A stretch of 64,000 bases of DNA from Leptodactylus fallax (taxonomy: Eukaryota; Chordata; Amphibia; Anura; Leptodactylidae): positions 806,001 to 870,000 of the forward strand of contig CAMRHE010000458.1 in NCBI GenBank assembly GCA_947044405.1, read 5' to 3'. Position 1 is the stretch's first letter. Each line of letters opens with the position of its first letter. Under the pieces are notes generated by a model. It was not told where the DNA came from. It did no database searches and saw nothing but the letters and a program-made list of their open reading frames with translations. The translations under genes were made by a program, and so were the position numbers. Below are positions 1 through 64,000 of this stretch, in pieces.

Positions 1-500
1 GTTAGGGCGGGAGTTATGGGGGTTAGAGGTGAGAATTGAGGGTGATTTGGAGTATACATGGGACCCAGCACCCATTCTGACTGACCTGCTGATATACAGG
101 CGCACTACAAGAACCAGCGGAGTGGTGAGATCAAACTGATTTATTCGTTTTTAAAAAATTCACTATTCTCTGCTAATGTTTAATTGTTTGGTATGAGATA
201 TGAGATATATAGTATTTAAATACAGTATACCTTTTTTCCATAAGATCTGGTAAATTAGAGGTCTATATGTAATGTTATTGGCACTTTTGAATGTTTTCTT
301 GAATATAATTTTTATTTTTCTATTTATTAAAAGTTATGTTTTAGTATATCTTTGCTGGTAATATATTTCTTCTTGGACGTTTTATGCTGACACAGTATCG
401 TATCAGCTCCTTTGCTTGATTGTAATATCTGATTTTATGTCACATTTATGCAAAGACTTTCAAGCACCACTGTATTATATTGATGGGGTACTTCAATGTA
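1..500. other. AT-rich stretch with no recognised feature
   Basis: I see no long reading frame, no terminal inverted repeat and no recognisable element here. The sequence is AT-rich and ends at the TTAA that opens the MITE at 505. Confidence 0.5.
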
Positions 501-504
501 TTAA

Positions 505-1568
505 CCCCATAATAGTACGGCAGATGTTGGGTATTTAACTATGGCGACCGCTCGGAAGTTGAGTGGCCGCCATAGCCACTGAGTTTCTGCTGTATTATAC
601 AGCAGAGACCCAGTGCTAATGCTCACGATAAGTGCCCGCACTGATCGCGGGCATGAACCCCTCTGGCGCCTTGGTCCAAGGCGCCATTTTGCCGGGGATC
701 GTTGATTAAGCTCCAGGGCAGGCGTCCCATTGGCATGGCAGCTATGAGGCTTTTGAAGAATCCCAGGCCTGTCTTTAGTTACTCTCTATTGCAGGCTGCT
801 CTATGCAGCCTGCACTAGAAGCGCCGGTAATTTGCAATGCAATGCAAAAAAGTAAAAAGAGAATTCTAAAAAATTTTTTAAAATATTAAAAATTCAAATC
901 ACCCCCCTTTCCCTAGAACACATATAAAAGTACTTAAATACTGTGAAACACATACACATTAGGTATCCCTGTGTCTAAAAATGCCCAGTCTACAGATCTA
1001 TAAAAATACTTTTCCCATATGGTATGCTGCTGTTTTTTCACTGTTTCACCTCTGATAAAAATTTGAATAAAAAGTGATCAAAGCAATAGCAATTCCCCAA
1101 AATGGTATAACTAAATGTACATCTGGACCTGCAAAAAAGACACGCTATGCATCACTGTATATGGAAGTATAAAAAAGTCACGGGTGTCAGAATATGGCAA
1201 ATTTTAGAAAAAAATGTTTTTTGCATAGTTTTAGATTTTTGTTAAGGGATCAAAATGTAAATAAAACGTACCGAAACATAGAATACAGGTGACATGTCAT
1301 TTTGGCTGCAGAGTGAACGCTGTGAAATGAAGCTCGTAAGAAAGTTGCACAAATGCACTTTTTCTTCAAATCCTGCCCATTCTTAATTTTTTTAAAGCTT
1401 CCCAATACATTTTACAGAATAATAAATGGTAGCATCATGAAAAATTTGTCCCGCAAACATTAAGCCCTCATATGGTTTGCGGAAAAATAAAAAAGTTGTG
1501 GGGTTTGGAAGGAAAGGGGGAGTCAAAAACAAAAATCAAAAATGTAAAAATTTCACCAGTGGGAAGGG
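505..1568 (+). mobile_element. TTAA-flanked MITE, copy 1 (piggyBac/Kolobok-like)
   Basis: The element starts after TTAA (501-504) with CCCCATAATAGTACGGCAG and ends at GGGAAGGG followed by TTTAA near 1569. It has no transposase. Its internal order is a GC-rich first third (600-830), then an AT-rich part with the conserved block near 1450 (GTCCCGCAAACATTAAGCC). The same block recurs inverted near 7370 and 8930 and direct near 37793. TTAA duplications are typical of piggyBac and Kolobok transposons; which of the two mobilised it cannot be told here. Confidence 0.65.
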
Positions 1569-1637
1569 TTTAAATAGTAATGTTGCCATGTTTTCCAAGT
1601 CCCTGTAATTAGAACATTGCCTTGCAATACACGTAAA

Positions 1638-1778
1638 TCAAATCATATATAAAGTAGCATTTTGAAGAACGAAAAAAAGGAAAGATATGGACCGCACATC
1701 CCAATATTATATATATGCGGTCCATAGCTTTCCTTTTTTACGTTCTTCAAAATGTAACTGTATATATGATTTTGAACT
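1638..1778. repeat. Long imperfect hairpin (about 65-bp arms)
   Basis: The left arm contains TTTTGAAGAACG, then GGAAAGATATGGACCGCA. The right arm carries the reverse complement (TGCGGTCCATAGCTTTCC, then CGTTCTTCAAAA), with a short AT loop near 1705-1718. Pairing extends outward into AAATCATATATA / TATATATGATTT with few mismatches. It lies next to the inverted 5' copy of the Penelope-like element and may belong to it, or may be an independent foldback element. Confidence 0.75.
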
Positions 1779-1863
1779 CAAAAGAAGAAAAGGGAGCCAA
1801 AAGAAAGTGGAATGCTATGACATCAGACACAGCTAGTCCACCAATTGCAACAGATAATATTAA

Positions 1864-2024
1864 ATCAAAAAGGCACTGATGCAAACAATAATAAAACTTA
1901 ACATTTAATAACTAAACGTTAAAACAGTATCAAAGAATTATAGAACAAACATCAATTTTTAAACATAGCCACTCGTTGGAGTCTAATGTCATAGCAGATA
2001 TAAAGATATTCACCACCATATATC
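1864..2024 (+). repeat. Inverted copy of the PLE-1 5' end
   Basis: This segment reads in the plus direction almost exactly what 6208-6047 reads in the minus direction, including CATAGCCACTCGTTGGAG and ACCACCATATATCA. The partner includes the 5' leader and about the first 17 codons of the element. The match breaks at 2025, where PLE-1 3' sequence begins. It is therefore a terminal inverted fragment rather than a transposase-type terminal repeat. Confidence 0.85.
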
Positions 2025-2231
2025 ATAAAACATCATGGCGGCTAATAATTAGAAAATGGAACAATCTTACCAACATCTGAGGCAGGAGAACCCGGTAGGT
2101 GATGGTGCCAAAATAGGAGGATGAACTAAGTCCCTATTCATGCCCCTGAAATTTCCACTAACACCCAAAATGACTCCTGCCCTAACAAGGGCAGTACCAA
2201 GCTGTCCTTAAAGTGACCCTATAAAAACCTA

Positions 2232-2278
2232 GTCCCTACGCGTTTCCTGGTACAGTAATGCACCAATCATCAGGGGAC
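2232..2278 (-). ncRNA. Hammerhead ribozyme (type I, minimal stem III) of PLE-1
   Basis: On the minus strand the parts run: stem I GUCCC (2278-2274), core CUGAUGA (2273-2267), a 7-bp stem II with a 6-nt loop (2266-2247, UUGGUGC pairing with GUACCAG), core GAAA, the short palindromic stem III ACGCGU, the cleavage-site A (2237), and GGGAC (2236-2232), which pairs perfectly with the 5' GUCCC. All invariant core bases are present. Hammerheads with the tiny self-complementary stem III are known in Penelope-like elements and are thought to act best as dimers across tandem copies. Self-cleavage would process the element RNA. Confidence 0.9.
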
Positions 2279-3141
2279 TTATTAGACTACTCATAAGAAC
2301 CAAAAACTTGGCCAAATACATATAGAGGATAAACAAATAAATAAATGCTGCCTACAGTGGTAGAACAAAACATAAAGAAAACCCCACAATGGAGGAAAAC
2401 CGCTAGATGCTGACTGACTCCATGTAGTGACAATGGCAGTAAGAGCAAAGTGAATCAGGGCAACTTATATAGCTGTAAAATCTACCTACAAACAGGTGTG
2501 CTCAAATTCACATAAGTGATGTTTGTTTGAATATGGCGCTAGAAAGCGCGCACATTGATGATGTAATACTCAGTGTCACATCTGCCCATAGTGATACGAG
2601 CGCTCAGAACCAAACTGCGCATGCGCGAAGTGAAACAATCTCCCCGCATGCGCAGTAGCGCCCGATCATCTGCAAAAGATGCGCATGCGCGAAATAACCA
2701 CCCCGCGCATTCGCACATTCTCCTCAAACAGCGCTAAATAACCAACGCAGATGTGCGCTGTGGGACAGGGTGATAAAGGTCCCACACCGCATATAAGCTG
2801 TCTAAAGGATTGCCAAAGCCTAATAAACACATCCATATGCCACAACCAATGAGTCAGTTAGTAGCAAAGTTCACTAATGTAAAACAAAGGGACCCAAAGA
2901 GACCCAATCAGTCTCAATTCAGGTTAGATAGCCCCAGAACATTACAAGCTGGACTGAATCAGCAAAGCTGTTCAGAAGTAGGAAAATGTCTCCAAGGATA
3001 AATATATACACATCATCCTGTAAAGATAAATATGCAAATGAAATACCACACATAGATCTATGTCTATATTCTATTGTGGAAAAAATATATATCATAACAC
3101 TAAGGTCTAATTCACTTGAGCAAATGGGAAGAAGAGGAAGA

Positions 3142-4748
3142 TCAAATGAAACAACAAAAATTAAGACGTTCATTAAGTCCCTTTGGGATCTCAGTTTGTA
3201 GTTTGAATATCCATTTGGATTCACATTGCAATGTCATTCTATGCCAATCCCCTCCTCTTGGATGGGGTTTAACCAAATCAATTCCTGTAAAGCGTAAACA
3301 AATAGCATTACCTCCATGGCATGAATTGACATGTCTCGCCACTGGGGTATCCCGTTTATGCCGTATATCCCCAAGATGTTCACCAATTCTTTTCCTCAAT
3401 TCTCGGTTGGTTTTACCAATATATTCCAATTTGCACTGGCATGTGATCTTATAGATCACTCCTCTAGATCGACAAGATATAAAATGCTTGATTTTAAAAG
3501 AGGTCTTCAAATTTTCCGAAAAAAATTCTCGTCCCGCCAGTACAAAAGGACATGAGGAACAGCCACTACATTTAAAGCAACCCTTTGGTGGGGAAAGCCA
3601 AGATGTGGTTGTTTGTTGTACATCCAAATGTCTATGAACTAAACGATCTTTCAAAGATCTTCCTCTTCTAAACGTGATCTGTGGTCTCTCACTCACGACT
3701 GCCTTAATATCGGGATCCATAGTTAAGATATCCCAGTGGCGCTGTAGAATCTCCCTTACTTGTGGGGCCCCATTGTCAAAGGTTCCGATCAACCGGACAA
3801 TCTTTTCCGAACTAGCTTGTTCTACCTTTTTGGGACTCAATAACTGAATACGATCACATCTAAAGGAGGATTTAAATGCTTCCCCTAAGATCTTATCGGG
3901 ATAGCCGCGTTTAATAAAACGTGACCTAAGATCAGCAGCCTGGTCCACAAAGTCCTGCCCCCCCGAACAATTTTTTCTAAGTCTCAGATACTGGCCCCGA
4001 GGAATTCGCCTCTTCAATGGATAAGGATGATTACTCCGCCATTGCAGAAAGGAATTGGTGGCCATAGCCTTCCTAAACACTTTGGTATTAAGTGTACCTC
4101 CACAACCTTTAGAAATCAACACATCCAAAAAAGGAAGGGTAGAGCCACCAACTTCAAACGTGAAGGATAAACCAATTTTATTCACGTTTAAAGTATCTAC
4201 AAATGCTGCAAACGACTCTGCACTTCCCCTCCACAGGACCAAGATATCATCAATGTATCGTGCCCACAGTTCAATTTTAGTTATGAAATTCTCTCTTTCA
4301 TCTGTGAATACCATAGTCTCCTCCCACCAGCCCAGGAGCAAGTTTGCATATGTTGGTGCACAAGGATTGCCCATGGCAGTGCCCCTGAGCTGGTGGAAGT
4401 GCTTACCGTTGAAAGAAAAGAAGTTATGAGTCAATGAGAATTCTAAAAGATCCAAAACAAATTGACTGTGGGCACGATACTGATTACCCCGTGATTTAAG
4501 ATAGTACTCCACGGCTTCTAAACCCCACTGATGTGGTATTGATGAATATAATGCCTCCACATCAATGGAGCATAAAATGACCCCCTCATCCAGGGTTATT
4601 CCTTCAAGTTTACGAAGTAAATCGGAGGTGTCCTGTACATAAGATGGAAGGGAAGTTACAAAAGATCTTAAAATTTTATCAAGATAAATCCCAGCATTTT
4701 GACACAGGCTGTTTACTCCTGAGACAATTGGTCGTCCCTTCAGGGGGG
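3142..4748 (-). pseudogene. PLE-1 reverse transcriptase core and GIY-YIG endonuclease
   Basis: This is the main coding block. From the amino end: the RT fingers motif (GRPIVSGVNSLCQNAG, just after the frameshift), RT motif A (SIDVEALYSSIP), motif B (RGTAMGNPCAPTYANL), the catalytic YIDDIL, a thumb region, a Cys-rich linker (CFKCSGCSSCPF) and the GIY-YIG nuclease (GVIYKITC, EYIGKTNRELRKRIGEH, ending RHVNSCHGG). It would copy element RNA from a nick made by the nuclease. The reading frame is open from about 4748 to the stop at 3142. It is joined to the upstream part only through a shift in a run of seven G on the plus strand (4743-4749). Both catalytic centres look intact. Confidence 0.9.
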
Positions 4749-5434
4749 GACAGGCCTTTGTGGACTTTAGGTAGACAATAAAAAGTTGCCTCTACTGGTG
4801 TCAAAGGCATCAAAAAATCAAATTCTTTATCGGAAATCAATTTTAGGGACCTGGCCTCCAAAAGCAAGGTTCGCAAAAGACCACTATATTCAACAGTCGG
4901 ATTGCCACGTAAAACCACATAATTATCCCTCTGTAGGAGGAGAGACTCACACATAGCAATATATTGGGAGACATCCATAAGTACCACATTACCTCCTTTG
5001 TCCGCTGGTTTAATAATCATCCCTTTATTCATTTCAAGACTATGTAATGCTGACATTTCTTCCTTAGTCAAATTAAAGGGACAGTGTGTATGTTTAATTT
5101 TCTGCAAATCCAATACAACTTTCTCTACAAAGACATCAATACATGATGGATCACTTATGGGGGGTAACTTAGTATTTTTATTGTGGAGATCTGTAAAGGG
5201 ACCACACCCTGTAATATCCCTCCCTTCCTGTTCAAGATTCGCTAATATTCTTACATCAGGGAAAAGATCTAACGGAATGCCCAGCTCTGAACTGACTTTT
5301 TCATCTTGTTTTTTAAAAAATTTATGCCATCTTAATTTAGGAGTGAAAAGATGTAGGTCCTTCACCCAATTAAATAAGTCAAAATCAGAGCTGGGAACAA
5401 AGAAAGTCCTTTGTTTAAAATACTTATCTCCATC
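4749..5434 (-). pseudogene. PLE-1 N-terminal RT region
   Basis: This is the upstream half of the RT reading frame. It shows the Penelope-specific block IIKPADKGGNVVLMD at about 5020-4975, followed by FYCLPKVHKG before the frame is lost in the C7/G7 run at 4743-4749. Near 5400-5410 one base is missing in a short T-rich stretch, so the ATG at 5434-5432 is out of frame with the rest. The IKPADKGG motif is typical of Penelope-like RTs and also occurs in the second PLE of this window (about 52840). Confidence 0.85.
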
Positions 5435-5462
5435 GTACTAATATTCTTAGAGGAGAGATTAA

Positions 5463-6097
5463 TTATTTGAGATTCAGTTGGTTCTGGGGTTGATTCCGAT
5501 TTCTTAGTAGGTAAGATTGTTCTAAAAAACTACCTGTCTGATTTTTTCCACCCCTCTCTCTACCTCTACCTCTCCCTCTCGGTCTTCCCCTCGTTGATCT
5601 ACTACGGGTTTCAGAATCCGAGCGTTCAGTATCTGTAGAAGATATCTCACTCTCTCCACCCCTGAATACAGATCTGTCACCTATTGTACTATAAACTTTG
5701 TTTTCTCTGAAGTCCTGTAGGTCCCGAGCAAACTGTTTATGTTTACGTTCTTTTAAATGATATTGGAACTTCTCCAAAGAATTCTGAAGCTGTACTTCTT
5801 TGGATGCAAATTCCGACTCTCCCTGAAATTTTTTATAATATCAAGTTGTTTTTTCAACCGATTTTCAAGTGTCTCTAAATGAGTTCTCTCCTCCTCCAGA
5901 AGAATCTGTAGCAATCTCAGTGAAAAGCTAGTCGCTTCTTTCTCCCATTTACTCAATAAATTTGTATTTCTAATACGGGCTGCTGGAAGCAGCCCCACCC
6001 TTAGGCCCCTAGGGACTATGTTATTTTTTATATAATTCTCCAGACTTTGATATATGGTGGTGAATATCTTTATATCTGCTATGACATTAGACTCCAA
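5463..6097 (-). pseudogene. PLE-1 amino-terminal coding region
   Basis: The first ATG (6097) opens a 114-codon frame. A second frame overlaps it (5777-5463), so one indel near 5760-5780 separates them. The protein is charged and probably helical first (KEATSFSLRLLQILLEEERTH), then has an Arg/Gly-rich stretch (RGRPRGRGRGRERGG) that could bind nucleic acid. I know no enzymatic domain here. Its first codons lie inside the segment duplicated in inverted form at 1864-2024, which marks this as the true 5' end of the element. Confidence 0.7.
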
Positions 6098-6430
6098 CGA
6101 GTGGCTATGTTTAAAAATTGATGTTTGTTCTATAATTCTTTGATATTGTTTTAACGTTTAGTTATTGAATGTTAAGTTTTATTATTGTTTGCATCAGTGC
6201 CTTTTTGATATATATGATTTTGCTTCTCAGCAAAATCTACAGCGCATACAGCAAAATCTATGCAGTAGCTCACTATGAACATATTGTGTGATAGTGAGCC
6301 ACTATGACTCTAAGTATTATTCAGGGAAGCAAAGGTAGTATTTCATTGCTAAAACAGATCATTCCTATTATGATGTGGTCCACAGAGCTTTTGACAAGGT
6401 CTACTGAAATTTTCAACCTTTGATAGGGTA

Positions 6431-6806
6431 CAAGTGCATCTCAATAAATTAGAATATTTTTGAAACATTCATTAATTTCAGTAATTCAGTAATACAATCC
6501 ATAATCAGCGTCTTCCATGATTGTGTGTCCTACTGAACCAGACTGAGGGACCATTTAAAGGCTTAGGAAACCTTGGCAGGTGACACACTGAATTTACAAT
6601 ACTGAACTTTTTCACAATATTCTAATTTCCTTAGATTTGGGTTTTCATTAGCTGTAATCCATAATCAACATTTACAGAAATAAAACACTTGAAATAGAAC
6701 ACTCTGTGTGTAAAGAATCTAGAAAATATAGGAGGTCACTTTTTTAATTCAATTACTGAAAGAAATAAACGTTTCAAAGATATTCTAATTTATTGAGATG
6801 CACCTG
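6431..6806. mobile_element. Tc1/mariner-type MITE, family B copy 1
   Basis: It is flanked by TA (6429-6430 and 6807-6808). The ends are CAAGTGCATCTCAATAAATT and its near-perfect reverse complement AATTTATTGAGATGCACCTG. Length is 376 bp with no coding capacity. The same element occurs at 19580-19948, 59366-59741 and, truncated, at 28767-28854. Confidence 0.85.
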
Positions 6807-6808
6807 TA

Positions 6809-7255
6809 TATTCAAATATCCCCTGCCTTTTTTTGCTCTGCTCTGTTATAGAGCCCTAAAAATAATAGTGTCTATAATGGGATCTGTTGGGCGTTCTTTC
6901 TGGTATCCATCATTTCTATGGATGAAAAATGACCCTTTTTGTGCATAATTTTGTGCAGTTCCCTATGCAGGTGCAAACTTAGCCTTACAATCAGTCTACT
7001 AGGACCAACACACATAACATCATTTCTGAACAATTTGTCAAGAACCAGGTTCGACCTGAATATTCCTAATTGTTTGTTTTTTAACAAAACCAAACAAATG
7101 GCAATTCGTCTTGGACAAACTAAAATGGCCACCACCATGTATTGGGCAGGAAAAGTACAGAAGAGACATTTGTCTTGTGAGTCACTGTGAGTTTCTTGCA
7201 CCACCTGACATCAGTTGATAGCCTCCCAGCCAATAGTCAGTGGTAGGTGGACACC
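6809..7255. other. Unassigned spacer
   Basis: I see no gene here. Short reading frames on both strands are not conserved-looking. The stretch separates a TA-flanked MITE from a TTAA-flanked one. Confidence 0.4.
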
Positions 7256-8360
7256 TTAACCCTTTCATTCCTCTGTCAATTTTAGTTTTTGCATTTCCTT
7301 TTTCCCTCTCCCCATTCCAAGAGGCATAATTATTTAATTTTTCAATTCACAGAGTCACATGATGGCTTATTGTTTGCAGGACAAATTGTACTTTGTAATG
7401 GCACCATTCAATATCCTGTACAATGTACTGGGAAGCTGGAAAAAAATTGTGAATGAGGTGGAATTGGAAAAAAAAATTCTTGTGTTTAATTTTTACAACA
7501 TTCACTATGTGGTAAAAATGAGATGTTGCCTGTATTCTGCGGGTCAGTACGATCACAGCAATACCAAATTTATATAGTATTTTGTAATGTTTTGATAGCT
7601 TTTAAAAAATTTTAAACTTTGCAAAATAGAAAATTTTGTGTCGCCATGTTTTGACACCTTATGTGTATAGAACTGGGTATGGTGTTTTTTTAAGCGGGAC
7701 AAGATTTTGTCTTTATTGATACCATTTTGGGGAAGTTCTGATGGTTTGATCTCTTTTTATTCTAATTTTTATAGGAGGCAAAGTGTTGAAAAAAATTCAC
7801 CATATGGGATAAATATTTTTATTTTTTAATAATTTGGACATTTTGGAGCGTGGGGATACCTGAAGTGTTTGCTTGTTGTTGTTTATTTATTTGTATATGT
7901 GATCGAAGGGAAAGGGGGGTGATTTTAACATTTATATTTTTTGTGTTTTTTTTATACTTTTAAATTTTTTTTTTCTTTTTTCTTTTACGGTCTGACCTTT
8001 CATACTATTCACTGCAATACTAATATATTGCAGTGAATAGTAGAGGCAGCGTGTAATAGAAGAGATATAATGACAAGCCTGGGAGCCTTCAATAGGCTCC
8101 CGGCTGTCATGGCAACCAATCGCTGCCCTCCGATGGCGATTTGGAGGGCAGCGATTGTTCAAAGATGGTGGTGCCCTTGGCGACTGCGCACTTTAGATGC
8201 ATCTAAAGTGTTAACAGCTGCTATTGGTGTCGGAACCGATCGCAGCTGTTAGCGGTGGGTCCTGGCTGTATTGTACAGTCCAGATCCGCTGGGTATGGAG
8301 ATAGCTCAGCTCTGTGAGCTCTCTCCATAAACCCCTTTGTGCATAATGACATGAATTAAC
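7256..8360 (-). mobile_element. TTAA MITE, copy 2 (inverted relative to copy 1)
   Basis: TTAA near 7256 is followed by CCCTTTCATTCC, and a second TTAA lies near 8356. It contains the inverted form of the block seen in copy 1 (GGCTTATTGTTTGCAGGAC, near 7363). Further right are a small perfect hairpin (about 8000-8042, TATTCACTGCAATA) and a GC-rich segment (8080-8340). No transposase is present. The outer boundary on the right is approximate. Confidence 0.6.
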
Positions 8361-8820
8361 GTGATTATGTATGAAAGAGTACTGATGTTATATACAGTCA
8401 TATACACTATATAAGGTGCTGTAAGCATGATTCATGAGGCAATGTAGTAATGGTGGATGTACAGATGGTTTTGTGAGTCATCTCACTGCATGGTACACAG
8501 AACACTGAGTTATGAAAAGGTTACATATTGCAAACAATAGAGCTAGATAATCTTAGGAATAGGAGAGTTTAGTCAGATTTAATCAATTACAGGCCATTAG
8601 TGATAGTAGTAGTAATTTCTGAGCCTGACATCAGCATCCTGCACTAACATAAAAAGACAAAAGACAGTTCATGCTTTCACTGCCAATAATCTAATTTTGT
8701 CTAAGTGTGTTGTGCAATAGAGGAGTTTCATCTGTCTACAGGGTCTTTAAGCATAGTTTTTACTGACAGTCAGTCTCTTTAGTGAAAAATCTTTTGTTAA
8801 GGGTTTTCTTTGGGAATGAG
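8361..8820. other. Unassigned spacer
   Basis: I see no gene, inverted termini or repeat relationship to the rest of the window in this stretch. Confidence 0.4.
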
Positions 8821-8829
8821 TTTAAATTT

Positions 8830-9090
8830 AACCACCACAGGCATTTTTCGATTTGCATTTTTGACTTCCCACCTTCCAAACACCATCATTTTTTTATTTT
8901 TCCATTCATAGAGCCATATGAGGGCTTAATGTTTGTGGGATAATGTGTACCTCGTAATGGTACCATTTAACATTTTGTATTATGTACTGGGAAGCTGGAA
9001 AAAAATTCTGAATGGTGTGGTATTTTTTGTGCTCTTTCATCCAATAAACATTGTGAAGGAGTGTGCAAATCTGAAAAAATATTTGTTTCT
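8830..9090 (-). mobile_element. Fragment of the TTAA MITE family
   Basis: The block ATGAGGGCTTAATGTTTGTG, followed by GGTACCATTTAACATT and TACTGGGAAGCTGG, matches 7363-7445 in the same direction and 37740-37810 in the opposite one. Only the AT-rich half is present, so this copy is truncated. Confidence 0.6.
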
Positions 9091-9437
9091 TAAGCATTTT
9101 TTATTTTTTTTTTTGCTGCTCATATATACAGTCTTGCAGCCTGTACTGATCTGGAAAAAAAACATTATCTATTTTGCCTATTGTCAATAAATAACCTATG
9201 ATTTCCCATTCATAACGTTGACTTTAAAACTTAACTTTCATTACAATATAGCCAAAAATATAAAACCGTGAGCTGAGTTAAATCAGCTTGTGCCTAAAAT
9301 AATATTCCTAATGTGAAAACCACATTTCATTTCCATAAGATTACGCTAAGCTTATAGTAAATGAGGGTTATCTCCCTACAAAATATCACAGACATTCTAC
9401 ACTACAAATCTGTGGCCCAAGAATAGGGAATAATATA

Positions 9438-9507
9438 CACACGTGGACAAAATTGTTGCTACCCCTCATTTAATGAAAGAAAAACCCACGCTGGTCACAG
9501 AAATTTA
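9438..9507 (+). mobile_element. Truncated Tc1 terminal repeat
   Basis: CACACGTGGACAAAATTG, followed by about 50 further bases, matches the left end of the Tc1-1 element at 10911. It stops abruptly at the start of the palindrome arm (about 9508). A TA precedes it (9436-9437). It looks like the surviving end of an older copy of the same family. Confidence 0.75.
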
Positions 9508-9823
9508 TTGCTTTATTGGCTATTATCATCTACATTTTCTAATTGATGTATTAATGGAGGTGTGATCTATACCTACAGTAATGATTTGTATTCATTAGCT
9601 GTCAGACAGAGGAGTAGTTACCCATTGGCTAAGGGAGGCAATTTTGTTTATGCCAGTCCTATATAAGGACTTTGTTAGTGAGCAATGGCCTCTTACCCCA
9701 TACTCCTGAGGACGCTCTTTGTGGGTGAAACATGTTGGGGGATGTTTATTATTTTATTGCAGTAAGTTGCCTCAATAAGTCTTGCATAATTATAGCCGGA
9801 GTGGTACTGCAGACACTCTAGGC
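9508..9823 (+). repeat. Palindrome left arm, outer part
   Basis: This segment plus 10844-10910 is the reverse complement of 15589-15961 with only scattered mismatches. It begins TTGCTTTATTGGCTATTATC and contains a hammerhead-like core near 9706-9737. A hAT element has split the arm at CTCTAGGC (9816-9823). Confidence 0.85.
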
Positions 9824-10835
9824 CCATGATGGCGAACTTATGGCACGCGTTCCAGAGAGGGCACGCAGAGCCCTCTCAGTTGGCACGCGCGCCGTCGCCC
9901 TGATCGCTCACTAACGGGGAATCAGGTACAGGATTCCCCGTTAGTAAACGATCGCTTCTTTCAGCTGTATGTGCAAATGCAAATGCGAATGCACATACAG
10001 CTGAAAACTGTCAGTGTAAATCGGTAAAGGCTAAATACTGTATTCTGGAAGGACCTTCTGACGTCATACGGTCACATGACAGGGTAGGCGTGTCTTTACT
10101 TGTAAGAAGGTCCTTCTACATGAAGAAAAGTTGTATCCTGAGCAGTGGAGGAACATGGAGAGATGTGGGGTGGGAGAGATGTGGGGTGGGAGAGATGTGG
10201 GGTACAGGGTGTACTGTGGGGGGGAGATGGGGATGGGGGGAGGGGACTGTGGGGGGGAGAGATGCAGGGTGTACTGTGGGGGGAGAGATGCGGGGTGCAG
10301 GGTGTACTGTGGGGGGGGGAGAGATGCGGGGTGCATGGTGTACTGTGGGGGGGAGAGATGCGGGGTGCTGGGTGTACTGTGGGGGGGGAGAGATGCGGGG
10401 TGCAGGGTGTACTGTGGGGGGAGAGATTCGGGGTGCAGGGTGTACTGTGGGGGGGAGAGATGCGGGGTGCAGGGTGTACTGTGGGGGGGAGAGATGCGGG
10501 GTGCAGGGTGTATTGTGGGAGGAGAGATGCGGGGTGCAGGGTGTACTGTGGGGGGGAGAGATGTGGGGTGCAGGGTGCAGTGGGAGAGATGCGGTCTACA
10601 GTGTGTAGTGTGGGGAGGAGAGATGCGAGGTGCAGGGTGCGTGCAAGAGGGGGGGAATGGGGGGTGCCGGCTGCGTGTGAGCAAGAGGGGGGAAATGGGG
10701 TTGCAGGCTGTGGTGAGCAAGAGGGGGGAGGCAGGTTAATTTAAGGTGAAATTGCCGTGTTGGCACTTTGCGATAATTTAGTGCGCTTTGGGTTGCAGTT
10801 TGGGCACTCAGTCTCTAAAAGGTTCGCCATCACTG
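9824..10835. mobile_element. hAT-like non-autonomous element carrying a minisatellite
   Basis: It starts CCATGATGGCGAAC and ends GTTCGCCATCACTG, imperfect inverted termini. It is flanked by a perfect 8-bp duplication CTCTAGGC (9816-9823 and 10836-10843), the hallmark length for hAT transposons. Removing it restores continuity with the right palindrome arm. No transposase is encoded. The middle is replaced by a G-rich tandem repeat. Confidence 0.9.
10145..10740 (+). repeat. G-rich minisatellite inside the hAT element
   Basis: About a dozen variants of a ~36-bp unit are visible, with the core GAGATGCGGGGTGCAGGGTG followed by TACTGTG and a run of 6 to 9 G. The plus strand is strongly G-rich with many G-runs, so G-quadruplex formation is plausible. 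Open frames over it on both strands are by-products of the repeat. Confidence 0.9.
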
Positions 10836-10843
10836 CTCTAGGC

Positions 10844-10910
10844 TATGTTGGTATAACTATAGTAGTATTGTTCTCAAAATTACAGATTATAGACCAGGAT
10901 AGAATATATA
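10844..10910 (+). repeat. Palindrome left arm, inner part
   Basis: It continues the left arm after the hAT element and ends ACCAGGATAGAATATATA at the Tc1-1 boundary. It pairs with 15589-15655. The joined pre-insertion sequence AGAATATATATTCT is a perfect palindrome with the target TA at its centre. Confidence 0.85.
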
Positions 10911-11179
10911 CACACGTGGACAAAATTATTGGTACCCCTCACTTAATGAAAGAAAAACCCACAATGGTCACAGAAATAACTTGAATCTGACAAAAGTAAT
11001 AATATATAAAAATTCTATGAAAATGAACAAATGAAAGTCAGACATTGCTTTTCAACCATGCTTCAACAGAATTTTTAAAAAAAGAAAACTCATGAAAAAG
11101 TCCTGGACAGAAATGATGGTACCCCTGAACATAATGTGACCAAAGGGACATGTTAAATCAAGGTGTGTCCACTAATTAG

Positions 11180-12067
<888 letters not shown>

Positions 12068-12133
12068 TAATTGCATTCATATTATGAGTAACAGAAGCTT
12101 ATATTGACAGTTAGAATGAGTTAATGCAGCAAG

Positions 12134-13110
12134 TCAATATTTGCAGTGTTGACCCTTCTTCTTCAGGACCTCGGCAATTCTCCCTAGCATGCTCTCAATC
12201 AACTTCTGGACCAAATCCTGACTGATAGCAGTCCATTCTTGCAGAATCAATGCTTTAATTTTGTCTGAATTTGTTGGTTTTTGTTTGTCCACCCGTCTCT
12301 TGATGATTGACCACAAGTTCTCAATGGGATTAAGATCTGGGGAGTTTCCAGGCCATGGACCCAAAATCTCTATGTTTTGTTCCCTGAGCCATTTAGTTAT
12401 CAAAGGCATTGTTGAGCGCCAAACTGCTCTTGGACGGTTGGGAGAAGTTGCTCTTGGAGGACATTCTGGTACCATTCTTTATTCATGGCTGTGTTTTTAG
12501 GCAAGACTGTGAGAGAGCCGTTTCCCTTGGCTGAGAAGCAACCCCACACATGAATGGTTTCAGGATGCTTTACAGTTGGCATGAGACAAGACTAGTGGTA
12601 GCGCTCACCTCTTCTTCTCCGAATAAGCTGTTTTCCAGATGTTCCAAACAATCGAAAAGGGGATTCATCAGAGAAAATGACTTTACCCCAGTCCTCAGCA
12701 GTCCACTGCCTGTACCTTTTGCAGAATATCAGTCTATCCCTGATGTTTTTTGTGGAGAGAAGTGGCTTCTTTGCTGCCCTCCTTGAGACCAGGCCTTGCT
12801 CCAAGAGTCTCCGCCTCACAGTGCGTGCAGATGCACTCACACCTGCCTGCTGCCATTCCTCAGCAAGCTCTGCACTGCTGGTAGCCCGATCCCGCAGCTG
12901 AAACACTTTTAAGAGACGGTCCTGCCGCTTGCTGGTCTTTCTTGGGCGCCCTGGAGCCTTTTTGGCACCAATGGAACCTCTCTCCTTGAAGTTCTTGATG
13001 ATGCGATAGATTGTTGACTGAGGTGCAATCTTTCTAGCTGCAATACTCTTCCCAGTTAGGCCATTTTTGTGCAGTGCAATGATGACTGCACGTTTCTTTA
13101 GAGATGACCA
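12134..13110 (-). pseudogene. Tc1-2 transposase, several frame breaks
   Basis: Read leftwards: an N-terminal helix-turn-helix region (ALHKNGLTGKSIAARKIAP), a GRPRK hook, a second DNA-binding part (SSAELAEEWQQAGVSASART), a catalytic region with FSDESPF and HVWGCFSAKGNGS, then [19 protein letters not shown] and the usual C-terminal Lys-rich tail ending near 12134. At least three frame changes are visible (near 13100, 12590 and 12400-12480), and the second catalytic Asp region is damaged. This is an old, inactive copy. Confidence 0.88.
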
Positions 13111-13384
13111 TGGTTAACAGAAGAGAAACAATGATGGCAAGCACCGGCCTCCTTTTAAAGTGTCCAGTGGTGTCATTCTTACTTAATCATGACAGATTGA
13201 TCTCCAGCCCTGTCCTCATCAACACCCACACCTGTGTTAATGGAGCAATCACTGAAACGATGTTAGGTGGTCCTTTTAAGGCAGGGCTGCAATGATGTTG
13301 AAATGTGTTTTGGGGGATAAAGTTCATTTTCTAGGCAAATATTGACTTTGCAAGTAATTGCTGTTAAGCTGATCACTCTTTATA

Positions 13385-15034
13385 CAGTCATATGAAAAAG
13401 TTTGGGCACCCCTATTAATCTTAATCATTTTTAGTTCTAAATATTTGGGTGTTTGCAACAGCCATTTCAATTTGATATATCTAATAACTGATGGACACAG
13501 TAATATTTCAGGATTGAAATGAGGTTTATTGTACTAACAGAAAATGTGCAATATGCATTAAACCAAAATTTGACCGGTGCAAAAATTTGGGTACCCTTAT
13601 CATTTTATTGATTTGAATACTCCTAACTACTTTTTACTGACTTACTGAAGCACAAAATTGGTTTTGTAACCTCACTGAGCTTTGAACTTCACAGCCAGGT
13701 GTATCCAATCATGAGAAAAGGTATTTAAGGTGGCCAATTGAAGTTGTTCTCCTATTTGAATCTCCTCTGAAGAGTGGCATCATGGGCTCCTCAAAACAAC
13801 TCTCAAATGATCTGAAAACAAAGATTGTTCAACATAGTTGTTCAGGGGGAGGATACAAAAAGTTGTCTCAGAGATTTAACCTGTCAGTTTCCACTGTGAG
13901 GAACATAGTAAGGAAATGGAAGACCACAGGGACAGTTCTTGTTAAGCCCAGAAGTGGCAGGCCAAGAAAAATATCAGAAAGGCAGAGAAGAAGAATGGTG
14001 AGAACAGTCAAGGAGAATCCACAGACCACCTCCAAAGAGCTGCAGCATCATCTTGCTGCAGATGGTGTCACTGTGCATCGGTCAACAATACAGCACACTT
14101 TGCACAAGGAGAAGCTGTATGGGAGAGTGATGCGAAAGAAGCCGTTTCTGAAAGCACGCCACAAACAGAGTCGCCTGAGGTATGCAAAAGCACATTTGGA
14201 CAAGCCAGCTTCATTTTGGAAGAAGGTCCTGTGGACTGATGAAACAAAGATTGAGTTGTTTGGTCATACAAAAAGGCGTTATGCATGGCGTCAAAAAAAA
14301 CACAGCATTCCAAGAAAAACACTTGCTACCCACTGTAAAATTTGGTGGAGGTTCCATCATGCTTTGGGGCTGTGTGGCCAATGCCGGCAGCGGGAATCTT
14401 GTTAAAGTTGAGGGTCGCATGGATTCAACTCAGTATCAGCAGATTCTTGAGAATAATGTACAAGAATCAGTGACGAATTTGAAGTTACGCCGGGGATGGA
14501 TATTTCAGCAAGACAATGATCCAAAACACAGCTCCAAATCAACTCAGGCATTCATGCAGAGGAACAATTACAATGTTCTGGAATGGCCATCCCAGTCCCC
14601 AGACCTGAATATCATTGAACATCTGTGGGATAATTTGAAGCGGGCTGTCCATGCTCGGCGACCATCAAACTTAACTGAACTGGAATTGTTTTGTAAAGAG
14701 GAATGGTCAAAAATACCTTCATCCAGGATCCAAGAACTGATTAAAAGCTACAGAAAGCGACTAGAGGCTGTTATTTTTGCAAAAGGAGGATCTACTAAAT
14801 ATTAATGTCACTTTTCTGTTGAGGTGCCCATACTTTTGAACCGGTCAAATTTTGGTTTAATGCATATTGCACATTTTCTGTTAGTACAATAAACCTCATT
14901 TCAATCCTGAAATATTACTGTGTCCATCAGTTATTAGATATATTCAAATTGAAATGGCTGTTGCAAACACCCAAATATTTAGAACTAAAAATTATTAAGA
15001 TTAATAGGGGTGCCCAAACTTTTTCATATGACTG
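13385..15034 (+). mobile_element. Tc1-like transposon Tc1-3, inserted in Tc1-2
   Basis: It is 1650 bp long. The ends are CAGTCATATGAAAAAGTTTG and the inverted CAAACTTTTTCATATGACTG, flanked by TA (13383-13384 and 15035-15036). The two ends match over roughly 200 bp (for example AATTTGACCGGT near 13568 and ACCGGTCAAATT near 14840). It is the youngest of the three nested elements. Confidence 0.95.
13782..14805 (+). pseudogene. Tc1-3 transposase, near-intact with one homopolymer frameshift
   Basis: It starts at the ATG for MGSSKQLSNDLKTKIV. It has paired helix-turn-helix domains (KKLSQRFNLSVSTVRNIVRK, TSKELQHHLAADGVTVHR), the GRPRKI hook, and all three catalytic DDE blocks: WTDETKIEL, FQQDNDPKHSSKS and SPDLNIIEHLWDNLKR. 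It ends GGSTKY. The only break I see is a run of eight A at 14293-14300, where seven would keep the frame. Length, about 340 codons, is normal for Tc1. A sequencing error there would make this a complete gene. Confidence 0.93.
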
Positions 15035-15138
15035 TAACATTCTGGAGTATATGCAAATTGCCATTAGAAAAACTGAAGCAGTAGACTTTGTAAAAATTAA
15101 TATCTGTATCATTCTCAAAACTTTTGGCCATGACTGTA

Positions 15139-15498
15139 GAGAGAAATGTGCTGCCCAGTGTTAGAAAGCTTGGTCTCAGTCGCAGGTCATGGGTCTTGCA
15201 ACAGGATAATGACCCAAAACACACAGCTAAAAACACCCAAGAATGGCTAAGAGGAAAACATTGGACTATTCTGAAGTGGCCTTGTATGAGCCCTCACCTA
15301 AATCCTATTGAGCATCTTTGGAAGACGCTGAAACATGCCATCTGGAAAAGGCACCCTTCAAACCCAAGACAACTGGAACAGTTTGCTCATGAGGAGTGGG
15401 CCAAAATACCTGTTGAGAGGTGCAGAAGTCTCATTGACAGTTACAGGAATCGTTTGATTGCAGTGATTGCCTCAAAAGGTTGTGCAACAAAATATTAA
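15139..15498 (+). pseudogene. Tc1-1 transposase, C-terminal third
   Basis: This completes the gene broken at 11956. It carries the second catalytic Asp block (LQQDNDPKHTAKNTQEWL), the final Glu block (SPHLNPIEHLWKTLKHAI) and the family-typical ending KGCATKY followed by TAA. No internal stop or frameshift is seen. Before Tc1-2 inserted, the Tc1-1 gene may therefore have been intact. Confidence 0.93.
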
Positions 15499-15588
15499 GT
15501 TAAGGGTACCATCATTTCTGTCCAGGCCTGTTTCATGTGGGTTTTTCTTTCATTAAACGAGGGGTACCACCAATTTTGTCCACGTGTG

Positions 15589-15961
15589 TATATATTCTAT
15601 CCTGGTCTATAATCTGTAATTTTGAGAACAATGCTACTATAGTTATACCAACATAGCCTAGAGTGTCTGCAGTACCACTCCGGCTATAATTATGCAAGAC
15701 TTATAGAGGCAACTTACTGCAATAAAATAATAAACATGTTTCACCCACAAAGGGCGTCCTCAGGAGTATGGAGTAAGAGGCCATTGCTCACTAACAAAGT
15801 TCTTACATAGGACTGGCATAAACAAAATTGCCTCCCTTAGCCAATGGGTAACTACTCCTCTGACTAACAGCTAATGAATACAAATCATTACTGTAGGTAT
15901 AGATGACACCTCCTTAATACATCAATTAGAAAATGTAGATGATAATAGCCAATAAAGCACG
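15589..15961 (-). repeat. Palindrome right arm
   Basis: It is the reverse complement of the left arm (9508-9823 joined to 10844-10910). On the minus strand it carries a hammerhead-like core (15763-15733). It ends GCCAATAAAGCA, mirroring the left start TGCTTTATTGGC. The left arm has a short GTTGGGGGA-containing insertion near 9734-9743 that this arm lacks. Confidence 0.85.
15733..15763 (-). ncRNA. Hammerhead-like core, mutated
   Basis: The minus strand reads CUGAGGA, stem II GCCC-UUUGU-GGGU, then GAAACAUGU with the palindromic stem III ACAUGU. It is the hammerhead layout of Penelope-like elements, except that the invariant U of CUGAUGA is G. A complementary stem I is not evident. The left arm has the same G (9706-9737). 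Activity is unlikely; it is useful mainly as a marker that the arms derive from a Penelope-like terminal repeat. Confidence 0.5.
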
Positions 15962-16091
15962 GATGCTTGAGCATGTGCATTGCATGCCGGAGCGGACTTA
16001 GCTATTATTCACAGTGATAATATGCAAGTGCGCATGCATGATGTAGCTGCCACACAGAACTTAGCCGCTGTTTCACTGACATGGGGAACAA

Positions 16092-16500
16092 ATGGGCTCA
16101 ACTCACGCATGCACATTCGGTATCGTATCATACTTAAACAATGTTCACCGCAAAAGGCACAAGTGTGCACGCACCTGTTCTGATGTGCCCACTGTGTCCA
16201 AAGCAGCACTTAATCAAACTGTTGTCATCCATGTGCAGACGAAAATACTGCGCTCCCACACAGATTACATCTCGAGAATGTCCTCCTTTGTCTATTATGA
16301 TGATTGGCTTAAAAGTAGATTTCATTGGCTTAGACCAACCACTGTAGGTTCATTCCCTTGTGTTGATTGCAAATTCTGTAAATTTCTTCCAAAACTGAAA
16401 ACTTTTTGTAATCCTGTTGATGGAAGGGAATATGACAAGCCTTTCCTCACTGTGATCCGTCGGAATCTGAAATCTCAGGCACTGACGAATCATCAGTGAG
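16092..16500 (+). pseudogene. Penelope-like element fragment, C-terminal linker region
   Basis: The plus frame ending at 16499 contains FPCVDCKFCKFLPKLKTF, followed by NPVDGREYDKPFLT. This resembles the Cys-rich linker that precedes the GIY-YIG domain in Penelope-like proteins (compare CFKCSGCSSCPF in PLE-1). No RT core or nuclease remains. It abuts the right palindrome arm and may be from the same element. Confidence 0.55.
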
Positions 16501-16559
16501 TACTTATTCGGTTCGCAGATGTTTTTCTAGATGAAGACCAAATAGTAACAGTACCAATA

Positions 16560-19330
16560 AAAACTATTTTTTTTATTATAATATTTATTGAAGAATTTTT
16601 CAAGTTAACAACAAAGCAAAAATCAAAAGTTAGCAATACGCACATGGAAAGTGCAAAAAAATAAAATAAAATGAGATTGCCTATTACAAATTAGACAACA
16701 AAACAGAGGAGACAAATAGAGGGAAGTCAGTGGGGATCAGGTAGGTGAGTGAAGGGGAGGGAATCAGAGATTCCCACCGGGGAACAGTATTGTTCAAGGA
16801 GGCCATCAGATACTCCAGATTGCGGATATCCATAACTCGGGCTAAGAGTTCAGTGTCAGTAGGCAGAGTCACAGACTTCCAGTGTGATGCAATGAGGGTT
16901 TTGGCTGCGGTACAGAAATACAAGAACAATCTAGCAGATTTCTTACCCGTCTGTCTCGGGGGTAAATTAAGTAAATAAATAAGGGGGTCTAGAGGGACTA
17001 CCTGTAAAAAGAGCTTTCTGTAATGCTCCTAACTCTTATCAGGGGACAGTGCCAAAAAATATGAAACAGTATACCCACAGCAGAGTGATATTTCCAACAC
17101 ACCAAAGGGATTGTGGTATTCAGGGAGTGTAAGAAAGAAGGGGTATGGTACCAATGCATAATAAGCTTGTATTGTGTCTCCTTAAATGTCAAACAAGTTG
17201 AGGATTTAGCTGCATCTGACCAAATAATCCACCCTTGGGCAGGAGAGAATGGATATCCCAATACTTCCTCCCATCTAGTCATGTACCTGTTGACTGGGGG
17301 AGTAGACCCCTCTGGGGAAGACAAAAGCTGATAAATTGTGGTAGTCAGGCCTTCGTGGAGGTGCCTGCCCAGCACAATTTCTCAAAGACTGTAGGGGTAG
17401 AGACCCTCAGAACCAGACAGAGTGAGTGCAAAGTGGACAATTTGACAATAATGTAACCGCTCAGTCTGGGGAACTGCCAGTGCTGCGATAAAGTAATCAA
17501 AGGGCCTGAGCTCCAAAGTCAGGGGATTAAAAAAGTCAGCTAGCTGGAGGAGCAGGTTAAAGAGGAAGAAGGTCATGGAGGAATTCAGCAAAACGAGCGA
17601 AAACCGCCTATTACAAATGGTCCATATCACCTTTGTAAAGCAAATTGGGACCAAAGTGGGGCGTGGAGGGGCTGTGGGAGACCAGACCTACAAGAGAGCA
17701 TTGGGGTGCATAGTCGCAAACCACAGCCTCTCAAGCTCCACCCATTTAGTGTAAGCCTACGACGCTACCCAAAATGGAATGCCTCTCAAGTGGGTGGCCT
17801 AATAGTAGTGAAAGAGATGTGGAACTGATAATCCCCCAATCCCTCTCCCCGCCAGCATTACAGACCTAGGAATCCAGTGCTGCTTGGCATTCCATATATA
17901 GTGAAATATGGCCCTCTGCAGGTCGCGTAGATCTGAACGGGGTACCGGAACAGGAAGGGTTTCAAAGTAGTTTAAGAGTTTAGGAAGGAGGGTCATTTTA
18001 CTGCCATGATCCTACCCAATAAGGAGACATGTGAAGGACGCCATTTATCCAACAGTGACTTGAACAGTTTGGGATAGTTCACAGAATAAAGCATCGCATA
18101 AGAGGGGGAAACTTAGATCCCCAAGTATTTAAGAAACTGTTCCCGCCATTGAAAAATCAAAATTGTCACGGAGCAGTTGGAAATGTTCAGGGGGAGGGCC
18201 TCTGTTTTAGTATGGTTAATCTTATAAGCGGAGAGACGACCATAGTCTCCAAGGATAAGCATGAGATTAGGTAGAGAGGTGTGGGGGCTAATGAATGTGA
18301 GCAGAACATCATCAGCAAAAAGGCAAATTTTGAAGTCGCTATCCCAGACCCTAATTCCCTTGATGTCCGGATTCAGACAGATAGTGGCCGCCAGTGGCTA
18401 AATGCAAAGTGCAAATATGAGGGGGGAGAGAGGACAACCATAACGAGTGCCATTTTTAATGGGGAAGGAAGAGGAGTAGGGAGGGAGTATTATGAATTGT
18501 ATGAAGAAAAGCCCTGCTAAAACCATAAGCTTCCAAGGAAGACGACATGAAGGACCAGTCTATGTGATCGAAGGCTTTTTCCGCGTCGAGGCTGAGAAGG
18601 ATAGCAGAAGTTGAATGATGATTTGCCACCTCAGTTAGGTCCACAGTCCTTCTGGTGTTATCTCCACCCTGATGACAGGGAATGAAACCCACCTGGACCT
18701 TAAAGGCAAGAGAGGGGAGCCCTACATTCAGGAGACCGGCTAGGAGTTTGGTGAACAGTTTCAGGCAATGGGTCTATAGCTAGAACACTCCTGTGGGTCC
18801 TTGTTAAGCTTGGGAATGAGAGTCAGGTGAGAGTGCAGCATCAAGGTGGGGATAGATAAGGGCACCATCTAGAAACAGCCACTGCAGAAGGATGGTGAGG
18901 TTGGCCTCGAAATTTTTGTAATACAAGTATGTAAATTAGCCTTAGTCGAAGGACTGAGAGTTAAGGATGGGTCACTAGATGAGCTGTAAGGGACAGAATT
19001 TTGGTTATCAGGGTCCATTCCCTAACTACCCTGCCTTTTTTTAACCATGTTTTCCTTAAAACAGAGTCCGAGGACACAGAGTCCTCGTTTTCTCTAAAGT
19101 AGTTGGATAAGTGGTTACGCAAAGTGGTAAGATGAGGGCATTTTTAAAAGGGCCTCATTGACACGCCAGCATCTAGGCAGGACCAGGACACTAGACAGGG
19201 AGACAGTAACCGGGGTGTGGTCCGACAATGAAATTAAGCCCACCTCCACCCCGGAGGCCATGATAGTCTCTTTCAATGCAAAATCGTGAATACAGCAAAT
19301 TAGCAAATAATTAGCCATGAGCATGCAGTC
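16560..19330 (-). pseudogene. L1-type LINE ORF2 relic
   Basis: Fragments in several minus frames follow the L1 order. An endonuclease piece with SDHTPVTVSLS is at 19240-19190. An RT piece LLSLDAEKAFDHIDW is near 18590. The post-RT segment LPKLLNYFETLPVPVPRSDLRDLQRAIFHYIWN is read in parts near 17980. Then comes the C-terminal region with RWEEVLGYPF, KLIMHWYHTP and FHIFWHCP (17330-17040), and AAKTLIASHWKS near 16890. An A-rich 3' end (T-run on plus, 16568-16580) closes it. Many stops and frameshifts make it an old fossil. It would have encoded the nicking endonuclease and reverse transcriptase. Confidence 0.8.
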
Positions 19331-19579
19331 ACTAGGTCTCTGTACTCACTTGAAATGGCATTACCAGCTTATCTGGCAAAATGTAATTGGCAGTGGCACG
19401 AAGTGAGCAAGACCATTCTATTCCTTCTCACCATGATTGTCTTTGCAGGCAGGCCACATCCACACGTAGAACATGGTTATTATCATTATCATCTCCATCT
19501 GCTTCTCCTCCTCCTCCAAGACACTGTCAGTCATTATCCATAAAGGAATATGTATCCAGTAAATAGCAATCTGCACCTA

Positions 19580-19948
19580 CAGGTGAATCTCAATAAATTA
19601 GAATATCTTTGAAACGTTTATTTCTTTCAGTAATTATATTAAAAAAGTGACCTCCTATATTTTTTAGATTCTTTACACATAGAGTGTTCTATTTCAAGTG
19701 TTTTATTTCTGTAAATGTTGATTATGGATTACAGGTAATGAAAACCCAAATCTAAGAAAATTAGAATATTGTGAAAAAGTTCAGTATTGTAAATTCAGTG
19801 TGTCACCTGCCAAGGTTTCCTAAGCCTTTAAATGGTCCTTCAGTCTGGTTCAGTAGGACACACAATCATGGAAGACTGCTGACTATGAATTGTATTACTG
19901 AAATGAATGAACTTTTCAAAGATATTCTAATTTATTGAGATGCACCTG
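19580..19948. mobile_element. Tc1/mariner-type MITE, family B copy 2
   Basis: The ends are CAGGTGAATCTCAATAAATT and the inverted AATTTATTGAGATGCACCTG, flanked by TA at 19578-19579 and 19949-19950. The interior is reversed relative to copy 1 at 6431. It has no coding capacity. Confidence 0.85.
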
Positions 19949-19974
19949 TAGTCATTTGGATTGTCTGCAACTTT

Positions 19975-20778
19975 AAGATAAAATAAGATAATCCTTTAAT
20001 AGTTCCACTATGGGGAAATTCAGTTTTGTTACAGCAGCATAGATAATACAAACCCAAAAAACAACATATGCAGAAACTCCAAGGTAGAGGCATTACAATG
20101 ACAGTAGGTACAGATAGAAAGATAAAGGTAAAAAAAGTAGTAGAAGGGATACCACAACTTAAAGATCTTTCAGTTCTCTGTATGGAATGATCTCCGCTTA
20201 GCTCAGTGTTGGTTGTACAGCCTAGCCGTAGCAGGGAGAAAAGACTTCCGATAGCGCTCCTTCTCACACTTAGGGTGAAGCAGTTGATCAGTGGCAGTAC
20301 TGTCCAGCGCTATCACGGTCTCCTGCATCAGATGGGAGTTACTCTCCCGTATACAGCTCACCACGGACAGTATCCTTCTGTCACCCACCACCTGCACTGG
20401 GTCCAGGGGGCTCCCAAGGACAGAGCTGGCCCTTCTAATCAGCTTGTGGAGTCTATTCCTGTCCCTGGTTGATATACTACGCCCCCAGCAGGCCACTCCA
20501 AAGAAGATGGCTGATGCCACTACAGAGTTGAAAAAGGCCCTAAGAAGTGCCCTCTGGACTCCAAAGGCTCTCAGCCTCCTAAGCAGGTAGATCCTGCTGT
20601 GGCCCTTCCTGTACTGTGGATCCAGGTGATCTGCCCAGTCCAGCTTATTATTGAGGAGCACCCCTAGGTACTTATAGGTGTTGACAATCTCAACCCATTC
20701 CCTGGATGTCCACTGGTTTAGGAGGGTATCTGCACTTATGAAAGTTCACCACCATCTCCTTGGTCTTCCCAGCATTAC
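19975..20778 (-). pseudogene. L2-like LINE, 3' fragment (copy a)
   Basis: On the minus strand this encodes the end of a LINE polymerase: LLNNKLDWADHLDPQYRKGHS, LRRLRAFGVQRALLRAFFNS, WGRSISTRDRNRLHKLIRRA, then HPKCEKERYRKSFLP. The 3' end has a conserved CCCCATAGTGGAACTATTAA-type stem and a short GATAA-type microsatellite. The copy is cut at its 5' side near 20778, where homology to copy b (33905) stops. The exact clade (L2, Rex1 or CR1) is uncertain. Confidence 0.8.
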
Positions 20779-20779
20779 A

Positions 20780-21205
20780 ACGTTACTGGCAGTGCAGTCG
20801 CTGCCGTGCCCTTTACTGGAATCCACTGTGTTTACCCAACTGATGGCAGCGCATAGTCTCAATAGAGGATACCTAGTCATCATTATTTCTCGAGAAAAGC
20901 TGTTCCTACTTTATATTACCATGTGGGCCTTTCCTTATAAATGACCATGTGGGGAAAGATGCATACCACTCTCAATATGTGGAGCAGCAATTATGGGGCA
21001 ATTAGGAACAATACATAGCTTTCATGGCCCACTGGGTCAATATTTTGAGCATCAGAGGCCACAGTCTATAAAAGGAGCAAGGACCAGGGCTTTCTAATAC
21101 TGACATCACCTCATGAGGGTAGGGAAGGAACAGCTTCAACACCAAGCAGGACCCATCAGTTTGAGCAGCTATATATGATGAATGATTACTGCATGCAAAA
21201 AACCA
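20780..21205. other. Unassigned spacer
   Basis: No gene or clear repeat is recognised between the truncated LINE and the diverged repeat at 21210. Confidence 0.4.
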
Positions 21206-21209
21206 CAGA

Positions 21210-21830
21210 AACAATGGAGTGGAAAACTGTGAAAGGAAGAAGAACTTCTACCTCATGATCATTTGTGGAAGATAGTCCAGATTTTTCAGCTGACAGGCTG
21301 ACAGTGTGCCCCAAATTTCTCTTGAAATTATGTAAATTGTCAGTCCGCCAACATGATGATGTGGCATGTGCTCCCATACAGAGATAACCAGCAGGATAAT
21401 CCAGGTTCTTTTCTGCCTTCTAAGTGTTGTTCTCAGGGTCATAGAGACCTTTCCATTTCAGAAGATATTCTAGCTTTTTCAGCAGGCAACCAGGCCAGGC
21501 ACACTGATGGTGTGCCCCAATTTTTTGCTGTACTCATGCTCATAGAATCCATTCCATTTCTAAATATATTCTTGCTTTTTGAGCTGGCAGATCAGGAACA
21601 CTGATAGTGTGTCACAAATTTTTCTTCAAATATTGTAATTGTCATTGATTTGTGCTGCATCTGCTCTCAAATTTGTCAATTTTGGGTGTTTTTTATGAAG
21701 TCAGTCCTTTATCACTTTACTTTTCAAGTGGCAGGCACGCTGACACGCTTCATCACGTTTCAACTAGGCACACAGCCACAAATTTGTCTCCCAAATAAGA
21801 ACAAGCCTGGAGCACTTGCAAGTCATCTAA
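21210..21830. repeat. Diverged internal repeat
   Basis: A motif of the type TTTTTCAGCTGACAGGCTGA, then CAGTGTGCCCCAAATTT, recurs near 21275-21320, 21475-21530 and 21570-21625 with drift (for example CTTTTTGAGCTGGCAGATCA and AGTGTGTCACAAATTT). A fourth, weaker unit (TTTTCAAGTGGCAGGCACGC) is near 21721. Spacing varies between about 100 and 200 bp. It could be an old tandem array or part of an unidentified element. Confidence 0.4.
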
Positions 21831-23318
21831 ACTAATTTGATACAAATTTTTCTTAAAAAAAAAAATAGCTTTTTGAAATATAGCCATTATGTGTGTCTAA
21901 AAAACCATGGGCAAGCACCTTTCACCAAATAAAGGGTTATTTGTGGAGCATTTTAAATGTTAAAATACATAAAAATGAGTGAAAGCGCACTGTATGATTA
22001 AACTCGGAATTTGTATCCACTGCTTACCATCAGTTTTTACATAGATATACTTGTCACTTTCACTTTGACATAACTTCAGCTGTGTTTACACTATGTTTTA
22101 AGCAATTTAAGGTGTGAGTTGTACCAAATGTATTTGACCCAAAACAAATCTGGAACCCTAGCCACTCGAACCTGAAACGAATTTTGAGAGGTTCACTCAT
22201 CTCTATTTCTGACCAATTTTACCCATACTCTATATTGTCATTTTGCATATTATTGAATGGACTTGAGTAAGATTCTTTCAGTAAGATAGTAAATGTTATA
22301 AATTAATATTTTTTTCCACAGAATTCCATCTAAAGTCCATTAATAGTGTCAGGCCAGTTCTAACTACAAGACTATATTGCTGCAATATTAAGTCGGAAGC
22401 CATGATGTTGTAAAAAGAGTGGGAATAAATACTCATGGTCCAATGATATGATACCCTGATTAGAAGTCAGTAAAATGTACTTTAAAGTCTTACTGAGTGG
22501 AGAAACCACCTCTTATTCTAAAGTAATTGAGTTAAGTTGGGTATGTGGGCAGAAGGAGATGCCTTTCTGAAGGCCTAGCACTGACTAACCTTGTGTTTCT
22601 AGATTAGCATATTTGAGAGTGCTGTTTTTCTTACTTGTGTTACAAATGGAACAAGTCCTGCACTGGCACTTCTACATTAGCTAGAGGGCTAGTTGCATTT
22701 CATTACAACAAGCGGGACTCCACTGCTATGCCTGAACCTGCATGCTAGTGATCTGCAGGTAGCAAAGATGTAAAATGATGCTCCTGAGCCCCAATGTGTA
22801 ATCTGTACCTGGCCCCCCAACTATAATGTTTCACTAATAGTACTGATCTCCTTATATTGGGAAGAGACACCATATGGGCTTCTAAGACTCCTGAGCCCAG
22901 GTGTGACTGCACCCTCTGCACCCTCTCAAGGTATTCCCTCTCAATGTGTGATGCAGTGCCCCCATAACTCCCTGGGTGCGGTGTCTGTCACAACACCTGG
23001 AACTGCATTCATTATGCCCTTGTTTTGAAACTAAAAGAAAAATGGTGTGTACAAGGAATATTAAGGATTTGGGTGAGGAGGTGAGGAGCCTTAAATGAAC
23101 ACCTCCTAAGATCTACAAACATAAATTATTTCAAGATGGAAGCCTTACTTTTTCACAATCACTCACAAAACAAAATGGGTTAAATACTTTTCACCCTTGT
23201 AAATGATTATCTATTCTATTATAATGATGATGCATGATGTGTAAGGAAACATCTGATCTATAATACATAGCAATTATGTAGAGTGGAAGTTATTGATCAC
23301 TAAAAACAACATGAAACA
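21831..23318. other. Gene-free stretch, nothing recognised
   Basis: I find no reading frame, inverted termini or RNA gene that I can support here. Composition is AT-rich with a less AT-rich part near 22660-22990. Confidence 0.4.
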
Positions 23319-23322
23319 TTAA

Positions 23323-23641
23323 AGGGATTCTATCATTAGATTTAGGCAAATTTGCCTAACGACATGTTGGAATAGCCTTGCATGCGCTGTAGTGAGAAGT
23401 GCTGATTCCTACGTAGCGAAGAATAATAAGAGGAGGATATCTTCACATGAAGGGGCGTGCAGCAGCAAGAGGAAGTGGAAAACTGGATATGACAGCGCTG
23501 TGCTCGGAGCACAGGGGGAACGTGCCCAAAATTAGCATATGACAATAAATTATTTACTTCAAAAACGGCGTCGGATAAAAGCTACGGTAGGGATAGAATA
23601 GCCTTTCTAAATGCTATTCCAACATGTCGGATAGAATCCCT
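23323..23641. mobile_element. TTAA-flanked palindromic MITE
   Basis: It begins AGGGATTCTATC and ends GATAGAATCCCT, between TTAA at 23319-23322 and 23642-23645. It is 319 bp, noncoding, with further inward complementarity near both ends (GACATGTTGGAATAGC / GCTATTCCAACATGTC). Confidence 0.8.
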
Positions 23642-23645
23642 TTAA

Positions 23646-24380
23646 AATAAATACTACTTTAGGAATAATAGAAAATGATACCTGAAATTTAGATACAATT
23701 ATTTTGCATTTTCTTGCCAAAACTACTGGTAAGTTTAGGTCCTTATTGGATTGCTGCACTTGGCTATTTTGTTTCTGGTTGTCACACTTTGTAGTTAATT
23801 TAAAAAATACTCCTGTGTGCAATAAAATTTGTGATGAGAAGATTCATTGAGATAGGCATGTCATATGATCACTTTGTCGTGAAATAATCACTATTCATTT
23901 TAGGTGTAAAAACTTGCTTCTTTAACTATTGATACAGAAATTATGAAACAAGGTTAACACCAACATGGTGTTAGTATTAGGACAAGCAACGGTGGGGTTG
24001 TTTGTTTTTAATTTATTATATTATTATGGCATTGCCAAGTGACAACTACAGAATTTGAATAAAAAAATTACATGGTCAGTTGAAAAGTGATAAAGAATTG
24101 ACTTTATTTAAAAAAATAAAAAGTGACCCTAAAAGGGTGTTGGTATTAGAAGAAGCAATGGCATGGGTTTTTTGAGGTGGGAACCTTTTTTTTAAATCTA
24201 ATTTTGTTTTTGTTTTTTTATGCCAACACTGTTGCACCAAGTGTGGATTTCTGGCACTGTTGGCAGTGGTGATCGCTGTGATAACAGGAATGGTTGTATA
24301 GTATGGAATAATGTGATGGACCAAGCCACAGTAGATGATGTCTGGGTATTTAGGAATAGCAGGCATCAGCAGCAGTACAG
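23646..24380. other. Gene-free stretch
   Basis: No feature is recognised here. It could be part of the hAT-type remnant suggested by the BED-finger fragment further right. Confidence 0.35.
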
Positions 24381-24383
24381 TAA

Positions 24384-24724
24384 GGCCCGTTTCACATCTA
24401 CTTTCGGGTTTCCGTTCGGGGGAGTCCGCTTGGGGACCCCCCGAACGGAAACCTATACACATAGAAAGTGGTTTACCTGGGAAAAACGCGGACACCATAG
24501 GCTATAATGGGGTCCGTGTGGTTTCCACTCGGTGTCCGCCCAAGCAAGCGGAGAGGAAGCACTTTCATGCGGAAACTGAGCGGAAACCACTCGGACCCCA
24601 TTATAGTCTATAGGGTCCGCGGGTTTCCCGGGTAAACCGCTTTTTTATGCGTATAGGTTTCCGTTCAGGGGGTCCCCAAGCGGAATCCCCAGACGGAAAC
24701 CCAAATGCAGATGTGAACTGGGCC
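24384..24724. mobile_element. Long-palindrome MITE
   Basis: It starts GGCCCGTTTCACATCT and ends AGATGTGAACTGGGCC. Inward, GGTTTCCGTTCGGGGG-type sequence and ACCCCATTATAG / CTATAATGGGGT pair again, so most of the 341 bp folds on itself. Flanking TAA/ATAA would fit a 3-bp Harbinger-type duplication but does not prove it. There is no coding capacity. Confidence 0.75.
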
Positions 24725-24751
24725 ATAATGGAGACAGAGGCAGTGGCAGAT

Positions 24752-25153
24752 CTATACATTGGCAACAGCAGTGTGAATGTCCTCATGGGTCCATGTCTGA
24801 CCCATTTTGACTAAAGTAGATTTTTCCACACTTGTGGTGACTTGATGATGCCTTTTCATATAAGTATGGAGAGATGTAGTTCCTACATTTGTTCCTATAT
24901 GGTCACAGCAAATTTTCTGCTTACAGATATTGCACATTGCCATGGATTTGTCATTTGGCAGTGTAAAAAAATATCCCCACACGGAGATGACCACATGTAG
25001 TTTCTGCTGCCAATAACAGAAGTGCTGAAAACCTGTCTGCCAAGAATCTTGGCTTTGAAATAAAACTAAGGTCATGTCTTTAGCCCAACTAGATTTTGAG
25101 ATATCACTGGTTAAAGCAGTGCTGCATATATTAACTAGTGTGCAGGAGAACAT
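24752..25153 (-). pseudogene. BED-type zinc finger fragment (hAT transposase-like)
   Basis: The minus frame contains VWGYFFTLPNDKSMAMCNIC followed by KQKICCDH...SLHTYMKRHHQ. This is the aromatic VW.YF start, C-x2-C and closing H-x(4)-H pattern of BED fingers. BED fingers sit at the N-terminus of hAT transposases and of the domesticated ZBED genes. The rest of a transposase (dimerisation and catalytic domains) is not visible nearby, so this is most likely a relic. The residues upstream of the finger look unrelated. Confidence 0.6.
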
Positions 25154-25213
25154 ATGCAGTTGACAGTGTGCAGGGAGGAGAAAATTAAGTCAGAAAGCAT
25201 ACTTACCGTTTAA

Positions 25214-25680
25214 CCCCTTATACTGTTTGTTGTGGTCAATGCTAACCACAGAATCTAAGTCGTTTTACAGAAAAAAAGTAAAAATAGAATTTTTTTTAAC
25301 CTTGTTACTGAAAAAAATACACAAATTAGTATGTTATTTATTCTACATGATAAACACCATAAACCATAAAATTCAGATGCCCGAATTGATTACTAATAAA
25401 AATAATATTAATAATAATAAAAACTGATCAAAAGGTCAGATGTACCCACAAAATACAAGGTCTCATAAAGATACAATGAAATAAAATGTAGAAATTTATG
25501 AAAACTGGAATGTAGAGAGGGATAAAATGTTACTGGTTTAAGGCTAAAATGATCGATAAAGGGTTAAAATGTACATGTCCCAAGAAATACAGTATATGCC
25601 AGCAATATTTATTTGAGCCATAACTTCAAAATCTTCATTTTCAGGTGGATTTTTTAAATTTTATTGTGACTGTTAGAGGG
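25214..25680 (+). mobile_element. TTAA MITE, family D copy 1
   Basis: It lies between TTAA at 25210-25213 and 25681-25684. It starts CCCCTTATACTG and ends GACTGTTAGAGGG. Its right half (25454-25680) recurs at 30586-30803 in the same orientation (shared GGGATAAAATGTTACTG and GGTTAAAATGTACAT). Confidence 0.7.
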
Positions 25681-25684
25681 TTAA

Positions 25685-26680
25685 GTACTATAGGTGTAGA
25701 ATTGTTGGAAATTCTTAACTTCAGCAAGAGCAAGTGATATTAAATGTGCACGCTAGGATCTATCAGACAACATTTATTGTAGTAGTTGTAGTGTATATAT
25801 TTTAACCACTATTATAGTGTGTTAACTCTTGGGGAAATATGAACTGGACAAGTATTGTACATTTCTTCATAGATCTATTACAACAATGTGTTTATTATGG
25901 TATAGCCTACTGAGATTGCTGCTGTGTTGCATACCTCTTCATAAATGGATAAAGAGATTCATTCACTGCCTGACTAGATGGTTTTATGTATTCTGTGTGG
26001 GAATCCATTTCTTTATAAGATGATATTTTTCCTTTTGTGATTTCCATAGTACCTATTTCTTAAGGCATAACTATTTGAGGTGAAAAGGTTAGTGGTCACG
26101 ATCAGGTGTTATTTTCATTTTTGTAGTTCCATAGTTGATATTTACAGTAGAATAACTAAACGAGGTGCAAAAGTTGTTGGTCACACTCAGATCTTTCAGC
26201 CTGAGTGGGCCCAAAATGTTCCTCTGCCCCATGGGAAAAAGGCAGTACTATAAATTACTGTACAAATGATTGTCGTGGGAATCCTCGCTACAGTTTTTGT
26301 AGGGGCTTAAAGTTACCACTCTTGCTATTTGGTACCATGTCTAAGGAGCATGACATGACTTTTAATTATCAGAAAGATAATATTGTAGATAACAAAAAAA
26401 CATTTCTTTTTTGTATGGTATTAATAATAATCGGTTTCAACAAATGGAAATCATAATTTTTACAAAATGTAAATGGTGCAGTTGTAGTGTTAGACATATA
26501 TTTGTGGAATAACGCAAATACATGATATTTCACATGACAATGTGTATAGTATTCTGCAATTTTATTTAAGGTGTTCCACTTTAGTATTGTGGTCTATTTT
26601 GGCTTTCTGGATGTGGTGTTCTTTTCCATTATTTTTCCAATATTTTTTCGTATCAAATATAATAATTTGTTACAAAAAAA
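25685..26680. other. Gene-free stretch
   Basis: AT-rich, with only short non-conserved frames. I see nothing that I can name. Confidence 0.4.
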
Positions 26681-26682
26681 TG

Positions 26683-28158
26683 CAGTTTAAAACAGAAGTT
26701 TACATACACTATATAAAAAGACACATATGCATGTTTTTCTCACTATCTGACATGAAATCAGAATAAACCTTTCCCGTTTTAGGTCAATTAGGATTACCAA
26801 AATTATTCATATTTGCCAAATGCCAGAATAATGAGAGAGAGATAATTTTTAAGGCATTTTTATTACTTTCTACAAAGTCAAAAGTTTACATACATTTCAT
26901 TAGTATTTGTCACCATTGCCCTTAAACTGTATGACTTGGGTCAAACGTTTTGGATATCCTTCCACAAGCTTCTCACAATAGTTGATATGAATCTGGGCCC
27001 ATTCCTCCTGACAGAACTGGTGTAACTGAGTCATGTTTGTAGGTCGCCTTGCTCACACCTGCCTTTTCAGCTTTGCCCATAAATTTTCAATAGGATTGAG
27101 ATCAGGGCTTTGTGATGGCGACTCCAAAAGAATAACTTTTTTTATCCTTAAGCCACGTTGTAACCAGTTTGGCAGTATGCTTCAGGTCATTGTCCATTTG
27201 GAAGACCCGTTTGCGCCCAAGCTTTAACTTCCTGGCTGATGTCTTGAGATGTTGCTTCAGTATTGCCACATAATGTTCTTTCCTCATGATGCCATCTATT
27301 TTGTGAAGTGCACCTGTCCCTCCTGCAGCAAAACAACCCCACAACATGATGCTGCCACCCTGTGTTTCACAGTTGGGATGGTGTTCTCAGGCTTGCAAGC
27401 TGAAAACACCATCTTCTACATTTTTCCTCCAAACGTAATGATGGTCATTATGGCCAAACAGTTCAATTTTAGTTTTGTCAGACCACAGGACATGTCTCCA
27501 AAAATTAAGGTCTTTGTTCCTGTGTGCATTTGCAAACATTAATCTGGCTTTTTTATGTTTCTTTTGTAGTAATGTCTTCTTCCTGGCAGAGTGGCCTTTC
27601 AGCCCATGTCGATACAGTTCATTTCACTGTGGATAATGACACACTCTTCAGTCAGCATCTTCACAAGGTCTTTTGCTTTTGTTCTTGGGTTGATATGCAC
27701 ATTTCGTACCAATGCACGTTCATCTTTGGGACACAGAACCTGTCTCCTTCCTGAGTTGTATGATGGCTGGACATTCCCATCTTGTTTGTACTTTGTGCGT
27801 ATAATTGTTTGTACAGATGAACGAGGCACCTTCAGGTATCCGGAAATTGCACTCAAGGATGAACCAGACTTGTGCAATTCCACAATTTTCTTGATATCTT
27901 GGCTAATTTCTTTAGACTTTCCCATGAAGTTCCACAAAAAAGCAGTGTTTCAGGTGTGCCTTAAAATACATCAACAGGTGTTTCTCTAATTAACACAGAT
28001 GTTGCCAATAAACCTATCAGAAGCTTCCAAAGACATGACATCATCATATGGGCTGTCTCAAATTGTTTAAAGGCATAGTAATCTTAGTGTGTGTAAACTT
28101 TTGACTTTGCAGAAAGTAATAAAAATGCCTTAAAAAATGCTCTCTTTCTCATTCTGTA
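26683..28158 (-). mobile_element. Sleeping-Beauty-like Tc1 transposon Tc1-4, right end lost
   Basis: The left end has an outer repeat with GAAGTTTACATACACTAT (26693) and, about 190 bp inward, an inner repeat TCAAAAGTTTACATACATTT (26878). Two direct repeats inside each inverted terminus (IR/DR) are the hallmark of the Sleeping Beauty group. The right side keeps the inner repeat (GTGTGTAAACTTTTGACTTT, 28090), but homology ends near 28158, so the outer right repeat is missing. Confidence 0.88.
26900..27925 (-). pseudogene. Tc1-4 (Sleeping-Beauty-like) transposase
   Basis: It starts at the codon for MGKSKEISQDIKKIVELHKS. It keeps the paired-box-like DNA-binding domain (SLSAISGYLKVPRSSVQTII), the SGRRQVLCPKDERALV linker and a second binding part (NPRTKAKDLVKML). 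The catalytic region shows MLWGCFAAGGTGALHKIDG and [15 protein letters not shown] (family consensus has DPKH), and an [17 protein letters not shown] end is readable near 27110-27060. Several frameshifts and stops interrupt the middle (27350-27600), so it is inactive. A full-length copy would be about 340 residues. Confidence 0.85.
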
Positions 28159-28766
28159 TCCATTGACAACAGTGCTCAAACAGTGGTAGAGATAGGGGAT
28201 TTCATTGGGCTTGTTCTAGTGACATATATACTTTTGCTGATTGCTTTCAATAGGTGACACTGGTATTTTTTTTTACTTACTTTTATATGAAATATGATTG
28301 TTATTTTGGGAATACCTCTTTAAAGAGATAGTCCTGAAAGAATTTAAAATCTTTCAGAACTTCAGTGGTACCTCTCAATAAAATATAGGAGATTCCATCA
28401 GGCAAAGTCACTGTGTATCACTTTTTAAAGCTTGGGGAAGTTGTAGCAATACAGAAATTAAGATAAGATCAATGAGGTTTTGTACATGCTGGGGATACTG
28501 CAGCAAAGAATTTGAGATTTATGACATTTATCTTACAGAGAATCTTGTCCTCTGTATTCAGTGTACTATCAGCTTTGCAGTGGTATATAACATTGCATAT
28601 GTTAGAGGATATGAAAGGTCCTGTTTAAAGTCAGAGACAGTAGAAAATTGGTCTAGAAGATGGAAGAGATTGAGGAGAGAGGTTAACAGCTTGGTAAGGT
28701 TGAGTAGGAGGTCATCAGGGAATATACTGGTTTTATATTTTTTGGAGACTATAGAAGCTCCTACTA
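28159..28766. other. Unassigned spacer
   Basis: No gene is seen. A 103-codon frame at 28472-28783 has no recognisable domain and runs into a MITE, so I do not call it. Confidence 0.4.
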
Positions 28767-28854
28767 CATGTGCATCTCAATAATTTAGAATATCTTTGAA
28801 ACGTCCATTCATTTCAGTAATTCAGTAATACAATTCATAATCAGCGTCTTCCAA
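28767..28854. mobile_element. Family B MITE, truncated copy 3
   Basis: It starts CATGTGCATCTCAATAATTT after TA (28765-28766), continues as in copy 1, and stops after AATCAGCGTCTTCCA. Only the first 88 bases remain. Confidence 0.75.
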
Positions 28855-29695
28855 AAGACAGAGTGGGCATATGTCATCAAAATGTTAGTAGCCTACAAAA
28901 GACAGGCATGTTTTACAATTATTGTTGAATCTACAGGGGGTATTCCTACAGCAGTACTCATTATATTCAGAGCTAAAATGGAGTGCAGAAATTAAGGGAG
29001 CTGTGCTATGTTTCCTTGACAGGGGATCAGAGCTTCCAGTTTTGATGGGCCCTTGGGTGACAGAGTCTCGGTGGGCCTACTGTTAGTTGTGGTCAGAGGC
29101 ACAATCAGTGATCAGTGATTCACGAAGTAAATCATATCTGCTCCTCCTGCTCTGACTTTATCTTCTGTTTAAAACAAGAACAAGCAAGACAAAAGAAAGC
29201 TTCTCTCTTTTTTTATAACATTGCGGTGAATGTTGATGGATGCAAACGGTGGGTGTGCCATCTACATGTGTCATTCTGCCAGAACAAACTGAAAAGGGTG
29301 AATCTAGCCTAATTTGTACAGTACTGTAAGTATTGGTTGGATATATACATTAAAACAATTACCATACATATTAAACAATAATTGTAGTCTTCATACACTT
29401 TTTAACAAACCTTTAACAGTAAAAAGAAAACACAGTTTAAGCTTTGTTTATATCTGCATTGTGGATTCTGTTATACAATGGGTACGGAAAGTATTCAGAC
29501 CCCTTTAAATTTTTCACTTTGTTTCATTGCAGCCATTTTCTAAAAGCAAAAAAGTTCATTTTATTTCTCATTAATGTACACTCAGCACCCCATCTTGACA
29601 GAAAAAAAAAAAGAAATGTAGATATTTTGGCAAATTTATTAAAAAAGAAAAACTGAAATATCACATGGTCATAAGTAATTTAATAAAAAATAAAG
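28855..29695. other. Gene-free stretch
   Basis: Nothing supported. Near 29480-29650 the sequence GGTACGGAAAGTATTCAGAC, then CCCCTTTAAATTTTTCAC, resembles a Tc1-type terminal repeat seen in other vertebrates, but no partner end is found here. Confidence 0.35.
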
Positions 29696-29699
29696 AAAA

Positions 29700-29890
29700 A
29701 ATCTGCCACCAGTTTAATGCCCCCTTCATCTGCCACCATTTTAATGTCCCCTCTTCATCTGCCCCCAGTTTAATGTTCCCCTTCATCTGCCACCAGTTTA
29801 ATGTCCCCTCTTCATCTGCCCCCAGTTTAATGCCCCCTTCATCTTCCCCCAGTTTAATGCCCCCTTCATCTGCCCCCAGTTTAATGTTTA
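29700..29890 (+). repeat. Minisatellite, unit about 27-29 bp
   Basis: Seven to eight units of the type ATCTGCCACCAGTTTAATGC followed by CCCCTTC are tandemly arranged, with variation CCACC/CCCCC and TGCC/TGTCC. The open frame over it is a by-product of the repeat. Confidence 0.85.
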
Positions 29891-30585
29891 ATGTGTAAAC
29901 ATAGGGGCAGAATGCTAATTACTCCTGCTCGCAAGTTAGGCCATCAATAAGAGATCAATGGGGGTCCACCATCTGTGACCCTGTTGCTCAGCTATGTGAA
30001 GGGGCTGCTTGACTATTATGAGCACTGTGACCTCTTCACTTCGCATGCCATCTGATTCATAAAAGCCGTGCAATATATAGTAATTACTGACTTATCCCAT
30101 TGACTTCCATGATACACAGGTGTAATTACATTATACAGTCAATAAGAATCAAATGGCAAGCAATGTAAACAGTGAAGAGGTCCTGGTTGTCTTGCACACT
30201 CTGTAGCCTATTCATTAGCTGATAAGTGGGGGTTCTGGGTGTCATACCCCCATTGATCTTTTATTAATGACCTATGCTGAGGTCATCAATAAAAATGAAC
30301 TGGAATCTTTAAATATATGTTATCTAAAATGGCTCAGTATAGACTTCAGCCAAGGATAGGTGAGCAGGCATTTCCAGGTATTTGCAGCTTTCACTTCAAC
30401 TAGTGTGTGCATGTGAACATGTGCAGCTGCAAGAAGGCAAGAATGATTCCTGATTCTCATGTCCCTGTGACTTCATGTAACCTTAGTGGAGGGGGTTCCA
30501 TGGACTTTTGTTCAGGATATCTCCTCTTGCCATCATCATTCAGACAGAATACTCGCCTTAGATGTGCAGTCAATGCAGCCAAAAT
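29891..30585. other. Gene-free stretch
   Basis: Nothing supported. The 30350-30600 part is less AT-rich but has no recognisable coding signature. Confidence 0.35.
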
Positions 30586-30803
30586 ACAAGTTCTCATAAG
30601 GCTACATTGAAATAAAATTTATGAAAGCGGGAATGCAGACAGGGATAAAATGTTACTGTTTTAAGGCTAAAAGTTAATTTCCTAAAAGGTTAAAATGTAC
30701 ATAAGACACAGCAATATTTACTTTGGCTATAAATTCAAGATCTGCAATAAAAAAGTGACATTTTTGGGAGGATTTTTGCAATTTTAATGTGACTGTTAGG
30801 ATG
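30586..30803 (+). mobile_element. TTAA MITE, family D copy 2 (partial)
   Basis: It matches 25454-25680 in the same direction (ACAAGTTCTCATAAGGCTAC, GGGATAAAATGTTACTG, GACTGTTAGGATG) and ends at TTAA (30804-30807). The left half is missing. Confidence 0.65.
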
Positions 30804-30807
30804 TTAA

Positions 30808-32050
30808 ATTCTAGTCGCTAATGAAATTCATTAGTATTCATAAGTAACCTTCAAACCTATAGGAGAACCAATGCCACAGTTACATCTAGAACATTAAGAT
30901 GGAAAGTTACTTTATTTCCCTCTATATTCACTTCATTTGAGATGGAAAGCCAGGCACTTTACTTGAGATTGCTTAAGGCATACAGGGAGACATGAGAATA
31001 AGATTAAAGGACTTGTGCTATGCAGTGTGCAGCAAATGTTTTCTGTGTTAGTGGGGAGTTAGGAGGAATACTACTGTAATGTGTGTAGTAAGAGCATATT
31101 ACTTTTTATTAATGTTTGCAAAAAGATAATGCAACATAGAATTGTTATGATAGTTCAAACTATATTATTTATGTTGTGTTGATCCAGAAGAAGGCATAAA
31201 CAACATTTAAGTCAAGCAATATTCTGTTTGTCAAACATGACAATTAAGTAACAACATCTGACACTTTTTTAATGAAAACTTTTTATGATTTTGCATCTCA
31301 GGCATCCTCTTATTTATGAGCAGCGATCGGTGAATACCCGATTTATACCTGGTTTAGGGGCCTTGTGAGAAGAATTATGGCATTGGTACAATTCATACTA
31401 TATTGATATTAACATTTCATTTGTATTTGTATGTTTTTATTCATTGGATTTGACCATTTTTTGCAGAACACCCATTTCAACTTAAGATATTGTCCTTTAT
31501 CATATTTATATATATTGAATATAAGCGCTTGGCTGTCTGTTATCCTACAGTATTATATTACATATTTATTTATTGCTGGATCTGTGATGGGTAATCTATG
31601 AACATATACTGCTCATATCTGCAGGGATGACTGGTATCTTATTTTGCTTATCTTTTACTACAAAACAGAGAGAGAATTACATTGTAGAATTTACCTTAAT
31701 AGCGACATCCATCAAATGTTTCCAATCTAACCATCTAAACTAATACCAATGCATGCGCAATGGACATGCGTATTTCCTAGCTGCTATTTTTACTGGCTCT
31801 TGAGGTTTTTATGGGTATTTCCCTTATTGTAAGCATTTTCCTTTCTAATTAAGTCTTGAGCATTGATTTATATTGGTTATCATCTGAACTTTTCTTCAGT
31901 ACAGAATTCAAGGTAATATTTATAGTCTTGCAACTGTTTATATATTCCATTCTAAAACACAGAGTAAGGCATACTGTGTAATTGGAAATGTTCTAAACAT
32001 TGGAGGAATGCAAATATACACATTGCCAATAACAATAGGCAGAGAATCAA
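30808..32050. other. Gene-free AT-rich stretch
   Basis: I see no supported gene, RNA or repeat here. Confidence 0.4.
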
Positions 32051-32757
32051 AACTATAAAAAACACACTTTTTACAGTAATCCCTACCTGCCCCAACACTC
32101 CCCTGAGCACATGGTTAATAACCATACTCTTATAACTCCTCCAATATTATTTGAATATCTTGTTTATCAAATAAAAATCCCAACAATTTACTCCATCCTT
32201 GCTTCTCACTATATTCTTTTAAAATTAATATCCATAAAGTGGTGAAAAAAAAAAAAAAAAAAAAAAACCCAAAAAATAAAATTTGTATGAAAAATACCAA
32301 ATTTTGGGCATTTATTAATGACTCTATATTTGCATGTTGATCCATACCAGTTGCTTCTATACTAACATCAAAGGTTCTAAAGGACATTTTCCATTATAAA
32401 AATTTTATGGGGAAATCATGTTAGTGTGAATTTTACATCAATGTATAATTATGTTTCTCCAGTGAAAATATTACTAATAATCCTTAACTGGTATAAAAAT
32501 TATTTTATTAATTATATTTCTATTACATTAGATACATTATATTGTATTACATCACCAACATATTCCATCCCACAGAAGTGCCAACTTTCCACTATACACC
32601 TAGGGATCAATTCAACCAATGCAGGATATTCTCCTACTAACAGCCACCTATTTGCAAAGGGTGTGATTCTGAACATCACAGCACGGTTTCTCCAAACCTT
32701 CCACATATCTGCAAATAATAGCAAAGTTTTATAAGTATTAGGCAAATCTATATCGTG
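32050..32757 (-). pseudogene. L1 relic (L1-B), ORF2 C-terminal piece
   Basis: The minus strand reads LLLFADMWKVWRNRAVMFRI followed by TPFANRWLLVGEYPALVE and CIVESWHFCGMEYVGDV (32715-32560), a typical C-terminal stretch of L1 ORF2 proteins. Further 3' are short diverged frames and a T22-type tract on the plus strand (A-run at 32244-32265). This is the 3'-most of four pieces of one L1 on the minus strand. The next piece is at 35771, separated by an inserted L2-like LINE. Confidence 0.65.
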
Positions 32758-32839
32758 AGCATTAGGATAAGATAAGATAAGATAATCCTTTAATAGTCCC
32801 ACTGTGGGGAAATTCAGTGTGTTACAGCAGCATAGATAA

Positions 32840-33237
32840 TACAAATACAAATACAAAAGCTCCCCTCTACTTTGGCCATCTTCAATGTTGGACCAGACCT
32901 CGCGTGAGCCAGGCCAGTGTCGCAACGCATAATGAAGTCTCTGAAGCCTGCCGGAGCACAGGAGAGGTAAGTAACAGTGTTTTTATGTTCCCTCACCTCC
33001 CCTGGGCCTCCAATCTGAAACGACACCGGAGTATAATGATAGCAGTGTTTGTGGGGTTCACGGAACGTGGCCTTACTTACCAATCGGTAAGTAAATAGGG
33101 CCCATTACCTGCTGGTGTTACTTCAGCAGGTAACGACCTATTAAAAAAAAAAAAAGCATTGGGGGCCCTCTGGGCCCCCTAATGTCCCAGGCCCTGTGGC
33201 AGCCGCTACCGCGGCTACCCCGGTAATTACGCCCCTG
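32840..33237. mobile_element. Unclassified insertion in the L2-like 3' end
   Basis: Comparison with copy a (20090-20110) shows that about 400 bp are extra here, between ATACAAATACAA and GGTACAGATATAAAGG. The insert has a poly-A tract (33142-33154), a GGGGGCCCTCTGGGCCCC stem and the segment TACCGCGGCTACCCCGGTAA. It has no coding capacity. I cannot name the family. Confidence 0.55.
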
Positions 33238-33296
33238 GTACAGATATAAAGGTAAAGGTAAAAGTAGTAGAAGGGATATCACAACTTAAGATACTT

Positions 33297-35378
33297 TCAG
33301 TTCTCTGTATGGAATGATCTCCACTTAGGTCGGTGTTGGTTGTACAGCCTAACCACAGCGGGGAGGAAATACTTCCAATAGCACTCCTTCTCACACTTAG
33401 GGTGAAGCAGTCGGTTACTGACAGTACTGCTCAGTGCTATCACGGTCTCATGCATGGGATGGGAGTTATTCTCCAGCATGGAGCTCACCACGGACAGTAT
33501 CTTTCTGTCACCCACCACCTGCACTGTGTCCAAGGGGCTCCCCAGGACAGAACTGACCCTTCTAATCAGCTTGTTGAGTCTATTCCTATCCCTGGTTGAT
33601 ATGCTGCTCCTCCAGGAGGCCACTCTGAACAAGATGGCTGATGCCACTACAGAGTTTAAAAAGACCCTCAGAAGTGCCCTCTGGACTCCAAGGGTTCTCC
33701 GCCTCCTAAGCAGGTAGAGCCTGTTGTGGCCCTTTCTGTACAGTGCATCCATGTGATCTGCCCAGTCCAGGTTATTATTGAGTAGCACACCCAGGTACTT
33801 ATAGGTTTTGACAATCTCAGTGCCCGTCCCCTGGATGTCCACTGGTTTAGGAGGGTATCTGCATTTACAAAAGTCCAACACCATCTCCTTGGTCTTCCCA
33901 GCATTAATCCTAAGGTGGTTCTGCTGGCACCAGTCCAGAAAGTCAAGGTTAAATTCTCTGTAATCCCTGTCATCTTTGTCTGTGATGAGGCTTACTATTG
34001 CAGAGACATCAGAATACTTCTGTAAGTAACAGCTAGATGAGTTGCACCTAAAATCAGCAATGTACAGTGTGAAGAGGAAAGGGGAAGAACTGTACCTTGA
34101 GGTTCCCCCGTATTACAGATCACGGTGTCTGACACACAGTCCTGGGCTCTCACATACTGAGGTTGGTCTGTGAGGTAGACTAGGATTCAGTTGGAGAGGT
34201 GGTGGTCAACTCCAACAAGGGCCAGCTTGTCTCTCAGTAGCCCTGGCTGTATGGTGTTAAAGGAACTGGAGAAACCAAAGAACATTATTCTCACATTATT
34301 CTCCCTGGTTTCTCCAGGTGAGAAAGAGCTATGTGTAGAAGGTGGATGATGGCATCATCCACCCCAATACCCGGCCGATAAGCAAACTGGAGAAGGTCCA
34401 TAGCCGAACTCACTAGAGGGCAGAGATGTTTGAGAACCAATCTCTCTAAGACCTTCATCAAGTGGGATGTCAATGCTGTCTGTGTCCAGATATTGACTTA
34501 AGACTTTTCCAGACTTCACTAATGTTTTTGTGTTCCATTTGCTCTTCCATCTTTCTCTTATAATTGGCTTTTCCCTCCCGGGTTTGATGCCTCAGCTCCT
34601 TTTGCACATCCCTGTCTTTCCTTGTCTCCTGATCTAAATATCATCTTTTTCTCCTTGAGAAGAGCTTTTATATCAGGGTTAATCCATGGTTTGTTGTTAG
34701 AGAAGAACCTCACTACTTTTGTGGGTACTGTGTTGTCCACACAAAAATTAATGTAGTCCGTTAATGCAGTGTGTGAGACCTTCCAGGTCTTCCCCATAGG
34801 AGTCCTGCAGCTCTTCCCATGCAGTTGTGTCAAAACAATCCCTCAAAGCCTCATCACGCTCCTCGGATCATATCCTCACTGTACGGGTGACAGCTGGTTC
34901 TCTACGTACAAGTGGCTTGTACACAGGTCGAAGATGCACCAGGTTGTTCTCACTGGCATACTCCGGCTTGTAGGACCTCACAGGAAGCTTCAGATTTCGC
35001 AGAGGGGGGGGGGGAGACATATGCAGCTATCAAAATAACATGCGATAGTTCCCTCAGTAAATAGAAAGATCTCATGCTCACAGCTAATAGTTCAATGTCC
35101 TTACAGTAAGTTTGCTACTTAATCACAATGTGACTAGAGTTACACCATGTATCATTCAGAAATATCGCCAGACCTTCTCCTTTTCTTTTATCACTCTCCC
35201 TTGTCCTGTCCGCCCGAAGGAGTTTAAAGCCATCCAATGAGACAAGAGTGTCCAGAGTAACTTCGATAAGCCAAGTCTCTGTAAACAGCATCATGCTGCA
35301 CTCCCAAAATTCCTGATGATGCCTGGTCAGCGCTGCCAGTTCGTCCATCTTATTCGCAAGAGATCTCACATTGCCCAT
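33297..35378 (-). pseudogene. L2-like LINE polymerase (copy b)
   Basis: From the amino side: an endonuclease piece MGNVRSLANKMDELAALTRH with FTETWLIEVTLD (35378-35250); a linker with FFSNNKPWINPDIKALLKEK (about 34720); RT pieces including MKVLERLVLKHLCPLV and LLQFAYRPGIGVDDAIIHLL (34470-34310); and the post-RT tail TYKYLGVLLNNNLDWADHMD to HPKCEKECYWKYFLP (33800-33350). The frame is broken several times, and the catalytic FADD-type segment is not cleanly readable. The enzyme would nick target DNA and copy the LINE RNA. A leader coding for a hydrophobic start (35717-35650) looks like a signal peptide but belongs to this LINE. Confidence 0.75.
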
Positions 35379-35770
35379 AATGATGGAGGGGAGAACAGGT
35401 CTATAACATTTACTCCCAGCCCTCCGAAGGGCTCCAGCTCTACAACCTCTTCTCTTTTACTTCCTTATTTCCTGAGAGATGTCTGGTCTAGTAGCATGCA
35501 GCCCTGCTGTGTCCCTAAGCTGCAGCAGCTCCTCCCTAGAGTAGACAATAGAATCCTGGATACATACAGGAACTCCAGACACAATAGTTCCCAGTGAAAA
35601 CAGAATAAAAAGTACTGCAAAGGTAAAAGTCCAAGTCTTCATATGGTTATTGATAGTGCAATGCCCCTTAAGTACGGTAATAAGAAAAAAAAGAAAGGAA
35701 AAGAAGAGAAAGCTCAAGGTGAGCAGGAGCTGCTGTAACAGGATACCACTCCAGTGGCACCATCTGGAAA

Positions 35771-36485
35771 AATCAATCTCCTCAAAATAAATGAATAATG
35801 CCTAGCTTTTTTAATTTCTGTATTAACAAAATAAGATGACCCCATATCCATTCTATGAAATATCCCATCAGATAGGCCCAGTTATAATATCTCAGATTTG
35901 TAAAGGCACTTCCTCTTACCCTCTCGAAAGAAATTCCAGAAGGGAATATTCTAATTCCTTTATTTCTTTTTACTGCATAATATACAGAATCATCTAAATA
36001 GAGTAAAAAAATCTTTACTAATAATACCATTTTTATATGATTCCTGATATATTAAGAGGAAGTCCTCTCCAATTCTGAATATATTTCTTTATCATGGGTA
36101 ACAAAGACCTAAATTTATTTCTGTCAATTACCTCCTTTGTACATCCTATTTTCAATCCCAAATAAGTAATGACCTCAGAGACTATTTTAAAACCGTGTTT
36201 CAGAAGATTTTCATTCTGTTGGTTACTCTGATTTTTATTTAGTAAAAGTATCTTAGTTTTTTCCCTATTAATTTCAAAACCTGAAACCTGATTTGTATAT
36301 ATTCAACATATCTGTTATTTTACACAAATCCATGTATACAGTACTTTATTGAAAGACCACAAGGTCATCTGCTAACATGGCCAATTTCATTTCTTCAAAG
36401 TGACCTTTCAATCAGTTCAATACATAGGTTGAACAAAATATGACAAGGGGCATCCCTGCCTAGTACCGCTTGATAACTTAAACCT
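35771..36485 (-). pseudogene. L1-B relic, RT piece
   Basis: Near 36350-36390 the minus strand reads LAMLADDLVV, the L1 version of the catalytic (Y/F)ADD box. Near 36440 there is a GCPL-type motif that precedes it in L1 RTs. Downstream, VRGSAFTNLRYYNWAYLMGY (35910-35860) fits the L1 post-RT region. This piece joins the one at 32050-32757 across the L2-like insertion and continues at 37930 across a MITE. Confidence 0.65.
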
Positions 36486-36492
36486 TGTTTAA

Positions 36493-37922
36493 CCCCTTTT
36501 ACGGCAGATGCCGAGTATTTAAATATGGCAGGCGCTCGGGAGCCATAGCCGCCGGGTCTTTGCTGTATTATACATTAAAGCTCCCCCATTTTCCTACCTT
36601 AATTTTGGGGAGGATCGCCACGGTAAAAAAAAAATCTGGTTTTTTTGCTGTTTCGCATCCCCATACATAGAAATATAAAAAAGTTATAAGTATCAGAATA
36701 TGACGACTCTAAAATTATTTATTTTTTTTTGCAAAGTTTTGGATTTCGTTAAGGCAGGGGTGTCCAAACTTTGGGCCAGATTTGGAGAGGTAAAAATGTG
36801 CGGGGGTCAACCATTCAGCCTAACATTCTTTTAACCATTAAAGAAGACCTTTCGCATCCTCATAGATGTATGGTATTATCTATGAGGACATAAAAGGTCC
36901 TCTTTAAGATTAAATGCAAATTAACAATTTTATGAATTTTTATAGCAAGTGGCATACTCTTAATTTCTTCACACAGAGCTCAAAAATTAGCCCCCATCAC
37001 TGCCCCAAACACATTATAATGGTCCCATCATTGGTCCCCATGCATACAGTACGGTCCTGCTCTGTCTCTCTGCTCCAGGCGCACTGTTGTGATGTCATGT
37101 GCACCCTGAGGATGACGAAGCGGGAGGCGCCACAGGACAGACAAACTATCAGCAGCAGAATCGGGTCGGCTGCACCACTTCTCCCTGGTTCTGCCGATCC
37201 GGTTTTAACAACCAGATCGGCAGAACCAGGCTGCATTCACTTACTGCTCCCTGCACCTGCTCGCGGCCTCCTCTTCCCTCTTCAACCTTCAATGGGACCT
37301 GTGTGCCACATTTCAGGTCACGATGGCGTAATGTGTGGCGCATGGGGGCCCAGTGGCTGAAGAGGGAAGAGGAGGTCACGAGCAGTAAGGTAAGTTAATA
37401 GGGGCTGTCACTGGACCTCTACTGCCTATTAAAAAAGAAGTGGGGATGCGGTAGGGCCCCCTAAAGGCAACAGTGCTGGTGAGCTGGGTGAAATTTGGAC
37501 ACTGGCCGCATTTGGCCATGGGCTGGACTTTGGACCTTGCTTGCTTTAAGGGGTTAAAATGTAAATAAAACTATATAAATGTAGTATCCTGAAATTGTAC
37601 TGAAACATGGAATACAGGTGACATGTCATTTTGGCTGGACAGTGAACACCATAAAAACAAAGCCCGTAAGAAAGTCATACAAATGCATACAAATGCACTT
37701 TTTCTCCAATTCCACCTCATTTTAAATTTTTTTTCCAGATTCCCAGTACATTGTACAGAATAATATATGGTACCATTATGAAGAACAATTTGTCCCGCAA
37801 ACATTAAGCCGTCGTTTGGCTCTGCGAATGGAAAAATCAAAAAGTTATGGTAGATGTGGTTTGGAAGACAGGGAGTCAAAAACAAAAATCGAAAATCAAA
37901 AAATGCCTGTGGTGAGAAGGGG
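36493..37922 (+). mobile_element. TTAA MITE, copy 4, with nested hAT
   Basis: It lies between TTAA at 36489-36492 and 37923-37926, and starts CCCCTTTTACGGCAGATG and ends GTGAGAAGGGG. The order matches copy 1 (505-1568): ACGGCAGATG, GCCATAGCCGCC, AATACAGGTGACATGTCA, GTCCCGCAAACATTAAGCC. An insertion at 36755-37543 interrupts it. Confidence 0.85.
36755..37543. mobile_element. hAT-like element nested in the TTAA MITE
   Basis: It starts CAGGGGTGTCCAAACTTTGG and ends CCAAAGTCCAGCC-like in reverse complement (GGCTGGACTTTGGACC). The flanks CGTTAAGG (36747-36754) and CTTTAAGG (37544-37551) are an 8-bp duplication with one mismatch. Copy 1 of the host MITE has an uninterrupted GTTAAGGGATCAAAATG at this point. 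No transposase is seen. Confidence 0.7.
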
Positions 37923-37929
37923 TTAATAA

Positions 37930-38755
37930 TCCCTGGCATACAGATTTAGGATATGGGATATTTACCAACTTTATTCCTATACTTATAACATTCAAAATTT
38001 TTCTTAGATTTTGTAAACAGTGCTATCTTATTCAAATAATATTCATACAATGCCTTCTTCTCCAGCAGGTGCATATTTAAATTGGCTACGTTTAAATAAT
38101 TCCTGCCTAACATTTTTTTATTGAAGAAAGCTATGTCAGATATAATTTTATGACCATTTTAGTTGCTTCCCAAAATAGAGTTGGATTCTCTAGATGATGT
38201 TGATAGTTAAAAAAATAGTCTTTACGTGTAAATAGTCTTTAATATTTGTAAAAATTCTTTGTCACTACAGAGAGATGAAGAAAAACACCACAGTGTATGA
38301 CCATTTATTAATGCACAATTAAGTACATTATTATCCATTAATGTACTTAACGTACAATAGATAGACCAAGAATAGCATGATCTGACATTATTATCTAACT
38401 AATTTTCACGTCTAGTACGTTTGTTATTTAACTCTCGGAAATTAAGATATTATCTATCCTTGATAATATATTGGAAAGGAAAGTAGATATATTATTGTTG
38501 CACTGGTTTCAGGTATTGCCAAATATTAATCATGACTGTATTACTAATCAAATCCTTAAGATCAATCTCATTCACTTGCTGCCCAGATTCTAGTTATATC
38601 CTCTCCATTAATTAATCTACTGTTGTATTAAAATCATCTGCAATAACTTTATATCTAGTCTCATCTACCATAATCCATTTTCTTAATCCCCCCACCCAAA
38701 AAAAAAAAACCCCTTCAATGTGTCGACAGCAGCATCACACAGCAAGGAAATATTG
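37930..38755 (-). pseudogene. L1-B relic, endonuclease piece
   Basis: The minus strand shows IDLKDLISNTVMINIWQYLK (38550-38490), matching the L1 endonuclease stretch that precedes DIWR. Then near 38380 comes MSDHAI, the catalytic SDH box. Both belong to the N-terminal endonuclease of ORF2. It is heavily mutated. The 5' continuation lies beyond the Tx1-like insertion at 38771-40297. Confidence 0.6.
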
Positions 38756-38770
38756 ATTATTCCCAAACAC

Positions 38771-40297
38771 GCTCCGTCTTTTTGACTGGCGCTACCGCAG
38801 CATGGACAAGCAATGGGTTTCTATTGAGGCTGATCTGTTATTGGTCCCCCTCCCCTCATTGCCGTGGATTCCGCCTCATTTCCGCCCGAGATCCGTCAGG
38901 CACTCGTTCCTCTCTTCACACTTCCTTAAGACCTGGGATTCAGTTTGTTCCAGCGGGAGAGTGGCCAGAGTCCCTGGCCCCCTTAGTCCTCTCTTTATCA
39001 ATCCTATGTTTCCACCGGGCTGCTCCACAGATATATTTCTTTGTTGGCGAAGCGGCGACGACGTTAGACTTAGACAGGTCGCTGGGGATCCGCCCCTTCC
39101 TCTGTTGGCCCAGCTGAGCACTTCTCACCTGGACCTTCATTTATCCTGGCTGGAGTATGGTCAACTTACGGCCTTCCTGCGGAAATTCTCTTTGTCCCCT
39201 CTTCTTTCCTCTGCCATGACTGACCTGGAGTCCATCCTTTCCCACAATGACTCTTCCCCGCGCGCACTCTCGGTTCTTTACAGCGTTCTTCTCCGAGATG
39301 CTGCCCTGAAGCCCCCCTCTTACACAGGCCCCTGGGACTCAGAGCTTCGTGCGGGCCTCTCCCCTACTGACTGGGATAGGGTTTTCCTGTTCACACACAA
39401 GCTTCCGTTGCCCTGCAGTGTGCAAGAAAAGAATTTCAAGATCCTGTCTCAGTGGTAGCGGTGCCCTGATTACCTCCACAGAATTTATCCTGCTGTGACT
39501 GACCAGTGTTGGCGCTGTGGTACTGAGAAAGGCACCCTATATCACATCTGGTGGGAGTGTGACGTTCTCAGGCTGTGAGATGCTGTGTTCGCTCTGTATG
39601 CTAAAGTGTGTGGTCGCACCATCACAGCAACTCCCCAACTGGCCCCTCTTTCAGTTGTCCCTAGCAGGATGTCTGCGGTGAAAAAAGACCTCCTGCGACA
39701 CTTTTTCACGGCTGCTAGAACCGTCATTCCCAGGCAGTGGCGAAGCACTGTTTTGCCCTCCCTGGTTGAATTTCTTCAGGAGCTTCTCCTCATAAGGAGA
39801 ATGGAGGCCCTGGTGGCGGAGGATTCCCCCGACCCCTCCAAATTTGATGCTCTCTGGAGGCCTTGGGTGGTGTTACAGGAATCGTCTGAGTTCTCTTCCT
39901 TCTTTGCCTGATATAGTGATACCTTGACTACTTCTTTCTTCCCTTTTTCTCTCTTCCGTCCTTTGGAGGAGGTCATTGGTCACTCTTCCATCTCACTGTT
40001 TCCCTCTCTCCCTCCCTTTTTTTTTTCTCTAGTGTATGTTTTCCTGATTGTAGTTCCAAATCTGTGTTCCTTTGTCTGTTTGTTCTTCTCCCATTACTTT
40101 TAAGATATTGCTTTATGGTCCCGTATATCTGGGCCTTCAGTTCCTCTGTTATTGCACTGTGCTTCACAGCGTTAGCTTGGGTCTTATCCCAAGCTTCTTG
40201 TTTATAGGCTAGGCCTGCGTCATTTGTTTGCTCACACTATTTTGTTTTCTTTTTCCACTGTACTTAAAAAATCTTTAATAAACTTTGATTAAACATA
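38771..40297 (+). mobile_element. Tx1/L1-type LINE, 5'-truncated, nested in L1-B
   Basis: It is flanked by a 14-15-bp duplication: ATTATTCCCAAACAC (38756-38770) and ATTATCCCAAACAC (40298-40311). The plus strand carries the end of an ORF2 followed by a ~370-bp 3' UTR with AATAAA (40277-40282). GC content is clearly higher than the host L1. The 5' truncation is usual for LINE insertion. Confidence 0.85.
38782..39911 (+). pseudogene. Tx1/L1-type ORF2, C-terminal part
   Basis: The plus frame from 38802 encodes SYTGPWDSELRAGLSPTDWD, then RVFLFTHKLPLPCSVQEKNF and KILSQW. A stop (TAG at 39456-39458) interrupts, then RCPDYLHRIYPAVTDQCWRC with GTEKGTLYHIWWECDVL follows. This is the Cys/His C-terminal segment of L1- and Tx1-clade ORF2 proteins. 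A second frame (39585-39911) gives AARTVIPRQWRSTVLPSLVE, the family's last conserved block. At least two breaks are visible. RT and endonuclease domains were lost by truncation. Confidence 0.8.
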
Positions 40298-40311
40298 ATT
40301 ATCCCAAACAC

Positions 40312-41110
40312 AGACTAAGCTCACATTGGCAGAGTCTCCTTTGGAGACTCTTTTGCAATGTCCACCTGAAATCGGTGAATGATAAAGTACTGCACGAAGG
40401 AACTTTGCTGGTTTCAGATTTTAAAAAAATTTCAACCCAACGGACACCATTGTAATAGCTAGCTTAGTGGTCCGCCTCTCTGTTGTTCTGGTTCTCCAGT
40501 GTAACACAACAAAAAAATCATACTCCTTTTGTGCATTACAAAGAAAAAAAAAACAGCATGAGGCTAAGGCCCCGCGTATCGAGCCGCAGCCAAAAAATGC
40601 TCCAGGAAAGACATAGCCAGAAACGCATCACGTTTTTTTACACAGTGGTTTTTGGCTGCGGCTTGCTACGTGGTGCCTTAGCCGCTTGCTGTGTTTTTTG
40701 CTGTTTTTCCTCTGCGGACTTTCTGCCTCTATTATACCTATATGGAAAATGCCATGGTTTCTGTAGGTATAATTGACATGCTGTGATTTACAAAAATGTG
40801 ATTGGAGTCTGCAATCCCAAAACTAAAGAATTTTTTTCCTTAACAAAGCATCTTAACTGCTTTGGTGCAATTGTATTTGGTACGCCTATTAAGCGTATAT
40901 TACATTTCGCCTGATTCTCCAGATCATTCACCTTTTCCAAGAGAGCTTCATTTTGCCTTGTTAATTCACTACATTTAACATACAGTTCTTCTAATTCTTC
41001 CTCCATACTAGATAATTTATTTTCCACTTGCTCCAGCCTATCTTAGTAAGAATTTAACTCATTCTTCAGCTCTGTAAGGCAATTAGTTATAGACTTATTC
41101 ATTATATCTG
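40312..41110 (-). pseudogene. L1-B relic, ORF1-like coiled coil
   Basis: The minus frame from 41027 reads MENKLSSMEEELEELYVKCS, then ELTRQNEALLEKVNDLENQA and NIRLIGVPNT. This is a heptad-type coiled coil followed by the start of the RNA-recognition domain of L1 ORF1 proteins, which form trimers and bind LINE RNA. The match stops near 40800, where a separate repeat seems to begin (40561-40790). Position and strand fit the ORF2 pieces at 38.7, 36.4 and 32.7 kb. Confidence 0.7.
40561..40790. repeat. Possible MITE fragment
   Basis: CTAAGGCCCCGCG (40563) faces GGTGCCTTAG (40672). The intervening GCCGCAGCCAAAAA and TTTTTGGCTGCGGC are perfect inverted partners, so 40580-40668 folds back. It interrupts the L1 ORF1 frame. 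The family is unknown to me. Confidence 0.5.
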
Positions 41111-42571
41111 TAAGTTTTGCAAGTATTTCTTGTGCCACCATAATTATCTTTTTCCATTATTATATTGCAGCCAATCAGCTGTATCATTGTCAGAGCTCAA
41201 AATATTTGACTGGCGTCCCACACGTTGTCTTGTAATTGATGAACTAAATTTACCAGAATCTCTTCCATTGTCCATCAGCAACGATCTTGTAGCTTTACTC
41301 ACTAATTTCCCTCCTTTCAGCACATCTTAACACATATATTTCTTGTGGTCAAACCAAGAGAAACGCAGCTGTTGCAGCTGTAAACCAAGACTGCTTCCAG
41401 CGCTGCTGTTATCCAACAATCAGCACTCTGCTCCAGACAGGGCAGGACAAACAGGCCCAGCATTCAGCAGATGTGCAACACCCCGCACCCATTGCTTGTG
41501 TCTCGGCAGAAGATCAATGACCAGGGGGGAAAGCAGTAAGCTTGAAGCAGGGCATCCTGGTGCATGGTATGAAAGTCACACCTCCCACATGTTGCAGCCC
41601 TGCTAGCCAAACAGAAAACTCCAAACCTTGGATGTGAATAGAGAATATTAAAGAAATCATAAATCATGTTCTAAAGCTAAATAAACCATGTGATGATGCT
41701 ATCTTACACTTTATTCCTTTAGTGAGCTGTCTGTTTCAGGCCTTAATGATCTCAAACCATTTTTTGCATTTTTCCATCGATACACACCAAATAACTTTTC
41801 TATTTTTCCATCACTGTACCTGTGTGAGGGCTTTCTTTCTGGAAAGGAAGTTTAAGTTTTACTACTTTTGCAAAGCAAAAAAACATTTTTTGTAATAGCA
41901 ATTTTTTTTTTTTTTGCATTGTCACTTTCCAAGACCCATAACATATTTTTTTTTGTCAACAGAGTTTTGTGAGGGTTTATTTTTTGTGGGAAGACCTAAC
42001 ACTTTTATTAATGCCTTTTTGGAGAACATAACACTTTTTGATTGCTTTGTATAATGTGATTATTAATGTGTTATTATGATTTTACTGTGTTTCTTCTGAT
42101 TTCCCCTTAAAATTGCTTAACAATTCCCTACAATGTTCCCAGAGTATTAGCATCTTCTTCTTTCACAGATTTTGCCATTGTGTCATGACACCTCTTTAGT
42201 AATTGAATACTGTGAAAAGACCAAGTCCGATATTTTCTTGGATGGTCTATATGATTATATTAACAAAGCATAGATGTGTCCACACTTGATTAAGGATTCC
42301 AACTGTCTTGAAACCAAGACACCCTCCTCCAATGTGTGGTCACACATAAACAAAGCATATTGTTTTGTGATAACTTGCCACAAAATTATGTTGTGTTTAG
42401 AAAAGCTGCTAAACTTGTGATTCATATATCTGGATATGTCTATCCAAGAGGACATGTAAGAGAAGTAACACATCTCTAGCTATGGAGAACCTTGCACATG
42501 TTCTCTAGGATCACCTTTTAGTGCAGAATATGATTGGCCAAAAATTATAGCCATTATTCATTGTTATATTT
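41111..42571. other. Gene-free stretch with a MITE-like AT-rich part
   Basis: No gene is supported. The part at 41755-42105 (AAGACCCATAACATATTTTT, GAGGGTTTATTTTTTGTGGG) resembles the AT-rich half of the TTAA MITE family seen at 7270, 60000 and 63050. Confidence 0.4.
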
Positions 42572-43059
42572 TTAACCCCTTAACGACCCTGGATGTACTA
42601 TTACGTCCCTGGGTCGAGGTAGTTAGTGCACACGGGCATAATATTGTGCCCATGGCCGACCACCCACTCACTATCTGAGTGGGCGGCATCGGAAGCGGGT
42701 GTTAGCTGTAACTGACAGCTAACAACCTGCTCCATAACCCCTGGTCAGAGCTGAGCTCCGATCAGGGGTTTTAACCCCTTGTATGCTGTGGTCAAACATG
42801 ACCGCGGCATACAAGGGGTACCGCGATGTATATAACCCTCTCGGTACTCCCACCATGAGATCAGGGGGTGCTGTTATCTATTTTCTGTATCCCGGGGTCT
42901 GGCCAGTGACCCCAGGCTGATACAAGCCCCCAGTACCTGGTTAATCCTGCTGAGATGTCAGGAAGTCAGCCTATGTTTTGTTTTGTTTTGTTTTGTTTGT
43001 TTGAGTTGGAAGGGACCTCAAGGGCCATCGAGTCCAACCCCCTGCAAAAGCAGGAATTC

Positions 43060-45950
43060 CTAGATCATCCCAGCTATATACCTATCCAGATTCCGCTTGA
43101 AGATTTCAATTGATGAAGAACCCACCACCTCCCGTGGCAGCCTATTCCACTCCCTCACTACCCTTACTGTTAGAAAGTTTTTCCTAATGTCTAATCTGAA
43201 TCTCCTTCCCCTTAGTTTCATCCCATTACTTCTTGTGCTTCCTTCTGCTAATGAGAATAGGGTAGATCCCTCTGCACTGTGACAACCTTTCAGATATTTA
43301 AATACCGCTATTAAGTCTCCCCTTAGCCTTCTCTTCTGCAAACTAAGCAGTCCCAATTCTTTTAGCCTTTCTTCGTAGGACATGGTTTGTAGACCTTCCA
43401 CCATTTTGGTTGCTCTTCTCTGGACCTGCTCCAATAAATCGATGTCTTTCTTAAACTGGGGAGCCCAGAACTGTACACAGTATTCCAGGTGGGGTCTGAC
43501 CAGGGCAGAGTACAGCGGAATAATTACCTCTCTTGATCTAGCTTCAATGCTCATCTTGATACATCCTAGAATTTGGTTAGCCTTTTTATCCACCGCACCG
43601 CACTGTTGACTCATGTTGAATTTGTGATCTATTATTATGCCCAGATCCTTTTCCCCTGTACTCTCACTTAGTACTATTCCTCCCATACTATATATGCTTC
43701 TTGCATTTCTGTTACCCAGATGTAGAACTTTGCATTTGTCCCTGTTGAATACCATTTTGTTCACCTCAGCCCATTGTTCCAGTGTGTCTAAGTCCTTTTG
43801 GATGCACTCTCTCTCCTCTCTAGTGTTGGCCATTCCTCCTATCTTTGTATCATCTGCAAATTTTATTAGTTCCCCATTAATCCCATCATCCAGATCATTT
43901 ATAAAAATATTAAAAAGTACTGGGCCCAGGACAGAGCCCTGCGGCACCCCGCTTTTTACTTTCTTCCAGTTTGATGTATAGCCATTTAGAATTACTCGTT
44001 GTGCCCGATCATTTAGCCAATTGTGAACCCACCTTACTGATGTTTTATCAAAGCCATACTTGATCATTTTTTCAATAAGAATGTTATGTGATACTTTATC
44101 AAAGGCCTTACTAAAGTCAAGATATACTATGTCCACTGCATTCCCCTGGTCCAACCATTCAGTGACTTTATTATAGAAGGAAATAAGATTAGTCTGACAA
44201 GATTTATTAGGCATAAAGCCGTGCTGGCTCTGATTAATTAAAGCCTTCCCATCCAGGTACCTAATTAAATGTTCTTTAATGATTTGTTCAAAGATTTTTC
44301 CTACTATCGAGGTCAGACTTACCGGCCTATAATTTCCTGGGTCGTCCCTATTCCCCTTTTTGTAGATGGGGACCACATTTGCCCTTTTCCAATCTAGAGG
44401 GACCACTCCTGTTTCCCATGACTTATTAAAGATTATTGCAAGGGGTTCTGTTATTTCCTCTGCTAATTCTTTTAAAACTCTAGGGTGTAAATCATCCGGT
44501 CCTGGGGACTTGGTTTCCTTAATCTTAGCTAAATGTTCTCTTACCAAACCTTCACTTATAATCAGCTTGGAGTCCTCATTCCCCTCATCACTATCACCAT
44601 TAATGTTGATATTTCCATCCATTTCTTGGGAGAAGACGGATACAAAATATGAATTTAGTAACTCCACCTGCTGATCCACCATGTTAACTTTTTCACCCTT
44701 TTCGTTCTTCAGGACTCCAATGGTTTCCTTCACTTTTCTTTTGCACTTAACATATCCCCAAAAACCTTTTACCTTACTCTTAACTTCTTTTGCAAGCTTC
44801 AATTCGTATTCAGCCTTAGCTTTTTTAATGCTTATCTTGCAGAGTCTGCAAACTGCTGTATACTCTCCCTTAGATATAGCTCCCATCTTCCACTTGTTGT
44901 ATGTTTCCTTTTTCTTTTTTAGTAGGTTATGTAATTTTTTGGTCATCCATCCTGGAGTTTTTAGGTGATTCCCATTTTTCTTGCTTCTAGGTATTGTTAG
45001 TTCCTGTGCATTAATGATTTCCCTACGGAAAATTTCCCACCCCTCATGTGCATTTTTGTGCTTAAGTATTTTTCGCCATGGAATTCTACTAACCCTTACC
45101 TTTAGGTCCCTAAAATCTGCCCTAGTAAAATTGAGCCTTCTAGTCTTTGTCTTCTCAGGTCTTCTTCTTACAACCCCAAACTCGAGTATAGCATGGTCGC
45201 TGAATCCCAATGTCCCTGCTATCCTTAATTCCTTAACCATGTCCTCCTTGTTAGTTAAAACTAGGTCCAGAATGGATGTTCCTCTCGTGTTTTTTTCTAC
45301 TAACTGGGCAATGAAGTTGTCTGCTAGAGAGGATAAAAATTTGATAGAGCTTTTACTCGTAGCTGTGTGAGTTTCCCAATGAATATCTGGGTAATTAAAG
45401 TCTCCCATGATAACAATTTCAAATTTCTTCGAAAGCGTGGTCATTTGCTTTGAAAAAATCTCATCCATGTCTTCTGTCTGTCCTGGTGGTCTATAATAAA
45501 CACCTATTATGATGTCCTTATCATTGTTTTTCCCCTGAATTGTTACCCAAATATTTTCCAATAAGTTATCATTTTGTAAAACTGTGATTTCCGTGGAAAT
45601 GTGATCTTTTTTAACATACAATGCAACTCCTCCCCCTCTTTTATTAGTTCTATTTTTTTTGAATAAGTTGTATCCTTCCATCTGTATATTCCAATCATGC
45701 TTATCGTTCCACCAAGTTTCTGTAATACCAATGACATCATATTTTTCCTTCTGTATTATCAGCTCTAATTCTCCCTGTTTATTTCCCAAGCTTTGCGCGT
45801 TTATGTAAAAACATTTCAGATTGCGCTCTGGTACTTCCTTTTTTTAATTTCATTCTGAGTATCCTGTCTTGGGTCCTCATTACCACATCTAGTAACCTTG
45901 TTTAGTATATCCTTTAGCTGCATGTTCTTGTCTTCCTTTTTACTTCCCAT
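43060..45950 (-). pseudogene. CR1 ORF2: endonuclease and reverse transcriptase
   Basis: An apurinic-type endonuclease comes first (CFYINAQSLGNKQGELELI, GITETWW, GDFNYPDIHWE, GFSDHAIL). The RT follows with ETKSPGPDDLHPRVLKELA, NYRPVSLTSIVGKIFEQ, YLDFSKAFDKVSH, GVPQGSVLGPVLFNIFINDL and the catalytic FADDTK. The C-terminal conserved region has RRATKMVEGL, LSLQKRRLRGDLI and VREWNRLPREVV. The body is open for over 900 codons from about 45840 to 43060. The likely true start is the ATG at 45950-45948, 11 nt after the ORF1 stop. Reading from it fails only at a run of seven A (plus T-run 45839-45845), where one more A restores the frame. This is either a young lesion or a sequencing error. Confidence 0.93.
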
Positions 45951-45961
45951 CCCCTCTTCTT

Positions 45962-47107
45962 CTAGTTTAAAGCCCTCCTGATAAGTGTGGCAAGTCTTCT
46001 GGCAAATATGTGTTTCCCAGGCTTTGTGAGATGTATCCCATCTCTAGCAAGGAGTCCATCATAGAGGTAATTCACTCCATGGTCCAGAAATCCAAATCCT
46101 TGCTCTCTATACCACTGCCGAAGCCACTTGTTTACCTCTAGTATTTTATTCCATCTCCTGATACCATAACCATCAACTGGGAGAATTGATGAAAATACTA
46201 CCTGCGCATCCAGTTCCTTCACTTTCTTTCCTAGATTTTCAAAGTCTTTACGAATAGTTGGTAAATCATTTTTAGCCGTGTCGTTTGTACCCACATGTAA
46301 CAACAAAAATGGGTAGTTATCCTTACAGCTGAAGAGGCATGGAATCCTATCGGCCACATCCCTAACTTTTGCTCCTGGGAGGCAGCATACTTCTCGTGCA
46401 GTTAAATCTGGCCTGCAGACAGCTGCCTCTGTGCCCCTTAGCAGTGAGTCGCCCATAACTACTACTCTTCTTTTTTTCCTCGCTACGCTATTTCTTGTTG
46501 CTCCCTCTTGTCTCTGGGTGACTTTTGTTTCTTCTTTTGCTGATAGATTATTCTTATCGTTTTCATCAGTCTGCATAAGAGTTTCATATCGGTTACCTAG
46601 CTGTGTAAGTGGTGATGGCCTTGTGATCCTTTTGCATCTCTTGGTCACCTGTATCCATTTATCTGCCTCTGTAGGTTCCCTCAAGTATTCTTCCCTTACT
46701 ATATTTAGGAGGTTTGCTTCAGCCTCCACCACTGTAGGCTCTCTCATACTTTCTTCCCTTACTATATTCAAGAGGCTTGCTTCTGCTTCATCAATAAAAA
46801 CCTCACTTTCTTTGATGCCTCTCAACGTCTCTATTCTTTCTTCCAACCTCTGCACTTTATCTTCTAAAAGGGCCACTAGTTTGCATTTCATACAGGTGAA
46901 GTTGGCTTTATGGTCAGGCAAATCTGTAAACATATAGCATATGCTGCAGCTTACCATGTGAGTTTTCTCCTCTTCCATATTCCTCTCTTCTGGCCGTGCT
47001 GGGCCGCTACTCACCGCCGTGAAGTTCACTCCTGGCCCCACTGGGCTGCTGCTCGCCGCTATGAAAAGCCCCCCGGGACACAGCGGTCTACCCTCCGCAC
47101 GCTGCAA
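45962..47107 (-). CDS. CR1 ORF1: zinc-finger, coiled-coil, SGNH esterase-like protein
   Basis: 381 residues, uninterrupted. Near the middle of the first quarter is a Cys cluster (CSICYMFTDLPDHKANFTCM, then CKL), probably zinc-binding. A coiled coil follows (LLEDKVQRLEERIETLR), then two imperfect copies of a short acidic segment (EADLLNIVREE-like, EAEANLLNIVREE). The last half is an SGNH/GDSL hydrolase-type domain: VVMGDSLLRG with the nucleophile Ser, HVGTNDTAKND, and DGIHLTKPGK with the terminal Asp/His. Esterase-type ORF1 proteins are known in CR1 and L2 LINEs; their substrate is unclear. The terminal Arg-rich tail (ARRLATLIRRALN) may contact RNA. Confidence 0.9.
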   Translation of the reverse strand: MQRAEGRPLCPGGLFIAASSSPVGPGVNFTAVSSGPARPEERNMEEEKTHMVSCSICYMFTDLPDHKANFTCMKCKLVALLEDKVQRLEERIETLRGIKESEVFIDEAEASLLNIVREESMREPTVVEAEANLLNIVREEYLREPTEADKWIQVTKRCKRITRPSPLTQLGNRYETLMQTDENDKNNLSAKEETKVTQRQEGATRNSVARKKRRVVVMGDSLLRGTEAAVCRPDLTAREVCCLPGAKVRDVADRIPCLFSCKDNYPFLLLHVGTNDTAKNDLPTIRKDFENLGKKVKELDAQVVFSSILPVDGYGIRRWNKILEVNKWLRQWYREQGFGFLDHGVNYLYDGLLARDGIHLTKPGKHIFARRLATLIRRALN

Positions 47108-48907
47108 CGCTGACTCCTGCTCACAGCTGACTCACGCTCACAGCTGACCAGCGGGCACGGCGGGCTGCTCCCCGGGTGGCGGTCTGGGTGTCCGTCCCTC
47201 CTTCCCTTGTAGGGCGTCTCCGCTCTTCCTCCGCTCTTCCTCTTGCTCTTCCTCTTGCCGGCAGTAGGCCGGCAGCTCTCTCCTGGCCGCACTGGGCCGC
47301 TGCTGGGCCTCTGCTCACCGCTGTGCAAAGCACCACTCACAGCTCACAGCTGACTCCTCCCGCTCACGTGACTCACTCTCCAATGATAGAAGTAAATTAG
47401 AAATTAGGTGTGTCTACACAGGCTGACTTACTCTATAGACTGGAATACACGTGTATACTCGTGTATTGCAGTCTATAGTACTGAACCAGCGATCAGTGCA
47501 TAGCAAAGGGGAATCCTCTGACATATGACCCCATTCTGGAAACTACACCCCTGAAGGAATTTATCCAGGGGTACAGTGAGCATTTTTAACACCCAAATGT
47601 TGCATCAATTTATTTTCCAGAAATGAATACACAGATGATGGTGATAGGAGAAAATGACAATTTTTCCAGGAATACGTTATTTCAGTGTGTAATATGTTGT
47701 GCCCAGCTTGTATCAGATATGAACGCTCCATAAGCTGTTGTGCCTAGGATACCCATTTAACAGATTTTGGAGTGTGTGTCTCTGCTGACACAAGCTGGGC
47801 AGAACACATCGTGCACTGAAATGGCAAATCTCTGTGCATTCATTTCTCTAAATTAAATTAATGTAACGGTCAAGGGTTAAAAATGCTCGCTACACCACTT
47901 GATAAATCCCTTCAGTGGTGTGGTTTCCAAAATGGGGTCACAAGTCTGCGGATTCCACTTTACTGGCAATTCAGGGTCTCTGCAAAAGTGGCATTATGTC
48001 CAAAAACCAAAATATCACTCCTTCCATTTTGTGCCCGGTTGTGCCCAAACAGCAGTTTACGCCCACATATGGCATTGTTAAGTTAGTTATCCTGGGTACA
48101 ACAGTGTCATACATGTGGGCATAAACTGCTGCTTGGGCACACAGGAGGGTGCAGATGTGAAGGGGTGCAACTGACACTCCTTGCCTTCCATGCACTGACG
48201 TGTGCCCAAAAATCAGTTTACACCCACATGTGGGGTATTTCTGTGCTCTGGAGAAATTGCTTAACAAACTGTGAGATGCATTTTCTCCTTTAACGTTTTG
48301 TGAATGTGTTAACTTTAGGGCTAAATGAATGTGTTAGTGGAAAAAAATGAAATGTCTAAATTTCACCTCCATATTTCTTTAATTCCTGTGAAATACTTAA
48401 AGGGTTAACAAACATCCCAAATGCTGTTTTGAATTATTTGAGGGGTGAAGTTTTGAAAATAGGGTGATTTATTGGGGTTTCCAATATATAGGCCTTTATA
48501 ATCCCCTTCAGAACTGAAGTGGTCCCTAAAAAATTAGTTTGGGAAATTTTTTTTGTAAATCTGGAAAATCGCTGTTACACTTGTAAGCCTTCTAAAGTCC
48601 AAAATAAATTAAAGGACGATTAAAAGATGATTCCAATATAAAGCAGAGAAATGGAAGATAATATTTATTAATGTATTTGGGTAGTATGACTACTAGTAGT
48701 CATACTATCTGTCTGAAAAGTAGAGCATTTATTTTTTTATAAATAAATACAAAAAATATTGATGAAGTACAATGTGTGACAAAAAACAATCTCATATCAC
48801 TTGTGTAAGCGTCTCAAAGTTATTGCCATATAAAGTGACACATGTCAGTTTTGAAAAACGAGGCCTAGTCCTTAATGCACTTTTCGACTGGGTCCTTAAG
48901 GGGTTAA

Positions 48908-49139
48908 AAACATTTAGCTCATTGTGACCAATCTCAGCTCAGTGTTAATTTTTCCAGAGAAAAGTAGGACATACAAGCTGAGATCTGTTTGGTTTCTTTG
49001 TGCAACAAAGTTAGTTTTTTTCTGTTAGATGATTTTAATAATTAAAACCCACTTTTTCTTTTCAGTGTAGTATTTAGCTTTTTCATACAGTACAATAAGA
49101 GAACCAAGAGAACCAAGCAAACAAATGAATTGAAAACAA
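48908..49139. other. Short spacer
   Basis: Between the right end of family C and the presumed 3' end of the complexin transcript. Nothing recognised. Confidence 0.4.
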
Positions 49140-51770
49140 TGTAAAAAATATGAAATCATTTTATTTTTTATTGGCTGTGATTCCACTCATAAAAGAACAT
49201 CTGAACTGATATCATGCAATGAGAAATAGCAGGCAAAATACGAATGAGATTTACATTCACAAAGTCTCTACATCTCCTCATGTTGTCACAAGAAGATTGA
49301 AGCATGCATCTGAGTATATGAGCATTAAAATTACAAAATGATTCAGCTAATCACAAAATTATGGCTGAGCGGATAAACTTCTATGTGTGAAAACATTTCT
49401 GAAAGACTGTTACCCAAACATTTTACTAACATTGAGAGGAAACACATATTAACGTAGCATACACAGAAGACATTACATTTAGTTCACATCAGCAGATCTG
49501 CAACGTTACATGACAACAGGATTTCAGTAAGCTTGTTAAAAGAGACATGTAGAGCAGCCTTGATATGTGTTACTCTGACACAGAAGGGGAAAAACACTAA
49601 ACTAACACACAGTAAACGTAGACTGAGAAATTCCAGTGCAAATTAAACACATGATCTATTCTCTTTTACACATAGTAGCATTCAAAATGAATATTGCAGT
49701 CTGATTTTATATGGCTTTCTCTAAAGGTAGATGTAATTTATGAAAAAATAAGTTAAAAAAATAAAAAAACAATGCTGCATTATTTTTTTCTTTTTCTTTG
49801 TCTTTCCCTTCCAAAATTCAGAGAACAACAGCTCACCATTATTTTAGCTTGAAACGGAAGGGGCTGCAAACCTATTTCTGTATTGATTCTAGACTCATAG
49901 GCCTGTACCCCTTTCCATAATCAGAAGACAAAATAAATTTAGAAAAGACTACCTCAATTACCTGAGATTAAACACATTTATGGACGAAAAGCAATGGAGA
50001 GTGACAGAGATATTCAGTCTTAAATGAACAAATGAACCAGGCTTCTCTTTGGTCTTGCATTAAAGCCTCATGTTACATTTGTTAAGTGAATTATGAGACT
50101 AATACATACAATTTTAATGCTTTTGTTAATGTCTTTATAACATATTTACCTATGTTAAAAAAGATACATATTTTTATATAATATAATATTGACAATATTT
50201 TAGTATATACTAAATCTACATTTTAAGCCACAATATTTAGATTGTTTCTCTACATTGAATATAGTTGAGCGTTAGACCTGAGTTCAGATCACTGAATTAT
50301 GACCAGATTTTGACATCCATAACACAAAGACAACACCCACGATTGTACTGAACTGGGCTTCAATCAAAATAGGGCTGTGTAGAGTCCTATATTTTATTCA
50401 GTAGAGCTTGAAAGAGCCACGTCAAATGGTTGTAATATGGATGTTAAAATGTGCCCATATTACAGTTGTGTGAAACTGGTCTAAAAATTGTTAATTGTTT
50501 GGTCTAACAATTGTATTGCTAATAAAGTTAATAAGATCAGGTTAGTAGTTTACAAAGTTTCAGTATTTTTCTTATCTGTTATGTTTGCACAACATATTTC
50601 TCTAAATATGGCAAAAGTCAAGGCATCCCAACAGGTAAAGTTAATTGTAAATGGGATTTGTGCAAAAGTGTTGATATGCTTCAGAATACCAGAGCCCAAC
50701 TCACTAGTTGCTGGTTATACTGATTTACAATATTTTTGCTTAGGGATCTCAGCTACTAGTTTATCTTTTTTGTTGAAATTTTAGGTTTTATATTATATTG
50801 TATCTGCTACACTGAAGCAGAGAGAAAATATGATTATTATTCAGAACAACAATAAAATATATTGCTTCCAATAGTATGGGTTTAACATACATAGCCATAA
50901 ATCCTTTTCCAAGAGTATTTGTAGCTAATTTTTGTTCTTCCAGTTAAATATGTAAAAGTGTATTTTGTATATTAAGTTTAGAATGCTAAAAATACTGACT
51001 ATTGATATGTTAATTGTGGTAGAAATAATATGAAGCTTTGTGCTGTCTTAATTCTAGACTTTATGATCTGTAAAGAATGGCCTTAAAAATAAATGAACTG
51101 GCATTTTCAAGTGCAGTTTGTAATAATCTAAGCATAATTTGTCAATATAAAATCCTATATTATTTTTGTTTAATAGAAAATGGTATATATTAGCACTGCA
51201 CGGTCAATATATTGTATCATAGTAGAGGCTGATATACAGGTTATTATGAAGTCCCAGGCATAGGAGCTTTACATGGTTCATTTTCTGAATTGTCTCTTAC
51301 TGTCAGATGATTACAAAATGAAAAATAAATGTTTCCTTAAATCCTTATAATAAGTCGCTCATTTTGTCTGCCAGAAGCAAATGTCAATATCGATCATTTC
51401 CTAACTGGTCAGAAACTATTATGTTGTATCAACAGCAACACACCGACTTTTTCCCTGGCTAATAAAGCATTGACATGATTAAAAATGTTATTTGTGTACA
51501 CAACTGCCAGATTAAACATACAATTGTACTATGGCTTATAATAAAATTGCGTAGACTGCAGCTCATAACCTTGACATCCTTTGAGAGGTGTCTACTGTAT
51601 GTAACTATGTACAAAAGGAAAGGAGAAAAGAAAGTGGAGGGACTATAGTGAGCAAAGGTTTAGAGACGGGAGGGAGGGTAGCATGTGGCAATACTGAAAT
51701 CTCCCATTAAACAAGGGGAAATCCATTGCTTTTCTGTTTATAATTAAAACAGTCTCACAGTCTACTGTGT
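49140..51770 (-). other. Complexin 3' UTR (inferred)
   Basis: About 2.6 kb follow the stop codon on the minus strand without any visible mobile element, unlike almost everything else in the window. Two overlapping-range AATAAA signals lie at 49172-49167 and 49165-49160 (TTTATT on plus). Long, conserved 3' UTRs are known for complexin genes. The exact cleavage site, near 49140, is inferred. Confidence 0.6.
49160..49172 (-). promoter_or_regulatory. Tandem polyadenylation signals (AATAAA twice)
   Basis: On the minus strand AATAAA occurs at 49172-49167 and again at 49165-49160. They are the best candidates for the 3' end of the complexin mRNA, given the repeat-free run up to the stop codon. Confidence 0.5.
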
Positions 51771-51968
51771 TTACTTCTTGAACATATCTTGAAGTGGACC
51801 CGGTAGATATTTAATAACTGTGTCTAGAATGCTTTCCTCTTCTTCCTCCTCCTCATCTCCACATCCAGCAGGAATGGCCTTCTTCGGACGTGTCAAACTC
51901 CCCTCAGATTGTGCCTCCATTGCAGCTTGTGCCTCAGCTTCTTTCTCCTCTTTCTTCTTTATGCCATA
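51771..51968 (-). CDS. cplx: Complexin, last coding exon (CPLX1/CPLX2-type)
   Basis: On the minus strand an acceptor TTTCTGTAG (AG at 51970-51969) opens a 65-codon exon ending in TAA at 51773-51771. It starts [20 protein letters not shown], then [18 protein letters not shown], a run of seven Glu, SILDTV and [14 protein letters not shown]. This is the C-terminal domain of neuronal complexins 1 and 2, which bind SNARE complexes and vesicle membranes and clamp or trigger synaptic fusion. The N-terminal accessory and central helices are encoded by exons not found in the window, presumably to the right. The sequence mixes hallmarks of both paralogues: GIKKKEE and AEAQAAMEA resemble complexin 1, while [15 protein letters not shown] and MFKK resemble complexin 2. 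I leave the number open. It has no C-terminal CAAX box, so it is not complexin 3 or 4. Confidence 0.95.
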
Positions 51969-51970
51969 CT

Positions 51971-52223
51971 ACAGAAAGGAATACAAAACAAAGGAAATGA
52001 CTTTACTCTTGTACATATGTAAGCCTGTATAAGGCTATACTTAAAGTGTACTTGTCTTTTCAGGTGACTATTAATAATAAGCTACTATGTGTGTGTATGA
52101 GGAATAACTCTCTATCCATTGTATGACTTGTATTTTGCATTTCACTAGTTTATCATTCTTCAGGGTCCATCTCTAATTCTCAGTTGTCCCTGAGCTATGA
52201 GGTGAAAATTAGCTACTATGATG
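51971..52223 (-). other. Complexin intron, part next to the last exon
   Basis: The intron sequence immediately upstream of the acceptor. It is interrupted 255 bp away by the PLE-2 insertion. Confidence 0.6.
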
Positions 52224-52295
52224 TCTCCCATAGACATGATAAAAATTCCTAAACAACAAAAAAGAACACAGGAGGAGAACAGGCCCTGAAATCAC

Positions 52296-54549
52296 ATGGC
52301 TAATGACACAGAGGAAATGAAGGCCAAACTCCACACAACTACTGGAAACTTCAGGACATGCTTATTAACAACAAAAGAAAAAGCTCCACAGACTGAGACA
52401 AAAAGGCCCATACTACAAACGCAAGAACAGCCCAGCCAGCAAAGCTGTGTTGTGAATCTTTCCTCTTATGAGCCAAACAAACACGAAATGTCAGTCTCCC
52501 AAAGGTCCTCCCTGCCCCCGGCACACACTGACCAATCCAACCTGCAATGATATGGAGGAGTTTTCAGAAAAATGAGATTGAGGGAATATTTTTATGACAA
52601 AGACCCTCCATACAGCAGCGACCTGAGATGGAACAGCCCATAAGGAATCCTACCAAAAAATCTACCTGGACCCCACGCCCTGGAGCTAATGCAGCACTGG
52701 ATAAATATATTGACTGTTTCAGAAGCAAAGTAAAATCAGAAATCCTGGAGAAACAAAAGAAACAGGCGCATAACATAACCCTGCAGGAACAGAAGGCTAT
52801 TACTTCACTGAAAGAAAATCAGGATATAATAATAAAACCGGCTGACAAAGGGGGCGCAATAGTCATAATGAACACCTCAGACTATATCCAGGAAGCAAAC
52901 AGGCAACTGTCAAACCCATCCATACCCAAACTTGGAAGTGATCCCACAGAGGCCTATATGAAAGAACTAAAGAGTATGATCAAGGAGTTCCAGTCCATAC
53001 CCAGAATCAGGTAAAAGGACTATCCCACAAGATCCCAGACCGGGCTGCTCTACATGCTCCCAAAGATACACAAAGATGGCAACCCTGGGAGGCCTATCAT
53101 TTCTGGCATTGGGACACTGACAGAAAACATCCAGGTTGGGTGGAAAACTCCAAAACCCCTTGTCAGGGATACCCAAGCTATATCCAGGACACCACTGACC
53201 TCTAACAAACTGAATGCCCTGGGCCCCTACCTGAGGGTACCATGGCCACCATGGATGTGGAATCCCTGATACCAACATCCCCACAAGGATGGAGTTGCAG
53301 CATGTCGGGACACCTGGCAAAACAAAACCCCCAACAGAACCTGTAACGCAGCTCATACAATCACCTAGCCACAACTATTTTACCTTTGGAGAGGATCTAT
53401 ATCTACAGCGAATGGGAACTCAATGGGGACCAGATGTGCACCCCAAATGCAAATCTCTTTATGGCAGAAATGGAAGGAACATATTTATCAACATGCACCA
53501 CCAAACCATGATTTACCCGTATATCGATGATATCCTTGTCACTGGACTGTAGGTGAGGAGGCCCTACCAATCCATAATGACTCAATGACTTCACCCGACC
53601 ACAACCTAAACAGCTATCAGGGAGTGAAATCACTCTGGATACCACAATAACATAAAGACCACCGGCACCACACGAATACCACAAGCCCACAGACAGAACG
53701 GCACCTGAGAAACGACAGCCCACCCCAAGCACACAAGACAACATAACACAGCCAGGCAACGATACAACGTAGCTCCGACAAAACAGACCTGGACAAGCAC
53801 CCCTGGATCTGAGGATGAAACCAGACTGGGAACAAACCAAAAGTAACAGACAACCAATGAACAAAGCGCAGCCATAACAGAGACAGTCTGCCACAAAGAG
53901 AGACCCAGAAAGAAGCCCGAGTGCCCCAGTAGTCACCACAACCCACAGCTGGAGATCCACGAAGGATTGCCAAGGAGCCCAACCGGGCACATAGGGACAA
54001 CAGGCCAAGGACAATCCAGCCCCCTCTCCTTCCCGACAACCACCAAACCTGAGGCGAATCGTCCGGAGTGCCCTGAAGGCCCCAACTGAAAATGGCACCT
54101 CACCTTGCCTACATAAAAGGTGCAGACCTGCAAGCACATCCACACCGCTGACAGTGTACCTACCCACAGCACAACAGGTGCACAGAATTAGGGGGACACC
54201 GCAGGTCCCAAGGGTGTACCTCATAAGTGTGTGCAATGTCCCACCACAGGCCCTATGTGGGGGAAACAGGGCAGAGACCAGTCAACGAATGAACTCACAC
54301 AGATCCACCATAAAACAGCAGAACCGATCTCCCAGTGGCCGACACTCCGGAGAAAACCACTCTATTGAAGATTTGCGGGTTGTGGTTTTAATGGGACATT
54401 TAAGCACAGGAGAAAAGAAAAGAATGGGAGATAAATTTATGCAAAAATCAAACCTGCAATTTGGACTTAATATCATCCAGCTTCATGTCACACTATGCAT
54501 GAACCATGAACTGAACCAATATCATGCCAGCTTCAAACACACAGTGTGA
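52296..54549 (+). pseudogene. PLE-2 RT and GIY-YIG protein, decayed
   Basis: Order on the plus strand: NPTKKSTWTPRPGANAALDK (52640); the Penelope block ITSLKENQDIIIKPADKGGA (52800-52860); LLYMLPKIHKDGNPGRPIIS and GIGTLTENI (53040-53130); the catalytic piece IYPYIDDILVTG (53512-53550); and after a poorly readable middle the linker and nuclease with VYLISVCNVPP (54210), a GGNRAETSQRMNSHRS-type segment (54270) and FNGTFKHRRKEMGDK-like sequence. Several frameshifts are seen, and the segment between 53130 and 53510, where RT motifs A and B should be, is too short for an intact RT. Not functional. Confidence 0.8.
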
Positions 54550-54732
54550 CCTGGAGGGCACAAACACCCCTGATAGCAAACAGATAACAGCAAGAATACT
54601 GACCCCCGTCACGCACCACAAGTTCCAGACTGTTTTTGACCTGTTGTAAAAACCACAGATTGCATTTTAAAGAATCCAAAAGCTTGAAAACCAGGTAAAA
54701 AATCTGTTAATTCAGTCTGTATCACACCATGT

Positions 54733-54764
54733 CTGATGAAGGGAGCGAGTACTCCTGAAAGCTT
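54733..54764 (+). ncRNA. Hammerhead-like core of PLE-2
   Basis: CUGAUGA (54733-54739) is followed by A, a stem II GGGAG-CGAGUA-CUCCU and GAAA (54757-54760), then the palindromic AAGCUU. The core is complete, but I find no convincing complementary stem I, so this copy may be inactive or pair differently. The location near the 3' end matches Penelope-like hammerheads. Confidence 0.55.
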
Positions 54765-57428
54765 ACTTATAATTCTCAGTTAGCCTCTAAAGGTTCGCCT
54801 GTTTCTCACTCTTCCACTCTCATGGCTAACACGGTACAACATTATACTCTCCCATAGACAGCACATAAAGAAAACAGGAGACTACAATAATCATATTTGA
54901 TGTAGAAGTACTTCACAAAAATTCACTGTTACCCATTGAAAGCAATTAGCAAAAGTGTATCCCCCTTTTCCTACCACTGTTTGAGCACTGTTGCCAATGG
55001 CTATGACCTGTAATCCATCTTAATACAGGACAAACATGCTCAGTTTATCTTTGTCTTCCCTGTAGTTGCTTAATAGATCAGAGCTACATAACTATGAATG
55101 TGCCATCCTAACAGATTGAGCATGTGTGGAGCATGAATGGTTTCTGCTAAAACAAGGTATACCTAGGAAATGTAGTTTTCTTGGTGAAACAGACAGTCAC
55201 ACGATTCATAGTAAGGAGTATTAGTGCTATTGGGGTGCAGATCATAAAAGAAAACACAAAGGAGGTGGGTGAAGTCACAGGTACAGTGCACACAGTTTAT
55301 TTGTATGGTTGTTCAACCTTTAAAAAAAAAAGTTGTATGTTGGGAAAACCCCTTTAATTCTCTGCCATTCATAAGCAGCATAGAAGACATTATACAGAAG
55401 TACTATTAACCACAGCAGCATGCCTTAACATGTGTCTCTACTTTTTTCTCAATGGGCTCCTTCTCCTGCTCCTCCTCCCCCCACCTTAGCATGTAATCTG
55501 ATAATTTCATGGACTCATAGTGTTTTGTCTCCCAACACAGATTTGGCAGATAATTCAGAGTGAGTGAACATTTTAGGAGGGAGAGAGGAAGGAGGAAAGG
55601 AACATTGAGAAAGTAGTATTTTCTCTAAGATGTATTACAGTATTGCATATTTGCCTGAATGATTGATTTATGAAAAGTTTGTTGAAAGTAGAGTCAACAC
55701 CTAAGCAACTAAAACATATTTCCTTTGAGACATGGTAATATAGGGATGTGCCATCAATAGAAATCTCAATAAGTAAACTGAAAATGCATTATAGAGTAAC
55801 TTTGTAAAATATTGTTTTAAAAACAATGTTTCCTTGCAGAAATATTGCCATTATCTGCTTGTAATAGGGCCCTTGGTGTTGAAAATATATAGGTCTGCTC
55901 ATGTCCATGTCCATGTCCTTCTAGTGAGGCTCTGTTAGTCATGCATGTCCAATGTCTGTGCTGCATCCTCAGTGAAAGAAACAGGGATATCATTTAGGCT
56001 GGGCATATGCTTTCTTCTTGCTTCATAGAGAGAAAACCCTGTATGGATAGTAGCATTTATAACAGTAAAAGGTATAAATCCTGATACAATCTCCAAATAG
56101 ATAAGATCCTCATAATTCCTTGTTGTTTTCCTCCTTATCAGGTGTAGACTAATGAAAATATCATTTCCAGTCAATTAGCATGGAGTGGTAAGGGGTTTAT
56201 GTAATTGCTTTCCCATCACAGCTTTCAGCCTGTATCAGATTGTCTACCTTTTCCGGTTATAAATGCTGCTGGCCATGCTGGACTTTCCCCCTGAAAAGCA
56301 GAAAGAAAGCTAATGTCTGGCCATTTCTGTCCCATTAGTCTGAACTAGAGGCATTCTTGATAAATTGTAGCAGCAGTGTACTATAACATGTTAGCCATCA
56401 ATAAAAGTACAGTGGCCCCTTAAGTTACAATGGCCTCAGGATACAATATTTAAATTTATAATGATCTTTTCTAACCCATTGTAACTTGAAACCAGACTAA
56501 ACATACAATTGGCTTGATGGTCTGTTTTTTACAGCCGTCAAAAAAATTGACACATCTTTTTCCATGAAATCAGACATAGATAGTGGCGTGTGAATAGACC
56601 AATTGAAAATAATGGCCATTTTTCACTGTCATGTGAATATGGGTTGTCTGTGCACTCGCACAGACATACATGACAATTTTCATGGATATTAGGTCCATGA
56701 AAAATAACACGGCTATGTGCATATGGCCTTAGGGTCTCAAACTAATACTGTAACTTGAGGAAAAACCATAGTAGGTTAATAGTTGACGTGATACTTTTAT
56801 GTCTGAATTCAAGTTCTGTAATAACAAATTGAACTTATAGTATATTCTACTACGCTGACTTGATATACAGTAGTCCTTGGGACCTATTTCCCTTCAAGCT
56901 GTAATCCTCGTCTGGATAAGGACACTGTGTTGTCTGAAATATTCTGCATTATTTTATAGCACTAAACACAATAAAATACTATGAGTATTGATAAACAGAC
57001 AGATCTATTATATGCTATCTGTACTTTCTGAGAAATAAATATTCTGATCCTCAGGCAGAAGGAATTAGGAATCTTCTAAAGCAGACAAACCCTTTAAATT
57101 TAGTGGCATTATGACCCCCAAAAACCCATCCAATGGATTATGGAGACAACTGTACTGTGCAGATTAGAAAATGTGGAAATTCATAACACATTATGAATTT
57201 GGCCCTACATTGGCAGCTGTGTGTGCCCAGGTAAATAGGAATGAGTGACTACTGAGGTCATTGCTTTCTGTTTAATTGTTAGGAAAAGAGAAACAAATTT
57301 CTATAGAGGTCACTGAACGTCAAACTACATTGCTTGCTGAGGGTCAGAGATAGGACATTCCTCTGCAAAACAATGGAGTGTAAAATTACTTTTTATGTGC
57401 TGAAATTAGTGGAGTTCCAGGGCAAGCT

Positions 57429-57429
<1 letters not shown>

Positions 57430-57471
<42 letters not shown>
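57430..57471. repeat. (TAT)n microsatellite
   Basis: About 14 uninterrupted TAT/ATT triplets, followed by degenerate copies to about 57497. Confidence 0.95.
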
Positions 57472-57499
57472 GTTATTATTGTTAATATTACTATTATTG

Positions 57500-58970
57500 T
57501 GAGTGTGCATTGGTGAGCAGGGGGCCAAATGTTTTGCACTAGTCTCTGATGATCTCCATTTCTATTTCCAGATCCAGACTTCCATTTTGCTTCCAAGTCT
57601 GTTATTTTCTTCTCTATGGTGTACAGTAGTATCTTCAAGTTGATGTCTGGCAGTAGTGGCCTATTTATAGTGAACTGTAAGTTCACCATGTCACCTATGG
57701 TACTTTTCTTTGCCTTGCTATTGTTCCTGTGTATTTTGTCTCTGTCTTGACTAACGATATTGATTCTCACCTTGACATTGGCCTTGTTCCTGGGTTATGC
57801 TTCATACATCATCCCTTCGATTGTTCATCTGATACTGTATTTGTAGTTCTACTCCAGGTTCTGATCCCTGGTTATCTGTGACTATGCTTAGTCTCATCCT
57901 ATGGCATGTTGAATTCTGATCACTCTCCTTTTAAAAACCTTGGCTCTGTCTCTAACTATATTTTTGCTGTATCAGTGCTACTGCCACTTATTGGTGACTA
58001 TTCTAGGAGTCACATTTTGGGAATCTAAGCATGAAAATTCATACCTTTAGATTCTTAGATTACTTAGTTTCCACATCACAGTCTAGCTATTGCAAATAAT
58101 TGTGCCTTATGTGGATTAGAAGGACAACATCTCTGGCGAGAAACACAACATTATCTACTGTACACATGATCCTCATACATAGAACCTTTTCCTTTCAATT
58201 GCCTTCTAAATTCCCCTGAAGTCAATTTCCAATTGTCCAATGGGAATCACTGTAAATGATTAATTTAATTTCTAAATGGATTGCTATGTTACGGAGGCAC
58301 ACCATATAAAATAATCATTTAGACAGTGAATCCATAAAAGTAACATAAAAACACCAGCTGGTCATTTGTAAGGATGGAAATTACATGTACAAGCAACAAG
58401 AATATTTGAAAATATGAGTGTGATGTGTTAATTTTATATTCTTAAACAAAATCATTGCTCCTATAAATGTGTTTGGTGCATATAATATTAAAGGATAATT
58501 TTTAAGCCATAACTGGATCATTTTGAACCATAATGCTTATTCATGTGCACCAGTGACCTTACTCTTCGAACATATACATGTGCACTTGATGATATTCTTA
58601 GATGCAATCAAATTCTGAATGCTTGGGGGTCAAAGAAGAACATTTTAGAGATATTCTCTGGAGGCTTAGCAGCTATGCCTACTTTTGGATTTTTTTTTCT
58701 ATTGCTCCAGAGCATCAAAATAAAAACATGAAGCAGCTTTGCACATTGTCTTAAGTAAAAATATTCAGCTTTTAGGCTGCATTTACATTTGTGCTTGGAG
58801 ACTATGATAGATTCCATCACATTTGACTAGATGTACTATATAGTGCTACAAGGATTAATGGGATATAATGGGAAGTCATGATGTACATGTGAACAGAACA
58901 TTGTGTAGAGATATCTGTGTTGTATGTGTAGTCAGATACTTAACAATTTGAAAAAGGTACACATTACATA
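57500..58970. other. Gene-free stretch, nothing recognised
   Basis: Only short frames with no conserved features occur here; no repeat relationship to the rest of the window was seen. Confidence 0.35.
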
Positions 58971-58972
58971 AT

Positions 58973-59311
58973 AAAGGGGTTGTTCTGGATTTACTTACTG
59001 ATGATGACCCAAGGGTTCCAGCGAGATCACAACCATGAAATCATGTGATCAGAAGCAGTGTTCCACCCCCTGGGTTGCTCAACCCCCTCTTCCCCCAATC
59101 TCACAGGTAATTACTTTACTATAGTAAGCCCCCATAGCACAGATAAGTAGTTACCTATGAGATCGGGAAGGAGGGGGGGCAGAGCAACCCAGGGGGCAGA
59201 ACGCTGCTTCAGATATACTGGAGGTCATGGCATCACTGGAACCCTCAGGTCTATCATCAGCAATCCCTGAGACAAGGTAAGTAAATTACTACTGTCTGGA
59301 CAACCCCTTTA
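58973..59311. mobile_element. Palindromic MITE with AAAGGGGTTG termini
   Basis: It starts AAAGGGGTTGTTCTGGA and ends TCTGGACAACCCCTTT. Inward, CCCCTGGGTTGCTC (59068) and GAGCAACCCAGGGG (59183) are perfect inverted partners, and GGTAATTACTTTACTA-type sequence is also mirrored. It is noncoding, about 339 bp. Confidence 0.75.
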
Positions 59312-59365
59312 ATAAAGTGTTTAAGGGCTCCCTTACTATGTCTCCTGTTTTCAATCATTCAGCTA

Positions 59366-59741
59366 CATGTGCATCTCAATAAATTAGAATATCTTTGAAA
59401 CGTTTATTTCTTTCAGTAATTGAATTAAAAAAGTGACCTCCTATATTTTCTAGATTCTTTACACACAGAGTGTTCTATTTCAAGTGTTTTATTTCTGTAA
59501 ATGTTGATTATGGATTACAGGTAATGAAAACCCAAATCTAAGAAAATTAGAATATTGTAAAAAAGTTCAGTATTGTAAATTCAGTGTGTCACCTGCCAAG
59601 GTTTCCTAAGCCTTTAAATGGTCCCTCAGTCTGGTTCAATAGGACATACAATCATGGAAGACGCTGATTATGAATTGTATTACTGAATTACTGAAATGAA
59701 CGAACGTTTCAAAGATATTCTAATTTATTGAGATGCACCTG
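59366..59741. mobile_element. Tc1/mariner-type MITE, family B copy 4
   Basis: It starts CATGTGCATCTCAATAAATT and ends AATTTATTGAGATGCACCTG, flanked by TA at 59364-59365 and 59742-59743. Its interior has the same orientation as copy 2. Confidence 0.85.
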
Positions 59742-59942
59742 TATGTAGTGAACTGCTGCATGGGTTATTCATTTGAATGAAGCTGCATTGTGGCTTCATG
59801 TACTGTAAAGTGCGTGCATTGCTGACCAGGGAAGTTCAGAAAACTAAACACATCACTTAGGATTGATGGGGCCCCAGGTGTCAGACCTCCACCAATCCAA
59901 AAGTGATAGCATAACCTAGCAATATGTCATCATGTTATGGCA

Positions 59943-60270
59943 ACCCCTTAAGGACGCAGCTTACTTTATCCTTTAGAACTAATTATTTTCATTTTTTTTA
60001 ATTGTCATATTCCAAGAGCCATAACTTTTATATTTTATGTTGCTTTAGCCATATGTGGGCTATTTTTTGCAGAAAAAGTAGTATTTTTAACGGTGCAAAT
60101 TTTAGAGCACAAATAACACAATGTAACAATTTTAAAAAAAATATTTGTTCCCAGTTGTTAAGTGTGTTTTCCTGATTGTTTGTACCTTAAATGAATAGAA
60201 AAAAAGTTATTATTCCCTGTAAACTTTGCTTTTGTGGTCAGCACAATGATATTTTGAAATTGATCTATTT
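59943..60270 (+). mobile_element. TTAA MITE family fragment
   Basis: It begins with a terminus-like AACCCCTTAAGGACGCAG (compare the right end of family C) and contains the AT-rich block CCAAGAGCCATAACTTTTAT, then CATATGTGGGCTATTTTTTG. Homology fades before the heat-shock-like array at 60304. Confidence 0.5.
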
Positions 60271-60303
60271 TTAAGATTATTCGCAATATTTCAAGATACT
60301 TAA

Positions 60304-60375
60304 GAAGCTTCTGGAATTGTGAGAACTATCAAGAAGTTTCTAGAACTGGCCAGAATTATCTAGAACTTTCTGGGA
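60304..60375 (+). promoter_or_regulatory. Heat-shock element array
   Basis: The first element is GAAgcTTCtgGAA (60304-60316), three perfect inverted pentamers. From 60323 a second array runs in strict 5-bp phase to 60375: GAA, aTC, GAA, TTC, GAA, ggc, GAA, aTC, GAA, TTC, gGA. This gives seven perfect units, three with one mismatch and one poor. Such alternating nGAAn/nTTCn units are the binding site of heat-shock factor trimers, and long phased arrays bind cooperatively. The array ends 24 bp upstream of a TATA box. Confidence 0.8.
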
Positions 60376-60398
60376 CTGCACAGAATTGTAGGTAGCTG

Positions 60399-60406
60399 TA
60401 TAAATA
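60399..60406 (+). promoter_or_regulatory. TATA box (TATAAATA)
   Basis: TATAAATA lies directly downstream of the heat-shock array and about 370 bp upstream of the gene's first ATG. Transcription would be expected to start near 60430. An AATAAA at 60703-60708 raises the alternative that 60300-60750 is an LTR-like unit. Confidence 0.6.
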
Positions 60407-60739
60407 CAGTTATATAGGGCCACTATAGCCCTTCCTGAGAGACGGAGAGACAGGATCTAATTGATTGGGATTGCATAGTAAGTGGGCAATGGCCATCACA
60501 AAAGGGAATTGACCTAGACAGACAGGTGTGAATTCAATATCTATTCAGATTCTGATAACAACAGTATTCACAATTCACCCCACACCCATTACAGGAGGAG
60601 CTTAGGAATGTAAATGTATGTATTGTGCGTTACTCTGGTACCGGGTGATCAATCTTGCTCTGCTGAATCCTCAGTACACTCTTGAACTTTAATACTGCAT
60701 GGAATAAAGACCATTTTTATCAAGTTTGGAGAGACATCC

Positions 60740-60752
60740 TTTTTCCTTACAG
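60740..60752 (+). other. Candidate 3' splice site in the 5' UTR
   Basis: TTTTTCCTTACAG is an excellent acceptor just 25 bp before the first ATG (60778). A 5' UTR intron is therefore possible, for instance from a CAG/GTGTGA near 60528. It is inferred, not shown. Confidence 0.4.
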
Positions 60753-60777
60753 TTCACAGCAACTTAGTTTACAGTAG

Positions 60778-60984
60778 ATGGCATCAAGAGGTTGCATACA
60801 TCCAGCAGACGCATTTTGCTACGTATGTTCCAGTTTATAAAGACAAGAGCGAAAAAGTACTCTGTGGAAGCATCTGCTAAGATGTGTGAGGCCTACAAAG
60901 CATACTTCGGGATGCCTGTTGGTGACCAAGACAAACCATGGGCTCCTCATTTCACATGTGAGCACTGCAAGAAAACTCTTGAAG
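60778..60984 (+). pseudogene. Uncharacterised Cys-rich gene, exon 1
   Basis: The ATG at 60778 encodes MASRGCIHPADAFCYVCSS and then loses the frame at 60832-60834, where one base appears to be missing. The next frame continues at once with FIKTRAKKYSVEASAKMCEA, then YKAYFGMPVGDQDKPWAPHF and TCEHCKKTLEG. The layout C-x2-C, about 45 residues, C-x2-C suggests an N-terminal zinc domain, somewhat like the insect ZAD fold (inference). The exon ends at a perfect donor G/GTAAGT (60985). An in-frame ATG after the shift would lose the first Cys pair. I remember related proteins in cnidarians, arthropods and amphibians only as uncharacterised. Confidence 0.7.
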
Positions 60985-61113
60985 GTAAGTGGATAAATGC
61001 TACTCTCTTAAATAGCAGATTAACTGTGTTAATATTGTAAATATCACTAGTCATTAGTGTGAAATAGGCCTAAATCAAATTCTCAATCCAAATATTATTT
61101 TGTTTGCTTATAG
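60985..61113 (+). other. Intron of the Cys-rich gene (129 bp)
   Basis: GTAAGT at the 5' end and TTGCTTATAG at the 3' end. Phase 1: the split codon G/GT gives Gly. Splicing joins KTLEG to WYRGEKRAMHFAIPR, which reads as continuous family sequence. Confidence 0.85.
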
Positions 61114-62591
61114 GTTGGTACAGGGGAGAGAAGAGAGCCATGCATTTTGCTATCCCAAGAATTTGGCGTGAACCGAGTGATCACTCAACAAATTGCTACT
61201 TCTGCATGGTGGACCCTTCCAAACGTTGCACTGGCAAAAATGCACCGCCTGTAACATATCCTGACATTCCGTCATCTATTGCCCCAGTACCACACTGCCC
61301 TGAACTTCCTGTACCAACACCTCCAGACAGAGCTACACCACCTTCAAAAGAAAGCAGCAGGTCAGACATCGAGGAAGACGTTGAAGATCACGATTTCTCT
61401 TCATATGCAGATGAGGAGCGTAAGCCATACTACCCTAACCAAAAAGACCTCAATGATCTGATCAGAGACCTTGGTCTCACCAAGTCCAACGCTGAGCTTC
61501 TGACATCAAGGCTCAAGCAATGGAACTTATTAGATGAAAGCATCCAAGTCACAGATCAGAGGAAGCATCACCAAGTTTTTTCAATCTTCTTCAGTCATCA
61601 AGATGGACTGTGCTTCTGCAACAATGTGGCCGGTTTATTCGAGGCTATAGGTATCACCTGTAACCCGACTGAGTGGCGCCTCTTCATAGACAGCTCATGC
61701 CAGAGCCTCAAAGCCGTGCTGCTTCACAATGGGAACAAGTATTCATCTCTTCCTGTAGCTCACTTGGTGCACCTGAAAGAGGAATACACCAGTGTCAAGA
61801 TGTTGCTAGGTGCCTTGAAGTATGATGAGTACGGCTGGGAAGTTATCAGAGATTTCAAAATGGTGTCATTCTTGATGGGCCTCCAAGGTGGTTTTACTAA
61901 GTATCCTTGCTTTATTTGCCTTTGGGAAAGCCGGGATACTGAAGCGCACTACCACAGGCGGGACTGGCCTCAGCGGACAGAGTTCACTGTGGGGAAGAAC
62001 AATGTAAAGTGGGAGCCACTGGTGGACCCATGCAAGGTGCTGATGCCACCACTACACATTAAGTTGGGGCTCATAAAACAATTTGTCAGGGCTCTAGATA
62101 AGGAGTCGAGAGCTTTCAATTACCTCCAAGATCTTTTACCTAAGCTGTCTGAAGCAAAGATCAAAGCTGGTGTCTTCGTCGGACCACAAATCAAGAAGAT
62201 CATAGAGTGCAGTGAATATCCCAAGAAGCTGAATAGGAAGGAGAGAGCAGCTTGGAACAGTTTTGTCGCAGTGGTACGCGGCTTCCTAGGCAATCATAAA
62301 GATGAAAACTATGTACAACTGGTTCAGACTCTGATAAAGAACTATGCTGCAATGGGCTGCAGGATGTCACTCAAAATCCATATCCTTGATGCTCATCTTG
62401 ATAAGTTCAAAGAGAACATGGGAACTTATTCAGAGGAGCAAGGCGAGCGCTTTCACCAGGACATTATGAACTTTGAACGCCGTTACCAAGGACAATATAA
62501 TGAAAACATGAAGGGCGACTATATTTGGGGATTGATTCGTGAAACTGATTTGTAGTATAGTCGTAAATCGCGGAAAACCGCACACTTCTGA
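61114..62591 (+). pseudogene. Uncharacterised Cys-rich gene, exon 2 (premature stop near the end)
   Basis: The exon is open for about 480 codons to TAG at 62553-62555. Features in order: FAIPRIWREP, CYFCMVDPSKRC (second Cys pair), a Pro-rich acidic linker (SSRSDIEEDVEDHDFSSYAD), FIDSS (61686), VIRDFKMVSFLMGLQGGFTK with YPCFICLW, LMPPLHIKLGLIKQFVRAL, then HILDAHLDKF and SEEQGERFHQDIMNFERRYQ. The Asp of FIDSS, the Asp of RDFK and the Glu of SEEQGE, plus the G.TK..C..C block, recall CACTA-type DDE transposases. That is a hypothesis. After the TAG the frame goes on with YSRKSRKTAHF and then TGA (62589), a plausible native basic C-terminus, so TAG probably replaced CAG. GC content is clearly above that of the flanks. 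Confidence 0.75.
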
Positions 62592-64000
62592 ACAGTTTTT
62601 GGTAATCTGTGTAAATTTGCAATGCATATAGTGTTCTTAGTCTGACTGTATAAATGAGAAGATGCAAAATCGTCTGTTTCTATAGTAAAAATGCATAATT
62701 TTCGTTGCCGTGGTCACAAAAACGAAGTTTATGATGAATGTAAGCAATTTTTAATTTGTTTTAGACATAAGCAATTGGAATATAACATTTAAAAGCTGGG
62801 AACAAAATTTGTGTTACATAGTGTAATTTAATGATTAACTTTTGTTTCTTTTTCTAGAAGGAAATGGGAAAAACTGCAGATTTTGATCTATAAATATTAC
62901 GCTACTTGCAATATGGTAAGAATACTTTTTATTTTGTGGGTCAATATGATTGCAGTGATACCGGATATATATACTGTATATAGGTTTTTTCAATGTTTTG
63001 CTGCACTCTTTTCTAAAAAAATAAACATTTGTTTTTGGGTAGCTATATTTTGAGACCCATAACTTTTGTATTTTTCCAACAAATGGGCTCTGTGAGGGAT
63101 TTTTTCTGGGATAAGTTAAAGTTTTCATTACTGCCTTTCTGGAATTTTTAATAGATTGGCATTACTTTTTTGGGTGGCATAATGAACAAAAATGATTTTA
63201 GCATTATTTTTTATTTTTATTTGTAAGAGAAAAAGTATAATTGTATAGGTCAGGTTGTTACAGGCATGGCAATACCAAATATGTGTAAATTTAAATTTTT
63301 ATTTTTGATACCATGGAATACCATTGTAATAGGAAAAGGGATCTTGTTTTTTTCTTTTTTTACATATTCCATAAACATTTTTTTACTTTACATTAGGCTT
63401 TATATTCTGTCTGAATGATTTAACTTTATACCAAAAAGTATGCTAAGACATAGGTACAGAGTTTAAAGGTTTTTCCATCTGCTCTTGCCTATAGGGACAC
63501 CAGTCATATGTACTGAAGAGAACATGGTGATGCGCAAAATATGCATATATTATGGCATGACGTGTACATTTAGTTTTAAATTAAATAATTCACAAAAACA
63601 TAAAAAAATGAATTTTGATTTACAATTATTTCACTCTAATAATTCACACAACCCATAGTTAAATAAAATATGACATTTAGTCAAATATTTAGCATTGAGT
63701 AAATGTAGATCTATCCCTGAGGCTATATTCTTATTAATTATAGTTAACATTGTGAAGAAAAAGAAACGAGTTTACATAAAAAGCCATCAGTAGATGACTA
63801 GGATTGCAGCATGTATTAATTGATTTATTCCCAAGGGAAGCTTAAACAGCAAAAACAATTATACTGACTCTCCTCATGTACTTTCAATTCACATACTTAG
63901 ATGATTTTGCTTGTAAATATCTTGAAAGTTTAAGCAGTTTATAGTTTCCCATAGCATGAATACATGAATCATAAATATGATAAATTCATTATGATTTTAA
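62592..64000. other. Gene-free stretch with a MITE-family fragment
   Basis: No coding region is seen. The part 63010-63320 (GAGACCCATAACTTTTGTAT, GGGCTCTGTGAGGGATTTTT) belongs to the same AT-rich repeat family as 60000-60130. The last 600 bases are plain AT-rich DNA. Confidence 0.4.

Follow-up and report, generated by a model that had tools for sequence, protein, structure and literature searches.

A Chapaev3-type transposon of Leptodactylus fallax with an array of heat-shock elements upstream of its transposase gene

The window, i.e. the whole stretch of 64,000 nucleotides of Leptodactylus fallax DNA analysed here, contains near its right end a Chapaev3-type transposon with a two-exon transposase gene and, upstream of the gene, an array of heat-shock elements (HSEs). 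The coordinates of all features are given in Table 1. The terminal inverted repeats of the element are imperfect and comprise ~120 bp, with a local alignment score of 45 compared to at most 35 in 1000 shuffles. A search with the terminal 12 bases, allowing one mismatch, found just the two ends in the window, although chance alone would give 1.12 matches; the ends were therefore assigned from the longer repeat and the other copies. Of 29 other aligned copies, 27 start at 60108-60121 and 25 stop at 62819-62838, as predicted from the window alone. A related repeat at 7288-7758 aligns across the joined flanks of the element (299 of 503 columns) and thus resembles an empty site, at low identity.

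Table 1. Features of the transposon and its promoter region, in window coordinates.
Feature	Position	Strand	Remarks
Target-site duplication, left	60114..60116	.	TAA, A before; fits the rule of TWA between A and T (PMC4079192)
Whole Chapaev3-type transposon	60117..62823	+	2,707 bp; based on inverted repeats, flanks and the ends of other copies
Left terminal inverted repeat	60117..60241	+	starts CACAATG; 90 of 122 aligned bases identical to the right end
HSE array	60304..60385	+	score 13.5; present in all 47 copies holding the region
TATA-like box	60399..60406	+	TATAAATA in the window copy, TATAACTA in most others
Second TATA-like stretch	60412..60418	+	ATATAGG within TTATATAGG; retained in most copies; putative role
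Possible 5' untranslated intron	60478..60752	+	GTAAGT ... TTTTTCCTTACAG; suggested by motifs only
Coding exon 1	60778..60984	+	frameshifted in the window copy; CxxC...CxxC, weak zf-AD likeness
Coding intron	60985..61113	+	129 bp, GTAAGT...TTATAG; donor GTAAGT in 44 of 47 spliceable other copies
Coding exon 2	61114..62591	+	RAG1-like catalytic core
Right terminal inverted repeat	62705..62823	-	starts CACTATG on the reverse strand
Target-site duplication, right	62824..62826	.	TAA, T after

Further repeats are found elsewhere in the window. A Penelope-like element (3145-6157, minus strand) encodes reverse transcriptase and GIY-YIG domains, and its named relatives are almost all from frogs and toads, with one from a fish (Coilia). 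On the same strand, a LINE (43063-47131) encodes an endonuclease and a reverse transcriptase, with an upstream open reading frame for a GDSL-like domain; its closest named relatives are from birds, turtles and lizards, with Xenopus at 43-44%. A short inverted-repeat element lies at 59352-59743, 6429-6808, 19567-19950 and 28761-28853 (two further copies 94-97% identical, one partial), a GC-rich array of 34-bp tandem units at 10157-10740, and several pieces of Tc1-type transposases on both strands at 11180-15498.

In agreement with the first-pass annotation of this DNA, the gene has two exons, is Cys-rich and shows clean splice sites. The exons are also richer in GC than their surroundings, as had been claimed, with 0.449 and 0.459 compared to 0.384 and 0.280 in the flanks; the coding intron has 0.279. 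Two defects had been missed at that stage. Exon 1 of the window copy carries a frameshift, and its exon 2 has a premature TAG (62553-62555; a private change of this copy) ahead of the family stop, which ends at 62591. Hence, the window copy is unable to make the whole protein. Across 71 relatives, residues D263, D317, C339, H385, H493, H498 and E515 do not vary, C336 occurs in at least 90%, and all of them are present in the window protein; which three acidic residues form the DDE triad is our own choice. When tested, the protein showed a RAG1-like transposase fold. Searches of Pfam, NCBIfam and Rfam and sequence searches of solved structures revealed no family, except for a weak zf-AD resemblance of the CxxC...CxxC stretch of exon 1 in 19 of the 71 relatives; this stretch may be a domain for DNA binding or pairing in these transposases. 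The family profile matched no PDB sequence at E values up to 10, and Foldseek gave no viral protein at E values up to 0.001.

Chapaev elements are described as having CAC...GTG ends and C(2)C, LH and H(4)H motifs, Chapaev3 elements as making TWA duplications upon insertion between A and T, and the two-exon transposases Merrow and Garfield as comprising 562 and 556 aa, respectively (PMC4079192). The window element shows each hallmark tested: its ends are CAC...GTG (CACAATG/CACTATG), its duplication is TWA between A and T (A-TAA/TAA-T), its protein has the DDE, C(2)C, LH and H(4)H motifs, and its transposase has two exons, with 561 aa in the open copies given as examples, compared to about 556-562 aa in the Merrow/Garfield branch. 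It is therefore filed as a Chapaev3 (CMC) transposon of the two-exon (Merrow/Garfield) branch. The earlier description as "uncharacterised, transposase-like" was right about the transposase but not about its being uncharacterised, as the kind is known (Chapaev3-type, PMC4079192). Membership in the Transib/RAG1 group was considered and dropped, as the duplications of the window element and its copies are 3 bp long and AT-only, not 5 bp and GC-biased.

The genome from which the window was taken (2.50 Gb) was searched for further copies. From 3257 first-look candidates, 89 scored matches were obtained, and the 88 others are 94-96% identical to the window copy. When a 43-base segment of the array was searched for with at most 3 mismatches, the genome gave 749 matches, compared to 0 for the reversed control. 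The transposon is present in hundreds of copies. Of the 88 other copies 49 were examined, the first 29 and then the next 20 by score; being the best-scoring ones, they are biased towards intact copies. The spliced frame is open, with GT and AG sites, in 20 of these 49, disrupted in 27 and incomplete in 2. CAC starts 35 of the 45 left ends and 26 of the 44 right ends that could be placed. An exact 3-bp duplication was observed in 12 of the 40 copies for which both ends could be placed, compared to 3.9 expected from shuffled pairing, and in 10 of the 19 copies with CAC at both ends; all 12 duplications lie between A and T, with 8 TWA, 2 AAA and 2 TTT. As no DNA of relatives was found in viral contigs, genome contigs, plasmids or phages, the element DNA was compared within its own genome only. 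The right terminal heptamer (62817-62823 in the window) reads CACTATG in 24 of the 44 placed copies, while the left ends are mostly CACCATG. CACTATG is the terminal heptamer of amphioxus ProtoRAG (PMC8289069).

To describe the array, alternating nGAAn/nTTCn pentamers at a 5-bp phase were scored. Between 60323 and 60375, 11 pentamers share one phase; 7 of them are perfect and the remaining 4 retain the G or the inverted C. The following pentamer, at 60378, fails, and a perfect GAA stands at 60383. A perfect GAAnnTTCnnGAA trimer in another phase is located at 60304-60316, 6 bp upstream of the main run, and is the sole other run of at least 6 in the 64-kb window. In simulated 64-kb windows (300 for each of three Markov orders, 900 in total) the maxima were 8.5, 8.5 and 8.0, and none of 3000 local 800-bp simulations reached the 13.5 of the window array. 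Because Tandem Repeats Finder detected a 30-bp tandem duplication that makes up part of the array, the second unit was masked before rescoring. This left a unit scoring 8.5, a value attained in 3 of 300 simulated windows, while a unit of 8.5 together with a further array of at least 6 within 60 bp occurred in 0 of 300. Simpler patterns are weak evidence when taken alone, with 2 matches in the window versus 0.89 expected for the plain trimer and 6 versus 4.03 for a four-unit pattern with 2 mismatches. The phased array of heat-shock pentamers that had been reported upstream of the gene is present, far beyond simulation. Two of the three objections raised along with it do not apply: the score is well above the simulated best and not at the level of chance in AT-rich sequence, and the array lies inside the ends of the element and does not belong to an unrelated repeat.

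The suggestion that the array moves with the gene was borne out by the other copies. The promoter region is retained in 47 of the 49 copies examined, and in all 47 the array scores at least 8.5, with the full 13.5 in 36. The two copies without an array, L016 and L045, have lost the promoter region itself, and no examined copy with this region lacks the array, so that the third objection does not apply either. In every copy keeping the region (28 aligned) the array lies directly upstream of the TATA-like box. As the copies descend from one master, their arrays count as one evolutionary event. The HSE cores show no higher conservation than the rest of the element, with 12 differences in 1548 positions versus 1256 in 123721 (0.78% versus 1.02%, P 0.44, 47 copies); a lower rate of change in the cores seen with 28 copies (4/921 versus 12/1372 in the rest of the array) failed to hold with 47. 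In exon 2, the rates of change at the three codon positions are similar (1.01, 0.99 and 1.07%, 47 copies). Together, this indicates that the copies drift freely, with no sign of selection. The TATAAATA box that had been noted downstream of the array is present in the window copy, but its perfect form is private to it: position 60404 is C in 46 of 47 other copies, giving TATAACTA, and G in one. A family box reading TATAAACA was dropped, as the alignment of the 47 copies reads TATAACTA.

The window protein is 82% identical to a fish protein of 562 aa (P0004), which, judging from this length, may be Merrow itself. In a tree of 31 proteins, consisting of the window protein and 13 named and 17 unnamed proteins picked from the 120 matches listed, the window protein groups with those of Metynnis, Serrasalmus and Pygocentrus (100/100), and the two proteins of Phyllobates frogs are placed in a different clade (100/98). 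The 93% identity between fish and frog and the neutral drift among the copies fit a recent horizontal transfer, as likewise reported for Merrow, Garfield and Conan.

The locus is a broken copy of a Chapaev3-type transposon with its own HSE array, and we consider it probable that the transposase of this element is transcribed when HSF1 binds there. Judging from the motifs, the element would likely be activated by heat. In cells under heat or protein stress, trimers of HSF1 would occupy the array, which lies just upstream of the TATA-like box, and a transcript would start after the box. This transcript, perhaps with one untranslated intron (60478-60752) in addition to the 129-bp coding intron, would be spliced and give a transposase of ~561 residues containing a RAG1-like core; this enzyme would cut at the CAC ends and paste the element mostly into A-TWA-T sites. 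Since HSF and its pentamer motif are common to eukaryotes, such a promoter would be functional in the majority of hosts, as would be fitting for an element moving between distant animals. More tentatively, and with less confidence than we would need to favor it, a cut-and-paste DDE transposon may have recruited the near-universal heat-shock response to obtain a promoter of broad host range, such that HSF1 would activate a RAG1-like transposase under stress in any animal entered. This would explain the spread between fish and frogs; in the genome studied here, the element would have seeded ~750 mobile HSF1-binding arrays, possibly putting nearby genes under heat-shock control.

Alternatively, the array may be real and mobile but idle, with an ordinary constitutive or germline promoter transcribing the transposase and the heat-shock motifs contributing little. 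The missing canonical TATA box in the other copies and the unexceptional conservation of the HSE cores are in line with this, but the length, phase and density of the array speak against it, as does its place immediately in front of the TATA-like box in each copy that retains it, and we regard an idle array as unlikely. Subterminal repeats bound by the transposase are found in plant En/Spm elements. Given a CMC-type element with the array 187 bp from its left end, the array could be composed of such repeats merely resembling HSEs; this appears very unlikely, as it is one-sided, with HSE-type scores of 2.5 at the right end (62592-62823) and 3.0 in the left 187 bp, and alternating GAA/TTC at a 5-bp phase is the layout of HSF sites.

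An import of the array by another element, e.g. a solo LTR nested in an ancestor of the family, is improbable, although somewhat less so. LTRs carrying HSEs are known (PMC12810828), the 2,707 bp of the element exceed the 2,451 bp of Merrow and the 2,289 bp of Garfield (PMC4079192), and an AATAAA is located at 60704. However, the TG...CA segments around the array have no end repeat of 5 or 6 bases, one of them (60227-60761) having 4, and even if imported, the array now travels with the family. Of the "mobile or domesticated" gene proposed in the first-pass annotation, the mobile part is supported by the copies, ends and duplications. A domesticated, heat-regulated host gene, which the clean exon-intron structure might have suggested, has next to no probability and is refuted for this locus by the frameshift and premature stop of the window copy, the hundreds of copies, the transposon ends with their duplications and the equal rates of change at the three codon positions.

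A working HSE promoter would make the element a vertebrate cut-and-paste transposon inducible by heat, whereas the demonstrated cases in the literature covered are Helitrons, DIRS-1 and LTR elements. A concrete and testable explanation would follow for the expression, in unrelated hosts, of a transposon that moves horizontally, namely via a highly conserved transcriptional response of eukaryotes. Hundreds of young, near-identical HSF1 sites would be predicted in the genome of an ectotherm, where they may have reshaped the heat-shock response in the manner of the Caenorhabditis Helitrons; bursts of transposition would be expected after heat. In the literature searched, which was covered in part, no report joins Chapaev or another CMC transposon to an HSE promoter, while HSE promoters are already known from other mobile elements, i.e. 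Helitron1_CE, DIRS-1 and ONSEN.

The closest known elements are Merrow and Garfield, which share the CAC...GTG ends, the TWA duplication, the motifs, the two exons, a length of 2.3-2.7 kb and horizontal transfer (PMC4079192). The window element is longer than both (2,707 bp versus 2,451 and 2,289 bp), and its intron follows codon 69, whereas the published exons encode 78 and 484 aa; the totals agree (PMC4079192). It also has the HSE array, while the main text of PMC4079192 never mentions heat, promoter, stress or TATA. Transib, RAG1 and ProtoRAG differ by a duplication of 5 bp; that of the window element is 3 bp and AT-rich, and its family profile matched no sequence of a solved structure at E values up to 10. 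CMC elements are mobile at 37 degrees in a fungus, where the HSEs named are located in the LTRs of other elements (PMC12810828). With respect to the promoter, Helitron1_CE of Caenorhabditis is a DNA transposon with HSEs in the promoter of its own transposase, the copies of which have spread HSF sites (PMC6927752). It is a rolling-circle element of a nematode for which HSF-1 binding and induction were shown, whereas the window element is a DDE cut-and-paste transposon for which HSF control is predicted from its motifs. DIRS-1 (PMC2685390), ONSEN (PMC6927752) and TCN12/TCN3 (PMC12810828) are likewise mobile and have either heat-shock promoters, activation by heat or putative HSEs, but are retroelements of a slime mould, a plant and a fungus, respectively. 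The blurry promoters of Tc1/mariner elements are similar in that a transposon promoter is active in distant hosts and is tied to horizontal transfer; they are AT-rich with weak core motifs (PMC6446368), whereas the array of the window element is dense and directed at a single, widespread stress factor.
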